From Firmicutes bacterium HGW-Firmicutes-1 (GTDB taxonomy: Bacteria; Bacillota; Clostridia; Lachnospirales; Vallitaleaceae): a stretch of 64,000 bases of DNA. Position numbers and translations under genes: made by a program. Under the pieces are notes generated by a model, which saw nothing but the letters and a program-made list of their open reading frames with translations, had not been told where the DNA came from and ran no database searches. Within the stretch, counting starts at the first letter, position 1. Every line of letters starts with the position of its first letter. The stretch spans positions 62,001 through 126,000 of the forward strand of contig PHAG01000003.1 in NCBI GenBank assembly GCA_002841625.1, read 5' to 3'. This document shows positions 1 to 64,000 of the stretch, piece by piece.

Positions 1-1039
1 GCTCACTTCTTTTCTCTTCCATAACTTCACGTACTTTATTTCTTACCTTGATATCATCTGACGAATCTCGTTTTTTCACCGCGATACCTATCGCATGTTT
101 TGTTTCTTTTATATCATCACTTGAGTAAAAAGATTTTGAAACGAAAATTTCTTGTTCTTTGTACCCATCTTCTATAATTGCAATATCATTTAAAACAAGT
201 TGCCCCGTGTCTGTTGACTTAATAATAACATTTTGAAGTTCATCTATTTGATCAAATCTACCAACAGTTCGAATAGAATATAATTTGTCGTTAAGCTCTA
301 TGTCACCACCAGGCATATTGATATTTGAGCTAGTTAGCGCATTTTGAATATCTTCCATTGTAATTCCATATACTTGAAGCGTTTGGGGATCAACAGTAAT
401 TGTGATTTCTCTTTCAATATCCCCAATTACTAAAACTTCGCTCACAATACTTATTTTTTCTAATTCTTTTTTTACATTATTAGCGATATTTTGCAAGGTC
501 ATAAGATCCTCGTCACCACTCACAGTATAAATAACCACTGGCGACTTACCAATTTCGAAGTCAGAAGCAACCGGCAACTCCGCATCCTTAGGTAGTTCAC
601 TGCTAATATTTGAAAGTTTCTCTCTTATGTCTCTTAGCTTTTCGTCAATATCCGCTCCTGGATCAAATTCAATAGCAACAGAGGAATACCCAAAGCCAGA
701 TACTGAGGTCAAATTATTGATGTCATCTAAATCTTCTAACTTATTTTCAATTTTATCTGTTATAAGAGTCTCAACTTCCTCTGGCGAAGCACCAATGTAA
801 ACTGTACTAACAAATGCCATGGGCAAGATAACTTCAGGCTGAGCCTCTCTCTTTATCGTAGCATATTGATATACACCCCAAATCAGTACAATTGCTATAA
901 AAAGAAACGTTACTCGATATCTTTCTATAAAAAAGGCAGACCATTTCCCTAAAAAATTCTTTTTTAAATACAGTTCTGGTATCTCATCATGGTTCAAACC
1001 ATCATTTTGGATACCCTTTTCATTATCCTTCTTATTCAT
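1..1039 (-). CDS. RND efflux permease, N-terminal part (runs off left edge)
   Basis: Resistance-nodulation-division transporter that uses the proton gradient to export drugs, detergents or lipids. About 346 residues are present before the window edge; full members have about 1,000. One transmembrane segment is seen near residues 42-62 (YRVTFLFIAIVLIWGVYQY), followed by the first extracytoplasmic porter domain with the family-typical run IGASPEEVETLITDKIE. ATG at 1037-1039 is preceded by GGAGGC, and the gene follows its adaptor by 27 bp, so the two form an operon. No outer-membrane channel gene is visible, as expected in a Gram-positive (compare SwrC of Bacillus). The substrate cannot be told. 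Confidence 0.88.
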   Translation of the reverse strand, partial: MNKKDNEKGIQNDGLNHDEIPELYLKKNFLGKWSAFFIERYRVTFLFIAIVLIWGVYQYATIKREAQPEVILPMAFVSTVYIGASPEEVETLITDKIENKLEDLDDINNLTSVSGFGYSSVAIEFDPGADIDEKLRDIREKLSNISSELPKDAELPVASDFEIGKSPVVIYTVSGDEDLMTLQNIANNVKKELEKISIVSEVLVIGDIEREITITVDPQTLQVYGITMEDIQNALTSSNINMPGGDIELNDKLYSIRTVGRFDQIDELQNVIIKSTDTGQLVLNDIAIIEDGYKEQEIFVSKSFYSSDDIKETKHAIGIAVKKRDSSDDIKVRNKVREVMEEKRSE

Positions 1040-1066
1040 ACCCTTGCCTCCAAATACTCATGTGTT

Positions 1067-2248
1067 TTATTGAACAATCTGAATCTTTTCACCATTTGTT
1101 AAGTAATCCTGTCCCTTGATGATTACTTCCTGACCCTCTACCAGACCTTTTAAAATTTCAACCTTTGTACCATTGTCAACGCCCATTTCAATATCCACTC
1201 TTTTTGCCATTTGGTTCTCAACCACATATATGTATTTTTGGATATTATCTAAGAGAAGTGCATTTCTATTAATCAATAATGCCTCATCATTTTTTTCTAT
1301 TACAATTGAAACTTCAGCATACATACCATCTTTTAAAAGTCCCGCTTCATTATCAATTTCCACCTTAATGGGATAAGTAAATGTACGTTTGTCAACAGTA
1401 GGAGAAATTTCGATTACTTTACCAATAATAATCTCATCGCCTTGCATCTTAACCTTAACTTGAACCTGTTGGTTAAGCGTAATCTTAGAAATAACACTTT
1501 CAGGCACGTTAATTTCAAGAATCAACTTGTCAAGCTTGACGATTGTAAAAGCGGGTTGGTTACCAGCCAATTCACCTTCTTCAATATTTCTTTGGGCCAC
1601 TATACCACTGATAGGACTTCTTACTTCATGATCTTTAACACCATCTTTGGCAATATTAATTTGTGCTGCAAAGGAGCTTTTAGAAGGATCATTAAAAAAT
1701 AAGTCGTATGATTGCTTCGCTGTCTCATAAGCAAGTTTTGCTTGCTCATATCTAATTTTTGTATCTTCAAACTGTTGATTAGCAATAATTCCTTCACTTA
1801 ATAACACAGTCATATCATCTAGCATATTTTTTGCATCATTAAATTGTAGTTCTGCCGCTTTTAAAGAGGATTCCAACTGATTTGCTTGTGTATCCATCTG
1901 ATTTTCAAGGATAATTAGATTATTGCTTGCATTCTTTTTATCCATGATAAACAATAGTTCTCCATCCTTTACCTGATCTCCAACATCGAAGAATATTCGA
2001 TCAATCGTCCCCATTGATTTACTACTTACATCAACTGATTTTAATGGCTTTAAATACCCTGCATAAGTCATGCTTTTTTCTATGGGTCCTTTTATTGCCT
2101 TTTCTGTTTTTACAGGAGTATATTTCTCCTCAGTTGCTGCTACTGCAGCGCTCTTTTGACATCCACTTGTTAGTATTGTAATTGATGCTAAACCAAGTAT
2201 AATTGCAAGAGTAAGTGTACTTTTTAAGCTTAAAACTGTTCTTTTCAT
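1067..2248 (-). CDS. RND/HlyD-type efflux adaptor lipoprotein
   Basis: Membrane fusion protein that sits outside the membrane and links to the RND permease encoded just downstream. The signal peptide ends in a lipobox (LTSGC, cleavage before Cys), so it is lipid-anchored. Then come a barrel-sandwich half (VDVSSKSMGTIDRIFFDVGD), a coiled-coil hairpin around residues 100-190, the second lipoyl half (VRSPISGIVAQRNIEEGE), and a beta-barrel and membrane-proximal domain. The start at ATG 2248 is chosen because GGAGG lies 5 nt upstream; an in-frame TTG 12 nt earlier overlaps that site. Length (393 aa) is normal. A -10-like TATAAT lies at 2297-2302 (minus) without a good -35. Confidence 0.88.
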   Translation of the reverse strand: MKRTVLSLKSTLTLAIILGLASITILTSGCQKSAAVAATEEKYTPVKTEKAIKGPIEKSMTYAGYLKPLKSVDVSSKSMGTIDRIFFDVGDQVKDGELLFIMDKKNASNNLIILENQMDTQANQLESSLKAAELQFNDAKNMLDDMTVLLSEGIIANQQFEDTKIRYEQAKLAYETAKQSYDLFFNDPSKSSFAAQINIAKDGVKDHEVRSPISGIVAQRNIEEGELAGNQPAFTIVKLDKLILEINVPESVISKITLNQQVQVKVKMQGDEIIIGKVIEISPTVDKRTFTYPIKVEIDNEAGLLKDGMYAEVSIVIEKNDEALLINRNALLLDNIQKYIYVVENQMAKRVDIEMGVDNGTKVEILKGLVEGQEVIIKGQDYLTNGEKIQIVQ

Positions 2249-2401
2249 GTTTGCCTCCAATTAATAAATATTTCCCTATGCATATTGTTTATTTCCATTA
2301 TATCTCATTCTTTAATTAAGTATAAGTATATACGAAGATTATTACTTCATGTTTAGTAAAAGATTAGAAAATCATTAGAAATACACGAAATTTTCCCAAG
2401 T

Positions 2402-2429
2402 AAAAAAACAACACCCTACTACGGGTGTT
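2402..2429 (-). terminator. Rho-independent terminator, left end of palindromic element
   Basis: On the minus strand, stem AACACCC / GGGTGTT with a 6-nt loop is followed by GTTTTTTT. It would end the transcript of the 2664-3443 gene and forms one end of the large palindrome at 2410-2640. Confidence 0.65.
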
Positions 2430-2640
2430 ACAGACTGTCGACAAAAGCATTTTTTCTCATAGGTGTGTACTAATTCTTGGCAGTAAGTGTTCATTTTTCT
2501 GGCCTTACCCTTCGGCCGGTCTGGCGAAAAATGAACACTTACTGCCTTTCGTATTAATCGCGAAGAAAAAATGCTTTTATCTCTGTTTCGCTACTTGATA
2601 ATTAAATTGTCAACATCCTGCAACACTTCTTCTGGTGTTA
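2410..2640. repeat. Long imperfect palindrome, MITE-like or giant hairpin
   Basis: Nested inverted repeats share one centre. The inner 21-bp arms match perfectly (2479-2499 with 2526-2546, beginning GGCAGTAAGTGTTC). The middle 15-bp arms also match perfectly (2443-2457 with 2564-2578, AAAAGCATTTTTTCT). The outer ends share AACACC, then GTGTT, CAG and GTCRAC (2410-2442 against the reverse of 2609-2640). The central loop (2500-2525) is GC-rich, unlike its surroundings. There is no ORF inside. It could be a small non-autonomous mobile element or a bidirectional terminator structure; no clear target-site duplication was seen. Confidence 0.7.
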
Positions 2641-2663
2641 TTTATTCAATCATTTAACCTTCC

Positions 2664-3443
2664 TTATTTCTTAGGATTAAACCATGCATATGTATCATAT
2701 GTTTTGCTAAATCTAATCAATGGTTCATCCCCGATTGTAGTTTGAAAATATGTAAAGCCTTCATATTCTGATCCTTTATATAATTCCGTACTAAGGTTCA
2801 ATGGTATTACCAAAGAAATGAACTCGTTATATACTGTTCCGTCCTTCCTAACAGCACTGAATAAATAATTGTTTATATCTACAGCCGTATCCTTTTCAGT
2901 TTCTAAAGCTTTTACCTTGAATCTAACTAACATGTATTCGCAACCATCTTTAGGCGCACGGTTGAATTTATTTTCTTTGATGATGATATCCCATGCAGCT
3001 TGGCCTTTAATAACTTCTGTTAGTGTTATTTCAATTTTATGTTTGCCATTTGAAAAATCATCTCGATCACATACAATCTTTTGTCCTATTACAGCTGGAT
3101 TACTCCTTGAGTTTGTAGTAATAGTCGCTGTACCTTTATCCACAATATTTGCAGTGCTTGTTATCCCATCCCAATCAACCTCTTTACCAACTAATTCTGC
3201 AACCTTTCTCATCGGTAAATAGGTAGTGTTCTTGTATAAGATACTATAGGGTACTTTCTCACCATTAGTTAAGGTATAAGTATCCCCCTTACTTGCTGCC
3301 TTTGTACCCGCAACTAAAATATTTACACCATTGAGTACTGCCGTAATCGTTTGAGTTACCCCAGCTCCATAAACGTTAAATGATGCAAAAAAGATTGTTG
3401 CCGATAAAAAGCCTACTAAATACCCTTTTATATGTTTTCTCAT
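2664..3443 (-). CDS. Secreted protein with copper amine oxidase N-terminal domain and DUF4352-like domain
   Basis: Predicted exported protein of 259 aa. Signal sequence at residues 1-26 (hydrophobic, ending FNVYGAG). Residues about 35-105 resemble the copper amine oxidase N-terminal (stalk) domain, common in surface proteins of Clostridia and Bacilli (VNILVAG, then NTTYLPMRKVAELVGKEVDW). The C-terminal part (about 120-259) looks like a DUF4352-type extracellular beta domain (KIEITLTEV, EYMLVRFKVKAL). The domain is a cell-surface module and does not imply oxidase activity. Start ATG 3443 is chosen because AGGAGGG lies 7 nt upstream; the longer frame back to 3554 has no signal peptide at its N-terminus. 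Role unknown. Confidence 0.72.
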   Translation of the reverse strand: MRKHIKGYLVGFLSATIFFASFNVYGAGVTQTITAVLNGVNILVAGTKAASKGDTYTLTNGEKVPYSILYKNTTYLPMRKVAELVGKEVDWDGITSTANIVDKGTATITTNSRSNPAVIGQKIVCDRDDFSNGKHKIEITLTEVIKGQAAWDIIIKENKFNRAPKDGCEYMLVRFKVKALETEKDTAVDINNYLFSAVRKDGTVYNEFISLVIPLNLSTELYKGSEYEGFTYFQTTIGDEPLIRFSKTYDTYAWFNPKK

Positions 3444-3534
3444 TACATTTCCCTCCTCAAATGATACTATTTTAACAAAAGTATAGCACACTAGGAATAA
3501 TATGCAAATAAAAAGGTAAGAACAATAAAATAAA

Positions 3535-3567
3535 AGTCTACAATCTATATTCAAAAGATTGTAGACT
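3535..3567 (-). terminator. Terminator after the CmpB-family gene
   Basis: Stem AGTCTACAATCT / AGATTGTAGACT with a short loop, followed on the minus strand by a TTTTATTTTATT tract. It lies 9 bp beyond the stop codon of the 3576-4145 gene. Confidence 0.8.
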
Positions 3568-3575
3568 TTCTCTTA

Positions 3576-4145
3576 CTAACGAAAGAAAATGGTATAGACT
3601 AGATCTACCAACAAAACAACTAGAATAGTGACAGATAGTACTGTTATTTTTTGATCGCTCAATTTGCCTACAACTTTTTCAAAAAGTGGCTGGAACAAAT
3701 ATAGAAATATTACCCCACCAATGCCAAAACGTATGGATGGTGACAGTGCAATTCTAGCCTGGAAATGAATGGCGTAATCCGCATATGTTTGCCATGGCCA
3801 GCTGCCAGTTGTCCATTCCATTAAATAACTTGTAAGCAGTTCTAACAAAGTGGCTGAAGCCATACATCCCAGGAATACTGGCAGAATCCATATTAACTTT
3901 TTGGGATACTTTTTATCTTTAATCAGCGGATAAACGCAAAACAAAAAAAGAAGTGCTCCAAATCCGTATACTGGGCAATAGGGGCCAAACAAAAAACCTC
4001 GATTTGAAAAGCCCCAGCGATATACGACAACTTCAAGAAACACCTCATAAATCCATCCAAACAATGCATACATCATAAAAAATAAGATATATCTTCTCAT
4101 GCCTCTTATCTGTGTAATCGTCTTACTTTCAATGAATACTTTCAT
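3576..4145 (-). CDS. CmpB-family (PF06541) integral membrane protein
   Basis: Polytopic membrane protein of 189 aa with about five hydrophobic helices. The N-terminal signature GWIYEV, then NRGFLFGPYCPVYGFGALL, is typical of the family annotated as putative ABC-transporter type IV (CmpB). No ATPase partner lies next to it, so the transporter label is only a family name. ATG 4145 has AGGAG 9 nt upstream. It is monocistronic: a terminator follows, and the gene upstream of it is over 250 bp away. A TTTTGTCGAA motif lies about 135 bp upstream. Confidence 0.72.
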   Translation of the reverse strand: MKVFIESKTITQIRGMRRYILFFMMYALFGWIYEVFLEVVVYRWGFSNRGFLFGPYCPVYGFGALLFLFCVYPLIKDKKYPKKLIWILPVFLGCMASATLLELLTSYLMEWTTGSWPWQTYADYAIHFQARIALSPSIRFGIGGVIFLYLFQPLFEKVVGKLSDQKITVLSVTILVVLLVDLVYTIFFR

Positions 4146-4400
4146 AATCTTTTTCTCCTAATAGCATTAATAATCACTTTTCACACCCTGATGATCAAAA
4201 TGTCAATACCTTCTAATATATCAAACCCTTTAAAACAGTATATTATACATTTTTACATTCCACAATCAAAACTGTTATTTTCGACAAAATATTAATACTA
4301 ATAGGTGCTACATTTAGTCTGTTACTAATGTAGCTTTTCTTCAAAAATCTAGCTAATGGCTCATTTTCTAGCACTGCCATGTACAAAGCTATATAATACA
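4146..4400. other. Intergenic region: weak hairpin and a 0A-box-like motif
   Basis: About 255 bp without a gene. It contains TTTTGTCGAA on the minus strand (4279-4288), matching a Spo0A-box core, and a hairpin at 4307-4334 (GCTACATTTAGT / ACTAATGTAGC, followed on plus by TTTTCTT). No small ORF with a ribosome binding site was seen. Confidence 0.4.
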
Positions 4401-5372
4401 TCACCAAGGTTTGATAGTATTATGAGACCATGGTACTGCAGGGGGAATTACAATAGGTCTATCAATAACATCAATATCAATCTGCGGAGGAAAAAGGGTT
4501 GCAATATTTACAGCTCTTATTTCTACAGCATTATTTTTTAACAAATATATTCCATAAACAATACCATTACCATGGTTAGCTTGATGAAAGTTTGGAAATC
4601 CAGTGGCGAAACCATTTATTCTAGCATAATCATTTACTGCCCTAAATCTTGATGGAATGTCTGGTGGATTATTTAACTCAGTTACTAGAACATCTTTCCA
4701 CTCTAATGCTTCATGCTTTAGTAAAATTACTCCATAAACTAGTCCATTACCATAATCAGCTTGATGAAAATTGGGGAATCCCGTAGCAAAACCATTCATG
4801 ATAGCATAATCATTTACAGCTCTATATCTCGAACTAAAATCTGGTGGATTACCTAATTCGGCTGCTGTTACATCTCTTTTTTCTACAAATTCGTTTTTTA
4901 ATAAAATAGTTCCAAAAACTACTCCATCACCATAATTAGCTTGATGGAAGTTTGGGAATCCAGCAGCATAACCATTTCTTGCGGCATAATCATTTATAGC
5001 TCTAAATCTTGATTCTGTATCTATCACCTGTTCAGTTAGTTTAACTCTTAGATTACGTGTACTTACGTCGATTCCTTTATCTTTATATATACCTTCAATC
5101 ATTTCTCTAGTAATTTGATTACCATGTACTGTAGTTACCTTGTTTTTAAACCATTCTATAACCTTTTCAATACCCTCAGTAATAACGTCTGAGTTAATTT
5201 CACAAGTCACTTTTACTTCTTTAACCATACCATGACGATCAAAATTAATTTCTGGTTTACAAGGAAAATCTATAATTTTCTCGGTTACTGCTTTACACCA
5301 ATCTCCAAATTCTTTACTAACTAAACCACAAACTTCTCTAGCTACTTCTCCAGCATTTTCAGATAAACTCAT
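4401..5372 (-). CDS. Protein of unknown function with three 60-residue tandem repeats
   Basis: I do not recognise this family. Residues 1-121 form a unique N-terminal part with helical stretches (VITEGIEKVIEWFKNKV). Residues 122-181, 182-241 and about 242-299 are tandem repeats with exact 60-residue spacing. Each carries RAxNDYAxxNGxAxGFPNFHQ, then a GNG or GDG turn, VxGxxLLK and a short acidic/basic strand. A 24-residue Pro/Ile-rich tail follows. No signal peptide or membrane segment is seen, so it should be cytoplasmic. ATG 5372 has AAAGGAGG 7 nt upstream. The repeats recall sugar-binding or beta-trefoil-like modules in layout, but that is a guess. Confidence 0.7.
   Translation of the reverse strand: MSLSENAGEVAREVCGLVSKEFGDWCKAVTEKIIDFPCKPEINFDRHGMVKEVKVTCEINSDVITEGIEKVIEWFKNKVTTVHGNQITREMIEGIYKDKGIDVSTRNLRVKLTEQVIDTESRFRAINDYAARNGYAAGFPNFHQANYGDGVVFGTILLKNEFVEKRDVTAAELGNPPDFSSRYRAVNDYAIMNGFATGFPNFHQADYGNGLVYGVILLKHEALEWKDVLVTELNNPPDIPSRFRAVNDYARINGFATGFPNFHQANHGNGIVYGIYLLKNNAVEIRAVNIATLFPPQIDIDVIDRPIVIPPAVPWSHNTIKPW
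4476..5009 (-). repeat. Three 180-bp tandem repeats inside the 4401-5372 gene
   Basis: Units at 4830-5009, 4650-4829 and about 4476-4649 encode the three 60-residue protein repeats. They are clearly related in DNA (the TTTGGAAATCC / GGGAATCC block coding for GFPNF recurs every 180 bp) but have diverged at many third positions. Confidence 0.8.
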
Positions 5373-5493
5373 TATATTACCTCCTTTAATATAGTAATAT
5401 TTTTATCTGAAACTTTAAATATTATTATGATAATATATTTTTTAAGCAACCTAAAACAATAAAAGTATCAAATGAGTATCGCTGTCAATAATT

Positions 5494-5533
5494 AAAGCCT
5501 GCAAACCTTTATAAATCAAGGCTTGCAGGCTTT
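5494..5533 (-). terminator. guaA terminator
   Basis: Stem AAAGCCTGCAAGCC with a matching arm ending GGTTTGCAGGCTTT, followed on minus by AATTATT. It lies 8 bp past the guaA stop. Confidence 0.8.
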
Positions 5534-5540
5534 CTCTTAT

Positions 5541-7076
5541 CTATTCCCACTCAATCGTAGCTGGTGGCTTACTCGTTATATCATAAACAATTCTATTAAC
5601 ATTCTGTACTTCATTCACAATTCTATTACTAACATTAGCAAGAATTTCATGAGGAATTCTCGACCAATCAGCCGTCATAAAGTCTGAGGTGTCTACTGAA
5701 CGAAGAGCTACGGTATAACTATACGTTCTCTCATCACCCATAACACCAACACTTCTTAAATTTGTCAATACTGCAAAGTATTGACCTAAACCACTTGCAA
5801 TACCAGCATTAAGTACTTCTTCTCTAAAAATATAATCAGCATCACGAAGAGTATCTAGTTTTTCCTTAGTAATATCACCAATGATTCTAATTGCAAGACC
5901 AGGTCCTGGGAATGGTTGACGAGAAACTAAGAATTCTGGAATTCCTACTGCACGTCCTACTTCACGAACCTCATCCTTAAATAAATCTCTAAGAGGTTCA
6001 ATAATTTCCTTAAAGTCCACGTGATCAGGTAGTCCGCCTACGTTATGATGACTCTTAATAACTGCTGCATTTTTAGTTCCACTCTCTATTACATCAGGAT
6101 AGATTGTACCTTGTACAAGATAATCAACTACTCCTATTTTTTTCGCTTCAGCTTCGAATACACGAATGAATTCCTCACCAATAATTTTTCTTTTCGTTTC
6201 AGGATCAGATACACCTGCTAGCTTGTCTAAAAACTGATCTTCACAATTTACACGAATAAGATTCATATCAAATTCTCTAGCAAAAATTGTTTCTACTTCA
6301 TCGCCTTCATTCTTGCGAAGTAAACCGTGATCTACAAAAATACAGGTCAATTGCTTTCCAACCGCTTTATGAATAAGCACTGCTGCTACAGAGGAATCTA
6401 CTCCACCTGACAAAGCACAAAGCACCTTTTTATCACCAATTTTTTCTTTGATTATTCTTATTTGCTCTTGAGCGAAATCAGTCATGATCCAATCACCACT
6501 ACACTCACAAATATGGAATAAGAAGTTCTTCAATATTTCCTTGCCTCTTGGTGTATGTACTACCTCAGGGTGGAATTGAACTCCATATAATTTCTTTTCT
6601 ACATGGGCCATCGCAGCAACTGGACAAGTTTTCGTCGTTCCAATAATTTCGAAGCCAGCTGGTGGAGCACTCACATAATAAGTATGGCTCATCCAACACA
6701 CAATATCTTTTTCAATATCTTTAAATAATAGACTTTCCGTGTTTAGCTCTATATCCGTTTTGCCATATTCTCTATGTTCAGCCTGTGCAACCTCAGCATC
6801 AAGCACATATCCCATTAGTTGAGTACCATAACAAATACCTAAGATAGGAATACCAAGCTCAAAAAGCTCTTTACCAACTAACGGTGCTCCTTCTTCAAAA
6901 ACTACGCTAGGTCCACCAGTAAGAATAATGCCCTTTGGATTCTTTGCTTTTATTTCTTCAATTGGAGTATCATAATGTATGACCTCACAATATACGTTTG
7001 CTTCTCTAACACGCCTTGCAATCAGTTGGTTGTATTGACCTCCAAAATCAAGGACTATAATTAACTCATGCTTCAT
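5541..7076 (-). CDS. guaA: GMP synthase (glutamine-hydrolysing)
   Basis: Converts XMP, glutamine and ATP to GMP, the last step of guanine nucleotide synthesis. Full length at 511 aa. N-terminal class I glutamine amidotransferase with catalytic Cys82 (GICYG), His169 and Glu171 (FHPEV). The ATP-pyrophosphatase P-loop SGGVDSS is at 223-229. The C-terminal dimerisation domain ends KPPATIEWE, the usual terminus. ATG 7076 has GGAGG 8 nt upstream. No purine riboswitch is seen in the leader. Single gene, with its own terminator. Confidence 0.97.
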
Positions 7077-7143
7077 TTATATTGCCTCCTAAAAAACAAA
7101 AATTGATACAGTTTACTTCTATTTTCTCTATTTCTAGACTTTT

Positions 7144-7173
7144 ATCATACATTAATATTTATTCAAATGCAAA
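7144..7173 (-). promoter_or_regulatory. Possible guaA promoter
   Basis: Minus strand TTTGCA, 18-bp spacer, TATGAT; about 65 bp upstream of the guaA start. The match is moderate only. Confidence 0.35.
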
Positions 7174-7209
7174 CATTTTTTAGTAAAACAAGAATAATGT
7201 TCGGATAAT

Positions 7210-8040
7210 TTATTCTACACTTAATTTTGTATTTAGTAAAATGTCATTCTCCCATTCTTCGATCACCTTAGAATTTGAAGCAATCGCATAAAAAAATATG
7301 GTACACCCATTTTCTTGAAAATACCTTGCATAGAATTTCCCCTTCATTTCGACTAAAGGAAAGTCTTTGCCTTCAAATAAATTCTTTGGAGGCTTGCCAT
7401 ACTGAATATATGCTTCTAATCCATCCTTTTTCATATGCATTGGAGAATTGGTAAGTACGGTTCCTTCAATAACGTCCCAATCTTCATAGCCCAAAAGCTT
7501 ATCCATTGAAAGCCCTTCTTCCAACTGCGAATCAAAAGTATAATGAGTACACCCAAGGCTATTTAAAACCAATTGGGTCATATCATATTTTGCAATCAAG
7601 GCCATTTCATCATAATCAGGCTTTCCATCTGCAAAATAACCATATGGAAAACCCTTTCCTTTCACAACATAAGCCCCATAAAATGCATTAAAATACGGCG
7701 AGAAGCGATCATAGAAGGTTGAAGCTCTATGATTAAAATCATAGGCACCGAAATTATATAAAATGCTTAACTTCACATCTTTACCAACATAATTCGAAAA
7801 ACCTTCAGAACTATTAAAAGTCATAACAAAAGGATACCAGTCCTTCTTAATTGTCGATATTCCTCCAGGCATGCTTATTTTAATATTTTCTTCCTTTAAT
7901 AAACTATAATTCCTTTGATAAGTGCTACTAATGGACATTATTGTAACACTTTTTAGAAACTGAAAATAGGGGCTAGAAATAATTAATACAATCAGAATAA
8001 CCCCAAATACTATTTTGAATTTTTTACTCATATATACCAT
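7210..8040 (-). CDS. Membrane-anchored extracytoplasmic protein of unknown function
   Basis: I do not recognise this protein (276 aa). One N-terminal membrane segment (FKIVFGVILIVLIISS) followed by a globular domain rich in aromatic residues suggests a signal-anchored protein facing outward. Notable stretches are FYGAYVVKGKGFPYGYFADGKPDYDE and a conserved-looking KFYARYFQENG near the C-terminus. The start at ATG 8040 has GAGG 5 nt upstream; a second in-frame ATG is 9 nt later. It lies 70 bp downstream of phoR in the same direction, so it may be co-transcribed at times with the phosphate genes, but nothing else links it to them. Confidence 0.6.
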   Translation of the reverse strand: MVYMSKKFKIVFGVILIVLIISSPYFQFLKSVTIMSISSTYQRNYSLLKEENIKISMPGGISTIKKDWYPFVMTFNSSEGFSNYVGKDVKLSILYNFGAYDFNHRASTFYDRFSPYFNAFYGAYVVKGKGFPYGYFADGKPDYDEMALIAKYDMTQLVLNSLGCTHYTFDSQLEEGLSMDKLLGYEDWDVIEGTVLTNSPMHMKKDGLEAYIQYGKPPKNLFEGKDFPLVEMKGKFYARYFQENGCTIFFYAIASNSKVIEEWENDILLNTKLSVE

Positions 8041-8109
8041 ATATACCTCAAACTTCATGTATTGAATCTATACAGTATATTATAGTCTTAAACTCTCGGT
8101 TCAATTCAC

Positions 8110-9864
8110 TTAGTAAGGTAATCTTATTGTCATTTTTGTACCTTCTCCAACTTTACTATCAACCTTTATTTTTCCATTATATAGTTCAACTATATGTTTT
8201 ACAATTGATAATCCCAGTCCAGTACCACCTGTTGCCCTTGATCTACCTCTGTCAACGCGATAAAATCTTTCAAACAATCTAGGTATATGTTTTTTCTCAA
8301 TGCCTATACCGGAATCTTCAATTTCTATAATTACAAATTTAAACTCTTCTCTAAGACGAATCTTGACAAACCCAACATCCGTATACTTTATAGCATTTCC
8401 AATCACATTAATCAAAAGTTGCTTTATTCTATTTTTATTACATTTATATGGAACCACTAAATCATCGGTAAATGTTTCTATTTGCAAATTCTTTTCCTTT
8501 GCCTCTGGCAACAAAAGTTCAACGACTTCATTTATGATTTCACCAATATTGTAAAGCCCAATATTTTTATCTCCAACCATCGCTTCAATTTCAGATAAAA
8601 TTAATATATCATCAATTAACCCTTCTAATCTTTCAGCTTCAATATCAATAATGTCTAAAAATCTTGTAGCCACCTCTTCTTCATCAATCGCTCCATTTTT
8701 CAAGGTATCAACAAAGCCTCTGATTGAAGTAAGTGGTGTTTTTAATTCATGAGTAACATTTGATACAAAATCGCTTCGCATGTTTTCTAATTTTCTCATT
8801 TGCGTAACATCAGATACAACAAGTAGAACCCCTAAGCTTTTTTTAGTTTCAGATCTTGATCTTATTGGATTTGCATAAATCAAATAATTTCTTTCTCCTG
8901 ATGAATCATATATTTTTGCTTCCTTTACAATCAATTCACTAAGCTCTAAGGATTTCTCTAGTAAATCAAAAATAACAAGATTTCTTGTGACTTCATAAAA
9001 CAGTTTGCCCTTTATGTCTTGATCTTCAATATGAAACAACTTTAAAAAATTATCATTATAAATTCCAATCTTCATTTCATGGTTAACAGCAATTATCCCA
9101 CTACTCATGCTACTTAAAATCGATTCTAATTCTGCATTTTTATTTTCTAATTTCCACAAGTTCATTCTTAGCTTAAAAGTCATATTATTAAAAGCATCTG
9201 CTAGCTGCCCAATCTCGTCGTGCTGTTGAATATAGATTTTATCTTCATAATCTCCTTCAGATATTTTAATTGCTGCCTCCGTTAATTCATTAATTGGTAA
9301 CATAATTTTTCTAGTGAGAAAATAAGCGATAGCAATCGCTAATAATGCACCTATAAAAATACCAATTACCACCATCATTAACATGTCTGATATGATCTCT
9401 TCAATTTCTGTTAGAGGTGTAGCCGTTCTTAAAACGCCCTGAAAATCTTGAACATTTAAAGGAATTGCTACGTATTGAAAATAAACTTTCATTGTATTGC
9501 TGTATCTTAAACTTGAATAAAGCTCTCCTTTTTCAAGAGCCTTGGCAATTTCTTCTCTATTTTTATGGTTGTCCATTTCATCGACTTTATTATCTGACTC
9601 CGCTATTACTTGACCCTCTGAATCCACTATCGTAATTCTAGATCCTGTTTTTTCGGAGTATATATTCACAAAATCCTGATATCTAGATGGATCATAGCTC
9701 TGATCCGATGTAACAATATCTAACAACAAATTAATTCTTGTTTCTGATTCTTTCTGTACCCTTTCAAAAAAATAGTCTTTTGTTTTATTCCATGAAAAAA
9801 TTACTGTAACAAGCATAGTAACAGTAATGATTAGTAAATAGGTTCCTAATAATTTCTTTTGCAC
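8110..9864 (-). CDS. phoR: Phosphate sensor histidine kinase
   Basis: Membrane sensor kinase that phosphorylates PhoP when phosphate is scarce. 584 aa: TM1 (about 8-24), an extracytoplasmic sensor domain (30-155), TM2 (162-183), a HAMP linker (185-238), a PAS domain (about 245-355), HisKA with phospho-acceptor His372 (NVTHELKTPLTS), and HATPase_c with N, G1 (DSGIGIE) and G2 (GGTGLGLSI) boxes. Stop/start spacing from phoP is 16 bp. The identity as PhoR rests on domain order and on its place at the end of the pst-phoU operon. Confidence 0.93.
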   Translation of the reverse strand: MQKKLLGTYLLIITVTMLVTVIFSWNKTKDYFFERVQKESETRINLLLDIVTSDQSYDPSRYQDFVNIYSEKTGSRITIVDSEGQVIAESDNKVDEMDNHKNREEIAKALEKGELYSSLRYSNTMKVYFQYVAIPLNVQDFQGVLRTATPLTEIEEIISDMLMMVVIGIFIGALLAIAIAYFLTRKIMLPINELTEAAIKISEGDYEDKIYIQQHDEIGQLADAFNNMTFKLRMNLWKLENKNAELESILSSMSSGIIAVNHEMKIGIYNDNFLKLFHIEDQDIKGKLFYEVTRNLVIFDLLEKSLELSELIVKEAKIYDSSGERNYLIYANPIRSRSETKKSLGVLLVVSDVTQMRKLENMRSDFVSNVTHELKTPLTSIRGFVDTLKNGAIDEEEVATRFLDIIDIEAERLEGLIDDILILSEIEAMVGDKNIGLYNIGEIINEVVELLLPEAKEKNLQIETFTDDLVVPYKCNKNRIKQLLINVIGNAIKYTDVGFVKIRLREEFKFVIIEIEDSGIGIEKKHIPRLFERFYRVDRGRSRATGGTGLGLSIVKHIVELYNGKIKVDSKVGEGTKMTIRLPY

Positions 9865-9880
9865 GATACCACTCCTCTAC

Positions 9881-10591
9881 TTAAGAAAACTTATATCCAA
9901 TGCCACGAACAGTTTTAATGTAAATAGGATTACTATCATCAACTTCAATTTTCTTTCTTATGTTTCTTATATGTACATCAACCGTTCTGGTTTCTCCAAA
10001 ATAATCATAGCCCCAAATTTTTTCAAGAAGATATTCCCGATCAAAAACTCTTCCTTTGTTTTTCGCAAGTAAATAGAGCAGTTCGAATTCCTTTAAAGGC
10101 AATTCAACCACTTTATCTCCAATTACAACCTCATGTGTTGACTTGTTAATCATGATATCACCAATTTTTATGCGATCTTCCAAGAAATCTTCTTTAACCG
10201 CTTGTCTTTTAGATAATTCTTCTGTTCTTCTAGCCACAGCTTTGATTCTAGCCATCAATTCATGTATACCAAAAGGCTTACTGAGATAATCATCTGCCCC
10301 CATTTCCAGTCCGAGTACCTTATCAATTTCTTCACTTTTTGCAGTAAGCATGATGACTGGAATGCTCATCCATTTTTCTGTTGATCTAATCGTTTTGAGC
10401 ACCTCTAAACCATCTATACCTGGTAGCATAAGATCTAGTAATATCATATCCACATCTTTTTCATTTAAGATACGAAGTCCACCTTCACCGGTATCTGCTT
10501 GAAGTACTTCATAACCGTTTTTTTCTAAATTGTATTTGAGTAATTCTAATATATTTTGTTCATCATCGACAGTAAGTATAACCTTTTTCAT
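9881..10591 (-). CDS. phoP: Phosphate response regulator (OmpR/PhoB family)
   Basis: DNA-binding response regulator, 236 aa. Receiver domain with acidic pocket D9-D10, phospho-acceptor Asp53 (LLDLMLPG) and conserved Lys in MLTAKSEE. The C-terminal winged helix has the family ending RTVDVHIRNIRKKIE and TVRGIGYKF. ATG 10591 is chosen for the AAGGAGG 8 nt upstream. It lies between phoU and phoR, so it is very probably the regulator of the upstream pst genes, whose promoter region carries TTTACA/TTAACA repeats of the PhoP-box type. Confidence 0.93.
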   Translation of the reverse strand: MKKVILTVDDEQNILELLKYNLEKNGYEVLQADTGEGGLRILNEKDVDMILLDLMLPGIDGLEVLKTIRSTEKWMSIPVIMLTAKSEEIDKVLGLEMGADDYLSKPFGIHELMARIKAVARRTEELSKRQAVKEDFLEDRIKIGDIMINKSTHEVVIGDKVVELPLKEFELLYLLAKNKGRVFDREYLLEKIWGYDYFGETRTVDVHIRNIRKKIEVDDSNPIYIKTVRGIGYKFS

Positions 10592-10652
10592 GACACAAGC
10601 CTCCTTTATAGCAGTAAATCTTATAAAACTCCGCATTCCATTCGGTTAAATT

Positions 10653-11297
10653 TTAGTGGCTGCCTGTCACTGTATATATAATCCATTCAGCAATATTTGT
10701 AGCATGGTCTCCCATTCTTTCCAAATACTTGACTATAAACATAAAGTCCTTACACTGTCTAATATTATCACTATTCTCTTTCATAAGCTCTATTAATTCT
10801 TCAATTATAGTATCAAAATAGTTGTCAATCTCATCGTCTCTAGCACAAATAGATCTTGCCAGTTCCAAGTCTTTTTTTACCGAGCAATCAATCGCATCCT
10901 TTACCATTTGCTTCACTTTTTCAACCATTTCAGGAATATGAACCACTGGTTTAATATAATTCTCTTTAGACAAACTAACTGTATATTCAGAAATATCTGC
11001 ACAATGATCCGCAATTCGCTCTAAATCAGTAATGATTTTAAGAACAGCAGCTATATCTCTAAGGTCTGAAGCAATCGGTTGCTGTCTAGCAATTAATAAG
11101 ATGCATTCTCTTTCAACCTTAAGTTCCATTTCATCAATTTCTTCATCTCTATCAATAACCTGTTGAGCCAATTCAATATTTTGAGTAATCAATGCCTCAA
11201 TCATGTCATCCATTGTTTTTTCGATGACTGCACCCATTTTTGTTAAGTCTTTATGTAGTACATCTAGCTCTCTTTGAAATTCATATCTTTCTGGCAT
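10653..11297 (-). CDS. phoU: Phosphate transport regulator PhoU
   Basis: Cytoplasmic all-helical protein that couples the Pst transporter to PhoR signalling. 214 aa with two PhoU three-helix repeats; the metal-binding motifs are seen as DLERIADHCADISE and KYLERMGDHATNIAE. ATG 11297 (MPERYEF) is chosen because GGAGG is 8 nt upstream; an in-frame TTG 15 nt earlier overlaps the ribosome binding site. 46 bp after pstB. Confidence 0.95.
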   Translation of the reverse strand: MPERYEFQRELDVLHKDLTKMGAVIEKTMDDMIEALITQNIELAQQVIDRDEEIDEMELKVERECILLIARQQPIASDLRDIAAVLKIITDLERIADHCADISEYTVSLSKENYIKPVVHIPEMVEKVKQMVKDAIDCSVKKDLELARSICARDDEIDNYFDTIIEELIELMKENSDNIRQCKDFMFIVKYLERMGDHATNIAEWIIYTVTGSH

Positions 11298-11343
11298 AAA
11301 TAATTCCTCCAATTATGATAGTTTGCGCTTGTATAAATTCTTA

Positions 11344-12105
11344 TCACCCAAAGCGTCCTGTGATATAATCCTCTGTCTTTTGTTTTGTTGGATTGCTAAA
11401 TATCTTTTCTGTACTATCAAATTCAAGCAGTTCTCCAAGAAGGAAAAATGCAGTTTTATCAGATATTCTTGCAGCTTGCTGCATATTATGCGTTACCATA
11501 ACAATAGTATAATCCTTTTTTAACTCAGTTGCCAAGTCCTCAATTTTTAATGTAGAAATTGGATCAAGTGCAGATGTTGGTTCATCCATTAACAATACTT
11601 CTGGTTCAACTGCCAATGCTCTTGCTATACATATCCTTTGTTGTTGTCCTCCAGAAAATCCAATTGCATTTCTTTTAAGTCTATCACTTACTTCATCCCA
11701 GATAGCAGCTTTTCTAAGACTACTTTCTACAATCTCATCTAGAATTGCTTTTTTCTTAATGCCATGTGATCTTGGACCATAAGCAATATTATCATATACA
11801 CTCATTGGAAAAGGATTCGGCTTTTGAAAAACCATGCCAACTCTTGATCTTAGCTTAATAACATCAATATCACCATAGATATCTTCACTGTCTAACTCAA
11901 TTTTTCCTTCTACTCTTACACCTTCTATTAAATCGTTCATCCTATTTAATGTTCTTAAGAAGGTTGACTTACCACATCCAGACGGACCGATAAATGCTGT
12001 GATTTCATTTTTTAGTATATCCATATTAATATTTTTTAAGGCTTGAAGGTCACCGTAAAAAAAATCCAAATCCTTGATCATAAATTTTATACTTTTATCC
12101 ATCAT
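11344..12105 (-). CDS. pstB: Phosphate ABC transporter ATP-binding protein
   Basis: ATPase of the high-affinity phosphate importer, 253 aa. Walker [11 protein letters not shown]-loop region [13 protein letters not shown] (the PNPFPMS run is diagnostic of PstB), signature SGGQQQR, Walker [12 protein letters not shown], and switch His in VTHNM. ATG 12105 has AAGGTGG 5 nt upstream; a GTG 9 nt earlier lies within that site. 10 bp after pstA. Confidence 0.97.
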
Positions 12106-12115
12106 TTCACCCACC

Positions 12116-13291
12116 TTAATTTATTTTAGAGTATTTTCTTGTTATGAATTTTGATAAAACATTAAGAACTAGAATAATGGCAATAACAACTGTTCCTATA
12201 GCACATGCCATTTCAATATTACCTTCTTCTTTTGCTACGTTATAAGCTTTTACAGTTAGCGTAGCTCCGTTTGAAAAAATACTATTTGGAATAGTTGCTA
12301 CTGTGCCTGCTGTAAGTAATAATGCAGCTGATTCCCCAACAATTCTTCCAATACTTAAAATAATAGCAACTACAATACCTGGAATCGCACTTGGCAAAAC
12401 TGCATTTTTTATTGTATGAAGCTTCGTCGCTCCCAATCCCAAAGAACCTTCTCTATAGGACAAAGGTACCGCTTTTAAGGATTCTTCTGTTTGTCTTATG
12501 ATCACTGGTAACAATATAATACTTAAGGTTAGTGCACCTGCTAAAATTGAAAAACCAAGTTTAAGAAATGCTACAAAGAACAGCATTCCAAATAATCCAT
12601 ATATAATAGATGGTATACCTGATAAGCTTTCTGTCGCAAAACGAATCAGTGTTACCATGCGTCCTGCTTTTGCGTATTCAGTCAAATAAATCGCTGCAAA
12701 AATACCAATTGGGCAAGCAATTATGAGGCATAAGCCAATCATCATTAAGGTTGTTACAAGCATTGGAAAAACACCTTCACCTGCTCTCGTAACCTTTAAT
12801 GTAAGCGTTTCACCTTCTTTGTTAATCATATCATTTATTTCAGCTAATGATACACCCTTTACATTTGTTTTTCCTATTTTTTTTACAATATCTCCTTTTT
12901 TCATCTTGAATACTTCACCAGTAGTCAATTTCCCCTTACTTACTAGAGAGGCTGATTCAACATTTGTTATAATCGCTACCTCTTCACCTTCTATTTGCTT
13001 TAGTTCAAAACTCACACCAAGTTTATTTTCTTTACCATTTTCTATAGCTTCTACCTTAACATAACTCGTTTTGGAGTCGTAATCTGATGTTAAAAAGTCG
13101 ATCCTTAATTTATCCATACCATTCATAAAAACAAATCCAATAATATACAATAGAACACCAATCGTAAAAGCTGTAGAAAGACCAATAAGAAAATATGCAA
13201 GTATATTCGTTGTCTTACCCTTGGAAGTTTTTTCTTTTAGAGATATGTTTCCCTTATTGATATAAGATCGTTTCATAATATCTTGTTCCAT
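12116..13291 (-). CDS. pstA: Phosphate ABC transporter permease PstA with inserted PDZ-like domain
   Basis: Inner-membrane half of the phosphate channel. At 391 aa it is roughly 100 residues longer than usual. TM1 is at about 30-56. Residues about 70-172 form an insertion predicted to face outside, and its second half reads like a PDZ domain ([17 protein letters not shown], then SLAEINDMI and [13 protein letters not shown]). The normal permease core resumes at about 176 with the EAA-type loop [20 protein letters not shown] 13291 has GGAGTG 6 nt upstream. See findings. Confidence 0.94.
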
Positions 13292-13301
13292 TTTATCACT
13301 C

Positions 13302-14228
13302 CTATTTCACATTAATACGTGATACCATTCTACTAAGTAGGATGTTAATGACAATAATAAAAATAAATAAAACTGCGCCTGTAGCAAATAGCATTTCTTG
13401 GTGTAATCCAAAGGAATATCCCATTTCCATAGCAATATTTGTTGTTAACGGCCTTACCTTATCCCATATGCTAAAGGGCATTCCTGCAATTGGATTACCT
13501 GCAACTAGCATTACTGCCATCGTTTCTCCAATAGCTCGACCAATTCCAAGTACAACAGCTGCTAATATTCCAGACCTCGCTGCTGGTAGAATTACTTTAA
13601 AAATAGTTTGTACTTTAGATGCTCCTAGTCCATAAGAGCCTTCTCTATATGAATTTGGCACTGTGCGGATTGCATTTTCAGAAATCGTAATCACTGTTGG
13701 CAATATCATAATTGTTAATACAATAATGACTGCAAGTAGCGATTGTCCTTGTGATTGTGGTGATATCTTCATAACATGAGGCACGATAATTCCCAATCCA
13801 AATACCCCATAAATAACAGATGGTATTCCTGCTAATAATTCAACTGCTGGCTTCACGATTTTTTTAATAGGCCTTGGTGCGATTTCCGAAATAAAAACCG
13901 CTGTTAGTATACCAATAGGAACCCCTATCAAAATTGCTCCTGAAGTAGCAAATACTGATCCAACTATCATAAATAAAATACCATATTTTGCATCAGCTGG
14001 ATTATCACTTGGTCGCCACTCAGTCCCCGTTAAGAACTGTATTAATGAATATGTACCTTCCTTATTACTTGGAACAAATGGTTGTAATCCTTTATAAAAA
14101 ACAAAAAAAGTTATCGCAATAACACTAATAATCGCTATACAAGCATTTATAAAAAACCATTTTTCAAAAATGAATTCTAAGAAATCTCTTTTTTTGTTTG
14201 CCTTCATTGTAGTTTTATCTTGAACCAT
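13302..14228 (-). CDS. pstC: Phosphate ABC transporter permease PstC
   Basis: Second membrane subunit of the phosphate importer, 308 aa, six predicted membrane helices. Family marks are the loop PNSYREGSYGLGASKVQTI and GIPSVIYGVFGLG. A short cytoplasmic N-terminus precedes TM1 (about 26-48). ATG 14228 has AAGGAGTG 5 nt upstream. Only 10 bp separate it from pstA, and a stable hairpin lies between pstS and this gene. Confidence 0.96.
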   Translation of the reverse strand: MVQDKTTMKANKKRDFLEFIFEKWFFINACIAIISVIAITFFVFYKGLQPFVPSNKEGTYSLIQFLTGTEWRPSDNPADAKYGILFMIVGSVFATSGAILIGVPIGILTAVFISEIAPRPIKKIVKPAVELLAGIPSVIYGVFGLGIIVPHVMKISPQSQGQSLLAVIIVLTIMILPTVITISENAIRTVPNSYREGSYGLGASKVQTIFKVILPAARSGILAAVVLGIGRAIGETMAVMLVAGNPIAGMPFSIWDKVRPLTTNIAMEMGYSFGLHQEMLFATGAVLFIFIIVINILLSRMVSRINVK

Positions 14229-14253
14229 TATTTCACTCCTTACACTTGATGAT

Positions 14254-14282
14254 AGCCAAACAATTTAGTCAATTGTTTGGCT
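14254..14282 (-). promoter_or_regulatory. Intercistronic hairpin between pstS and pstC
   Basis: Perfect 12-bp stem AGCCAAACAATT / AATTGTTTGGCT with a 5-nt loop. No T-tract follows on the minus strand, so it is more likely an mRNA-stabilising or partial-attenuation hairpin, which would keep PstS in excess over the membrane subunits. Confidence 0.7.
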
Positions 14283-14303
14283 TCTCAAAGTATGATGTAT
14301 TCG

Positions 14304-15179
14304 TTATTTTACTGGAATGCCACCACTTTCAGTTACAATTACTTGACCTTCTTCTGATAAGATGAAATCCATGTATGCTTGTGTTGCTGTGGTCATGTTT
14401 TCTTCATGATAAATCATTAAGAAAGGTCTTGATATTTTGTAGGTTTCTGCTAATACATTTTCAACTGTTGCTTCTACGTCATTCACTGAAACTGCTTTTA
14501 CTGTCTCATCAATGGATGTAAGTGAAACATAACCAATCGCTTGTGGATTACCTGCTACTGAAGTTTGAACATTCCCATTTCCTTCAGCGATCATTGCATT
14601 TGCTGTTAACTCTTTTTCAAACTCTAAAAGCTCTTCAAATGCGCCTCTTGTACCTGAACCATCTTCTCTAGATACAACTACGATTACTTGATCTGCTCCA
14701 CCAACTTCTGACCAGTTTGTTATTTCACCTTTGTAAATTGCTGTAATTTGTTCCATTGTTAGAGCCTTTACCGCATTATCTGGATGCGTAACAACTGCAA
14801 TGCCATCATATGCTACAACAACTTCTGTTAAGCCCCATGTTTTTTCTTCTTCTTTTAAATTTCTTGATGATGCACCAATAGGTGTAACTCCTTCATGTGC
14901 GTTCTTAACACCTGCTGATGATCCAATTGCTTCATATGAAAAACCTGCTTCTGGGTTAATTGCGATAAATTCTTCTCCCGTAGCATTTCCAATTTTTTCT
15001 ACTGATGTTGATCCTGATATTGCTACTTCACCACTAATAGTTGTTTCGCTTGGTGTTTCTGTAATAGCTTCTGGTGTTTCTTCTGGTGTTTTTGTTTCTA
15101 CATCTTTCCCACATCCAACAAATGTCAATACCATAGTAGCTGCTAATAATAATCCTAATAATGATTTCATTTTCTTCAT
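14304..15179 (-). CDS. pstS: Phosphate-binding lipoprotein
   Basis: Extracytoplasmic phosphate receptor of the Pst importer, 291 aa. Signal peptide with lipobox TFVGC, then an acidic/Thr/Pro-rich linker, then the PBP-like domain. Phosphate-contact motifs are ISGSTSVEKIG, SREDGSGTRGAFEEL and a SSAGV stretch. ATG 15179 has GGAGG 5 nt upstream. First gene of the pst-pho operon, preceded by a PhoP-box-like repeat. Confidence 0.96.
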   Translation of the reverse strand: MKKMKSLLGLLLAATMVLTFVGCGKDVETKTPEETPEAITETPSETTISGEVAISGSTSVEKIGNATGEEFIAINPEAGFSYEAIGSSAGVKNAHEGVTPIGASSRNLKEEEKTWGLTEVVVAYDGIAVVTHPDNAVKALTMEQITAIYKGEITNWSEVGGADQVIVVVSREDGSGTRGAFEELLEFEKELTANAMIAEGNGNVQTSVAGNPQAIGYVSLTSIDETVKAVSVNDVEATVENVLAETYKISRPFLMIYHEENMTTATQAYMDFILSEEGQVIVTESGGIPVK

Positions 15180-15266
15180 AATATCCTCCAATGTTTTACA
15201 GGTTCTTTTTTTATTTAATTCATGTCATTAATATATCATTCTCTAGTTAACACCATATAATGCAAA

Positions 15267-15283
15267 TGTTAAGTTCATGTAAA
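15267..15283 (-). promoter_or_regulatory. PhoP-box-like direct repeat upstream of pstS
   Basis: Minus strand TTTACA-TGAAC-TTAACA: two TTWACA hexamers with an 11-bp period, the arrangement bound by PhoP in Bacillus. About 90 bp upstream of the pstS start. An ATTATA continues the phase one period downstream. Confidence 0.6.
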
Positions 15284-15309
15284 GTCGAAAATTGCAATTT
15301 TAATAAATA

Positions 15310-15340
15310 AAACACCCAAAGTTATATACCATGAGTGTTT
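15310..15340 (-). terminator. Possible terminator after the YccF-family gene
   Basis: Stem AACACTC / GGGTGTT with a long loop, then TTTATTT on minus. It lies 55 bp past the stop at 15395. The stem is short. Confidence 0.5.
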
Positions 15341-15394
15341 TTATACTTATTATTATTTTTTTAAACCAATCAATTTATTCATATCGCAGTAAAT

Positions 15395-15757
15395 TTATTG
15401 AATTTTAGCTCCGAAAGGTAAAAGGGCTAATTTTGCTAGCTTTAGATGTTGTAACCCAAAAGGTATTCCAACTATGGTTATACATAAGATTCCTGCAAAG
15501 ATCAAATGACTTAACGCCAATTCCCATCCTAAAAAAATCAACCAAATAATGTTTCCAATGAGACCTCCTGCACCAAACTCTCCGATTTGAACATCTCTCC
15601 CAAATGGAGCTAGAACCAAACCCGAAATTTTAAAGCATTGTAAACCAAAGGGTATTCCAATTACTGTTACGCAACATAATAACCCACATATGAGCCATTC
15701 AATAGCAGAAATAAACCCACCAAAAATAATCCATAAAACATTTCCTAAGCAACCCAT
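15395..15757 (-). CDS. YccF-family (DUF307) small membrane protein
   Basis: 120 aa with two copies of a hydrophobic unit, each containing a GIPFGLQ motif (VIGIPFGLQCFKIS and IVGIPFGLQHLKLA). This duplicated layout is the mark of the YccF family of inner-membrane proteins, whose function is unknown. ATG 15757 has GGAG 8 nt upstream. It stands alone, between a terminator-like hairpin and a dispersed repeat. Confidence 0.8.
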   Translation of the reverse strand: MGCLGNVLWIIFGGFISAIEWLICGLLCCVTVIGIPFGLQCFKISGLVLAPFGRDVQIGEFGAGGLIGNIIWLIFLGWELALSHLIFAGILCITIVGIPFGLQHLKLAKLALLPFGAKIQ

Positions 15758-15812
15758 GTTAGCATCTCCAATCAAGTTATATATCTACTATTCTTAATAT
15801 GCTGTACTTCTC

Positions 15813-15883
15813 AAGAAAATCGGCTGCGCCGAGTTAAAACTCTCGTTACGCATCTGCCGCTTTTCCAATTGCATATGCAGAAC
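15813..15883. repeat. Dispersed intergenic repeat, copy A
   Basis: Element of about 71 bp: left arm GAAAATCGGCTG, right arm CTGCCGCTTTTCC (imperfect inverted repeats), an inner GAGTT/AACTC stem, and the conserved tail AATTGCATATGCAGAAC. It begins 56 bp upstream of the YccF-family start and ends 8 bp short of the DUF2752 stop. Related copies are at 16353, 40435, 40518, 30741 and 56841. Confidence 0.75.
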
Positions 15884-15891
15884 TTTCCTTG

Positions 15892-16314
15892 TCAATAAAA
15901 AAGCACCTTTAATGTCCAGCTAATTACAAGTAAAATGCAAACTAAAAATCCATATCCAGCAAGAAACTTTCCGAATTTTAAAGTGACTTTTGCTTTTAAT
16001 AATCCCATTATATTAAAAATAGCTGTAAACACCATAAGTAAGTAAACCAAAAAACCAACTCTATTATATCTTAATGCATCCGTAAAATTAAAATTCTCTA
16101 GGGAAATAAAGCTTCTTGTTAGGCCACAAGAGGGACATTGAAATCCAAAATTAGTTCTATAAAAACATTTTCCAATCTCATATTTTTCCCAATTAAATAC
16201 ACTGATATAAGCAACGTCTCTTTCAACAAAAGCGATTGCAGCAATAAACAGAACTCCTAATATAGCCAATAATGAAAGCATATGTAATGTTCTAATGTTA
16301 ATCCATCTTTTCAA
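15892..16314 (-). CDS. DUF2752 membrane protein
   Basis: 140 aa with three predicted membrane helices. The signature CFYRTNFGFQCPSCGLTRSF matches the DUF2752 family: a CPxCGxTR motif at a membrane face, perhaps redox or metal related, function unknown. The start is TTG 16314 with AAGGA 9 nt upstream; no ATG gives the same coverage. The gene is flanked on both sides by copies of the dispersed repeat in the same orientation. Confidence 0.78.
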   Translation of the reverse strand: MKRWINIRTLHMLSLLAILGVLFIAAIAFVERDVAYISVFNWEKYEIGKCFYRTNFGFQCPSCGLTRSFISLENFNFTDALRYNRVGFLVYLLMVFTAIFNIMGLLKAKVTLKFGKFLAGYGFLVCILLVISWTLKVLFY

Positions 16315-16352
16315 AGTATTGATTCCTTTTTCTTTTATTTCATTCTCACTCC

Positions 16353-16476
16353 TAGAAAATCGACTGCGCAGCGTTAAATATCTATTTATACGCAGCGTTA
16401 AATATCTTTGTTATTTATACACCGAGTTAAAACTCTCGTTACCTATCTGCCGCTTTTCCAATTGCTTATGCAGAAC
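16353..16476. repeat. Dispersed intergenic repeat, copy B, with internal duplication
   Basis: It has the left arm GAAAATCGACTG and the right half CTGCCGCTTTTCC with AATTGCTTATGCAGAAC. About 50 extra bases are explained by a tandem duplication of a unit starting GCAGCGTTAAATATCT (16369-16384 and 16393-16408). Confidence 0.75.
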
Positions 16477-16488
16477 TTCCTTATCTAA

Positions 16489-16524
16489 TAAAAAAATAAC
16501 CGCATCCATTTTTATGATACGGTT
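16489..16524 (-). terminator. Terminator after the DUF4190 gene
   Basis: Stem AACCGTATC / GATGCGGTT followed on minus by ATTTTTTTATT; 27 bp past the stop. Confidence 0.8.
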
Positions 16525-16551
16525 GATTTTTCAATTGTCAATTTACTCGTA

Positions 16552-16929
16552 CTAATCTTCTAAAAAGTCTTCAAAATAGTTTTCATAATCATACTTGTAG
16601 TCAAATGATGGTAATGCTATGCTTATAATGGTAAGTATGATAGCTAAAACTATCGCAATGATTCCAAGTATGAATCCTGCTTTTGCCATACCTTTTCCAA
16701 CTGTTAGATCTTTGTTGGCATTTAAAAATAGTATTGCAAAAACAATTGCTAATGCACCTAATATAATCATACCAACTACTGTACAGCAGCATCCTGGGAA
16801 GAATGCAGTAATCCCTAGTACTAGAGATGCAATACCAAACCCCTTTTTATTAATAACTGGTGTGTCAGGTGTAACATCAACATACGTTTCAACAACTTGT
16901 TCATTTTCTTGATCATTAAATTCGCTCAT
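16552..16929 (-). CDS. DUF4190 membrane protein
   Basis: 125 aa. An acidic, Pro/Thr-containing N-terminal cytoplasmic stretch is followed by the DUF4190 pattern: KKGFGIASLVLGI, a small-residue helix with GCCC, then GKGMAKAGFILGIIAIV and a third helix, ending in an acidic tail (FEDFLED). Function is unknown; members often sit near secretion or stress genes. ATG 16929 has GAGGG 6 nt upstream. No operon partner. Confidence 0.8.
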   Translation of the reverse strand: MSEFNDQENEQVVETYVDVTPDTPVINKKGFGIASLVLGITAFFPGCCCTVVGMIILGALAIVFAILFLNANKDLTVGKGMAKAGFILGIIAIVLAIILTIISIALPSFDYKYDYENYFEDFLED

Positions 16930-17009
16930 AAGTCGCCCTCACTTTTTTATTATTCGTTGACATTATACCAAATTTTTACCTTTTAATCAACATAAGGGTC
17001 TGTTTTATT

Positions 17010-17771
17010 TTAATATATAATTATACTATTTCCATTGATCTCAACAATTTTAGCATCAATGCTATAAACTCTACGTATATTTTCTTCCGTCAATACCTCG
17101 TTTGCTTCACCAGATGCATAAATTTCACCCTCACATAGAAGTATTACATGATCACAATATTTCATCGTTAAATTAAGATCATGCATCACACATAAAATGG
17201 TTTTATCCTCTTCAGTACTTAATCTTTTGGTCAAATTAAGTATATCAAGTTGATGATGTATGTCTAAATGAGACAAAGGTTCGTCTAATAATAAAATATC
17301 AGTTTGTTGAGCAATTGCTCTAGCCAATATTACTCTTTGGAGTTCTCCACCACTTAAGGTATTCACATCTCTTGTTCTATGCTGAAGAAGATTCGTTTTT
17401 TCCAGGGCATGTTGAACAAACTCTTTATCCTGTTGTGTAAAATTTCCAAGTCCTTTTATATATGGATACCTTCCCATAGCAACAATCTCTTCAACAGAAA
17501 ATGAAAGTTCTATATTGAAGGTTTGAGGAACCATTGCCATTTCTCTAGCTCTCGTTTTTTCTTTTAAAGATGTAACATCTTGTCCTGAAATCCATATTGT
17601 TTTTTCAGGAGTTTTTAATAAACTGGCAATGTGCTTTAACAAGGTTGTCTTTCCTGAGCCATTCGGCCCAATAATTCCATAGAACCTACCTTTTTCGAAT
17701 TCATGTGTAATGTCTTTCAGTATTTTTCTATGATCATAAAAATGCTCTAATTGCTCTATTGAAATGGACAT
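17010..17771 (-). CDS. btuD: Cobalamin ABC transporter ATP-binding protein
   Basis: ATPase of the vitamin B12 importer, 253 aa. Walker A GPNGSGKTTLLKH, signature LSGGELQRVILARA, Walker B ILLLDEPLSHLD, switch His CVMHDLNL. By family alone it could serve siderophores; assignment to cobalamin comes from the cobalamin riboswitch that heads the operon. ATG 17771 has AGGTG 5 nt upstream; 8 bp after the permease gene. Confidence 0.87.
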   Translation of the reverse strand: MSISIEQLEHFYDHRKILKDITHEFEKGRFYGIIGPNGSGKTTLLKHIASLLKTPEKTIWISGQDVTSLKEKTRAREMAMVPQTFNIELSFSVEEIVAMGRYPYIKGLGNFTQQDKEFVQHALEKTNLLQHRTRDVNTLSGGELQRVILARAIAQQTDILLLDEPLSHLDIHHQLDILNLTKRLSTEEDKTILCVMHDLNLTMKYCDHVILLCEGEIYASGEANEVLTEENIRRVYSIDAKIVEINGNSIIIY

Positions 17772-17779
17772 ATCATCAC

Positions 17780-18832
17780 CTACTGTACGATCAATTTTTT
17801 ATTTTTATATAACAATGCCAAGAAAAAAGGAACACCAAAAAGTGCAGTTATAATACCAACTGATATTTCGGCATTTGGCAATATACTTCTTGCTATGGTA
17901 TCCGCTACAACCATGAAAATTCCACCTAAAATCGTAGAAATAGGAATAAGCACTTTATGATTAGCACCCACAACAAGTCTTGTTGCATGTGGAGTGATTA
18001 GCCCCACAAATCCAATAATACCACAGGTGGAAACAATAACAGCAACCATCAATGATGCTACCACTAACAATATCCTTTTAACCTTTTCAGTTGATACTCC
18101 CAAAGTCAATGCTTGCTCTTCATTCACCATGATCATATTTAATTCTACATAATACTTATAGATCACTATGAATGCAATTATAACGATTGCTCCTAAAAAT
18201 CCAAGCTTAAGCCAACTAGCATCTCGAAAACTACCCAGCGTCCAAAAATATACACTCTCTATCTTTTCCTTATTAAACATCATTAATAACGCTATAAGAG
18301 AAGCTATAAAATAATTAATTGCAATGCCTGCAAGAATCAAAGCAATTTTAGGCAAAGAATTTTTATTCTTTGCAATAAAGAACACAAAAACCATCGTTGT
18401 AATAGCACCTAAAAATGCAAACGTACTCACAGATCCAAATGCTAAAAATCGATTGGAAATTGGAAAAAGCATCGCTATAGTAGCTCCCAATGCAGCCCCA
18501 GACGATATACCAATCAAATATGGGTCCGCCATGGGATTAGAAAAAACCCCCTGATAAACACAGCCTGCAGCAGAAAGCCCCATTCCAACAAATAGAGCTA
18601 GGATAATTCTAGGAAGTCTCAAATTCATAACTATGATAATATGTGATTCCTTAATTCCATCAGCATGAATAAGCTGATTTAACCCTGGAATATGGCTCCC
18701 AATTATTTTTATGCAATCATCAATTGAGATAGAAACCGTTCCAAACATAATGGAACCCACAGTAACAACAATTAATATAAATAGCATGATTGATATTTTG
18801 TATGCTAATTTTATGTCACGCCTTATTTTCAT
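17780..18832 (-). CDS. btuC: Cobalamin ABC transporter permease (BtuC/FecCD family)
   Basis: 350 aa with about ten membrane helices. Family motifs are LRLPRIILALFVGMGLSAAGCVYQGVFSNPMADPYLIG and GLITPHATRLVVGANHK. ATG 18832 is preferred (GAGTG 6 nt upstream) over a GTG three codons earlier that overlaps that site. It lies between the binding protein and ATPase genes. B12 specificity is inferred from the riboswitch. Confidence 0.87.
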   Translation of the reverse strand: MKIRRDIKLAYKISIMLFILIVVTVGSIMFGTVSISIDDCIKIIGSHIPGLNQLIHADGIKESHIIIVMNLRLPRIILALFVGMGLSAAGCVYQGVFSNPMADPYLIGISSGAALGATIAMLFPISNRFLAFGSVSTFAFLGAITTMVFVFFIAKNKNSLPKIALILAGIAINYFIASLIALLMMFNKEKIESVYFWTLGSFRDASWLKLGFLGAIVIIAFIVIYKYYVELNMIMVNEEQALTLGVSTEKVKRILLVVASLMVAVIVSTCGIIGFVGLITPHATRLVVGANHKVLIPISTILGGIFMVVADTIARSILPNAEISVGIITALFGVPFFLALLYKNKKLIVQ

Positions 18833-18852
18833 TTTTATCACTCTTTTTCTAA

Positions 18853-19779
18853 TTATTTAAAGGCCTCTGGATGAAAGATTTGAGCCAATACCTTTATTGC
18901 TTCAACTGTTCTAGGTCCTTGTCTAAAGAAAATATTTTCATCGACTTCATATAGCTTGCCCTCTTTTACAGCAGTAAGTTCTTTATATCCTTCTAATTCA
19001 GAGATTTGAGCCTTCGTACCAAAGTATTTTGAGCAGATTAAAATATCTGGGTCTTTGTCAAGCAACTGTTCAATACTATACATCCAGTTACTACCATCTG
19101 CTGCAGCATTTGTTGCTCCCGTTTGTTCCATGAGCTGCCCAATAAAAGTATCTCCTGTCGCTGCAGAGTCAAACTCACCAAAACCAATAACAAAATATGC
19201 AGTTGGCTGATCAAGCCCCTGTACCTTCGATATGATTTGCTTAATATCAGTTTTCATGTTGTTCGTCAATTCCATAGCCTGATCTTGTACATTGAAAACA
19301 ATTCCAAGCTTATCAATATATTCATAGACTCCATCAACATTTGTATCTGCATCTAATACCAAAACCTTTAATCCTTGTTCTGTTAGAGTTCTTACTATCT
19401 CTTCACTTGCCATAGAAGATAGCAGAATCAGGTCTGGATTACTTTCTACAATGCTTTCAATATTTAAATTAAACAAATCCCCCATATCTGGAATTTCTTT
19501 GGTATCATCAGGATAATCGCAATAAATAGACCTACCAATAAGCGTATCCTCCACTCCTAAGGCATACATGATCTCTACCAACTCTGGTGAATAAGAAATA
19601 ACCCTTTCAGGCTCATTTTCCAATATGATTTCATTACCAAACTTGTCCATCACTTTTAATGGGTAGGTGTTATCCACTTCCTGTGGTTTCTTATCCTCTA
19701 TAGTTTTCTTGTTATTACAAGCTGAAAATAATAATGATAAAGTCAAAATGCTTAATAAAATGATTAATAATTTCTTCAT
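18853..19779 (-). CDS. btuF: Cobalamin-binding lipoprotein
   Basis: Extracytoplasmic substrate-binding protein of the helical-backbone class, 308 aa. Lipobox LFSAC. The N-lobe begins PLKVMDKFGNEIILENEPERVISYSPE and contains YALGVEDTLIGRS, typical of BtuF/FecB proteins; the C-lobe has the GTKAQISELEGYKELTAVKEGKLYEVD pattern. ATG 19779 has GAGG 7 nt upstream. First gene after the cobalamin riboswitch. Confidence 0.87.
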   Translation of the reverse strand: MKKLLIILLSILTLSLLFSACNNKKTIEDKKPQEVDNTYPLKVMDKFGNEIILENEPERVISYSPELVEIMYALGVEDTLIGRSIYCDYPDDTKEIPDMGDLFNLNIESIVESNPDLILLSSMASEEIVRTLTEQGLKVLVLDADTNVDGVYEYIDKLGIVFNVQDQAMELTNNMKTDIKQIISKVQGLDQPTAYFVIGFGEFDSAATGDTFIGQLMEQTGATNAAADGSNWMYSIEQLLDKDPDILICSKYFGTKAQISELEGYKELTAVKEGKLYEVDENIFFRQGPRTVEAIKVLAQIFHPEAFK

Positions 19780-19813
19780 GTTTTTTCCTCACTTCTTTGT
19801 TTGTATATTATTT

Positions 19814-19843
19814 AAAGCCATCCCACATAAGTGGTATGGCTTT
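19814..19843 (-). terminator. Expression-platform hairpin of the B12 riboswitch
   Basis: Stem AAAGCCATACCAC / GTGGGATGGCTTT followed by AAATAAT. It lies between the aptamer and the btuF start. A smaller AGCC..GGCT hairpin at 19861-19876 lies just upstream and may be part of the switch. Confidence 0.6.
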
Positions 19844-19913
19844 GAACGCTTAATAGTAATAGCCTAAATAAAGGCTTTCAATATACGCTTTCCCTCCGAA
19901 AGTATGTGATGTT

Positions 19914-20085
19914 ATACATGGCAGGTTTCCTGACTTATGGCTCATAACCAAGCTCTAACCTTCTCAGTCTCCCAATGGTATTTTTAGATCTTGTGGCCAT
20001 ATACAGTAGCGGGGGCTGTAACGAATTTACATCGTTTTCCCTTTTAACTTCAATAATGATAATGAAGCACCAATGTATGCTCATA
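19914..20085 (-). promoter_or_regulatory. Cobalamin (AdoCbl) riboswitch
   Basis: The minus strand carries, in order, GGTGCTTCAT, GGGAAAACGATGTAAATTCG, the core CCCCCGCTACTGT (20003-20015), GGCCACAAG, and the B12-box-like GTCAGGAAACCTGCC (19920-19934). These are the conserved blocks of the cobalamin aptamer. It should shut down btuFCD when adenosylcobalamin is plentiful. Confidence 0.93.
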
Positions 20086-20101
20086 TTAAATTTTGTTTCT
20101 A

Positions 20102-20130
20102 ATTCTCTCACCTTTTATTATGCTTGTCAA
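20102..20130 (-). promoter_or_regulatory. Promoter of the B12 riboswitch transcript
   Basis: Minus strand TTGACA, 17-bp spacer, GAGAAT. It starts 5 bp past the stop of the FIST gene, so the btu operon has its own promoter. Confidence 0.5.
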
Positions 20131-20134
20131 GTTA

Positions 20135-21283
20135 CTATTTATAAAAGACTACCACTACTGACGTTTGATTCGCATGTCTTATATATTGTTCACCAAAGCT
20201 AATAAATCCGAATCTATTGACATCTTCACCAAAAGCGTCTTGAAATATTGTTTCGTATTGCTTCTCTTTATTCCCGCTATGAATGCCATCTCCTAATAGT
20301 TCAACATATCTATGCGCACACATAATTTCAAAGCATCCTAATACATTATGTGCATGAATTGTTTTCTCTAGCTTACTTATAACATCCTCAGTCGAATCTA
20401 TGATTGAAGTAGTTCTTAATATATGTATATTTTCATTTGCCTCAACAGTACATGAATTTCTTATATAACCCTCTTCAGTAATCTTTTGAGGTGTTCTAAT
20501 GAAAATTTGGTTGTCGTGTCCTTCATAACCAAAGGGATATTTTGAAAACATTTGATCCATTTCAATATTTCCATCATCCATTAGGGTGCTCACTCTTTCC
20601 TTGTAAACCTTACCTGCCAATTCACCTTCAAGCTTTTGAAGTGTTCTTCCCACTACTCTTGTAGTTTTTACTGTGATGCCGGTTTTTTCAACGCTTTGAA
20701 TTTTTGCAATTGCATGCTTTATTTTCATTTTAGCAATCAGTAGAATTGCCTCATGAGAATACACCTTACCATTATAAAAAATATCTGATTTTTCAAACTG
20801 CAAATTATCACTTGCCGAACCACCAATGATATCAATATGGGTCTTAACTTCTAAAGTTTTCATAAGATGCTCTTCCTTCTCTAGAAGTGAGCATATATGA
20901 ATAAATCCTACGTAGTCTTCTTGATTTAAATATCTTAGGGGTTTCCCAAAAACTGAATTTGATTTTTTAAATAAATCAAATACACCTTTTGCAATATCAT
21001 CAAGATGAATTAATACTGAAATAGTTTTCTCAACCTCATCTTCATCATAAATAACGAGTAAATTTTCATTCTTCCTCGTTGCCCCACAAATGATTGTACC
21101 AGTAAGACCACCAATTACTTCCACACCTTGAAAAAAATCATAAACCTTTTCATTCACATATGCTGCATCAATATTTGGACAACAATACAACATAATTAAT
21201 TTAGGTTTTTTAATAATATCAAGTGCTTCCAAAAAATATTCTATTGTATTTGCTTGCTCAATAGAAAAAGTATAGCTCCTCAT
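20135..21283 (-). CDS. FIST N/C domain sensory protein
   Basis: 382 aa, no signal peptide or membrane helix. The N-terminal half (to about 200) fits the FIST_N fold (VEVIGGLTGTIICGA, IDIIGGSASDN). The C-terminal half fits FIST_C (FSKYPFGYE, VEANENIHILRTTS, CFEIMCAHRYVELLGD). FIST proteins are proposed small-ligand (amino acid-like) sensors that feed signal transduction. It directly follows a soluble PAS histidine kinase (55 bp), so the two probably act together. ATG 21283 has AAGGGG 8 nt upstream. Confidence 0.8.
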   Translation of the reverse strand: MRSYTFSIEQANTIEYFLEALDIIKKPKLIMLYCCPNIDAAYVNEKVYDFFQGVEVIGGLTGTIICGATRKNENLLVIYDEDEVEKTISVLIHLDDIAKGVFDLFKKSNSVFGKPLRYLNQEDYVGFIHICSLLEKEEHLMKTLEVKTHIDIIGGSASDNLQFEKSDIFYNGKVYSHEAILLIAKMKIKHAIAKIQSVEKTGITVKTTRVVGRTLQKLEGELAGKVYKERVSTLMDDGNIEMDQMFSKYPFGYEGHDNQIFIRTPQKITEEGYIRNSCTVEANENIHILRTTSIIDSTEDVISKLEKTIHAHNVLGCFEIMCAHRYVELLGDGIHSGNKEKQYETIFQDAFGEDVNRFGFISFGEQYIRHANQTSVVVVFYK

Positions 21284-21338
21284 ATTTTATTCCCCTTTTT
21301 TTATCCTATTAAATCTCTTATAAGTCAAAATTAACAGT

Positions 21339-23615
21339 CTACTTATGCACATCATCATTTATGTCAGATGAAAGTGGTAGCATAATCGCAAATGTTGTCC
21401 CCTCTCCAAGGATACTATGAACCGATATTGAACCATTGTGAGATACAATAGTACCATAGATCGCCGCTAAACCTAAGCCTGTTCCTTTTCCAACTTCTTT
21501 CGTCGTAAAAAAGGGCTCAAATATATTTTTAATAATGGATTTATTTATTCCAAAGCCATTGTCTGATACCTCAATTTTAATATAATTACCTGTCTCCAAT
21601 ATGAATTCCTCTATCTGACAGTTTTCTTTTATTATAGTCGCATTGCTAGTTGATATACAAATATTCCCTCCATTAGGCATTGCATCTCTAGAATTTAGGC
21701 ACAAATTAATAAACACATTTTGAAGTTCCGTAGCATCTGCTAAAACAATATCTTTTTCTGCAATAAAGTCAAGTTCAAAAGATATTTTTTTGTCTATCGT
21801 CATTGATAGAATTTCAAAAGCATTACAGATACACTCATGTACATTAATATGATTTTTAAATAAACTGTCTTTTCTAGAAAAAGCCAAAAGCTTTTTCGTT
21901 AGATCAGCAGAACTTCTAACCGAGTACAGAATTTTATTACAATACTCATTGATCGTAGCATCTTGAGATTTAAGCTTAATCAATTCCGCATATCCGCTTG
22001 CTGCCATTAAGATATTGTTAAAGTCGTGGGCAATACCTCCTGCAAGTTGTCCAACTGCTGTCATTTTTTCAGCTTGTCTTAATCTTTCCTCTAAAAGGTT
22101 TCTTTCAGTAATATCTTGTAGTGTACCTATAATACTGATTATTTTTCCGTTATCATCATAATTCTTTGTTGCAATAACATGAATCTTTTTTACACCTTGA
22201 CTAAAGTGCATAAAAAACTCTTCCTCATATTGATCATTTAATAAAAGGCCATCACTAAAGCCTCTGAACCTGTTCATTTGTTCTTCACCGATTATTTCTT
22301 CTAACCTCATAAGTGTATATTCGTTCTCAACATAACTAAATCCTAGTATTTGTAGCGCTTCATCAGATAAAAATATTGTTTCTTGTTCAAAATCATAATC
22401 CCATCCTCCAAGATGAGCAATTTTTTGAGCTTGCTGTAATCGTTTTTGATTTTTTATTATGTTTTGCTCATTTTCTACACTTGATGAAATATCTTGACTA
22501 ATTCCTACTGCTCTGAGTACATTTCCCTCATCATCATATTCGATAACCTTACCTGTACTTTTCATCCAAATAGTTTTGTTTCTTCTTGCACTATAAACCC
22601 TATATTTAACCAAAAAAGAATTTTTACCCAAAAATCTAATTCTATTAATTTCCTGTAAAAACAATGCAACATCTTCTCTATGAATATTTGTTATATGTTC
22701 AGCTAACGTAAATTGTTCATTGGACTCCCTACTCAAATTGTACTCGTCTATATAACTTCTAAACGTTATTCTATCAGTTTTAACATCATAGTCCCAGACA
22801 TCTATGCCGCCATTTTTTATACCTATTTCTAGCATTTGAGCTAGCTTCTTAATCTCATCTTGGGCTAGCTTTTGTTGATTAATGTCTTGATAAATACCTA
22901 ATAACATAGTTGGTTTTAAGTCTTGATTATTAATCAAGATCGCTGTCTTTCTCACCCAAATATATTTTTTACTAATACCATGATAAAACCTAAATTCACA
23001 TTGACATTCTTCATGTTCCACTATTTTTTCAAATAGCTCCTCAACGCTTTTTTTATCTTCCGGATGAATATTATTCCAAAAATAAGTTAGGATATTCTTG
23101 TTTTTTTCTGTCGCACCAAATAATTCATACCAAAAGTCGCTTACAACTTGAGTGTTCGTATCATAATCATATTTAAAAAAAGCTATTTTTGCAGATCGTG
23201 CTGCCATATTATTACGAAGGACTTCTTCATTCAAATGCTTTTTATTCATGTATTCTTCTGTTGCATCTATTATTAATGTCACAAATCTTCCTATTTCATA
23301 AGAATAGGCATGAACTTTAAAGCATTTATCAATAGGTTTTATATACATTTCAAAATACTTTTCAACACCCTTTTGCGTTATCTCTCCAAATAGTTCAATC
23401 CATTTGTCTTCTATATCAGGAATGATTTCCTTGATTGTTTTACCTACCATTTTACTTTTTTCTATCCCTACTAGTCTTTCAAAAGCAGTATTAAGATCAG
23501 TAAATCTATAATTAATTGGTAATCCTTCTTCATTTAAAATTATCTCATGATCAGCTACTCCAATAAACTCATTGCTAACTAGCCTTTCATATATCTCCAA
23601 ATGCTTTAGTGACAT
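21339..23615 (-). CDS. Soluble multi-PAS sensor histidine kinase
   Basis: 758 aa and no membrane segment, so a cytoplasmic sensor. Four PAS domains lie at about 10-120, 135-250, 260-380 and 395-505; the PAC-like ends read GIYQDINQQK, GISQDISSSV and GTLQDITERN. HisKA has acceptor His530 in GGIAHDFNN, the NtrB-like class; HATPase_c has NLCLNSRDAMPNGG, DNGFGI and GKGTGLGLA. No receiver domain or response regulator gene is adjacent, so its partner is elsewhere or its output is unusual. ATG 23615 has GAGG near. Probably co-transcribed with the downstream FIST gene. Confidence 0.87.
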   Translation of the reverse strand: MSLKHLEIYERLVSNEFIGVADHEIILNEEGLPINYRFTDLNTAFERLVGIEKSKMVGKTIKEIIPDIEDKWIELFGEITQKGVEKYFEMYIKPIDKCFKVHAYSYEIGRFVTLIIDATEEYMNKKHLNEEVLRNNMAARSAKIAFFKYDYDTNTQVVSDFWYELFGATEKNKNILTYFWNNIHPEDKKSVEELFEKIVEHEECQCEFRFYHGISKKYIWVRKTAILINNQDLKPTMLLGIYQDINQQKLAQDEIKKLAQMLEIGIKNGGIDVWDYDVKTDRITFRSYIDEYNLSRESNEQFTLAEHITNIHREDVALFLQEINRIRFLGKNSFLVKYRVYSARRNKTIWMKSTGKVIEYDDEGNVLRAVGISQDISSSVENEQNIIKNQKRLQQAQKIAHLGGWDYDFEQETIFLSDEALQILGFSYVENEYTLMRLEEIIGEEQMNRFRGFSDGLLLNDQYEEEFFMHFSQGVKKIHVIATKNYDDNGKIISIIGTLQDITERNLLEERLRQAEKMTAVGQLAGGIAHDFNNILMAASGYAELIKLKSQDATINEYCNKILYSVRSSADLTKKLLAFSRKDSLFKNHINVHECICNAFEILSMTIDKKISFELDFIAEKDIVLADATELQNVFINLCLNSRDAMPNGGNICISTSNATIIKENCQIEEFILETGNYIKIEVSDNGFGINKSIIKNIFEPFFTTKEVGKGTGLGLAAIYGTIVSHNGSISVHSILGEGTTFAIMLPLSSDINDDVHK

Positions 23616-23646
23616 CCTATTACCTCACTTAATTAAAAAAGTTTAT

Positions 23647-24459
23647 TTAGCCCAATGCAACATCCAATATCATCATTATCGTAAATCCTAGCATTGCTCC
23701 CATTGTTGCGATGTGCGTATTATGATTTGCTTGAGATTCTGGAATAAGCTCTTCAACAACTACAAATATCATTGCACCTGCAGCAAACGCAAGTGCATAA
23801 GGTAAAATCGCCCTCATTGAAATAACCGCAATAGCACCAATCACCCCTGCAATTGGCTCAACTATACCTGATGCTTGACCATACATAAAACTTTTTCTTC
23901 TTGAAAAACCCTCTCTACGTAGTGGCATAGATACTGCTGCACCTTCTGGGAAATTCTGTATACCGATACCAATTGCTAATGCAATTGCTCCTGCTAGTGT
24001 AGCTCCTTCAATATTACCCGTAACAGCTCCAAAGGCTACTCCTACAGCTAGGCCCTCAGGAATATTGTGCAAAGTAATTGCAAGCACAAGTAAAACACTT
24101 TTTTGTAAATGGCTCTTAACACCCTCTGCATTCTCTATTGGTTCACCAATATGAAGATGAGGTAAATACCTGTCAACAACCCTTAAAAAAACTCCACCTA
24201 ATAAAAATCCAATTGCAACGACAAGCCAAGGTGGCAATGGACCTCCCTCTGCCATATCAATCGCCGGTGCCAGCAAAGACCAAAAACTTGCAGCAACCAT
24301 TACCCCTGCTGCAAAGCCTAACATCCCATCTAAAACCTTTTGATTCATTTCTTTCATAAAAAAAACCAAAGAAGCTCCAAGTGCAGTTAAACCCCATGTA
24401 AAAAGCGTTGCAAAAAGAGCTTGTAATACTATATCAAGGCCTCTAAACCATTCATACAT
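23647..24459 (-). CDS. ZIP-family divalent metal transporter (GufA/ZupT type)
   Basis: Membrane transporter for Zn2+ or related metals, 270 aa, about eight helices. Metal-site motifs on the two central helices are [15 protein letters not shown] and [17 protein letters not shown]. The N-terminal [29 protein letters not shown] pattern is typical of the GufA subfamily. No long His loop. ATG 24459 has GGAGG 8 nt upstream. It lies 31 bp upstream of the PAS kinase, so the transporter, kinase and FIST gene could share a transcript. Confidence 0.87.
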
Positions 24460-24635
24460 AATGTATTCCTCCTATAGTGATAATCTCTATTATTATATCA
24501 GGAAAATTAAATAATTATCAAATATTATTTTCCCGACTAAATCATATTTTGTAGTATTAACATACCATAAATATCCAATTTTATAAAGATTTATTTTCTG
24601 TTTATAGCATAAAAATACGCATTAATTGTAATAAA

Positions 24636-24658
24636 AAAAGCACCTTATAGGTGCTTTT
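24636..24658 (-). terminator. deoD terminator
   Basis: Stem AAAAGCACCT / AGGTGCTTTT with T-runs on both strands; 11 bp past the deoD stop. Confidence 0.85.
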
Positions 24659-24669
24659 TAGTAGTTGTT

Positions 24670-25386
24670 TTATTCTGCTAATTCTAATGCAATTGTCATC
24701 ATCTTTGTAAATGCATTTTGACGTTCGTCACTCGTTGTTAATTCCCCACTTACCAATGAATCTGATACAGTTAATAGACATGTTGCTTCTTTATTTAAAA
24801 TCTTAGCATTCGCAAAGAGTGCAAATGATTCCATTTCAACTGCTATACATCCATGTTCATCTCGTATGTTTTTAAAGGAATCAAAATCTTGGCGATAAAA
24901 AACATCAGAGGAATGTATACGTCCTCTATGAATTGGTATATTTAAACCACTAGCAACTTGAACTACTTGATCATTTAATGACTTTGTAGCTTCCACAACG
25001 TCCTTCTCATATCCACTTTGAACTTTAGCATATGTAGATTCAGACCAGCAGTCATCTACGAGTAGAACATCATATAAGTTTAAATCCTTTGAGTATGCTC
25101 CGCATGAACCAATTCTAATAATCTTCTTAACATCATAAAAAGCAAATAATTCATAAGAATATATGCCAATACTTGCCATTCCCATGCCAGACCCCATTAC
25201 AGAAATTCGTCTACCTTTATACGTTCCAGTATATCCAAGCATATTACGCACTTCATTAATTTGTGTAACATTTTCCAAAAAATTTTCAGCAATAAATTTC
25301 GCTCTTAAAGGATCACCTGGCATTAAAACCGTTTCAGCAATCATACTTTTATCTTTAAGCTCAATATGTGGTGTAGGAATTCCCAT
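24670..25386 (-). CDS. deoD: Purine nucleoside phosphorylase, DeoD type
   Basis: Phosphorolysis of purine (deoxy)nucleosides to base and (deoxy)ribose 1-phosphate. 238 aa, the usual hexameric-PNP length. Motifs: N-terminal TPHIELKD, phosphate site MPGDPLRAK, MGSGMGMASIGIYSYELF, RIGSCGAY, and AVEMESFALFANA near the purine site; the catalytic Asp is in TVSDSL. ATG 25386 has GGAGG 6 nt upstream. Single gene with a terminator. Confidence 0.95.
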   Translation of the reverse strand: MGIPTPHIELKDKSMIAETVLMPGDPLRAKFIAENFLENVTQINEVRNMLGYTGTYKGRRISVMGSGMGMASIGIYSYELFAFYDVKKIIRIGSCGAYSKDLNLYDVLLVDDCWSESTYAKVQSGYEKDVVEATKSLNDQVVQVASGLNIPIHRGRIHSSDVFYRQDFDSFKNIRDEHGCIAVEMESFALFANAKILNKEATCLLTVSDSLVSGELTTSDERQNAFTKMMTIALELAE

Positions 25387-25433
25387 TATAATACCTCCAA
25401 AGTCTTATTGTTTATTAATATCATTATCTTAAT

Positions 25434-26492
25434 TTAAAGATTCTTAGTATATGGTTTTTCTAAAAGCACCCCACCCTCTTTAAAAATAAGAAGCTTAGGA
25501 TTGAAAGGCTTATTCTCATAATTCTCCATAACAATAGCCTCAGTATCATTTTCTAATTCAAGTGAAAATCCAATTGGATATGGAGATACCTTAGAAATAA
25601 ATAATTTAACAATTTTAGGATCAAAAGCCTTTCCACTATTATTGATTAGATATTTAAATGCATTAACTGGAGTCATTGCTTCTCTATACTTTTTAGGCGC
25701 AGTTAAAGCATCAAACACGTCAGCTACCGCAACGATACGACCATAAAGGCTAATCTCCTCATTCGCCTTACCTTGAGGATATCCTGTTCCATCAAATCTT
25801 TCATGATGCTGTAAAATAGCAAGATAGCTTGTAGTTGGTAAGTTAAAAGTATCCTTTGCGTATCTATAGCCTAATTCAGTATGTTGATTCATGATTTTAT
25901 AATCTGCTGCTGTATATACGTCTTCTTTATTCAATACTTCTAAAGGGATAAACATTTGACCCATATCATGAAAAAATGCCCCAACCCCTAGCTTGTATAA
26001 ATCATAGGTATTTAATCCAAGTGCTTTTCCTAATACCAATGATATGATACATACATTAACACTATGGGCGTATTTATAATTCTCTAATAGTTTAACATCA
26101 AAAACGTCTACTAAAGAAATATTTTCTGTAATGATATCATCTAGAATCATATCTATACTTCCCAAACAACTTTGCATCTGATTATGTAGTACTTTAGAAT
26201 ATTTCTCCATTACATGTTCATCTTTATTTGCAGTCTGAATGGTTAAATATAATGCCTTAATAAATTGAATGGCTTTGTTTCTAACCTCAGTTGTGATTGT
26301 ACATTTTATTTCCACGTTCTTAGAATATTCATCATCAATATAAATATATTTCCAATAAAAGCTTTTTAGTTTTTCAATGTATTTATTTGTAATAACAGTT
26401 CCTACTTTAACTAATATATCTCCATTTACTCCATAAATGGTTTGTCCAACAATCATCCCTTCTTTGGCTTCAGAAATTGGAATCAGTCTCAA
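25434..26492 (-). CDS. HD-GYP cyclic-di-GMP phosphodiesterase
   Basis: Predicted to degrade c-di-GMP. About 352 aa. The N-terminal part (1-110) has a DUF3391-like look (ISEAKEGMIVGQTIYGVNGDILVKVGTVI). The HD-GYP domain (about 150-310) has metal ligands in FFHDMGQMFIP, HTELGYRYA and the defining HHERFDGTGYPQGK. Start TTG 26492 is preferred because AGGTG lies 6 nt upstream; a GTG at 26501 overlaps that site. Divergent from the diguanylate cyclase gene, with about 240 bp between. Confidence 0.88.
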   Translation of the reverse strand: MRLIPISEAKEGMIVGQTIYGVNGDILVKVGTVITNKYIEKLKSFYWKYIYIDDEYSKNVEIKCTITTEVRNKAIQFIKALYLTIQTANKDEHVMEKYSKVLHNQMQSCLGSIDMILDDIITENISLVDVFDVKLLENYKYAHSVNVCIISLVLGKALGLNTYDLYKLGVGAFFHDMGQMFIPLEVLNKEDVYTAADYKIMNQHTELGYRYAKDTFNLPTTSYLAILQHHERFDGTGYPQGKANEEISLYGRIVAVADVFDALTAPKKYREAMTPVNAFKYLINNSGKAFDPKIVKLFISKVSPYPIGFSLELENDTEAIVMENYENKPFNPKLLIFKEGGVLLEKPYTKNL

Positions 26493-26654
26493 ATAATTCA
26501 CCTACCTATTTATGTTTAATATATGATACCACCAAGCTGTGGCCTTTATATGACGAATGAATTATTAACAATTTAAATCTTCTAATGATAGGCATTATAA
26601 CATTATTTTTTATTTATGTCTAGGCAATAATAGCCATTCTTTAGATAGCAAAGC

Positions 26655-26683
26655 TTTACATTTTTTGGTAAATCTTATATAAT
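26655..26683 (+). promoter_or_regulatory. Promoter of the diguanylate cyclase gene
   Basis: Plus strand TTTACA, 17-bp spacer, TATAAT; 50 bp upstream of the ATG at 26734. Confidence 0.7.
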
Positions 26684-26733
26684 ATTCTACAAGAAGTGCG
26701 TTGATTACACTGAAAATAACGGGGAAAACTGCA

Positions 26734-28149
26734 ATGGTAAAATTCTTAAGAAAAAGATTTATACTTTACATCGCTTCCATATTTCTAATATTACTCATGC
26801 TAGTAATGTTTATATTATATGCAGCAATAGAAGATACCCTATATGATAACGCTAAGGAATCAGCATTTTCGGTTGCCAATTCGATTTATATTGCCCTTGA
26901 TGATAATATCTTTAACTCCGCACAACTAGTTACCTTTATCGGTAACGACCCCTATATATGTAATGACTTATTCCATAATGAACTTGATGATACGAATGAA
27001 ATTCAAGCTTATTTAAAAAACATTAAAAGCATCTATTCCTTTGATATCGTACATATGGCATCCTTTGATACCAATCATTATTATTCACAAGATGGTTTAG
27101 TCAATACCTTTGACAAAGCAAACCCGAAAGATAAATGGTTTTTTGAACTATTAGATTCCACTCAAATAAATACTGGTTATCAACCAATTGTAGTGAATGA
27201 TGGTGAAAAAATAATTTTCAATAATATTCACATGCTCAAAGATTCATCAGGAATCGTAAAGGGATTTATTCTTATTGGACTTGATTATTCGAAATCACTT
27301 GAAAAAATAAAAAAATCAATTAACGCATTAAATGCATCTGTATATATTGTCAATGCAAATGGTGAAATACAAAGCTCCATGTTTGAGGCTCTTAACGATT
27401 TGAAAGGCAATGAATCCTTAATTGAAGACTTCGATATGTCCCTCATCACCTCCAATTCAACCAATCATTTTGTTCAAATAGTGCAAGATAATACATCTAT
27501 TTCTTTCAAATACATCAAAGAAGTAAATAGCTATTTGGTTATTACTCAAGATCTTTCTTCTACAATTTTCTATACCTTTATCATTACTTTACTTATAATA
27601 ACCTTTTTGCTTGCATGTATTTTGCTGATCACTCTTAAAATAGTTGATTATTCAAACAGAAAAATTCTTGACAAAGCAGCACTTGATCCTTTAACTAATA
27701 TATATAACCGTTCCGTGTTTAATATTAAGCTGAGTGAAGCCATAGAATTATGCTTCCATTATAATATTGTTTCCTCTTTCATCTTTATTGATATTGATAA
27801 TTTTAAAATGATTAATGATGAAATGGGCCATGCCATAGGTGATGAAATCATCGTTAAAGTTGCACGTCTCCTAGAAGATAGCAAACGCAAAAATGATATT
27901 TTATTCCGTTGGGGCGGAGATGAATTCGGCTTAATTGTAAGATCAAATCTTGAAAACACACTTCAACTTGCACAGAGAATTTTAAATAATTCACATGAAA
28001 TTTTTTGGAAGGAAGGAACTGCCGTTTCCTTAAGTATTGGTGTTACAGAAATACTAAGCAATGATAGTAAAAAGCTTGTCTTTAATAGAGTTGATGACGC
28101 ACTCTATCATGCAAAGGCAAACGGTAAAAATCAAATATATTCTCAATAA
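26734..28149 (+). CDS. Membrane-bound diguanylate cyclase (GGDEF)
   Basis: Makes c-di-GMP from two GTP. 471 aa: TM1 (about 8-30), an extracytoplasmic Cache-like sensor (about 35-275), TM2 (about 280-303), GGDEF domain (about 315-471). The active-site motif is intact (RWGGDEFG), and RKND five residues before it matches an inhibitory I-site (RxxD), so product feedback is expected. ATG 26734 is chosen; the frame opens earlier at a TTG without a ribosome binding site. One of only three plus-strand genes, and paired with an HD-GYP gene. Confidence 0.92.
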   Translation: MVKFLRKRFILYIASIFLILLMLVMFILYAAIEDTLYDNAKESAFSVANSIYIALDDNIFNSAQLVTFIGNDPYICNDLFHNELDDTNEIQAYLKNIKSIYSFDIVHMASFDTNHYYSQDGLVNTFDKANPKDKWFFELLDSTQINTGYQPIVVNDGEKIIFNNIHMLKDSSGIVKGFILIGLDYSKSLEKIKKSINALNASVYIVNANGEIQSSMFEALNDLKGNESLIEDFDMSLITSNSTNHFVQIVQDNTSISFKYIKEVNSYLVITQDLSSTIFYTFIITLLIITFLLACILLITLKIVDYSNRKILDKAALDPLTNIYNRSVFNIKLSEAIELCFHYNIVSSFIFIDIDNFKMINDEMGHAIGDEIIVKVARLLEDSKRKNDILFRWGGDEFGLIVRSNLENTLQLAQRILNNSHEIFWKEGTAVSLSIGVTEILSNDSKKLVFNRVDDALYHAKANGKNQIYSQ

Positions 28150-28166
28150 CATTTATAAACAAACTA

Positions 28167-28190
28167 AAAGACCAGAAAATCTGGTCTTTT
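28167..28190. terminator. Bidirectional terminator
   Basis: Stem AAAAGACCAGA / TCTGGTCTTTT, 17 bp past the GGDEF stop and 51 bp past the antiporter stop on the other strand. Confidence 0.85.
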
Positions 28191-28240
28191 GGTTTGTAAT
28201 TCTATCTATAAATAAATCTTAAATGATTGTATTAAATATT

Positions 28241-29494
28241 TTAAGCAAGTACTTCGCAAAAATCATCTTCATCCTCATCCTCATCGAGTTCGAAATTCTG
28301 TTGATCATCATTGCGTCCATCATCATTATGCTTATAAACAAACTTCAGTAATATTGGTGTCATTAATGTTGTAACGATCACCACAATAACCAATGGTCCG
28401 AATAGTACAGCATTCATAATCCCTATAGCAGCACCTTTATCTGCAACAATCAGAGCTACCTCACCTCTTGAAATCATCCCAATTCCAATTCTCAAAGATT
28501 CTTTCTTAGAATAGCCACAAGCTCTTGCACCCAATCCACATCCAACTACTTTTGTTAATATGGCTACTACCAATAAGACAAGTGTAAACAATATGATAGG
28601 ACCAGTTAAACCTGTAAAGTGCGTTTTAATTCCAATGCTTGCAAAAAAGATTGGAGAAAGTAGCATGAAGGAAAGCACTTCAAACTTTTCTGAAATATAG
28701 TGAGATTGTGTTACACTCGATATAATAATTCCTGCTAAATAAGCTCCTGTAATGTCTGCAATTCCAAAATATTTTTCGGCAATATATGATAAAATTAAAC
28801 AGAATGCTAATCCATACACTGGTATTCTTCTTTTCTTTCCATGTCTTTTGCTAAGATGGGCAAATACGTAGTAGAATATCAACCCGCAAATACCAGCAAA
28901 TACGAAGAATAAAAGAATTCTTATCATGATACTAGTAATACTTACAGAAGAGTCAGCAAAACTTGAAATAATCGTTAATATAATGATTCCTAAAATATCA
29001 TCGATAACAGCTGCTCCCAAAATGGCAGTGCCTGAAGGAGATTTTAGCTTCCCCATTTCACGAAGTGTCTCAACAGTGATACTAACGGATGTTGCTGTTA
29101 AAACAACACCAATAAAAATATTTTGAAGTATTTGTTGTTGTGTCATTTCTGCAAAAGCTGTTCCTGAATAAATAGAAGTTACTAAAAATCCACCCGCTAA
29201 TGGAAGAGCAACTCCAATAATTGCGATGACAAGTGAAGCCTTTCCACATTTCTTCATTTCCTTAATGTCAGTTTCTAGCCCTGCCGTAAACATCAAAGCA
29301 ATTACACCAAGCTCTGCCATTTTATCTATAAAGTCAGTTTCATGTACAATGTTTAATACTCCAGGTCCTAAAATCAATCCTGCTATTAATGCCCCCACAA
29401 CTTGTGGTATCTTTATTTGTTTTGTAAGTAAGCCCAAAATCTTGGTGCTTAATAATATAATTGCTAAGTCAAGAAAAAAATCAACTTCTAACAT
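28241..29494 (-). CDS. CPA2-family cation/proton antiporter
   Basis: Kef/NapA-type monovalent cation:H+ exchanger, 417 aa with about 12-13 helices. Characteristic segments are IPQVVGALIAGLILGPG, GLETDIKEM, the ion-site helix SGTAILGAAVIDDILGIIIL (paired Asp) and IGMISRGEVALIVADKGA. The C-terminus ends in an acidic cytoplasmic tail (LDEDEDEDDF) and has no TrkA_N/RCK domain. ATG 29494 has AGGAGG 7 nt upstream. The consensus promoter lies about 350 bp upstream, leaving a very long leader (see findings). Na+ or K+ cannot be told apart from sequence. Confidence 0.88.
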   Translation of the reverse strand: MLEVDFFLDLAIILLSTKILGLLTKQIKIPQVVGALIAGLILGPGVLNIVHETDFIDKMAELGVIALMFTAGLETDIKEMKKCGKASLVIAIIGVALPLAGGFLVTSIYSGTAFAEMTQQQILQNIFIGVVLTATSVSITVETLREMGKLKSPSGTAILGAAVIDDILGIIILTIISSFADSSVSITSIMIRILLFFVFAGICGLIFYYVFAHLSKRHGKKRRIPVYGLAFCLILSYIAEKYFGIADITGAYLAGIIISSVTQSHYISEKFEVLSFMLLSPIFFASIGIKTHFTGLTGPIILFTLVLLVVAILTKVVGCGLGARACGYSKKESLRIGIGMISRGEVALIVADKGAAIGIMNAVLFGPLVIVVIVTTLMTPILLKFVYKHNDDGRNDDQQNFELDEDEDEDDFCEVLA

Positions 29495-29843
29495 TATTTT
29501 TCCTCCTAAAGTTTAGTCTGATCTATTGGAAGTCTCTAGTCACAAGAAACTAATTTTCACTGCTTTTTCACACAAAAAAAGACCAAAAACCTTTTTCTAA
29601 GAATACCTTACAGAAATAAATTGTCATACAATTGATTTACTACAAATATATCCCCGCATTCTTAGATACCAAGTCAACTTTGTCTTTTCGCATTTAACTA
29701 TCTATTTGATGTTAGAAATTAACTATAAAATGCTCTTAAAGGGCATATTTACAAAATAGATTTCTAACTATATTTTAAATTTTTTTGCAACTTGTCTTAC
29801 TGATTCCGTCATTTATGTTAATAGATTTTAATCTTTTATTTAC
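29495..29843 (-). promoter_or_regulatory. Long structured 5' leader of the antiporter gene
   Basis: About 350 nt between the predicted start site and the antiporter ATG with no convincing ORF. It holds a 9-bp perfect stem (29596-29604 with 29658-29666, TCTAAGAAT / ATTCTTAGA) enclosing an AATTGT..ACAATT hairpin, and a TTAGAAAT..ATTTCTAA pair further upstream. A T-run (TTTTTTTG) follows the main stem. Candidate cis-regulatory RNA; it matches no riboswitch consensus I can recall. Confidence 0.45.
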
Positions 29844-29850
29844 TTTCATT

Positions 29851-29879
29851 ATTATATTCCTGTATTTTTTTTTTGTCAA
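29851..29879 (-). promoter_or_regulatory. Perfect sigma-A consensus promoter for the antiporter
   Basis: Minus strand TTGACA, 17-bp spacer containing an A-tract, TATAAT: a full match to the vegetative consensus. Confidence 0.8.
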
Positions 29880-29898
29880 TAAGATAACAATCTAATGT

Positions 29899-29914
29899 TG
29901 TATACAAGTATACA
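29899..29914. promoter_or_regulatory. Operator-like palindrome upstream of the antiporter promoter
   Basis: TGTATAC-AA-GTATACA, arms of 7 bp, 20 bp upstream of the -35 hexamer. It resembles operators of GntR-type regulators. An activator or repressor site is possible. Confidence 0.5.
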
Positions 29915-29998
29915 TTATGTTTGTGCAGTTTTTACATTGATATCTTGCAAATAATTCATTTATAGTGCATTTTGCAGAATTACATGAAAATAAAAAAA

Positions 29999-30024
29999 GT
30001 TGCATAAAAAAATATATATGCAAC
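29999..30024 (-). terminator. Terminator after the cyclase-family gene
   Basis: Stem GTTGCATA / TATGCAAC followed on minus by TTTTTTTATTT; about 70 bp past the stop at 30096. Confidence 0.8.
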
Positions 30025-30095
30025 CTGTTAATATTTATGATAAATCAACATGTAAGTTTGTGATAAATGTTAGACATTAAAAAAGCTTATTTATT

Positions 30096-30716
30096 CTATC
30101 TCTTTATAAGTATAGCCCGAGCTGGCGCTGCTTCAGTAGACATTAACTTTAATGGCAATACAATTAATTCATATTCACCTTCATCAACTTGATGAAGCTG
30201 CAATCCTTCCAGAATCATGATGCCTTTGTTTAATAGAATTTTATGGGTTTCATGATCCGGTTGATTACGTTCAATACCAAGTGCATCTATTCCAATTCCT
30301 TTGATTTTTTGATTTTTCAAGTATTTTGCTCCTGATTTTTCCAAATATACAAAGCTATGATTAAATGTCACATCTGATGAGTTCCTAGTCTTTAGCAGTA
30401 TAAAGTCGCCTTCATTTATATTTTTTCCCCTTAAATCTTCTTCCGTAATATTATCTTTAAGATGCGTTAAATCCAGCACTTTAGCTTGACTTACAAAGTC
30501 CTCAATTAAATATGCTGCCATTGTACTCCCCCCATCGATAATATGTAAAGGTGCATCAATATGAGTTCCTGTATGCAGGTTTAAAGTCAATTCACTTTCG
30601 TAATGATTGTTTTCTTCAAAATTAGCACTCTGAAATATCTTAGGTTTTTTTCCCTCTTTGTTTTTATATACCATCATATCCTCTGAGATTGTCATAGAAA
30701 TATCAAATATTTTCAT
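30096..30716 (-). CDS. Cyclase-family metal-dependent hydrolase (kynurenine formamidase-like)
   Basis: 206 aa. Fits the cyclase/KynB family: N-terminal IFDISMTI, metal-site motif HTGTHIDAPLHI, and IKGIGIDALGIER later. Family members hydrolyse N-formylkynurenine or related amide or ring bonds using Zn or Mn. No tryptophan degradation genes are nearby, so the substrate is unknown. ATG 30716 is chosen (GGAGGG 7 nt upstream); an in-frame TTG 15 nt earlier overlaps that site. It follows zwf by 80 bp, with a dispersed-repeat relative between. Confidence 0.82.
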   Translation of the reverse strand: MKIFDISMTISEDMMVYKNKEGKKPKIFQSANFEENNHYESELTLNLHTGTHIDAPLHIIDGGSTMAAYLIEDFVSQAKVLDLTHLKDNITEEDLRGKNINEGDFILLKTRNSSDVTFNHSFVYLEKSGAKYLKNQKIKGIGIDALGIERNQPDHETHKILLNKGIMILEGLQLHQVDEGEYELIVLPLKLMSTEAAPARAILIKR

Positions 30717-30740
30717 CAGCTTACCCTCCAATCATGAAAA

Positions 30741-30797
30741 GAAAATCGGCTGAACATCGATCCTGGTTGCCGATTTTCGAATTTATATGCAAAACTG
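30741..30797. repeat. Dispersed repeat relative, copy E (short, symmetrical)
   Basis: GAAAATCGGC / GCCGATTTTC perfect 10-bp arms, with a tail ATATGCAAAACT like the TATGCAGAAC end of the other copies. It lies between zwf and the cyclase-family gene. Confidence 0.5.
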
Positions 30798-32261
30798 TTA
30801 AAAATCAAATTTCGAATTGTTTAAATCTTCAATATTCCACCATTTTCTATTTGCTGATTTTATCATAAACTCTGCCTCTATTGGTCCCTCTGAATTTTTT
30901 TCATAGGAGACTAAATAGTCATCTTTGGTACAACTACTAATCAAATGTTTAATAAGCATCCATGCCGCTTCCACTTCATCCCATCTTGTAAATAGCGTTG
31001 AATCTCCTGCAATGATATCATTCAATAGTCTTTCATATGCTTCCGGAGATCGATAAATGAAATTACATGATTGACAATAGTCCATACTAACAGGCATTAC
31101 CTCTTTTTCACTTCTTGGTTTTTTCGTATTGATTCTAAAATATATACCTTCTTCTGGTTGAATTTTAATGATCAACAAATTAGGTTGAGCTAATAATCCA
31201 AAGGGTTCACATTGGGTCTTGTTTTTAAATTCTATAATAATTTCCGCTTCCCTGCCATTTAAATATTTTCCTGTTCTTAAGAAAAACGGAACCCCTTCCC
31301 ATCTAGGATGATCTATTTCACATTTAATAGCAACATAAGTTTCAGTCTTAGAATGAGGCTTTACTTTTTCTTCCTCTAAATAACCTTTGTATTGACCAAA
31401 AACTATGTTTTCATGGCTCTTCAATTCAGGTGTTATTTTAATATTCTTTAGTACCTTCACCTTTTCATTACGTATGCTATCTGTATCAAATTTGCTAGGT
31501 TCCTCCATTGCAACAAATGCAAGTATTTGTAATAGATGATTTTGAACCATATCTCTTAACGCACCTGCTTGATCGTAGTAGCCTCCGCGCTCCTCAACTC
31601 CATTGCTTTCTTTCACTGTAATTTGTACATTATCAATAGCATCCTTGTTCCATACAGCATTGAAAATTTGGTTAGTAAACCGTATTGTTAAAATATTTTG
31701 TATCATTTCCTTTCCTAGGTAATGATCAATTCTATAAATATTGTCTTCTCCAAATACGGCAGATATACTATTATTTATTTCTGTAGCCGATTTCAAATCA
31801 TAACCAAAAGGCTTCTCAAATACTGCACGATTGAAGCCATTCGTATCTAATAGTCCATACTTCTTTAAATATTCCGATATCGAAGGAAAATCTGTTGGCG
31901 CAGTGGCTAAATAATAAATTCTATTGCCATTGGTTTGATGCGCCTGGTCTAAGTTTATCATAAAATTATTAAAATCCCCATAATGGAGCTCATTTGTAAA
32001 ATCTAAATTATAATAGTATATTCTATCTTTAAAAGCGTCAAAGCCCTTCTTAGAATAATCCGGATACTTCTGTTTAATTTTCGTTTCTATTTCCTTTCTA
32101 TACTGTTCATTGGTTTTAGCTCTTCTACCTATTGCAACAAAAAATATATTAGAATCAAATTTTTCTTCTTGAAAAAGTTGATAAAAAGCAGGAAATAATT
32201 TATTATATGCCAAGTTACCGGTCCCACCAAAGATAGTAAATATTAACCGTTGTTTGTGCAT
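30798..32261 (-). CDS. zwf: Glucose-6-phosphate 1-dehydrogenase
   Basis: First step of the oxidative pentose phosphate pathway: glucose 6-phosphate to 6-phosphogluconolactone, yielding NADPH. 487 aa, full length. The nucleotide motif is GGTGNLA (12-18) instead of the common GxxGDLA, and the substrate motif RIDHYLGKE is at 177-185 with catalytic His. FEKPFG and the C-terminal WDEVEAAWMLI are also present. ATG 32261 has GGAGG 7 nt upstream. 11 bp after gnd, so both oxidative steps are one operon; no phosphogluconolactonase gene is present here. Confidence 0.95.
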   Translation of the reverse strand: MHKQRLIFTIFGGTGNLAYNKLFPAFYQLFQEEKFDSNIFFVAIGRRAKTNEQYRKEIETKIKQKYPDYSKKGFDAFKDRIYYYNLDFTNELHYGDFNNFMINLDQAHQTNGNRIYYLATAPTDFPSISEYLKKYGLLDTNGFNRAVFEKPFGYDLKSATEINNSISAVFGEDNIYRIDHYLGKEMIQNILTIRFTNQIFNAVWNKDAIDNVQITVKESNGVEERGGYYDQAGALRDMVQNHLLQILAFVAMEEPSKFDTDSIRNEKVKVLKNIKITPELKSHENIVFGQYKGYLEEEKVKPHSKTETYVAIKCEIDHPRWEGVPFFLRTGKYLNGREAEIIIEFKNKTQCEPFGLLAQPNLLIIKIQPEEGIYFRINTKKPRSEKEVMPVSMDYCQSCNFIYRSPEAYERLLNDIIAGDSTLFTRWDEVEAAWMLIKHLISSCTKDDYLVSYEKNSEGPIEAEFMIKSANRKWWNIEDLNNSKFDF

Positions 32262-32272
32262 AGATTGGCCTC

Positions 32273-33169
32273 CTATTTTTTATGCAGAGTATGACCACCA
32301 AATTCATTTCTGAGTGCTGCAACAACCTTATCAGAAAAAGCCTCACTGTCTTTTGATGCATATCTAACGAACAATGAACTTGTAATAACTGGCGCAGGAA
32401 CCCCTAAACGAACAGCTTCTTCAACCGTCCATTGTCCCTCACCTAGAGCGTCAATAATTGGTACAATTTCTTCAAGATTGCCATGATGTTCAAATGCCTT
32501 TTTGGTCATATCAATTAAATAGCCCTCTATGATTGAACCATGGTTCCATACATTTGCGACCTTTTCAAAATCCATCTCAAAGCCAGATTTTTGAAGTATG
32601 TCAAATCCTTCTCCAATGGCCTGCATCATACCATATTCAATACCATTATGCACCATTTTCACATAGTGACCTGAACCTCTCTTACCAACGTGAAGATACC
32701 CACCTTCTACATTAAGCGATTTTAACATTGGTTCTAATCTCTTTACTGGTTCCTCGTCTCCTCCAACCATCATACATGCACCATTTCTAGCACCACTTGT
32801 TCCACCACTCGTTCCAGCATCTACAAAAAAGATTCCTCTTTCTTGAAGATAGTCTCCTCGTCTTAAGGTATCAGTAAATCTAGAATTACCACCATCAATA
32901 ATTGTATCCCCTGGTGATAAATATTCAAGTAAATGATCAATTACTCCATCAACTGCAGTACCAGCAGTAATCATTAACCATATTGCTCTTGGTTTTGCTA
33001 AAGATTCAACCAAACCCTGTATTGTTTCGTACGTTTTAACGCCTTCATTCCCTATTTTTTTTAATGTCTCTAAATTGCGAGTAAAGACCCTAACGTCCAC
33101 CTCATGATCTTTCATATTTAACGCCAAATTATATCCCATCTTACCTAATCCAATTAATCCAATTTCCAT
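32273..33169 (-). CDS. gnd: 6-phosphogluconate dehydrogenase (decarboxylating), short form
   Basis: Oxidative decarboxylation of 6-phosphogluconate to ribulose 5-phosphate. At 298 aa it is the short (YqeC/GntZ-like) class, not the 470-aa form. N-terminal Rossmann motif GLIGLGKMG, then VFTRN at the cofactor ribose site; substrate motif DAGTSGGTSGARNGACMMVGG; catalytic Lys/Asn region GSGHYVKMVHNGIEYGMMQ. NAD versus NADP use cannot be settled. ATG 33169 has AAGGAGG 7 nt upstream. Confidence 0.94.
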   Translation of the reverse strand: MEIGLIGLGKMGYNLALNMKDHEVDVRVFTRNLETLKKIGNEGVKTYETIQGLVESLAKPRAIWLMITAGTAVDGVIDHLLEYLSPGDTIIDGGNSRFTDTLRRGDYLQERGIFFVDAGTSGGTSGARNGACMMVGGDEEPVKRLEPMLKSLNVEGGYLHVGKRGSGHYVKMVHNGIEYGMMQAIGEGFDILQKSGFEMDFEKVANVWNHGSIIEGYLIDMTKKAFEHHGNLEEIVPIIDALGEGQWTVEEAVRLGVPAPVITSSLFVRYASKDSEAFSDKVVAALRNEFGGHTLHKK

Positions 33170-33267
33170 AAAAAAACCTCCTTACTGTATATTCTAATAT
33201 TCAAATATATTATGTTCTATTATAAACAATCGTGCTCAATTTGTAAATGAAAGTTTTATTTTTCGAA

Positions 33268-35301
33268 TTATAAAACAAAGCCGTTTGCCATATCATCTAA
33301 TATATGGGCATTTTGTTTGAAAATTTCTACTTCATCAGAAATTCTGTGAGAAAGATAATCAATAAATTCAATGGACTCAACAGCACTCCTAGTTTTATTG
33401 GCATTCACAGCCATTAGTTGCAGTAGTTTTTCTGACATCTGATCAATGTCTTCAGTGTGCTTTGATACTACAATCATTTTCTTATTGTAATCAGAAAACA
33501 TTTCTTTAAAATTATTCGTTTCATTCGTAAACTTATCGCCAATAACTCGGAACATATCATAACTTTTTTCTATATCTTTATCCATAAAAAAGATTAACTC
33601 ATTAGAATGTTTCGTAAGGCTTTCTACAGAATCTACAACTTGAGTTGTCAAACCTTGAATTTTAACGATGCTTTCTTCAGTATTGTGTGATAGATTTCTG
33701 ATAGCTTCAGCTACTACACCAAAACCAAGACCTTTTTCACCAGCTCTTGCTGCTTCTATTGAAGCATTTAAAGAAAGAAGCTTCGTTTGTTTTGAAATTG
33801 CAATGATGCTTTCTGAAAGCAAATAAATGTCATTAACAACTGCAACTTCTTGGATCGCTTTTTGAATATTGTCTTTTGTTAGTCTATAAGAAGCTTCCGT
33901 CTCAATTCGCACTTTATTGGCACTTTCCTGTAGGTTAGTTGCCTCAATATGGGTTTGATCAACATTATTCATCATTGATTGAGATGATTCTTTAACGCTA
34001 GTGACTATAGAATGAATCATACAAGCATTTTCGTCTATTTCTTTAGATGCATTTTTTGCTTTATGAATGTCATCAGATAAGTCATCTATTGTAATTTTTA
34101 TTTTATTAATATTGTTGCCCATGTTGGTTACCTTTTCATTAACACCATTGGAAGCTGACTTTATGATTTGAGAACTCGAACATATTCCCAACATCATTCC
34201 ATGAAGCTTTTTAAAGAATGTGTTAATGCAATGCGAAAGTATATGAAATTCATCGGTACTATTTACAATAATTTCTTTTGTTAAGTCTTGATGCTCCGTC
34301 GCATAGACTAATTCTGTTTTCAAAATATCAAGGGGTTTCCTAATTGCTTTGGTAATAATCATCGAGGCAAAGATAGTTACTACAATAGAAAAAAAGAAAA
34401 GAAAAATAATCGTTATAAGAAAAGTAAAATTTAAGGTTTTAAACTTTTTCTGTTGCTCTGAGAGGGTTAAATCTGATGCCCTAACGATACTTTCTGATAA
34501 TTGATTCATTGTTAATTCATTTGCTGCTAATTCTTTCTCAACTCCCATAAGTTCATTAATGCTTGTCTCATATTCTTTTAAAAAATAAATAATAGATTCC
34601 GCTTGCCCTTTATTAATGGATGTATCGCATAAGTTTTTTAATTCTACTGCCATATCATTCGTACTTGTTATATTCTCCATAATGAATTGAATGGATTCAG
34701 AACTTTGCGTTCTTATAAATTCTTTCTCATTCAATCTCATATATAAAAATTTATTGAGTATACTATTTGCGTACTTCATCTGGATAATTTTCTTTAATAC
34801 ATCTTCGCTTTTATTATTCTCAAGTAAAGCCTTATATTGTAACTCTAATTGATCGTTCATCCTTGTAATAACACTATCTGCATCAGCACCACTAGAATCC
34901 AAACTCTCCATAACCTTCATTTCTTCATTTATTTTTTGCTTGACATCTAAGCTAAGTACATCATAACCTTCGATAAGCTGTAACATTTCCTTCGAATTCT
35001 TCTTATCAAAATCTGCCATAGCTATAGCATTTTCTTTGGCTTGTTTTAATAAATGACTTGCTTTTTCGCTATATTTAATATCCTTCCATTTCAGAAAGCT
35101 TCTTTCATTTAAATCAGCATTTAATATGTATTTCATTGTTTGAATAGCATTCTTGTTGTTTCTTTCAAAAGTGTTATATTTTTGCAAATTGTAAATACCA
35201 CCTAGAACCAATATAGCTATAACAATAATAAATAATGAGTAACTAATCATAATTTTTTTAACAAGCTTTGCATTGTTGAATTTTCTAATCAAGGATCTCA
35301 C
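33268..35301 (-). CDS. Methyl-accepting chemotaxis protein
   Basis: 677 aa: TM1 (about 20-40), a long helical extracytoplasmic sensor (about 45-300), TM2 (about 306-330), HAMP (about 332-385), then a signalling coiled coil whose tip reads [33 protein letters not shown], the CheA/CheW-contact hairpin. The extracytoplasmic part looks like a four-helix bundle. Start: GTG 35301 has AAGGG 5 nt upstream; ATG 35304 is also possible, and the frame stays open upstream to 35340. No other chemotaxis or flagellar gene is in the window. Confidence 0.9.
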
Positions 35302-35469
35302 CATTTCCCTTCTGAATTTTCCTTTTGATGTATGTATCACATATTATCACAGAAAAATGCCTCCTACAATGCATCTAGACTAAGCATAACCTACTGTTAA
35401 CTTCAATTTTACATAACTATAAGGTTCGTATTTTAGTCTCTAAAATTACCAATAATTATAACAAAAAAA

Positions 35470-35492
35470 CCATATCATTTTGTTAGATATGG
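35470..35492 (-). terminator. Terminator after the DUF4349 gene
   Basis: Stem CCATATC / GATATGG followed on minus by TTTTTTTG; 50 bp past the stop. Confidence 0.8.
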
Positions 35493-35541
35493 CTCAAATT
35501 GTTTTGTTTTTCATTGATAATAAAATCTTGATGATGTTGAT

Positions 35542-36549
35542 TTAGCGTTGATTAGAATGAGTACCTGTATCTTCACTTTGTTGTGATTTTACTTCTGTAT
35601 TAATTACTTTGTCTTTATTTGCACTTTTTACTTTCCTTTTTTTGCTCATCTTTTTAAAAAATATAATCATTGCAATAGTAATCACTGCAAATATTACAAG
35701 ATAAGGAATTGCTACGACGATGAAAATAAATAGATTAACAAAAAAATCTTTGATGTCATTTATTGAATCAAGAAAGCCTTTTGATATTTTCTGTCCTACA
35801 GTTACCGCTGGTTCTTCATAAGTACTAACCTCGATAACTTCTTTTAATTCAAGTTGAACGGTGCTATAGTTCACTTGATTATCAATGTTAACGATTGTAG
35901 CAGTATAAGTCTCGATTTGGTAACGTACATCTGATAATTGAGTTTCAATTTCCAGAATATCTTTTAATTCAGTGCCTTTTTTAACCAGTTCAAGTAAGCG
36001 TTCTTCTTGAATCTTTAAAGATTTAATTCTTGCTGTTACATCAGTATATTGTGCAGTTACATCTTCTTTATTCACACGTTCTTGAACTACATTACCTAAC
36101 CCTTTTAGCTCTTCTGAAAAGTTATTCAATTTTTCTGACGGTATTCTAAGCGAATAATAGGCATGTCTTGTATTGTATGAGTACGTGTTGTAGATTTCTT
36201 TTCCGGTTATTTCAGCACCTTCTACATATCCTAAATATTTACTAACCAAACTTTCAACACTTTTTGTAGTCTTATCGAATTCTAAGGTTTCCATTACAAA
36301 AAATTTATTCTGAATTTCTTTTCTCACAGATTGACTATTTTCCAAATCTGAAGTTTTTTTATCCTCATCATAATAGATCTCTTCTTCTACTGCTTCTTTT
36401 GGTTTTGAAAAACTCACCTCAGGGGCTGCTTCCCCTGTAGAAACATTGTCATAAGCTTTTTCATTTTTCCCACAACCAGAAGTACTTAATAATATTAAAA
36501 TTACGAATCCAAAAATAAAAATTGTTCTAATTTGTAGCCTCTTTTTCAT
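35542..36549 (-). CDS. DUF4349 lipoprotein
   Basis: 335 aa. Lipobox STSGC. An acidic linker is followed by the DUF4349 domain (about 80-255): FVMETLEFDKTTKSVESLVSK, then RIPSEKLNNFSEELKGLG, a coiled coil ARIKSLKIQEERLLELVKKG and VNYSTVQLEL. One TM helix (about 278-305) ends in a Lys-rich cytoplasmic tail. So it is lipid-anchored at one end and membrane-spanning at the other, as is usual for this family. Function unknown. ATG 36549 has GGAGG 8 nt upstream. Confidence 0.85.
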   Translation of the reverse strand: MKKRLQIRTIFIFGFVILILLSTSGCGKNEKAYDNVSTGEAAPEVSFSKPKEAVEEEIYYDEDKKTSDLENSQSVRKEIQNKFFVMETLEFDKTTKSVESLVSKYLGYVEGAEITGKEIYNTYSYNTRHAYYSLRIPSEKLNNFSEELKGLGNVVQERVNKEDVTAQYTDVTARIKSLKIQEERLLELVKKGTELKDILEIETQLSDVRYQIETYTATIVNIDNQVNYSTVQLELKEVIEVSTYEEPAVTVGQKISKGFLDSINDIKDFFVNLFIFIVVAIPYLVIFAVITIAMIIFFKKMSKKRKVKSANKDKVINTEVKSQQSEDTGTHSNQR

Positions 36550-36616
36550 AATACCATCCTCCTCAGTTAATTATATGTAATTTGACGATTAAAAAGCAAA
36601 TTTTGTTCCCTATTAA

Positions 36617-36645
36617 ATTATACTTCTTAAATAAATCTAATACAA
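36617..36645 (-). promoter_or_regulatory. Promoter of the DUF4349 gene
   Basis: Minus strand TTGTAT, 17-bp spacer, TATAAT; about 70 bp upstream of the ATG at 36549. Confidence 0.6.
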
Positions 36646-36666
36646 TCATAACTTAATCAATAAAAA

Positions 36667-36701
36667 AACACCTCTTGAGAAAAAATCTTAAAATAGGTGT
36701 T
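36667..36701 (-). terminator. Second terminator downstream of rnpB
   Basis: Stem AACACCT / AGGTGTT with a T7 run on minus; 35 bp beyond the first rnpB terminator, so rnpB has a double terminator. Confidence 0.65.
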
Positions 36702-36735
36702 ATACTGTTATTGTATCGTTTAAGCCAAAATAAAA

Positions 36736-36759
36736 AACACCAGCTAAAAAGCCAGTGTT
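36736..36759 (-). terminator. rnpB terminator
   Basis: Stem AACACTGGC / GCTGGTGTT followed on minus by TTTTATTTT, directly after the RNase P RNA 3' end. Confidence 0.8.
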
Positions 36760-36767
36760 TTGCATGG

Positions 36768-37128
36768 TTGCAATGAGCAAGCCGATAAGCCGAGTTCTGT
36801 CGTGGACGATCATCTCTCTTCGCTTACTGTCGCCAGCAAGCTCTAGCAACCTACCCAGAAGCACGGCGGGCAGCCGTATAGCTTCTTGTACGGTCTTGCT
36901 CCGGATGGGGTTTACATATGCCCTCTTTGTTACCAAAGAGGCGGTGAGCTCTTACCTCGCCTTTCCACCCTTACCAAATCAATAGATTTGGCGGTTTATC
37001 TCTGTTGCACTGTCCTTGAAGTTGCCTCCACCAGACGTTATCTGGCATCCTGCCCTATGGAGCTCGGACTTTCCTCACCTAGGACCTTTAGGCATTCTAG
37101 GTGCGATCGTCTAGCTTACTCACTGCTT
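36768..37128 (-). ncRNA. rnpB: RNase P RNA
   Basis: Ribozyme that removes tRNA 5' leaders. The minus strand carries the two universal blocks: GAGGAAAGTCCGAGCTCC near the 5' end and ACAGAACTCGGCTTAT near the 3' end. The terminal stem P1 pairs CAGTGAGTAAGC (5') with GCTTGCTCATTG (3'). GGGTAGGTTGC and AGGGTGGAAAGGCGAGGTAAGAGCTC-type regions fit the ancestral A type seen in Clostridia. End positions are inferred from P1 pairing. Reading frames over this stretch are spurious. Confidence 0.95.
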
Positions 37129-37133
37129 GAACT

Positions 37134-37162
37134 ACTATATCATAGACCATCTTTTTTGTCTA
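37134..37162 (-). promoter_or_regulatory. rnpB promoter
   Basis: Minus strand TAGACA, 17-bp spacer, TATAGT; the start site would fall 6-8 nt later, at the predicted 5' end of the RNA. Confidence 0.75.
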
Positions 37163-37210
37163 CTTGTAATCACCTTAAAGCACAATAGATTATTGGAAAA
37201 ACTGGTCACT

Positions 37211-38872
37211 CTAAAAACAACTTCCTCCAATAAATTCTCTAAGCAAAGAATTGTATGGAATTTTATCACTTGTTACCCCTAAGAAATAGTCCAATAGCTT
37301 AATCAATCTTCTGGCTTCTGTATATTCAGGACAATCTCTAGGAACATTAAATAAGAGTGGCTCCGCAAATTGTTTTAATACCGTTAATTCATAAATCAAA
37401 ACAGAATTGAACATTACATCCGCCTCTTCTTGAAATGGAAATATGTAGTTTTCCTCTCCTCGTCGAACAGATTCCCACATACCAATCGTTTTAATTGCTG
37501 AAGCACCTCTGTAATAATTATCTCTTACCATACGTCTGATAAGTCTTGCATCTGTTGTTGGTATTCTATTATGATTGTCAATATTAAGTTGAGTAAGCGC
37601 ACTAATATAAATTTTAAACTTACTTTGATCAGGAATTGCACGAGATAATTCATTATTTAAGCCATGAATACCCTCAATTACCAATACATCATTTACATCT
37701 AAGGTTAGAAATTTCCCCTTGTATTCACGTTCACCTGCTATAAAATTAAATACAGGCATATCTACTGTCTTACCAGCTAATAAGTCTATCATATCTTCAT
37801 TAAACTTAACAAGATCAAGTGCTTCTAAACATTCGAAATTAAACTTACCTTCACTATCCCTAGGTGTTTCCTCTCTTGAAACAAAGTAATTGTCTAAGGA
37901 AATGGTATGGGGTTTTACACCATGTGCACGTAGTTGAATGGCTAATCTATTTGCAAAAGTCGTTTTCCCAGAGGAAGAGGGACCTGCAATAAACACAAAT
38001 TTCTTTTTATCCGTATTATCAATGATCTGATCAGCAATATTTGCAATACGTTTCTCCATTAGTGCTTCTGAAACAAGAATCAGATCGTTGATATGACCTA
38101 CTGAAATCATCTTGTTCAAATCACCAACGTTTTCAACTTCCATGATTTCCCCCCATTTAGAAGCACCCTTTAAGGTCTTGAACAGCTTTTTATCTGGGTT
38201 GAATTCATCTACAGTGTTAGGTGCATGTCTAGTTGAAAATTGCAGTACAATTCCTTCATCATATAAGAATAAATCAAAGGTTTTTAAGCAGCTTGTATTC
38301 GGAGTAATTTGTCCATAATAGTAATCGTAATAATCTTCTAGTTTACATAAATTAACCATAGAAGACCTTCTATATTTAAATAACTCAATTTTATCAAGCA
38401 TATTTTGCTTCTCAAATATTTCTCTAGCATAATCTACCTTTACTGGACGTCTCTCAAATAAAATATTAGAAGAAATCATTTCATTCATTCTTGTTTTAAT
38501 TTTCTGAACAAGTTCCTCATTAAGTACTAAATTTGATTTGATTTCACAGTAAATACCACTGTTTATAGCATAATGAATAATTGTTTCAACATATTCATTA
38601 ATACCAACAATATCTCTTATAGCTTTTACCATTAAAAATTGTAGACTTCTTTGATATGTTTTATATCCATCTTTATCTGTAATGTCTAAAAATTTAACAC
38701 TACAGGATTCTTCTAATTTATAACTCAATTCCTTGAGCTTATAATCTACAAGCGCAATAACGATTGGTGATACAAAGGACTCTTGATACACTTTAGATAA
38801 CTCAAATAAGGTAGTCCCTTTTATTAATTGTACTTCTTTTCCCATTGCTGTAACTGTTATTTGCTTACTCAT
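37211..38872 (-). CDS. TGS-domain nucleoside kinase (uridine kinase-like)
   Basis: 553 aa. The N-terminal TGS and tRNA-synthetase-editing-like region (about 1-250) resembles threonyl-tRNA synthetase. It is followed by a uridine kinase/phosphoribulokinase-type P-loop domain with Walker A IAGPSSSGKTTFANRLA and SLDNYFVSREETPRDSEGKFNFE-type substrate region. This fusion is widespread in Clostridia and annotated as nucleoside kinase; the exact substrate is uncertain. ATG 38872 has GAGGTGG 5 nt upstream. 14 bp after the Nif3-like gene. No HExxH metalloprotease motif was noticed. Confidence 0.85.
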   Translation of the reverse strand: MSKQITVTAMGKEVQLIKGTTLFELSKVYQESFVSPIVIALVDYKLKELSYKLEESCSVKFLDITDKDGYKTYQRSLQFLMVKAIRDIVGINEYVETIIHYAINSGIYCEIKSNLVLNEELVQKIKTRMNEMISSNILFERRPVKVDYAREIFEKQNMLDKIELFKYRRSSMVNLCKLEDYYDYYYGQITPNTSCLKTFDLFLYDEGIVLQFSTRHAPNTVDEFNPDKKLFKTLKGASKWGEIMEVENVGDLNKMISVGHINDLILVSEALMEKRIANIADQIIDNTDKKKFVFIAGPSSSGKTTFANRLAIQLRAHGVKPHTISLDNYFVSREETPRDSEGKFNFECLEALDLVKFNEDMIDLLAGKTVDMPVFNFIAGEREYKGKFLTLDVNDVLVIEGIHGLNNELSRAIPDQSKFKIYISALTQLNIDNHNRIPTTDARLIRRMVRDNYYRGASAIKTIGMWESVRRGEENYIFPFQEEADVMFNSVLIYELTVLKQFAEPLLFNVPRDCPEYTEARRLIKLLDYFLGVTSDKIPYNSLLREFIGGSCF

Positions 38873-38886
38873 ATTTTCCACCTCTT

Positions 38887-39723
38887 TTATAAGATTTGAA
38901 TTGGATTTTTTGCGGTATAGTCTAGAAGTATTTCTACATCTGAAAGCTTATTATTGAAGATATTTCCTAATAGTTCTACAACAATATTTTCACTTCCAAA
39001 GTGAGTTGCATCAATTAACGCAATTCCGGCTTCCTTCGCATATTGGGCATTATGATATTTTATATCACCTGTTATGAATACATCAGCGCCTTTTATAATA
39101 GCCTTATCTAGCTCTGAGAATCCACTTCCTGTAACGATTGCAACTTTTTTGATCATACGGCCTTTATCACCAACATAATGAATATAATCAAGCTTTAATA
39201 GCTTTTGAATGTCTTTAGAAAATTGGGCTAGGGTCAATTTTTCTTTCAACGAACCGATCACTCCAAGACCCATTGTATTATAATCTATGCTGAATTCTTG
39301 GTCGTTGTTTACATTTAACTGTTCATAGCTCTTTTCTATACTAAGCACTTGTATATCTGCTAATTTTAATTGCTTTCCTAAATAAAAGTTTAAACCCTCT
39401 TGTGCCTTATCTAGATTTGTATGTGCGCAATATAGTCCAATCTCATTTTTTATTAGTTTCATAAGTTTTTCTCCTTCAACCGTAGTTGAAGTTATCTTGT
39501 TAATCTTATTCATCATTAAGGGATGATGTGTAACAATAAGATCAACATCATTTTTTACAGCGTTATCTATATTTTCCATACTTGGTTCAAGTGCTACAAG
39601 AAGTTTCTTTACTTCTTTTCTTTCATCTCCAACCAAAAGCCCACAGTTATCCCAAGCTTCTGCCAAATAAATAGGGGCTAGTTCTTCAACAATATTCATA
39701 ATATCTTTTATTATTTTAGCCAT
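38887..39723 (-). CDS. Nif3-like dinuclear metal centre protein
   Basis: 278 aa, Nif3/YqfO family, a toroidal hexamer with two metal ions per subunit. Conserved pieces: LAEAWDNCGLLVGD, the metal-binding THHPLM, YCAHTNLD, and C-terminal ATHFGSE. It lacks the middle PII-like insertion present in the longer YqfO form. Biochemical role unresolved; possibly linked to GTP cyclohydrolase I-like chemistry. It overlaps trmK by 13 bp, the usual trmK-yqfO pairing of Firmicutes downstream of rpoD. Confidence 0.92.
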   Translation of the reverse strand: MAKIIKDIMNIVEELAPIYLAEAWDNCGLLVGDERKEVKKLLVALEPSMENIDNAVKNDVDLIVTHHPLMMNKINKITSTTVEGEKLMKLIKNEIGLYCAHTNLDKAQEGLNFYLGKQLKLADIQVLSIEKSYEQLNVNNDQEFSIDYNTMGLGVIGSLKEKLTLAQFSKDIQKLLKLDYIHYVGDKGRMIKKVAIVTGSGFSELDKAIIKGADVFITGDIKYHNAQYAKEAGIALIDATHFGSENIVVELLGNIFNNKLSDVEILLDYTAKNPIQIL

Positions 39724-40403
39724 TTGCCCACCTCACATATAGCCTCCGAATCTTTTTCAATCTCATCTATTCTTTTTATACTAGCCGGTGTATTCTTTTT
39801 AAGTAATTCCTTTTTAAGCTCAATGTTTTTCATGATTAATACCTGAAGGTATTCTCTATACTCCATATGGCAACTTTCAATTAACTTTTTGCCATATTTA
39901 TACTCAACTTCATTTTCATATTTTTCTTTTCCATGATTGCATAGGATGATTGGATAAAACTGTTGTCCTTCTCTAATGAAGTCCTCTAACGTAATTTCAT
40001 ATCCTAGCTTATGAACTACTTTTCTAACAACAGCAATATCTAAGTGTGGAGAAAGTATTAGAGTTGGAATTTTTTTCAACTGATGCTTTGCCTCAACCAA
40101 AATCCTTTTGATTAACATTCCACCCATACCTGCTATAATTAAAGTATCTACCTTTCGATCCCCAAGTTGATGTAATCCATCTGATAAAATTGGCACAACC
40201 AGTTCCTTCACACCATTCGCTTCAATATTCATTTCTGCTTTTTTAAGAGGTCCTTTTGCAACATCTATTGCATATGCCTTTGGAGAAACGCCTTCCTTAA
40301 CTAAATAAATTGGTATGTATCCATGATCTGTACCCACATCAGCAACAATAGTGCCTAATGGTACATGACTTGCAATTCGTTCAAGTCGTCTTGTAAGCTC
40401 CAT
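39711..40403 (-). CDS. trmK: tRNA (adenine(22)-N1)-methyltransferase
   Basis: Methylates N1 of A22 in tRNA using S-adenosylmethionine. 230 aa. SAM-binding motif VADVGTDHGYIPIYLV, then AIDVAKGPLKKAEMN (acidic ribose contact) and TLIIAGMGGMLIKRIL. The C-terminal helical coiled coil is family-typical. ATG 40403 has GGAGGG 10 nt upstream. The neighbours dnaG-rpoD-trmK-nif3 match the Bacillus order, which supports the name. Confidence 0.92.
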   Translation of the reverse strand: MELTRRLERIASHVPLGTIVADVGTDHGYIPIYLVKEGVSPKAYAIDVAKGPLKKAEMNIEANGVKELVVPILSDGLHQLGDRKVDTLIIAGMGGMLIKRILVEAKHQLKKIPTLILSPHLDIAVVRKVVHKLGYEITLEDFIREGQQFYPIILCNHGKEKYENEVEYKYGKKLIESCHMEYREYLQVLIMKNIELKKELLKKNTPASIKRIDEIEKDSEAICEVGKWLK

Positions 40404-40434
40404 CTTCCTAAATCCCTCCCAAATTAATATTACA

Positions 40435-40503
40435 GGAAAATCGGCTGTGCATATTATAATCCTCGATACACTTCTGCCGCTTTTCCAATTGCTTATGCAG
40501 AAC
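40435..40503. repeat. Dispersed intergenic repeat, copy C
   Basis: GGAAAATCGGCTG left arm, CTGCCGCTTTTCC right arm and tail AATTGCTTATGCAGAAC. The interior (TGCATATTATAATCCTCG) differs from copies A and B. Confidence 0.75.
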
Positions 40504-40517
40504 GTTCTTAGTAAACA

Positions 40518-40582
40518 GGAAAATCGGCTGTGCGTATTAAAATCCTAGATACACTTCTACCGCTTTTCCAATTACTCATACA
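40518..40582. repeat. Dispersed intergenic repeat, copy D
   Basis: A second copy in direct orientation, 83 bp after copy C. GGAAAATCGGCTG left arm, CTACCGCTTTTCC right arm, with a degenerate tail AATTACTCATACATT. The pair fills the trmK-rpoD gap. Confidence 0.75.
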
Positions 40583-40595
40583 TTATAAATAAAAA

Positions 40596-40625
40596 CGGAT
40601 AATAAGTATATCACTTTATTATCCG
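40596..40625 (-). terminator. rpoD terminator
   Basis: Stem CGGATAATA / TATTATCCG followed on minus by TTTTTATTT; 9 bp past the rpoD stop. Confidence 0.85.
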
Positions 40626-40633
40626 CAGTATGT

Positions 40634-41764
40634 TTATTCTAAATAATCTTTTAATTTTCTACTACGACTTGGGTGTCTCAACTTTCTAAGCGCTTTCGCC
40701 TCTATTTGTCTAATACGTTCACGTGTTACATTAAACTCTCTACCAACTTCTTCAAGAGTTCTTGCTCTTCCATCATCTAGTCCAAATCGGAGCCTTAAAA
40801 CCTTTTGCTCTCTATCTGTTAATGTATCCAAAACATCCACTAATTGTTCCTTAAGCAACGTAAATGCTGCTGCTTCTGCAGGAACAGGTACATTTTCATC
40901 TTGGATAAAGTCACCTAAATGACTGTCCTCTTCCTCTCCAATAGGTGTTTCTAAAGAAACAGGCTCTTGAGAGATTTTCAAAATTTCTCTTACTTTATCA
41001 ACAGACATTTCAAGCTCTTCTGCGATTTCTTCTGGAGATGGATCTCTACCAAGTTCTTGTAGAAGTTGTCTTGATACTCGAATAAGTTTGTTTATAGTCT
41101 CCACCATATGAACTGGGATTCTGATGGTTCTTGCTTGATCTGCAATTGCTCTTGTAATGGCTTGTCTAATCCACCAAGTAGCATAGGTACTAAATTTATA
41201 CCCTTTTCTGTAATCAAACTTTTCTACTGCCTTTATAAGTCCTAAGTTTCCTTCTTGAATTAAATCTAAAAACAGCATTCCTCTGCCTACATATCTTTTA
41301 GCAATACTTACAACGAGACGTAAATTAGCTTCTGCCAAACGCTTCTTAGCTTCTTGATCGCCATTTTCCATTCTTACAGCTAGTTCAATTTCTTCATCAG
41401 CATTCAGAAGTGGAACCTTACCAATTTCCTTTAGGTACATTCTAACTGGATCGTCAATATTGACACCCTCTGGTAGGGTTAAGTCCAATTCAATCTCTAC
41501 TTCTTCATCGGCTTCAAAGTCTTCATCAGGTGTCTCTAAAAGCTTTCCGATGACATCAACACCTCTTTTTTCTAAAAACTCATAGATGTTATCAATACTT
41601 TCTGGTTCAAGAACCACTTCCTTAAAATGTGATTCAATCTCCGAGTAATCAATAACATTCTTTTTTTCCTTTGCCAATATTAAGAGTTCATCTAATTTCT
41701 TATCAAATTTAGCGGTTTCTTCATCTTCCTGGGAAATTTTGTCGATATTTTCTTCCGTTGTCAT
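40634..41764 (-). CDS. rpoD: RNA polymerase primary sigma factor
   Basis: Housekeeping sigma-70 (SigA), 376 aa. Acidic region 1.1-like N-terminus, region 1.2 ([11 protein letters not shown]), region 2 with the RpoD box [15 protein letters not shown] and [19 protein letters not shown], region 3, and region 4.2 [20 protein letters not shown]. The non-conserved insert between 1.2 and 2.1 is absent, as in Firmicutes. ATG 41764 has AAAGGA 10 nt upstream; 31 bp after dnaG. Confidence 0.97.
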
Positions 41765-41795
41765 TTATTCTCAATCCTTTCTTGTGTTTACTAGT

Positions 41796-43580
41796 CTATC
41801 CATGATTCAAAGAAATATACAAATCCTGCAACTGTCTCTTGACTTTGATCAAATCTTGTAGATCCTTAATGTCAGTAATCTGCCCAGACATTTTATCAAT
41901 ATATGCATTTTTTAATATTTGTACACTTTCATTAACCATTTTTTCAAATTGCATTCCATTTTCAACCTTTACATCATTGTTAAAAATTTGAGCAACCTTG
42001 TTTTGTTGTTCGAGTTCAATAAACTTATTAATGATCATTGCAGGATTAAGCTCTAAATTTTCTTCATAAAGCTCAAAAATAATGCCTGCGACTTGACTAT
42101 ATAATCCATCTACAAATTCCAATGGTTTGATATATGGCCTAACAGCTTCAAAAATATCCTTGTGACTCACTATAAAGGTTAATATATTTTTTTGTGCGAC
42201 TTCGATGGAATCCTTTGAGAGTCTATTTTTGATTTTTCCTTCTGAATAAGCGTCTTCTCTTTTATGAGTTACAATTCCAACGTCTTTTCCAATTTTCTCC
42301 ATTTCAGATTGGAGTGCTTTTGGGTTCATACTATATCTATTAATCATTGCTTCAAAATAGCTATCTCTTTTTATTTCATTTTCTAGCTCAACTAATTTTT
42401 TGGCAATGCTTTGATAGAACTTAGTCTTATGATCTGGATCTGATAAATTATATTTTGCCTCTAATTGCTCAACTTCAAACATAAAGCTTGGAATTGATGA
42501 AGAAATAATTTCTTCAAAACGTTCCGCTCCTTCTGCTTTTATAAAATCATCAGGGTCCTTATAAGGCAACATCTTTAATACTCTTACAGTAATATCTGAG
42601 GCTTCCATGATTGGAATTGCCTTTAGAATAGCATTGATGCCTGCTTTATCACTATCATAAGCAATGATCACTTCGTTCGTATACCTCTTTAGCAAATTAC
42701 TTTGCCCTTGGGTAAACGCTGTTCCTAAAGAAGCAACTGTATTATCAAAGCCAGCTTGATGTAATGAAATTACATCCATATATCCTTCAACTAAAATAAT
42801 ATTGTTTCTTCTAGAGGTTCTTGCTATATTGAGTCCATATAGATTTTTGCTTTTATCAAAAAGCTTGGTTTCAGGAGAATTCAAGTACTTAGGCATTCCA
42901 TCACCCAAAACCCTTCCTCCAAACCCAATCACTCGATTATGTATATCAAATATTGGGAACATGACTCTATTAAAAAAACGGTCATATACTTCTCCAGGTT
43001 TGCTTTTATCTTCTAAAACAAGGCCACTATCTGTCAAAACAGCGTCAGCATATCCCTTGCCTTTCAAATATTGATATAAATCATCTCTAAAAAAATGAGA
43101 GAAACCAAGGCCAAACTTTTTCCTTGTTTCACTTTCGATGCCTCTATCATTTAAATAATCAGAAGCTTTCTTTCCAAGCGGTACATTTGTCTGATGATAA
43201 AAATACTTCGCTGCTTCTTTGTTTGCATCATATAACTGCTGTTTATACTGCACCATTCTTCGCATTTCTTCTGAGATTTCCGGTTCTGGAAGACTAATAT
43301 TTACCCTGTCTGCCAAAGCCTTAATCGCCTCAACGAAGGAATAATTCTCGTACTCCATCACAAATGTTATTACGTTACCGCCTGCACCACAGCCAAAGCA
43401 ATGATAAATCTGCTTATCTTGGGCTACCGAAAAGGAAGGTGTCTTTTCGTTATGAAAGGGGCATAATCCAAAATGTGAAGTGCCTTTTTTATTCAGTCTT
43501 ACATATTGAGAAATAACTTCTACAATATCATTTTGATACCTAATTTCCTCAACTAACTCATCTGGATAAAACATTTTCAA
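41796..43580 (-). CDS. dnaG: DNA primase
   Basis: Makes RNA primers for replication. About 594 aa: CHC2 zinc finger (CPFHNEKTPSF and YHCFGCGAGGN), catalytic core, TOPRIM domain (ILVEGYMDVISLHQAG, then AYDSDKAG), and a C-terminal DnaB-interacting helical domain. The start is uncertain: TTG 43580 has AAGGAG 6 nt upstream, while ATG 43574 (MFYPDEL, the usual N-terminus) is 12 nt from it. A GTG at 43595 overlaps the ribosome binding site. Operon with rpoD. Confidence 0.95.
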   Translation of the reverse strand: MKMFYPDELVEEIRYQNDIVEVISQYVRLNKKGTSHFGLCPFHNEKTPSFSVAQDKQIYHCFGCGAGGNVITFVMEYENYSFVEAIKALADRVNISLPEPEISEEMRRMVQYKQQLYDANKEAAKYFYHQTNVPLGKKASDYLNDRGIESETRKKFGLGFSHFFRDDLYQYLKGKGYADAVLTDSGLVLEDKSKPGEVYDRFFNRVMFPIFDIHNRVIGFGGRVLGDGMPKYLNSPETKLFDKSKNLYGLNIARTSRRNNIILVEGYMDVISLHQAGFDNTVASLGTAFTQGQSNLLKRYTNEVIIAYDSDKAGINAILKAIPIMEASDITVRVLKMLPYKDPDDFIKAEGAERFEEIISSSIPSFMFEVEQLEAKYNLSDPDHKTKFYQSIAKKLVELENEIKRDSYFEAMINRYSMNPKALQSEMEKIGKDVGIVTHKREDAYSEGKIKNRLSKDSIEVAQKNILTFIVSHKDIFEAVRPYIKPLEFVDGLYSQVAGIIFELYEENLELNPAMIINKFIELEQQNKVAQIFNNDVKVENGMQFEKMVNESVQILKNAYIDKMSGQITDIKDLQDLIKVKRQLQDLYISLNHG

Positions 43581-43604
43581 CCAAAGCTCCTTCACTATTC
43601 CACT

Positions 43605-43632
43605 GTTATATTTTCGACAAAATATTTGTGAA
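43605..43632 (-). promoter_or_regulatory. Candidate promoter and 0A-box-like site of the dnaG-rpoD operon
   Basis: Minus strand TTCACA, 16-bp spacer, TATAAC. The spacer holds TTTTGTCGAAAAT (43610-43622), a match to the Spo0A-box core TGTCGAA. The same stretch also resembles a sigma-H promoter (AAAGGATT, 11-12 bp, GTCGAAAAT). Which, if any, is used is unknown. Confidence 0.45.
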
Positions 43633-43652
43633 TCCTTTAATTATTTTTATTT

Positions 43653-44663
43653 CTATATTTCTTTCCATGATGAAGGAATAAATAAGTCATAAAATTTTCC
43701 AATTGCATACCGATCAGTCATTCCCGCAACATAGTCACAAACTACTCTTTCTAGAGGTTCACCCTCAATTTCAATCATATCTATATACTCCGGAGGTAAA
43801 ATATGTGGTTTCTCTTTAAAATATAAGAAGAGCTGCATCAACATATTTTTAGCCTTATCTTCATGATCCTTGGCCTTTGATCCAATATAAACATTGTTGA
43901 ACATAAAAACTCTAAGCTCTTTCATTGCATCATCCATATCTGGGCTCATTTTGATTTCTTCTTGATTCAGACTTTGATTCACAATATCGTGAATCAAATT
44001 ACTAATTCTTTCCCTAGACGTCTTTCCAAGAACATCTGTATATATACTTGGTAAGTCCTTAACATCTAAAATCTTTCCTCTAATAGCGTCATCAATATCA
44101 TGATTGATATAAGCAATTTTATCAGATAATCGAATAATCTGTCCTTCTAATGTGTTAGGTTTACCTTTCGTAGGATGATTCAGAATTCCATCTCTAACCT
44201 CCCATGTTAAGTTTAAACCTTGCCCTTTATTTTCAAGCTTCTCTACAACGCGAAGACTTTGTTCATAATGTCTAAAACCTTGACTGCAAATTTCATCTAA
44301 TGCATACTCTCCCGCATGTCCAAAGGGTGTATGTCCTAAATCATGTCCCAACGCAATTGCTTCAGCTAAGTCCTCATTCACCCTCAGCGCTCTGGCAATC
44401 GTTCTACCAATCTGAGCAACCTCAAGTGTATGCGTTAATCTCGTCCTATAATGATCTCCTTCAGGTGCAATAAAAACTTGGGTTTTATGCTTTAATCGTC
44501 TAAAAGCCTTAGAATGAATAATCCTATCTCGATCCCTCTGATATGAGTTTCTAATATCACAAAAGTCTTCATCTACTTCTCTACCTTTACTATTTTTGCT
44601 TAGCGAAGCATATGGGCTAAGTATCTTTGCCTCTAACTCCTCTTGCTGTTCCCTCAAGTTCAT
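43653..44663 (-). CDS. dgt: Deoxyguanosinetriphosphate triphosphohydrolase-like protein
   Basis: HD-domain dNTPase, 336 aa, the shorter Dgt-like class. It splits dGTP (or dNTPs) to the nucleoside and triphosphate. Motifs: DRDRIIHSKAFRRLKHKTQVF, TRLTHTLEVAQIGRTIA with the first His, ALGHDLGHTPFGHAGE (HD), and LSDKIAYINHDIDDA. ATG 44663 is chosen since GGGGGG is 8 nt upstream. It lies just upstream of dnaG in the same direction, a common order in Clostridia. Confidence 0.92.
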   Translation of the reverse strand: MNLREQQEELEAKILSPYASLSKNSKGREVDEDFCDIRNSYQRDRDRIIHSKAFRRLKHKTQVFIAPEGDHYRTRLTHTLEVAQIGRTIARALRVNEDLAEAIALGHDLGHTPFGHAGEYALDEICSQGFRHYEQSLRVVEKLENKGQGLNLTWEVRDGILNHPTKGKPNTLEGQIIRLSDKIAYINHDIDDAIRGKILDVKDLPSIYTDVLGKTSRERISNLIHDIVNQSLNQEEIKMSPDMDDAMKELRVFMFNNVYIGSKAKDHEDKAKNMLMQLFLYFKEKPHILPPEYIDMIEIEGEPLERVVCDYVAGMTDRYAIGKFYDLFIPSSWKEI

Positions 44664-44797
44664 ATCACAAGCCCCCCTTTCAACCATCTTATAACTATTA
44701 TATACTCCTTCTTTAATAATAATCCTCTATTTGTCCCAATATTGACATATTTAAAAATGAAATACTCATATTTTCCCTACCCTAAAAATACAGAAAC

Positions 44798-44818
44798 CCA
44801 AGAACGATATCCTTGGGC
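44798..44818 (-). terminator. feo operon terminator
   Basis: Stem CCCAAG / CTTGGG followed on minus by TTTCTGTATTTTT; about 30 bp after the Cys-rich gene. Confidence 0.6.
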
Positions 44819-44846
44819 CATACTATTCCTAATAAATACAAGCTTT

Positions 44847-44996
44847 TCAATCATACTTCTTCTCTTTCTCACAATCATCCTTATGGATACACCCACTACA
44901 GCTTCCACAGCCACCACTCTTTCTAACTTTTAACACCTTTCTTATCGCTAGTACCACCATTAGCAAAACAACCAATAAAACCAATGCTGTTTCCAT
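44847..44996 (-). CDS. FeoB-associated Cys-rich membrane protein
   Basis: Small 49-residue protein. One membrane helix (about 4-20, METALVLLVVLLMVVLAI) is followed by a basic stretch and the cluster SGGCGSCSGCIHKDDC with four Cys, ending KKYD. This is the architecture of the small Cys-rich proteins encoded after feoB, which may hand iron to, or sense it at, the transporter. ATG 44996 has GGAG 7 nt upstream. It lies 26 bp after feoB. Confidence 0.85.
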   Translation of the reverse strand: METALVLLVVLLMVVLAIRKVLKVRKSGGCGSCSGCIHKDDCEKEKKYD

Positions 44997-45022
44997 ATAA
45001 TCGCTCCTTTTATAACCTACAT

Positions 45023-46990
45023 CTAACTAAGAAAAATTCTACTTCCAATTTGATATATCAAAAAAGCTACAAACCAAGCTATTGTCAATTGATATGCAAA
45101 AGAGAAAAATGTCCACTTCCATGAATTCGTTTCTTTTTTTATAATACCAATTGTTGCAACACATGGTGTATACAATAAACAGAAAGCCATAAACGCATAA
45201 GCACTCACAGCATTGAAGCCCGCTGCAATAAATGCTGATGTAAATCCACTTTCTGTAACACCAAAAATAACAGCCATACTGCTAACAACTATTTCTTTTC
45301 CCATAATTCCTGCAATCAAAGACAATGCAGCTTCCCAGGTTCCAAAACCAAGTGGTGCAAATATGGGTGCAATCGCTTTGCCAATATAAGCCCCAAAGCT
45401 TTCCGTCATATCCACGTGTCCACTAGGATTAAACTCTAAAATGAACCAAAGTACTACCGATGCAAGGAAGATCACAGTCCCAGCTCGTATGATATAATGT
45501 TTCACTTTTTCCCAAACAAAAATAGCAATTGTTTTAAAAGAAGGTTTTTTGTATTGAGGTAGTTCCATTATTAGCGCAGTCTTTCCTTTCTTCAAGGTAG
45601 CTTTAAAAACCAATGCTACTAAAATAGCTATAAACACACCCATCAAATAAAGCGAAAATGAAACTATAATTTCATATCCCGGAAAGAAAATTCTCGAAAA
45701 CAATACATAAATCGGCATTTTAGCACTACAAGACATAAATGGTGTAATCATGGTTGTAATTAGACGATCATGTTCATTTTCTAATGTTCTTGCTGTCATA
45801 ATAGCAGGAACTGAACAGCCGAACCCTAAAATCATAGGAATAAACGCTTTTCCATTTAATCCAATCTTGCACATAAATTTGTCCATTAACAATGCAACTC
45901 TTGCCATATAACCACTATCCTCAAGAATTGAAATAGCAATAAAAAGACAAGCTATATTTGGCAAAAACACAAGAATGCCTCCTACCCCTCCAATAATACC
46001 ATCTACGATAAGGGCTACAACCCATTCTGTAACATGAATTGCAATGAGAAAATCTTTAATGAACCATGATAAGCCAAAAAGAATTGATTCAAATAAACCA
46101 GCGAAATAATTTCCTACACTAAAGGTAAAAGCAAAAACCATAATCATCATCAGTAAAAAAATCGGAATGCCTAAAAAATTATTCGTTATTACCTTGTCCA
46201 CTTTATCTGAAAATGTCTCCTCTTCGTGATCAAATTGAAGCACTTCTTTAATAAAGCAGGATATGTAGTCATACTTAATCTTACCAATTTCTTCACTATA
46301 ATTTTCAGATTTCCAATTAGGAAGTTTTAGCCTCTTCATTACTTCCGAATCTTTTTCAAGCAATTTAATTGCTAACCATCTGATAGCATTTTCATCTAAT
46401 TTATGTGTTTCAGATATTTTGTCGCTTAATGTGTCAATATGTTGTTCAATTTCGGTTCCATAGTTAATTCTAATGGGAATATATTCACTTTTCATTTTAG
46501 CAGTCTTAATTAACTGATGTAATAATTTTGTTAATCCGCTTTGTTTGGTAGCAGAAACCGGAATTACTGAAACTCCTAGCTCACTAGATAATCTTTCTAT
46601 ATTAACGTTATACCCTTTGTTGTCCATAATATCCATCATATTTAAGACTACAACAACTGGCTTCCCCAGCTCAATTAATTGTAACGTTAAAAATAAATTT
46701 CTTTCTAAATTCGAAGCATCCACAATGTTAACTACAACATCCGGATCATAATTCATGATATATTCTCTAGTTAAAATCTCCTCCATAGAATATGGAGACA
46801 AACTATATATTCCAGGTAAATCGACTAAAGTTATCGTATTGCCATCATGTTTAATAATGCCTTCTTTTTTTTCGACAGTTACCCCTGCCCAGTTTCCTAC
46901 TTTGTGTTTTGCTCCTGTATAAGCATTAAATAAAGTTGTTTTTCCACAATTAGGGTTTCCAACAAAAGCAACCTTAATTTGCATGTGCAT
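45023..46990 (-). CDS. feoB: Ferrous iron transporter B
   Basis: Main Fe2+ import permease, 655 aa. N-terminal G domain with G1 GNPNCGKTT, G3 DLPGIYSLSP, G4 NMMD, then a GDI-like helical domain (about 170-260). The membrane part has two Gate motifs (GFGCSVPAIMTARTLEN and the MGKEIVVSSMAVIFG region) and ends with about eight helices. ATG 46990 is chosen (GGAG 8 nt upstream); an ATG two codons later is possible. Order feoA-feoB-Cys-rich protein. Confidence 0.95.
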   Translation of the reverse strand: MHMQIKVAFVGNPNCGKTTLFNAYTGAKHKVGNWAGVTVEKKEGIIKHDGNTITLVDLPGIYSLSPYSMEEILTREYIMNYDPDVVVNIVDASNLERNLFLTLQLIELGKPVVVVLNMMDIMDNKGYNVNIERLSSELGVSVIPVSATKQSGLTKLLHQLIKTAKMKSEYIPIRINYGTEIEQHIDTLSDKISETHKLDENAIRWLAIKLLEKDSEVMKRLKLPNWKSENYSEEIGKIKYDYISCFIKEVLQFDHEEETFSDKVDKVITNNFLGIPIFLLMMIMVFAFTFSVGNYFAGLFESILFGLSWFIKDFLIAIHVTEWVVALIVDGIIGGVGGILVFLPNIACLFIAISILEDSGYMARVALLMDKFMCKIGLNGKAFIPMILGFGCSVPAIMTARTLENEHDRLITTMITPFMSCSAKMPIYVLFSRIFFPGYEIIVSFSLYLMGVFIAILVALVFKATLKKGKTALIMELPQYKKPSFKTIAIFVWEKVKHYIIRAGTVIFLASVVLWFILEFNPSGHVDMTESFGAYIGKAIAPIFAPLGFGTWEAALSLIAGIMGKEIVVSSMAVIFGVTESGFTSAFIAAGFNAVSAYAFMAFCLLYTPCVATIGIIKKETNSWKWTFFSFAYQLTIAWFVAFLIYQIGSRIFLS

Positions 46991-47032
46991 GTCAATTACT
47001 CCTCTCTTCATTTTATGTCATAACTGACTTTC

Positions 47033-47338
47033 TTAAGCACCATGTTGTGTCCTATGCTCTGATTGATGTGATATATGTCTTTCATTTCCTCGCGTTTTTT
47101 TAGAACAATTATTGCAATGACTTGGTTCAACATGAATTTTTTCAGCAATATCTTTTCCTATAACCACTCTAGATCCTCTCACATTTAGAATAAAAGCATT
47201 GTTTGAGTAATAGGACATAATTTTAATTTTAATTCCTTGCGTTAGCCCCATATCTTGAAGCCTTTTTTTTATCTTCAATTCAGTGTCAATATTTATAATA
47301 GTAAACTGTTCGCCTTTTTTACCGTTGCTCAAAATCAT
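47033..47338 (-). CDS. feoA: FeoA-domain protein with Cys/His-rich tail
   Basis: 101 aa. Residues 1-75 form the SH3-like FeoA domain (ILSNGKKGEQFTIINID, RLQDMGLTQGIKIKIMS, LNVRGSRVVIGKDIAEKI), which binds FeoB or modulates it. A tail of about 25 residues follows, rich in metal ligands (HVEPSHCNNCSKK, then HISHQSEHRTQHG). Ordinary FeoA proteins of about 75 aa end near the start of this tail. ATG 47338 has AAGGTGG 9 nt upstream. The longer frame back to 47464 reads through the upstream terminator and is not supported. Confidence 0.85.
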   Translation of the reverse strand: MILSNGKKGEQFTIINIDTELKIKKRLQDMGLTQGIKIKIMSYYSNNAFILNVRGSRVVIGKDIAEKIHVEPSHCNNCSKKTRGNERHISHQSEHRTQHGA

Positions 47339-47421
47339 ATATAAACACCACCTTACTAGTTGATTTATTGTTATGAGAATGGATGTCATTTTCCTTTTAA
47401 TTATACTCCAAATAGTAATAA

Positions 47422-47460
47422 AAAAGCAATGGTTATCTCTTATTGTTAACCATTGCTTTT
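47422..47460 (-). terminator. Terminator after the DUF445 gene
   Basis: Stem AAAAGCAATGGTTA / TAACCATTGCTTTT followed on minus by TTATTACT; 3 bp past the stop. Confidence 0.85.
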
Positions 47461-47463
47461 CCA

Positions 47464-48897
47464 TTACTTAATAATTAACAATATCACAGACATAATAAAA
47501 CCTAATAGCCCACCTAACCAAGTTATTGCTCTTAATTCTTTCTTAGCAATGGTAAGAATAACCTCTTCAAAAATCTCAATTTCAAATGAATTAATTTGTT
47601 TTTCTACGATTGATGAAATCTTCACTGAGCCGATTAGTTTAATAACATATTTCTTGATCACGAAATGATAAAGCTCCAATACTTTTTTAGAAAGATTGCT
47701 CTTACCTTCAGGTGTAATTTGGATTGGGGAATAGATCATTTGCTCAATCAACTTCATTGTCAATTCCTCAGCTGAAGGTTTAATTGAATTCACATTGTCT
47801 TTCAATTTACTGTAAATATATTTTGAAAATTCATCCACTACTTCTTCAAGGCTTCCACTTGATATAGCGTTGGCCAATGCAAGTGGTGTCTTGTCCATAT
47901 TATAAATATATGCACTTACTTTATCTATTAATGTTTTATTTAATATACTCTGCGCTACATACCTTGCAATTTCTTTTCTTGATTGTTCAGGTGCGATTTC
48001 ACCTAAGGGCTTTTGAATCACCATAGCAATATATTCATTGATCGTTTTTGATATTTCAGTGGTTTCAATATTTTCATTTACAGTAGCAACAATGCTTTCA
48101 TAAATTGACCCCGCATTCACAAACATAGAACCTAATGCACCAAATTTGCTTGAAATTACCGCAGTAATCATATCTTTGGCTTTTTCAGCGAAGCTTTCAC
48201 TTATCAATATGTGATTGATTGCATCTTTAATTTTAGGTTCATTAAATGATACCAGATTTTGAATTTGCTTCATTAATTGTTGACCAAGAAGTTCTTCAAT
48301 AGACTTATCTTCATCCATTAACAATTCAATTTCATTTGCCAATAGATCTATACTGCCGTCTGAATTGATCAGTTGATCCAAGAACAGTTGAAGTATTTCT
48401 TTGTTTTGAGTGGCAATTTCTTTTATCGTTTTTTCACCTAAAATTTTAATGATTTGTTCCTTTAATAACTGAATCATTTTGTTTTGTAATTCAGTATCCT
48501 TCAAACCATAAACTATCTTTTCTACAGCTAATCTTGATATGGTTCTACTAAATTGCTCAATTTCTTCTCTATTTTTAAATAATAAGGATAAGTTTAATGC
48601 TCCCTCCTTAATATGACTCTCCGCTTCAAAAAAAGATACAATGGTTTCTCCAATTGTGTCTGATGTTAATTCCTTTAGTATAACCTCGTCCGTAAGCAAG
48701 TACTGTTCAACAACCTCACCCATAGCCATGGTAATTCTTTCACGCTCTTTTGCAATTAAGCCTGGCGTAAATGGAACCTTTATACCAAATATTCGCTTTT
48801 CCTTATACGGTTTAAATAGCATTTTTATGGCAATCCAATTGGTTGTATATCCAATGATTGCTCCAACTATTGGTGTTGCAATATCTGAATAATTCAT
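47464..48897 (-). CDS. DUF445 family membrane protein
   Basis: 477 aa. N-terminal membrane segment with the family mark IVGAIIGYTTNWIAIKMLFKPYKEK and GIKVPFTPGLIAKERERIT. A long amphipathic helical body (about 50-440) follows, with a C-terminal membrane helix (WLGGLLGFIMSVILLII). Related to Bacillus YheB/YtxA-like proteins; function not established. ATG 48897 has GAGGTGG 5 nt upstream. Single gene with a strong terminator. Confidence 0.87.
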   Translation of the reverse strand: MNYSDIATPIVGAIIGYTTNWIAIKMLFKPYKEKRIFGIKVPFTPGLIAKERERITMAMGEVVEQYLLTDEVILKELTSDTIGETIVSFFEAESHIKEGALNLSLLFKNREEIEQFSRTISRLAVEKIVYGLKDTELQNKMIQLLKEQIIKILGEKTIKEIATQNKEILQLFLDQLINSDGSIDLLANEIELLMDEDKSIEELLGQQLMKQIQNLVSFNEPKIKDAINHILISESFAEKAKDMITAVISSKFGALGSMFVNAGSIYESIVATVNENIETTEISKTINEYIAMVIQKPLGEIAPEQSRKEIARYVAQSILNKTLIDKVSAYIYNMDKTPLALANAISSGSLEEVVDEFSKYIYSKLKDNVNSIKPSAEELTMKLIEQMIYSPIQITPEGKSNLSKKVLELYHFVIKKYVIKLIGSVKISSIVEKQINSFEIEIFEEVILTIAKKELRAITWLGGLLGFIMSVILLIIK

Positions 48898-48936
48898 TAT
48901 TCCACCTCTTTCTCTTTATTATATTCCAATCATATA

Positions 48937-49737
48937 TTAAAGAATATGTTGCTTAATTGCTTGTGCAAATCCATGATCATTATTACTACCAGTTATATAT
49001 TTTGCATGCTTTATTAGCTCCTGTGTTGCATTCTCAACAGCAACTCCATAACCTGAAGCTTCAACCATTTCTATATCATTATTATTATCACCTACTGCCA
49101 TTACTTGCTCCATATCAATTCCTTTATGTTCACAATACATTTTTAACATATTACCCTTAGAAACTTGATTTGAAACTACCTCTAAAAAAATTTCATAGGA
49201 TTTGAAAAAATGAAAGTTTGGAGTTTCTATATTTGCCATTTGGACAGCTATTTCATTTAAAACAAGTGGATCTCCAACAATCATTAGACGAGGGAAATTT
49301 TTTGTTAAAGCTGTTTCAAAGTTAGGTACGATAACTTGTTTGTAATTATTCAAACCTCTTTCGATTTCAGTGTATTCATTTGACTTATTGCAGATTAAAG
49401 TGTTTTTATTGTGTAAAATAAATGCAACATCATAGCTATTAAATTTATCATATACATCAGCTATTACATCTTTTCTTAAATAATTCATTTCCAGATCTTC
49501 CAATATGCCTTCTTCTGAAAGTTCAACTCCGTTAGTTCCAATCATAATATCAACATACTCACTAAAATGATACTCAATCGCAATCTTTTCAATTACAGAT
49601 AGCGCCCTGCCACTAGCAATTCCAAATAGAATATTTTTTTCCCTTAATTGTTTTATTGCCTCGATATTTTCTTCACTTACATGTCCATTATCATCTAATA
49701 ATGTACCATCTAAGTCTGTAACAACAAGCTGTATCAT
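48937..49737 (-). CDS. Cof-type HAD-IIB phosphatase
   Basis: Cytoplasmic HAD-superfamily hydrolase, 266 aa. Motif I DLDGTLLDD with the nucleophile Asp, motif II GIASGR, motif III Lys in QVSKGNML, motif IV GDNNNDIEMVEASGYGVAVENA. The class acts on sugar phosphates or nucleotide phosphates; the substrate is not predictable. ATG 49737 has AAAGGG 9 nt upstream. Stands 39 bp upstream of the DUF445 gene. Confidence 0.9.
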   Translation of the reverse strand: MIQLVVTDLDGTLLDDNGHVSEENIEAIKQLREKNILFGIASGRALSVIEKIAIEYHFSEYVDIMIGTNGVELSEEGILEDLEMNYLRKDVIADVYDKFNSYDVAFILHNKNTLICNKSNEYTEIERGLNNYKQVIVPNFETALTKNFPRLMIVGDPLVLNEIAVQMANIETPNFHFFKSYEIFLEVVSNQVSKGNMLKMYCEHKGIDMEQVMAVGDNNNDIEMVEASGYGVAVENATQELIKHAKYITGSNNDHGFAQAIKQHIL

Positions 49738-49801
49738 CTTTATCAACCCTTTCTTTTATAACTATTTACAATTATTGTACCCACTACCTTATCTTAGTAA
49801 T

Positions 49802-49829
49802 AAAGCCTCTCAAAAGTCTGAGAGGCTTT
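49802..49829 (-). terminator. ppdK terminator
   Basis: Stem AAAGCCTCTCA / TGAGAGGCTTT with flanking T-tracts; 13 bp past the ppdK stop. Confidence 0.85.
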
Positions 49830-49842
49830 AAATAAAATCTAA

Positions 49843-52470
49843 TTATTTACCAGATTTAATTGCAGCTTGAGCAGCAGCAAGTCTAGCGATTGGCACTCTA
49901 AATGGTGAACAGGAAACATAATCAAGTCCAATATTATGGCAGAATTCGATTGAAGATGGGTCTCCACCGTGCTCTCCACAAATACCTAACTTAATGTTTG
50001 GTCTAACTTTTCTTCCTTTATCACAAGCCATTTGAACCAATTGTCCAACACCTGATTGATCTAATCTTCCAAATGGGTCGGATTCAAAGATTGATTTTTT
50101 GTAGTAATCATCTAAGAAGCTACCAGCATCATCTCTAGAAAAGCCAAATGTCATTTGAGTTAAGTCATTTGTACCAAAGGAGAAGAATTCAGCTTCTTTT
50201 GCAATTTCATCTGCAAGTAATGCAGCTCTAGGAATTTCAATCATAGTACCAACCATGTATTTCATTTCAATTCCAGATGCAGCAATGGCTTTTTCAACTG
50301 CTTCAACAACAACTTTCTTTACATATACCAATTCTTTGATTTCACATACAAGTGGAATCATAATCTCAGGAACGATATCAAAGCCTTTTTCTTTCTTAAC
50401 TTCAAGTGCAGCTTCAATGATTGCTCTAGCTTGCATTTCAGCAATTTCTGGATAAGTTACTGCTAAACGGCAACCTCTATGACCTAACATTGGGTTAAAT
50501 TCATGTAAACTATCTACTGTTTCTTTCAATTCTTCAAAAGTTAAGCCCATATCTTTTGCTAAGTTTCTAATATCGTCCTCTGCATGAGGTAAGAACTCAT
50601 GTAATGGTGGGTCAAGCAAACGAACTGTCATAGGCATACCTTTAAGTGCTTCATACATACCTTTGAAGTCACCTTTTTGGAAAGGTATTAATTCTTCTAA
50701 CGCAGCTTTTCTTTCTTCGATTGATTTAGAAACGATCATTTTTCTAATTTTTGGAATTCTATCTTCTTCAAAGAACATATGCTCAGTACGACATAAGCCA
50801 ATACCTTCAGCGCCAAACTCAACCGCATTGATTGCGTCTTTAGGACTGTCAGCGTTTGTTCTTACTTTTAATGTTCTGAACTCATCTGCCCATGCCATAA
50901 ATGTTTTGAAGTGACCACTAATTTCAGGATCAACTGTTTTAATATCTTCAATATAAATAGTACCTGCTGTACCATCTAATGAAATATAATCGCCTTCTTT
51001 CACTGTTTGACCGGCAATTGTGAATGTTTTCGCTTCTTCATTAATTTTAATATCTCCACAACCAGATACACAGCAAGTACCCATACCACGTGCAACTACT
51101 GCTGCATGAGATGTCATACCACCACGAACTGTTAAGATACCTTTTGCAGCAGCCATACCTTCAATGTCTTCAGGTGAAGTTTCAAGTCTAACTAAGATAA
51201 CTCTTTCACCTTTTTTTGCAGCTGCAACAGCGTCTTCTGCTGTAAAATAAACTTTACCTGCAGCAGCACCAGGAGATGCAGCTAACCCTGATCCAACAAC
51301 TGTTGCAGCTTTAAGAGCAGCTACATCAAAGTTTGGATGTAATAATTGATCTAATTGCTTAGGATCAACCTTCATTAAAGCTTCTTTAGGTGTTGCTAAG
51401 CCTTCTTCTACTAACTCAACAGCAATTCTTAGTGCTGCTTGAGCAGTTCTTTTACCATTACGTGTTTGTAAGAAGTAAAGTGTTCCTTTTTCGATGGTGA
51501 ACTCCATATCTTGCATATCTTTGTAATGATTTTCAAGCTTAGTCGCAATAGCCATAAATTCTGCGTAAGCTTCTGGCATATCTTTTTCTAATCTTGTTAT
51601 TGGTTCTGGTGTTCTAATACCTGCAACAACGTCTTCACCTTGTGCATTTAATAAGTATTCACCGTAAATTAATTTTTCTCCAGTAGATGGATTTCTAGTA
51701 AAGGCAACTCCAGTACCAGAACCGTCTCCCATATTACCAAATACCATTGCTTGAACATTTACTGCTGTTCCCCAGTCACCAGGTATATCATTCATTCTTC
51801 TATAGATAACTGCTCTTTCATTATTCCATGAACCAAATACAGCTTCTACTGATGCCATTAATTGTTCTCTAGGATCTTGAGGGAACTCTGTATTTAATTG
51901 TTCTTTATAATACGCTTTGTAAGCATTAATTACATCTTTTAAGTCTTCTGCACTTAATTCAAGGTCATTTTCAAAGCCTTTAGCTTCTTTAATGTCATCT
52001 AAAATTCTTTCAAATTTGTGTTTTGATAGGCCTTTAACAACATCAGAGAACATTTGAATAAATCTTCTATAAGAGTCATATGCAAATCTTGGATTGCCTG
52101 TACCTTTTGCAAAACCTTCTACGGATATATCATTAAGTCCAAGGTTAAGTACTGTGTCCATCATACCAGGCATTGAAGCTCTTGATCCTGAACGAACTGA
52201 TACTAGTAATGGCATATTCACATCACCAAATTTTTTGTCGGATATTTTTTCTAATGCTTTAATACCGTCATCAATTTGTCCTAATATTAAATCTGCAATT
52301 ACCTTACCATCATCATAGTATTTTGTACATGCTTCTGTTGTAACTGTAAATCCTTGTGGGATTGGAAGTCCAAGAATAGTCATTTCAGCTAAGTTAGCGC
52401 CTTTACCACCAAGAAGATTCTTCATTGATGCGTCGCCTTCATTGAACATATAAACATATTTGTTGCTCAT
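49843..52470 (-). CDS. ppdK: Pyruvate, phosphate dikinase
   Basis: Interconverts pyruvate, ATP and phosphate with PEP, AMP and PPi. It serves glycolysis with PPi recovery or gluconeogenesis in anaerobes. 875 aa, full length. ATP-grasp domain (GGKGANLAEMTILGLPIPQGFT; GDGSGTGVAFTRNPSTGE), phosphohistidine domain (GGMTSHAAVVARGMG, catalytic His), and PEP-binding barrel (GLCRTEHMFFE; LGHRGCRL; SFGTNDLTQMTFGFSRDD; GICGEHGGDPSS). ATG 52470 has AGGAGG 9 nt upstream. Single gene. Confidence 0.97.
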   Translation of the reverse strand: MSNKYVYMFNEGDASMKNLLGGKGANLAEMTILGLPIPQGFTVTTEACTKYYDDGKVIADLILGQIDDGIKALEKISDKKFGDVNMPLLVSVRSGSRASMPGMMDTVLNLGLNDISVEGFAKGTGNPRFAYDSYRRFIQMFSDVVKGLSKHKFERILDDIKEAKGFENDLELSAEDLKDVINAYKAYYKEQLNTEFPQDPREQLMASVEAVFGSWNNERAVIYRRMNDIPGDWGTAVNVQAMVFGNMGDGSGTGVAFTRNPSTGEKLIYGEYLLNAQGEDVVAGIRTPEPITRLEKDMPEAYAEFMAIATKLENHYKDMQDMEFTIEKGTLYFLQTRNGKRTAQAALRIAVELVEEGLATPKEALMKVDPKQLDQLLHPNFDVAALKAATVVGSGLAASPGAAAGKVYFTAEDAVAAAKKGERVILVRLETSPEDIEGMAAAKGILTVRGGMTSHAAVVARGMGTCCVSGCGDIKINEEAKTFTIAGQTVKEGDYISLDGTAGTIYIEDIKTVDPEISGHFKTFMAWADEFRTLKVRTNADSPKDAINAVEFGAEGIGLCRTEHMFFEEDRIPKIRKMIVSKSIEERKAALEELIPFQKGDFKGMYEALKGMPMTVRLLDPPLHEFLPHAEDDIRNLAKDMGLTFEELKETVDSLHEFNPMLGHRGCRLAVTYPEIAEMQARAIIEAALEVKKEKGFDIVPEIMIPLVCEIKELVYVKKVVVEAVEKAIAASGIEMKYMVGTMIEIPRAALLADEIAKEAEFFSFGTNDLTQMTFGFSRDDAGSFLDDYYKKSIFESDPFGRLDQSGVGQLVQMACDKGRKVRPNIKLGICGEHGGDPSSIEFCHNIGLDYVSCSPFRVPIARLAAAQAAIKSGK

Positions 52471-52792
52471 TGAATGTATACCTCCTAAGATTTTGTATTA
52501 TTTTAATAGAATGAAATTCTATTAGTAACTTTTTCCCCAAATTTATTATGTGTACGCTTTGTAATGAATCAATAAATTTGCCGCTTTATTGTTTATTTTT
52601 GGGTAATTCTGGAATTAGCCCGAAGTATATTATATCATATATACCATGAATTAGAAGTATTTTTTGAGTATTTTTTACTTCGTCTATTCGATTTAAAACA
52701 TTTGTACAACTTTTTTGTGTAATTGCAAGAATTTTAGTGAATTTTATTTAATAGGATACCCCTATTTTAACTTTGCAATTCTTTTTTAAAGG
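52471..52792. other. ppdK upstream region
   Basis: 322 bp without a gene. A TATAAT (minus) at 52629-52634 has only a weak -35, and would give a leader of about 150 nt. A perfect 9-bp inverted repeat, TAATAGAAT / ATTCTATTA, lies at 52504-52524. No terminator with a T-tract was found after the glyQS stop at 52793. Confidence 0.4.
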
Positions 52793-54181
52793 TTAAAACG
52801 AACATTTATCTTCAAAATAATGAAGAAGGTCGACAATCTTAACTCTTTCTTGCTGCATCGTGTCTCTATCTCTAATCGTAACAGCACCGTCTTCAGCTGT
52901 CTCAAAATCAACTGTTAGGCAAAATGGAGTACCAATTTCATCTTGACGTCTATATCTCTTACCAATACTTCCTCGATCATCAAATTCAACATTGTAATGT
53001 TTTCCTAATAGCTCATATAGCTTTTCAGCTTCTTCATTAAGCTTTTTAGATAATGGAAAAACTGCAACTTGAACAGGTGCTAGTGCAGGATGAAATCTAA
53101 GTACAGTACGTACATCCCCATCTTCCAATTCCTCTTCATCATATGCTTCACATAAGAATGCTAATGTTACACGGTCTGCTCCAAGAGATGGTTCAATACA
53201 ATAAGGAGTGTATTTTTCTTTGGTAACATCATCAAAATAAGTCATATCTTGTCCCGAATGCTCTTGATGTGCTTTAAGGTCAAAATCAGTACGATCTGCA
53301 ATACCCCATAATTCACCCCAACCAAAAGGAAACATATACTCAATATCACTTGTAGCGTTGCTATAATGAGATAATTCTTCTGCGCTATGATCTCTTACTC
53401 TTATGCTATCTTTCTTAAGTCCAAGATTTAGCAACCAATTTGTACAGAAATCTTTCCAGTATGAAAACCACTCTAGATCTTTACCTGGTTCACAGAAAAA
53501 TTCTAACTCCATTTGTTCGAATTCTCTAGTTCTAAAAGTAAAGTTACCTGGCGTAATTTCATTTCTAAAAGACTTGCCAATTTGACCAATTCCAAATGGT
53601 ATTTTCTTTCTTGATGTTCTTTGAACATTTTTGAAGTTAACAAAAATCCCTTGCGCTGTTTCTGGTCTTAGAAATACTGTATTTTTTGCATCCTCAGTTA
53701 CACCTTGAAAAGTCTTAAACATTAAATTGAATTGTCTAATGTCTGTAAAATTCTTTTCTCCACAAGTTGGGCAAACAATGCCTTTTTCATCAACAAAATT
53801 CTTCATTTTTTCATTTGACCAAGAATCTACTGCATCCTCCGCCACTTGATTTTGTTCTTTTAAATATGCTTCAATAAGTTGATCCGCTCTAAAACGTTCA
53901 TTACATGACTTACAATCCATTAACGGATCACTAAAGCCTCCAACATGTCCTGATGCAACCCAAGTTTGTGGATTCATAAGGATAGCACAATCCACCCCCA
54001 CATTATAAGGGCTTTCCTTAACAAACTTCTGCCACCAAGCTTTCTTCACGTTATTCTTAAGCTCTACACCAAGAGGACCATAATCCCAAGTATTTGCTAG
54101 ACCCCCGTAAATTTCTGAACCAGGATATACAAAACCTCTAGCCTTTGCCAAAGCAACAACCTTTTCCATTGTTTTTTCCAT
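52793..54181 (-). CDS. glyS: Glycyl-tRNA synthetase, single-chain class
   Basis: Charges tRNA-Gly. 462 aa, homodimeric archaeal/eukaryotic-type enzyme, not the alpha/beta form. Motifs: [14 protein letters not shown], motif 2 [25 protein letters not shown], motif 3 and [19 protein letters not shown], and an anticodon-binding domain ([21 protein letters not shown]). The zinc-like CKSC and CPTCG pairs lie in the insertion. ATG 54181 has AGGATGG 5 nt upstream. Preceded by a T-box leader with Gly specifier. Confidence 0.95.
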
Positions 54182-54273
54182 AATGACCATCCTTTTCCCA
54201 TTTAATTTTCTATACAATTATCTACTAACATTCAGTGCAAATTACTTAGCGATTTTCTTTCTTAGACAATAAA

Positions 54274-54315
54274 AAAGCATTCTTGTGTCCCTAACAAGGG
54301 ACGAAAGAATGCTTT
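54274..54315 (-). terminator. T-box regulatory terminator
   Basis: Stem AAAGCATTCTT / AAGAATGCTTT with an inner GTCCCTTGTTAGGGAC hairpin, followed by a T-run on minus. It is the terminator that tRNA binding would disrupt. Confidence 0.9.
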
Positions 54316-54502
54316 CTTCCGCGGTTCCACCCTCTTTGATACAAACAACTTGTATCCACTCTATGCTACCTATGTTTAAGGTATTAAACTGCTCCAAAGT
54401 GCCTTCATTAATTCCTTCGACTTAGCTTCCACCATCCTAAGTTCGCTTAAACGAAATGAATATAATTACTCTTCTTTATCAACGCAAATATCATTTAATT
54501 TT
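54274..54502 (-). promoter_or_regulatory. T-box riboswitch, tRNA-Gly responsive
   Basis: Minus strand shows stem I with specifier GGC (54401-54403, in GAAGGCACTTTGGAGC, closely like the Bacillus glyQS leader), GGATGGTGGAAGCTAAG, and the T-box core GAGGGTGGAACCGCGG (core at 54319-54330) just before the terminator. Uncharged tRNA-Gly should allow read-through into glyS. Confidence 0.95.
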
Positions 54503-54509
54503 CGGAAAA

Positions 54510-54538
54510 ATTATACCAAATATAGATTATTGTGTCAA
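54510..54538 (-). promoter_or_regulatory. Promoter of the T-box/glyS transcript
   Basis: Minus strand TTGACA, 17-bp spacer, TATAAT: a perfect consensus. The -35 end lies 2 bp from the stop codon of the upstream lipoprotein gene. Confidence 0.9.
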
Positions 54539-54540
54539 GT

Positions 54541-55419
54541 CTATTCTAGTATGTCAATTGCCTTTTCCCACTCTTTCATATCCCTAGTTATACTTTGCTT
54601 TTGAACCTCTGCATAGTCTGAAAAACTTTTATATTGATTGCTCCATTCAATTATTTCTTTATGATTCAATGTATAATCATACATATCTAGTATGCGTTCG
54701 TACATTTGAATTAACAAGTTATGAATGATACCATCTGTATGATTAAACGTCTGAATAAGCCTCAAATCTTCTATTAGGTCTCTAGCTTCTTTTATTGAAA
54801 CAATCATTGATTTTTCATCTAACGAAGCCCCACTTAAAACAGCCTTAGCATATTCATTATCAAACAATTTCAGCAAGTCATGATTCGCTTTTACAAAATC
54901 TTCAAGTGCTGTTTTATACTCTATAGAAGTTGGTTTTCCCGATAAGGTAACTTCAAGAATTTGATCATTAAAACTTTGAACATCATAATGCATTTTAAGT
55001 ATATCCTTGTTTGCCTTTGCTACTTCATCTAAATAGTAAATTTCTTCCTTATACTTCGATAATATATCAAGAAGCATTTGATGTATTGCAATGTATTGAT
55101 CTGTGATTTTCAGTTCCTCACAACTTAGAAGCGTTTTTTGTAAAAGGTCCTTTAGATTGTTTATACTCGTTTCTAGATCATGATAACCTAAGAATTCTAA
55201 TTTTTCATTAAAATCGGAAAACTGTTGAGAAGAAGAATCTAAAATAATGTCATTCAATCTCTGCGTGCATTCACTCGAGAGCACTTCCATCTCTTCTAAT
55301 GAATTAGGAATTGCAATCTTATGGATATCCTGCTTATAATTCTTAATGGGTTGATAACATCCAGCAAGAAGTACCATTAGCATCAAAACTGATGTCATTA
55401 AAACCATATGCTTTTTCAT
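54541..55419 (-). CDS. Lipoprotein of unknown function
   Basis: 292 aa. Signal peptide with lipobox VLLAGC. The rest is almost wholly helical with acidic/Leu-rich stretches (SLEEMEVLSSECTQRLNDII, NNLKDLLQKTLLSCEELK) and no recognised domain. ATG 55419 starts 1 bp after the stop of the zinc-ribbon gene, with only a weak ribosome binding site, so translational coupling is likely. A longer frame back to 55533 overlaps the upstream gene and lacks a signal peptide at its N-terminus. Possibly an extracytoplasmic helical-bundle protein. Confidence 0.7.
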   Translation of the reverse strand: MKKHMVLMTSVLMLMVLLAGCYQPIKNYKQDIHKIAIPNSLEEMEVLSSECTQRLNDIILDSSSQQFSDFNEKLEFLGYHDLETSINNLKDLLQKTLLSCEELKITDQYIAIHQMLLDILSKYKEEIYYLDEVAKANKDILKMHYDVQSFNDQILEVTLSGKPTSIEYKTALEDFVKANHDLLKLFDNEYAKAVLSGASLDEKSMIVSIKEARDLIEDLRLIQTFNHTDGIIHNLLIQMYERILDMYDYTLNHKEIIEWSNQYKSFSDYAEVQKQSITRDMKEWEKAIDILE

Positions 55420-55420
55420 A

Positions 55421-55975
55421 TTAGTTAACTTTTCTACCACATTGCACGCAAAAAACTGTACCAGCAGGTAACGTAGCCCCACATTCACAAGTGATATCCT
55501 CAGATACAACTTCTTCTTGTACGTCTTCTTCATTCACCACTTCAACAACAACCTCTTGCTCTACATAATCCATCTTATTACCACATTTGGGGCAAAATTT
55601 CACTTCCATAGCTACAGACGCTCCACAACTACATATAATCTTATCTTCATCGTCGCTTTCTTCATCTAGTGAATTTAAGGTATCTTCTTGTTTTTTAATA
55701 GCTTCTTCGATTCCATGCTCTTTTTGTTCTATTAACTGGTCAATCTCAAATGATCTAGCAATTACTGTCTCAAGCTCTTGAATATTCACGCTACCTTCTT
55801 TTTTCATCGTGTAAAACTTTTCTCCAGTAGCTGTAAAAATCTCAGTCTTTTCTTTCTTTAATGATGAGATTTCTCCTTTTAACTTGTTGGTTTCCATCAT
55901 TGTTGAGGATTTAACGCTAATAACGGTAGTTCCTTTGTTAAAACCTTTTTTTACTTTATTAAAAAAATCAGCCAT
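55421..55975 (-). CDS. Coiled-coil protein with two C-terminal zinc ribbons
   Basis: 184 aa. The N-terminal 110 residues form a helical or coiled-coil region (KLKGEISSLKKEKTEIFTATGEKF, acidic linker). The C-terminus holds two CxC-x(n)-CxxC ribbons: CSCGASVAMEVKFCPKCGNK and CECGATLPAGTVFCVQCGRK. No membrane helix. Similar zinc-ribbon proteins are often adaptors next to membrane or secretion genes; here it is coupled to the downstream lipoprotein. ATG 55975 has AGGAGGG 5 nt upstream. Confidence 0.78.
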   Translation of the reverse strand: MADFFNKVKKGFNKGTTVISVKSSTMMETNKLKGEISSLKKEKTEIFTATGEKFYTMKKEGSVNIQELETVIARSFEIDQLIEQKEHGIEEAIKKQEDTLNSLDEESDDEDKIICSCGASVAMEVKFCPKCGNKMDYVEQEVVVEVVNEEDVQEEVVSEDITCECGATLPAGTVFCVQCGRKVN

Positions 55976-56061
55976 CCTTTTCCCTCCTAATATAATCTAA
56001 TAATATGAGTATTCGTAACATAAATACTCTGATATATATGACCATTGGTGATTGACAATGG

Positions 56062-56802
56062 TTAATATTCTAGTTTCAAAAAATCCAAGGTCTTGAACTT
56101 CTTATTTAAATTATAATCAATAAATTGCTTCATAACAAGTTTAAATTGATCAAATGTAACGTGATCTAACTCAAACTTAAACAATTGTTCAATTGGATAT
56201 TCCAAAATATACTCAAGTGTATATTGGGTACCCTTATTGATTAAAATGGCATTCTTATCATTCATACATTCATCGCACAAAATACCACCGTCTTTAGAGT
56301 TAAAGAAGTTGAGGTTCTCAGTTGAATTACATATAATACAATTGGTTACCCACGGTGAAAGTCCCATATAGCTCATTGCTTTTAATTCAAAGATCTTCAC
56401 TATAAGTTCTAAATCAATATGACCGAGTTCTAATTGTTTAAGGGTTTTTAGTACTAGTTTCATAATCTCATGATCCGTATTGTTTTCAACAGAAATAAAT
56501 TCAATGAATTCTAATATATATAAGCCGTATGTAAGTGCATCAATACTTTTGCGAAGATTGTGAAAAGGTTCAATTAAGATTACTTGGTTGACATTATAAG
56601 TATTCTTACCCTTATAAATATGAAAGTCTCCGTAACAAAAAACCTGACTACCGGCTAATAACTTGCTTTTAGACTTTTTAGCTCCCTTAGCAAAAGCAGT
56701 AATTTTACCATAGTCCTTAGTTAGCAGAATCAATCGCTTATCATAATCCCCAATAGGCATTTCATGCAAAACCAAAGCCTTCGTTACTATCTCATTTCCC
56801 AT
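56062..56802 (-). CDS. recO: DNA repair protein RecO
   Basis: Recombination mediator that loads RecA with RecR. 246 aa: N-terminal OB fold (TKALVLHEMPIGDYDKRLILLT, GKITAFAKGAKKSKSKL), helical C-terminal part with a zinc site (CIICNSTENLNFF, then GGILCDEC). ATG 56802 has AGAAGGG near. Downstream of yqzL and era, as in Bacillus. Confidence 0.94.
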   Translation of the reverse strand: MGNEIVTKALVLHEMPIGDYDKRLILLTKDYGKITAFAKGAKKSKSKLLAGSQVFCYGDFHIYKGKNTYNVNQVILIEPFHNLRKSIDALTYGLYILEFIEFISVENNTDHEIMKLVLKTLKQLELGHIDLELIVKIFELKAMSYMGLSPWVTNCIICNSTENLNFFNSKDGGILCDECMNDKNAILINKGTQYTLEYILEYPIEQLFKFELDHVTFDQFKLVMKQFIDYNLNKKFKTLDFLKLEY

Positions 56803-56840
56803 ATTATCCCTTCTCTCTAAACTGTATATATTATATCACA

Positions 56841-56867
56841 AGAAAAACGGCTGTGCTAATAAAAATA
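56841..56867. repeat. Dispersed repeat relative, copy F (left half only)
   Basis: AGAAAAACGGCTGTGC resembles the left arm of copies C and D (GGAAAATCGGCTGTGC). The right arm and tail are absent. Possibly a decayed copy. Confidence 0.35.
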
Positions 56868-56883
56868 CTTATCATAATAATAT

Positions 56884-56911
56884 AACGCAAGCTGTTTATT
56901 AAGCTTGCGTT
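56884..56911 (-). terminator. Hairpin between yqzL and recO
   Basis: Stem AACGCAAGCTT / AGCTTGCGTT followed on minus by TATATTATTAT, a poor T-tract. Could be a weak terminator or processing hairpin. Confidence 0.45.
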
Positions 56912-56925
56912 ATTCCATGGATATT

Positions 56926-57051
56926 TTATTTAACTTGACCTAAGGTAATTTTTCTATATTCTTGTAATTCACGCTTACATGCTGTGTAGGATAAGTAGTC
57001 TTCAATCTTCCCAGTTTTTTTAAATCGTTCCCATAAAATTCTTTCATTCAT
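56926..57051 (-). CDS. yqzL: YqzL-like small protein
   Basis: 41 residues: begins MNERILWERFKKTGKIEDYL, then a basic stretch with one Cys. The W..F..TG.I..YL pattern is that of YqzL, a tiny conserved Firmicutes protein of unknown function encoded between era and recO, exactly as here. ATG 57051 is preceded by AGGGGGC 6 nt upstream. Confidence 0.75.
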   Translation of the reverse strand: MNERILWERFKKTGKIEDYLSYTACKRELQEYRKITLGQVK

Positions 57052-57149
57052 GACAATGCCCCCTATTTACATAATTTATTCTAACTATGTTTATAGGTTG
57101 TCCCGACATGAAATATATATACTGTGTAAAAATTACTATATACTTTTCT

Positions 57150-57182
57150 AAAAAATAGCTTGACATGATAAAACCGCTATTT
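57150..57182 (-). terminator. Possible era terminator
   Basis: AAATAGC / GCTATTT stem touching the era stop codon, followed on minus by TTTAG. The 16-nt loop is long. Confidence 0.4.
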
Positions 57183-58091
57183 CTAGTTCCTATTGTTATG
57201 ACTATAACCAAAATTACGTAATAAAAAATCACTATCTCGCCAATCTTTTTTGATCTTAACCCAAATTTTCAGATTCACTTTTGTTCCTAACAAAGATTCC
57301 ATATCTCGTCTTGCCATAGATCCTATTTTTTTTAACATTTCGCCGTGCTTACCAATAATCATCCCTTTATGAGAATCTTTTTCGCATACTATGGTAGCAT
57401 CTATATCCATTATATTTTGATCTTCTCTATCCTTCATTTGATCAATAACAACAGCAATACCATGTGGTATTTCCTGTTGAAGTAATTTTAAAGCTTTTTC
57501 TCTAATTAACTCTGCAACAATTTGTCTCTCTGGCTGATCTGTAATCATATCCTCAGGAAAAAACTGTGGTCCCTCTTCAAGATACTTAAAAATCGCTTCT
57601 GTAATGGCTTCAACATTTTCAGTTTTCAAGGCAGAGACAGGGATTATTTCTGCAAAATTATATTTATCCTTATACGCATTCATTACTTCTAATATTACTG
57701 GTTTTTCGATCGTATCAATTTTATTAATCACTAATATAACCGGCGTTTTCACATTTTTTAGCATGTCAATAATATGAGAATCACCTTTACCAATTTTTTT
57801 ATCAGGTTCTACTAACCATAAGATAATATCTACTTCATTCATAGTAGATTCAGCTGTCTCATTCATGTAACTTCCAAGCTTATGTCTGGCTTCATGAATA
57901 CCTGGTGTATCTATAAAAATAATTTGTCCTTGTTCTGTAGTAATAATCGTCTGAATTCTATTTCTTGTTGTTTGTGGCTTATTTGACATTATGGAAATTT
58001 TCTGGCCTATCAATTGGTTCATTAAAGTTGATTTACCAACATTTGGTCTTCCTATAATTGTTACGAAGCCTGATTTAAATATATCTTTCAC
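57183..58091 (-). CDS. era: GTPase Era
   Basis: Essential GTPase for 16S rRNA maturation and 30S assembly. 302 aa. G1 GRPNVGKST, G2-like SNKPQTTRNRI, G3 DTPGI, G4 NKID, G5 SAL; C-terminal KH domain with GMIIGKHGEMLKKIG. Starts with GTG 58091, GGAGG 7 nt upstream. Confidence 0.97.
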   Translation of the reverse strand: MKDIFKSGFVTIIGRPNVGKSTLMNQLIGQKISIMSNKPQTTRNRIQTIITTEQGQIIFIDTPGIHEARHKLGSYMNETAESTMNEVDIILWLVEPDKKIGKGDSHIIDMLKNVKTPVILVINKIDTIEKPVILEVMNAYKDKYNFAEIIPVSALKTENVEAITEAIFKYLEEGPQFFPEDMITDQPERQIVAELIREKALKLLQQEIPHGIAVVIDQMKDREDQNIMDIDATIVCEKDSHKGMIIGKHGEMLKKIGSMARRDMESLLGTKVNLKIWVKIKKDWRDSDFLLRNFGYSHNNRN

Positions 58092-58272
58092 GTATATCCT
58101 CCTAAAACTTTAAGCTCATTTTAGACCCCCTTAAAGCAAGTCCTAATATGCCTTTCAATCAAAAATTATTAAACACTTTTATTTATTATTTATTAATAAC
58201 AATAAAATATTCGTTAATAAAAAAAGTAACCTTTCAATTATAGCATACATTCATAAGAGGTGACAAGAAAAA

Positions 58273-58290
58273 AGCACCCTATTGGGTACC
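58273..58290 (-). terminator. Terminator after the DUF3795 gene
   Basis: Stem G-ACCC / GGGT-C type (GTACCCAATAGGGTGC) followed by TTTTTTC on minus; a few bases past the stop. Confidence 0.7.
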
Positions 58291-58295
58291 TATGA

Positions 58296-58808
58296 TTAAA
58301 ACCTTTCAAGCATTTCATCAACATTCCTTCGAACGTATTCATTTCCTGGAGAATTTCCACATACTCTGCAATGCATATCATAAGCTGAATTAATGGCGTT
58401 GCACGCGTCACATGCATAATGACCTGTCATCTTTTCGAACCATTTTTCAAACCCAATCTCTTTAATTGTTGCTTGAGAATCATGCACTTCAATTCGATGT
58501 GGTAAAACAGCTTGAAATTCATCAATCACATAACAAGGATAATCTTTACATTCAACACAAAACTCAATACCTTTCATGGATGCACACTCAATAATTTTAC
58601 ACGTTTTACAATGTCCTGTCTTATTTTCCGAATGACAACCTTCACAGCTAAATTCATCTGGATTGACTCCATTGCTTTCGGCAAGGTTTTTCAATCTTTC
58701 AGGGTCGTCATGGGTTCCAATAAAAATTGTACAAGATGGACAGAACAGCCCACAAACAGCTGCATATTTCTTCATTGGTTGTAGCGTGTGTTTTTCTTTT
58801 AAATCCAT
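58296..58808 (-). CDS. DUF3795 Cys-rich protein
   Basis: 170 aa with more than a dozen Cys. The N-terminal CGLFCPSCTIFIGT, then CEGCHSE, CKTCKIIECASMKGIEFCVECKDYPC is the DUF3795 pattern; a second zinc-ribbon-like part near the C-terminus (CDACNAINSAYDMHCRVCG) is extra. Probably metal binding; function unknown. ATG 58808 has GGAGG 4 nt upstream. Single gene with terminator. Confidence 0.83.
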   Translation of the reverse strand: MDLKEKHTLQPMKKYAAVCGLFCPSCTIFIGTHDDPERLKNLAESNGVNPDEFSCEGCHSENKTGHCKTCKIIECASMKGIEFCVECKDYPCYVIDEFQAVLPHRIEVHDSQATIKEIGFEKWFEKMTGHYACDACNAINSAYDMHCRVCGNSPGNEYVRRNVDEMLERF

Positions 58809-58887
58809 TTTATCCTCCCATTATTCCCAAGATATCCTTACTACTATATTATTACATTCCTTATCTTTTTTCAACAATTTTATTAAA

Positions 58888-59853
58888 TCATTCAAAAAAA
58901 ATTTCTTTTTTCTCTTTCCTGCTATTTGTGGCAAAACTATGTAAAATCATACCTATAATTACAATAATCATTCCGACAATTGAAAAACCAGAAGGTAACA
59001 CACCTTTCAATATAAAGATTTCTCCCATGAGTGCAAAAATGACTTCTCCAGCTTGTGTTGCCTCAATTGCAGCAAGTTTATGAACTTCACCTTTGGCTAA
59101 ATCTGTAGCTGAAAAAAATAGCAGTGTAGCAATAACTCCTGAACTCACAGCAACAATGATTGATTGGCTCATCTGAGAAACACTTGGTGCTCCAACCCTA
59201 GCAAATCCAATAATAGCTAAAACAATCCAAAAAGGCATACTTGCAATCGTCATACCAAGAACTCTTTGAAACGTATCAAGTTGATGATTACACACTTCCA
59301 TCATTTTACGATTACCCAAGGGATAAGAAAAAGCCGCAATAACAACTGGAAATATTCCAAAAAGCAATTCTTTTAAAGAAAGAGTATTCATTTGTTCTAT
59401 TTGTATCACTGCAATCCCTAATAGAATAATCGCCGAAAACAGGAGACCCTTAATCGGAATTTTCTGTCTATACTTTATAAATTGCCCATTTACTTCACTT
59501 TCTTTATAAAAAAAGGGGACTAATAAAGTACCCGTAATAATTGTTAATTGCCACATACTCGCTACTAACCATGATGGCCCATATGCAGCCGAAAAACATA
59601 GTGGCGCATAAAATAACCCAAATCCTATTGTACTCCAAATAATCCACTGAAATAATTGTTGTCTCATATGTATGATTAGTACTTTCAAATTTCCCCTTAC
59701 TACTACTAAAACTACAAGAAACGGCAACATAAAAAAGTACCTAAGGGCGGCACTCCAAATCCAGTTACCGCCCGAAAGTTCCATTGCTCTATTCATTATA
59801 AAAGACATTGCAAAAAACATTGATGCAAAAATCCCTAGTATTATGGCTTTCAA
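58888..59853 (-). CDS. DMT-superfamily transporter (EmrE-like, PF13536 type)
   Basis: 321 aa with ten predicted helices in two repeats. It begins AIILGIFASMFFAMSFIMNRAMELSGG, with the helix PLGNRKMMEV and ATQAGEVIFALMGEIF typical of multidrug-resistance-efflux-like DMT carriers. The substrate is unknown. Starts with TTG 59853, AAGGAG 6 nt upstream; there is no better ATG. No regulator beside it. Confidence 0.83.
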   Translation of the reverse strand: MKAIILGIFASMFFAMSFIMNRAMELSGGNWIWSAALRYFFMLPFLVVLVVVRGNLKVLIIHMRQQLFQWIIWSTIGFGLFYAPLCFSAAYGPSWLVASMWQLTIITGTLLVPFFYKESEVNGQFIKYRQKIPIKGLLFSAIILLGIAVIQIEQMNTLSLKELLFGIFPVVIAAFSYPLGNRKMMEVCNHQLDTFQRVLGMTIASMPFWIVLAIIGFARVGAPSVSQMSQSIIVAVSSGVIATLLFFSATDLAKGEVHKLAAIEATQAGEVIFALMGEIFILKGVLPSGFSIVGMIIVIIGMILHSFATNSRKEKKEIFFE

Positions 59854-59913
59854 AATATTCTCCTTAAAAGTGATCCTTCCTATCGTCTTTAGATTACTTA
59901 GTTGTATTTGCTA

Positions 59914-60438
59914 TCAAAATTTATCTTTATATTTATCCCACCACTTCAGTGCTACTTCTGTAAATTCAGCTTGTTCTTTTTCATTAAAGGTTAACCCTGC
60001 TTCTATATATTCCCCATTTGTTATTTCTCTTAAGCTTTCATCTTGAGACGCTAGAAGTAATGCATAGAGAGTTAATCCTTTTTCATATGTGTCTGTAGTC
60101 TCTAAATTTTCAATCAGATATGGAATCGAAGGCTTTCCAATTGTGCCTAATTCCTCTGCAGCTGTATACCATACACTTGGTTCCTGTTCATCTCCATAGG
60201 TAGAAACAAACTTTTTGTCTTTAAGCTTATCTATATAATAAAGAACATTTTCTTCTTCCTTTGTACCTTCCTCCGAATCTTCACCTTCTTCAATTACTTC
60301 ATCTTCTTTAACTTCATCTTCACTTGACGTATCTTCATTCTTTTGTTCATCAACATTGACTTTTTCTTTTATGTCATTTGATCTACATCCGACAACGATG
60401 AATGCGCATAATAGAATACTAACAATCAGCTTTTTCAT
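59914..60438 (-). CDS. Lipoprotein with acidic linker and small helical domain
   Basis: 174 aa. Lipobox VVGC, then a strongly acidic linker (residues about 28-65: EDTSSEDEVKEDEVIEEG), then about 100 residues with a HEAT-like look (WYTAAEELGTIGKPSIPYLIENLE). The linker resembles those in the two plus-strand lipoproteins at 61206-62996, though the domains differ. Function unknown. Confidence 0.72.
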   Translation of the reverse strand: MKKLIVSILLCAFIVVGCRSNDIKEKVNVDEQKNEDTSSEDEVKEDEVIEEGEDSEEGTKEEENVLYYIDKLKDKKFVSTYGDEQEPSVWYTAAEELGTIGKPSIPYLIENLETTDTYEKGLTLYALLLASQDESLREITNGEYIEAGLTFNEKEQAEFTEVALKWWDKYKDKF

Positions 60439-60511
60439 TAAATCATCTCCTAATAGTATTTTTCTTCAAAGCACTTACATATATACTTCTATATAATAAT
60501 ACAATATACTC

Positions 60512-61039
60512 TTAATTTATGTCAATGATGTGATGGAAGATGGTTTTTTTATGATCTTTCTTCCACGGAATATTCACCGCTTCATAAGTATGCTGAGAAA
60601 TAAGTGGTTGACGTAGGCCTTCCACAATCTCAAATCCTGTTATAATTGCAGAATGTTGAATGCGATTTTTTCTATTAAGATATTGTATTACGTCTCCTGG
60701 CATTAGTAGCTCAGCAATACTAGCAGAATATGCATCATTTCCTTCAATAATTATAGTTTTAGCTTTAATTCCAAAGCTATTCTCTTTTGTACATACCTTA
60801 ATGTACCAATATAAAGATGCTGCAACAGACCAACAAATCGAGGTTTTTTTACCAATACACCACCATGGATGTGTAGCATGAAAATGATTTTTACACCCAC
60901 CTGCCTGCAAGCATTGGGATACAAAATTGGTACAGTCATCTCCTTTATAGTACGGATATCGTGGATTTGCATTCATCCCATATGTAGTTGCATAAATAAC
61001 AGCATTACGGCGATTATACTCGTTTTGCATTACAATCAT
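60512..61039 (-). CDS. Amidase-domain (PF12671-like) protein
   Basis: 175 aa, putative amidase/NlpC-like Cys hydrolase. It begins NEYNRRNAVIYATTYGMNANPRY, then DDCTNFVSQCLQAGG with the predicted catalytic Cys, and later RIQHSAIITG with the His. This matches the amidase_6 family, often tied to cell wall or spore proteins. No signal peptide is seen. ATG 61039 has GGAG 8 nt upstream; the longer frame to 61096 has no ribosome binding site. Divergent from the lipoprotein pair. Confidence 0.8.
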   Translation of the reverse strand: MIVMQNEYNRRNAVIYATTYGMNANPRYPYYKGDDCTNFVSQCLQAGGCKNHFHATHPWWCIGKKTSICWSVAASLYWYIKVCTKENSFGIKAKTIIIEGNDAYSASIAELLMPGDVIQYLNRKNRIQHSAIITGFEIVEGLRQPLISQHTYEAVNIPWKKDHKKTIFHHIIDIN

Positions 61040-61120
61040 ATGAATTACTCCATTTTTATTATTATAATCCATTTTATTCGCCAAATCAAAAAACATTTCT
61101 ATAACTTTAAATCAAATAAT

Positions 61121-61149
61121 TTGACATTTAATTATTATTATCTTAAGAT
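61121..61149 (+). promoter_or_regulatory. Promoter of the lipoprotein pair
   Basis: Plus strand TTGACA, 17-bp spacer, TAAGAT. The -10 lies inside a 24-bp perfect palindrome (61133-61156). About 57 bp upstream of the ATG at 61206. Confidence 0.6.
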
Positions 61150-61156
61150 AATAATA
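61133..61156. promoter_or_regulatory. Perfect 24-bp palindrome over the promoter
   Basis: Centre CTTAAG with arms TATTATTAT / ATAATAATA; every position pairs. It lies over the -10 region of the plus promoter, between divergent genes, as an operator would. AT-rich, so chance is not excluded. Confidence 0.55.
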
Positions 61157-61205
61157 TGGAAATAACTATTTCCAAATATTAACATCTAATTAGGGGGTTT
61201 ATTTT

Positions 61206-62099
61206 ATGAAAAAACTTGCATTGCTTTTACTATGTATGATTTTAGTATTATCATTCTCTTCATGTAATAAGGATAAAGCTAAGGATAAGGATTCAGATGA
61301 AGAAGATCGTGTTGAAGAAAACCAAGACGATGATGAAGAAAGTGAAGACGAAAACCAAGATGATGATGATGATGAAAGTGAGGATAGTTCCTCTAGTCTT
61401 AGCATTTCAAAAGGTGATTATGATTTTAAAACTGGATTATCCACTTTTATTACTGACTATTTAAACACAAAGACACCTACCATCGATCTTATCGACGAGT
61501 CTGAGCAACCAGATGCTGTTATTTGGGATATCATGGGATTGTATACTGCTGACTTAACAATTATGGAAATACCTGCCTATGATGCACTTGATTTAACTGG
61601 ATCAAAGGATAAAAAAGTAACTGGCAACCTCATGTTTAGTGGGTTTGAAGCAACAAAAGAACTCGATGGAGACAAAATTAAATTTGGTTATACGAATACA
61701 TACGAAGAAGATGGATTTGGTAGTTTAAAAGGTGATACTGTTACATCAACAGGATATTTAGATACTAAAAAAAATATTCTCGTTTCAGAAGATACCACTA
61801 CAAGAGAGGGCAATCTTATTTCAAAAACTGTTATGGAAATTGCTCGTTTAAAGCATGGAACGTTTTTAGTTCAACACATTACTTACAATAGTGAAACTTC
61901 ATCTGACGGACAAAGTTGCTTGTTCTTACGCTCAACTACAGATTCTTTAACTGCGATTATCGCATCTGGAGAACCAGTTGTGGACTTCAACTACACTTCC
62001 TTGTTTGATCATGGTGATGTATCTGCTGAAGATTTGGCAAAAGACTTTACTACTGCTTTAACAATAAAGGTTGCAGATGGCGAAGTGACATACGAGTAA
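61206..62099 (+). CDS. Acidic-linker lipoprotein, first of a pair
   Basis: 297 aa. Lipobox SFSSC. Residues about 22-66 are an Asp/Glu-rich low-complexity linker (DDDDDESEDSSSS at its end). The rest is a beta-rich domain of unknown family (GLSTFITDYLNTKTPTIDLIDESEQPDAVIWD, then VTSTGYLDTKKNILVSEDTTT). The surface position is expected from the lipid anchor. ATG 61206 has AGGGGG 8 nt upstream. Followed at 39 bp by a second lipoprotein with the same N-terminal design. Confidence 0.75.
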   Translation: MKKLALLLLCMILVLSFSSCNKDKAKDKDSDEEDRVEENQDDDEESEDENQDDDDDESEDSSSSLSISKGDYDFKTGLSTFITDYLNTKTPTIDLIDESEQPDAVIWDIMGLYTADLTIMEIPAYDALDLTGSKDKKVTGNLMFSGFEATKELDGDKIKFGYTNTYEEDGFGSLKGDTVTSTGYLDTKKNILVSEDTTTREGNLISKTVMEIARLKHGTFLVQHITYNSETSSDGQSCLFLRSTTDSLTAIIASGEPVVDFNYTSLFDHGDVSAEDLAKDFTTALTIKVADGEVTYE

Positions 62100-62138
62100 A
62101 TATAAGTGAATCAATTTACCAATGAGGAGGATTGTTTA

Positions 62139-62996
62139 GTGAAAAAAATAACAGTACTATTTCTTTGCACACTTTTGATATTCATGTTAACCTCTTGTGG
62201 TCTTAAGGATTTATTAGAAGAAAAGGATAAAGACAAAGAAGCTAGCTTGGATCTTGGTGGAAACTCTAGCGACGATGAAGATGAAGGCCCTGGTGATGGC
62301 GACGAAGAGGAAGATGAAGAAGATAAAGATAAAGATGAAAATGATGACAAGGATAAGAACGAAACTTCTGGCCAACATGCAATCTATTGCAATGACACTG
62401 TTACCGTTACTGACAAAACGAGTGGATTTGAAACCAAATACACACTTGTTCTATTTGCCACAAATGAAGATGGACTAGAAGGTACCTATCACGGTAATAT
62501 ATCCTTAAATTATGGATTAGATGCATCTCAAATAAGCGGTCTTACTGATGCTCCTATCCAAGGATTAGGTGGTTTTAGCGTTTCTCTACAAGCTCAAGAT
62601 GTTGAATTTGATGTAGTAAACTTAGATTTAGATAAATATGCAAATTACGGTACTGATGCTACTGGCGATGCCAAAGTAGTACCCTTAATCAATGGCACAT
62701 CGATGGCATTGATAACAGCTAACATGAGTGGCTCCGGTCAACTAGGGATTGAAATAACCGGTAAAACCGATGCAAATGGTGGTACGATTACTGCAACTCA
62801 ACCCAATGTATCAGCCGATGGCTCTGGCCCATTGGTAATAAAAATGTATATGAAAGATGGATTAGTTACAATTCAAATTCCTTCATTACAAAAAGCAATG
62901 GATTACCAATCCTTTGATGCAATATTGACCAGTAGCTCTGATATTATTAGTCAAGCTGAAGAACAAGCAAATGAAGCTTTTAATGGTGAGGAGTAA
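62139..62996 (+). CDS. Acidic-linker lipoprotein, second of a pair
   Basis: 285 aa. Lipobox MLTSC, then an Asp/Glu/Lys-rich linker (about 20-75, EEDEEDKDKDENDDKDK), then a Gly/Ser/Thr-rich beta domain (TDAPIQGLGGFSVSLQAQDVEFDVVNLDLDKYANYG; TANMSGSGQLGIEITGK). No recognised family. Starts with GTG 62139 because GAGGAGG lies 8 nt upstream; an earlier frame opening at 62106 has no site. Co-transcribed with the first lipoprotein; ends near a bidirectional terminator. Confidence 0.74.
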   Translation: MKKITVLFLCTLLIFMLTSCGLKDLLEEKDKDKEASLDLGGNSSDDEDEGPGDGDEEEDEEDKDKDENDDKDKNETSGQHAIYCNDTVTVTDKTSGFETKYTLVLFATNEDGLEGTYHGNISLNYGLDASQISGLTDAPIQGLGGFSVSLQAQDVEFDVVNLDLDKYANYGTDATGDAKVVPLINGTSMALITANMSGSGQLGIEITGKTDANGGTITATQPNVSADGSGPLVIKMYMKDGLVTIQIPSLQKAMDYQSFDAILTSSSDIISQAEEQANEAFNGEE

Positions 62997-63063
62997 ATTC
63001 TTTAAGCTAACTACTCAAATGACCGATTAAGATAGCCACAGAAAAAAGCCGCAAATACCAAGT

Positions 63064-63100
63064 AAAAAGAAGGCCCACCATATTTGTGAGCCTTCTTTTT
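63064..63100. terminator. Bidirectional terminator between convergent genes
   Basis: Stem AAAAAGAAGGC / GCCTTCTTTTT with T-runs on both strands; it overlaps the stop codon of the minus-strand activase-like gene. Confidence 0.85.
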
Positions 63101-64000
63101 ATGCTTGTACTCTTTGCGTTGTTTCTTCGAGATTTGTTTCATCTAAATTTATTTCTTCGAGATTTGTTTCTTTAATAACTGGTGGTAATACTGCTTCTTT
63201 AATGATATTCTTTTTCTCTAAATTTGAAAATGCTACAGATAACATTAGCTTTATCCTATTTAATTGATTAACCTCACTTGCACCTGGATCATAATCTATC
63301 GCAACAATATTAGCATATGAATATTGCTTTCTTATTGGTTTAATCATTGACTTCCCAACAACATGATTCGGTAAACAAGCAAAGGGTTGAACACAGACGA
63401 TATTTTCCACACCATGTTTTACAAGCTCTACCATTTCACCAGTAAGAAACCATCCTTCACCTGTTTGATTTCCTAAAGATATTAACTCTTGCGCATGTTT
63501 TGCTTTCTCTTCAATTGTTGTCGGTGCATTAAAATGCTTGCTCGATTTGAGAGCTTTTTTTGCAGGGCTTCTGTAAAGCTCTGCAATTTTAATAAATAAA
63601 TTTGAATATACCCAAGTTTTTTTCTTACCATTTAGCTTTTCATATTTAAACTTTGCATTATATGCACTATACAAGAAAAAGTCCAACAAATCCGGCACAC
63701 ATACCTCAACGCCTTCAGCTTCTAGTACTTTAACGAGTTCATTGTTGCCAGTAGGATGATACTTAACAAGAATCTCTCCAACAATACCTACTTTAGGTTT
63801 AATAATATTCAATCTCTCCAGGTTATCAAATTCTTTAACAATAGCTTTCAAATTTTTCTTAAATTCAAATATGTTCCCATTTTTTAAATTTGCAATAGCC
63901 TTTTGTAGCCATTTTTTATGAAGTGCTTCTGTTGCCCCAACTATTTTTTCATAAGGTCGAGTAGCTTGAGTTACTCTCAGAAAAAGATCTCCATAGATGG
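63099..64000 (-). CDS. Acyl-CoA dehydratase activase-related protein, C-terminal part (runs off right edge)
   Basis: The frame is open from the stop at 63099 to the window edge, giving 300 residues with the true start outside; TTG 63851 is not a start. Features include IYGDLFLRVTQATRPYEKIVGATEALHKKW, KVGIVGEILVKYHPTGN, SKHFNAPTTIEEKAKHAQELISLGNQTGEGW and CVQPFACLPNHVVGKSMIKPI. These fit the C-terminal DUF2229/2-hydroxyglutaryl-CoA dehydratase-like part of the giant (about 1,400 aa) activase-related proteins of Clostridia, which carry iron-sulfur clusters. The last residues repeat ETNLEE. Confidence 0.82.
   Translation of the reverse strand, partial: IYGDLFLRVTQATRPYEKIVGATEALHKKWLQKAIANLKNGNIFEFKKNLKAIVKEFDNLERLNIIKPKVGIVGEILVKYHPTGNNELVKVLEAEGVEVCVPDLLDFFLYSAYNAKFKYEKLNGKKKTWVYSNLFIKIAELYRSPAKKALKSSKHFNAPTTIEEKAKHAQELISLGNQTGEGWFLTGEMVELVKHGVENIVCVQPFACLPNHVVGKSMIKPIRKQYSYANIVAIDYDPGASEVNQLNRIKLMLSVAFSNLEKKNIIKEAVLPPVIKETNLEEINLDETNLEETTQRVQA
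63122..63170 (-). repeat. 30-bp direct repeat in the activase-like gene C-terminus
   Basis: TTTCTTCGAGATTTGTTTC occurs at 63122-63140 and 63152-63170, coding for a repeated ETNLEE motif in an acidic tail. Confidence 0.7.

Follow-up and report, generated by a model that had tools for sequence, protein, structure and literature searches.

Na+-I riboswitches occur upstream of kefB genes for which napA is the better name, and they can act via an intrinsic terminator (PMC9337991); Li+ riboswitches (nhaA-I and nhaA-II) form the leaders of cation antiporter genes (PMC9646797). Here we analyzed an antiporter leader within 64,000 nucleotides of DNA from Firmicutes bacterium HGW-Firmicutes-1 (the window), together with the homologous leader carried by a sister species of the same genus, HGW-Firmicutes-7 (G001). 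A first-pass annotation of the window had suggested a new ion or nucleotide riboswitch at this place, which was reasonable because Na+-I riboswitches do precede kefB/napA genes (PMC9337991). Our preferred reading, to which we assign a probability of about 0.5, is a genus-specific attenuator-type leader combined with a promoter-proximal operator on the antiporter unit.

Both leaders were scanned against Rfam 15 with cmscan, at the gathering thresholds and at E <= 5. Even at E <= 5, neither leader gave a match to Na+-I (DUF1646), nhaA-I/II, ydaO or any other relevant family, in agreement with the annotation, which had recognized no known consensus. Other parts of the window contain ordinary Rfam matches on the minus strand, namely a cobalamin riboswitch (19903-20090), RNase P RNA (36770-37122) and a T-box leader (54294-54491).

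Antiporter gene and start region

The gene behind the leader was identified as a cation antiporter by Pfam, as the annotation had read it.

28241-29494, minus strand: NapA-like CPA2 Na+/H+ antiporter, 417 aa (PF00999)
29502-29507, minus strand: Shine-Dalgarno sequence AGGAGG of the antiporter, mostly paired in the predicted fold

The best match of the protein among solved structures is the Na+/H+ antiporter 4bwz/5bz2 (E 1.6e-57), which we take to be NapA of Thermus thermophilus. The NCBIfam models KefB, KefC and YbaL scored far under their cut-offs. At the ribosome site, the predicted partners of AGGAGG are early codons or an upstream CUUCC, and the nearby ACTTCCrATAGAT is conserved in the alignment of window and sister.

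Promoter and candidate operator

The antiporter promoter TTGACA-N17-TATAAT (minus strand, 29879-29851) agrees with the consensus at 12 of 12 positions, so the perfect promoter reported earlier, about 350 nt before the ATG, holds.

29874-29879, minus strand: -35 hexamer TTGACA (alignment with sister and promoter scan)
29851-29856, minus strand: -10 hexamer TATAAT (alignment with sister and promoter scan)
29899-29914, strand not given: palindrome TGTATACTTGTATACA, a candidate operator, centered about -62 from the predicted start
29994-30029, minus strand: terminator hairpin at the end of the upstream gene (cyclase family), conserved between window and sister

Judged by the promoter position, transcription is predicted to start at ~29844, which places the ATG (29494) behind a leader of ~350 nt. 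The 64-kb window has two such perfect promoters, while 0.075 are expected from shuffles. A promoter scan between the leader hairpin (domain II, below) and the ATG revealed no further strong promoter. The upstream neighbor of the unit is the putative cyclase gene, and the terminator-like hairpin of this gene sets it apart from the antiporter promoter.

The palindrome that had been noticed upstream of the -35 has the form TGTATAC-NN-GTATACA. Its arms are kept in the sister while the center changes from TT to GT, and the distance of 19 nt between palindrome and -35 is identical in the two species though the spacer sequence differs. Specifically, TGTATACTTGTATACA has one exact match per ~4-Mb genome (G000 and G001), at the orthologous place in both. 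Since 7-bp inverted repeats of this type are not rare in the window (48, compared with 44.6 in shuffles), the case for the palindrome rests on its conservation, position and uniqueness. The one-mismatch sites examined for a regulon lie mainly inside genes or repeats. With conserved -35 and -10 hexamers and an operator-like palindrome at fixed spacing, the region has the features of a sigma-A promoter with a palindromic operator.

Conservation and folding of the leader

Between the window and HGW-Firmicutes-7 the antiporter protein is 89% identical, while fourfold-degenerate sites are 45% identical and near saturation. Against this background the palindrome arms, the promoter including the larger part of its spacer, the UCUAAGAAU/UUCUUAGA stem, TTGACTTnnTATCTAAGAATG and GGTCTTTTTTTGTG are kept. 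Leader homologs were searched at the DNA level in 96 relatives, across 392 genomes of the order by covariance model, and by a genome-contig scan, which yielded HGW-Firmicutes-7 only. The alignment of leaders from related genomes that the annotation had proposed could thus be made with one same-genus homolog and comprises just two leaders in 392 genomes, both in one genus. A further candidate, L075, follows an unrelated transporter gene, resembles a terminator and was taken as a chance match.

29711-29768, minus strand: domain I hairpin, a perfect stem of 9 bp enclosing another hairpin (z -3.6)
29576-29689, minus strand: domain II terminator-like hairpin with the UCUAAGAAU/AUUCUUAGA stem (z -3.5 in the window, -6.9 in the sister)
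29574-29580, minus strand: U7 run within the conserved GGTCTTTTTTTGTG (sister alignment)
29531-29551, minus strand: domain III small hairpin AGUUUCU/AGAGACU, with a one-sided pair change in the sister

The annotation had described one 9-bp perfect stem that encloses a second hairpin and is followed by a T-run; we found two 9-bp stems, one in domain I (arms 29711-29719/29760-29768) and one in domain II (arms 29596-29604/29658-29666), with the U7 run after the second. The place of domain I is occupied in the sister by a longer hairpin (z -4.7) of unrelated sequence, and the divergence of this domain is about that of neutral sites. Such diverged hairpins would fit compensatory evolution, in an ambiguous alignment of only two species.

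Domain II is conserved in sequence. Below its main stem lie the helices GACUU and AAAAGAC/GUCUUUU, and 0 of 300 shuffles were as stable in either species. The covariance model built on the window domain II retrieves the sister (E 1.5e-7) with the outer helices intact, where changes are one-sided only and two-sided pair changes do not occur. The terminator-like hairpin is weaker in the window than in HGW-Firmicutes-7, whose domain II is predicted to fold into an extended terminator helix that a three-way junction closes. For the window, pair probability is ~1 in the upper stem and ~0.34 at the base; because the base is rich in A/U and G-U and is predicted in only roughly one third of the ensemble, the window hairpin may be a poor terminator. 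In the predicted folds, a stable hairpin followed by a U-run, as in an attenuator, lies between promoter and start codon. The whole leader folded in one piece is no better than shuffles (z -0.34).

No antiterminator common to window and sister was found. In HGW-Firmicutes-7, CAAUAAUC could base-pair with GAUUAUUG in the terminator arm; the window showed no counterpart of this pairing. Candidate short ORFs for a leader peptide were rejected, as they lack a Shine-Dalgarno sequence at their start and are not conserved.

Orthologous antiporters in other genera

Five genomes, G013 and G020 of one genus and G010, G014 and G018 of another, have the antiporter ortholog in second position of an operon that begins with an mpsC-like gene (MpsC/DUF2294, PF10057). 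The leader of this operon consists of a promoter and then a 49-nt hairpin with symmetric/tandem purine internal loops (z -2.7 to -4.4), which was captured in model R1.

L004:818-868 and L005:861-911, strand not given: R1 hairpin
L006:3118-3166, minus strand: R1 hairpin
L007:1014-1062 and L008:1008-1056, strand not given: R1 hairpin

The 3' arm of this hairpin, GGACCA, doubles as the 5' arm of a terminator, and the two folds are predicted to be mutually exclusive and within a few kcal/mol of each other, as an antiterminator/terminator pair. Covariation inside the hairpin is slight, with a two-sided change at one pair. Among the 392 genomes of the order, model R1 recovered the hairpin from these five alone. 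An unfiltered R1 search of the window leader gave at best 5.7 bits, on the other strand, and the leader was not assigned to R1; the class-level matches L076 and L077 look like coding sequence.

In a third genus, the ortholog of G006 shows a promoter, ~20 nt, a terminator and the gene. The close orthologs in G012 and G016 lie behind a promoter similar in sequence, with no terminator-like T-run. The orthologous antiporters of one family thus keep the promoter-terminator-gene layout with completely different leader sequences. Because this layout recurs with unrelated leaders, the comparison favors attenuation as a possible common logic at these genes. Additionally, an M-box magnesium riboswitch was observed near a distant antiporter homolog (L019:1143-1310, minus strand).

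A covarying RNA element outside the window

Following the mpsC gene led to a separate RNA element, R3, which lies outside the window. Its consensus is UYGG-AAG-AC...[stem]-AG-...-GU-AAG-CCRA, and the 3' arm of its hairpin is the 5' arm of a strong terminator.

L067:1419-1472, minus strand: R3 covarying hairpin/terminator
L070:1862-1916, plus strand: R3 covarying hairpin/terminator
Contig C8:161-215, strand not given: R3 in the window's own genome
L068, L071, L078, L081, L083-L088, L090-L098, L103-L107 and L111-L116: further R3 loci

Folded singly, the members adopt one common architecture. Among 26 matches, a set that includes a few weak ones and whose alignment was fitted to the model and so leans towards structure, 91.6% of cells pair (74.6% when shuffled) and 11 of 14 pairs carry two-sided changes; two-sided cells number 72, compared with 21 in shuffles and 4-10 when the alignment is slid. 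In several families of the order, R3 is found immediately 3' of mpsC-like genes. Loci from further families of the class (G471, G564) carry it in clusters of 3-4 copies, which adjoin genes for purE, purK, DUF4914, pyruvate phosphate dikinase (PPDK), a P-type cation ATPase and DUF1576. Three copies are present in the genome of the window (on contigs C2, C8 and C21). Within the window none was found (best match E 0.64), and the model search did not place the antiporter leader in R3. Rfam 15 holds no family for R3, and no paper naming the element was found among open-licence papers. R3 is possibly a new riboswitch or a target of the MpsC protein; as an undescribed, strongly covarying RNA close to MpsC genes and to the purine genes purE and purK, which use CO2, it may deserve its own study.

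Proposed mechanism and alternatives

Since a structured leader with a terminator-like hairpin is kept in the sister species, RNA-level control of the antiporter is likely; transcription factor control via the palindrome is equally well supported. In the mechanism that we propose, the antiporter would form a transcription unit of its own under the sigma-A promoter, and a dedicated regulator would probably act at the putative operator centered near -62. The transcript would begin with a ~270-nt structured leader ending in the intrinsic-terminator-like hairpin and U7, where a share of transcripts would be expected to stop before the gene, and readthrough, presumably regulated, would set antiporter expression. 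Judged by gene function, the effector would likeliest be tied to Na+ or pH homeostasis.

Attenuation is supported because promoter, palindrome, stem and GGTCTTTTTTTGTG are kept despite 45% identity at fourfold sites, because domain II beats every one of 300 shuffles in both species, because no strong promoter lies downstream of the hairpin, and because orthologous antiporters show the promoter-terminator-gene order with different sequences. Against it stand the weak base of the window hairpin, the lack of a shared antiterminator, the total of two leaders, the outer helices with one-sided changes only, and the G012 and G016 orthologs without such a T-run.

Among the alternatives, control at the promoter only survives best, though we consider it unlikely: a transcription factor would act on the palindrome, and the leader would be a 5' UTR like many others, AT-rich and with hairpins of little importance. 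This would suit the unique palindrome conserved with fixed spacing, the weak terminator base in the window and a whole leader that folds no better than shuffles, but the conserved sequence of domain II and its stability beyond every shuffle in both species speak against it.

We judge it improbable that an ion or a nucleotide (Na+, Li+, K+ or c-di-AMP) is sensed here by a new riboswitch, whose expression platform would be the domain II terminator. The part of this earlier suggestion that stands is the structured leader with a terminator-like hairpin, kept in the sister; together with the structured domain I and the fact that NapA/kefB-type antiporters are known targets of Na+-I riboswitches (PMC9337991), it speaks for such a switch. 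Positive evidence for a riboswitch did not emerge, however: no conserved aptamer-like core was found, domain I has diverged about as far as neutral sites have, unlike a riboswitch aptamer, Rfam has no relevant match at E <= 5 for either species, the leader occurs in one genus only, and the two species share no antiterminator. Less probable still, we suppose, would be a lineage-specific ion-responsive RNA switch of an undescribed class that controls the NapA-like antiporter by ending transcripts early, in combination with the operator at -62. A separate small RNA gene (promoter, ~270-nt RNA and terminator), past whose terminator the antiporter is expressed by leakage, would account for the own promoter and terminator-like end, but the antiporter has no second strong promoter, the sequence is not kept outside the genus and orthologs repeat the same order with unrelated leader sequences; we judge this reading, too, improbable.

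Comparison with known systems

The proposed attenuator-type leader with a promoter-proximal operator shares features with several systems. Like the targets of the Na+-I riboswitch (DUF1646 motif), which precedes NapA/kefB-type antiporters with an intrinsic terminator possible (PMC9337991), the window gene is NapA-like, but its leader has no covariance-model match and no mutually exclusive aptamer and terminator were found. Li+ riboswitches (nhaA-I, nhaA-II) also sit in cation antiporter leaders (PMC9646797), whereas the window leader matches neither covariance model and its gene is CPA2/NapA-like (PF00999), not NhaA. With protein- or peptide-controlled attenuators the locus shares the order of promoter, long leader, terminator-like hairpin and gene, and differs in that neither an antiterminator nor a protein site nor a conserved leader peptide was identified. 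The mpsC-antiporter leader (L004-L008) has the same antiporter ortholog, a promoter and a terminator, and L006-L008 end in the same GGTCTTTTTTTGTG; it differs by a clear antiterminator overlapping the terminator, and a search of the window leader with its model R1 was negative. If termination at the window leader is regulated, it would represent a second RNA-level route to meter cation antiporters, besides the known Na+ and Li+ riboswitches.
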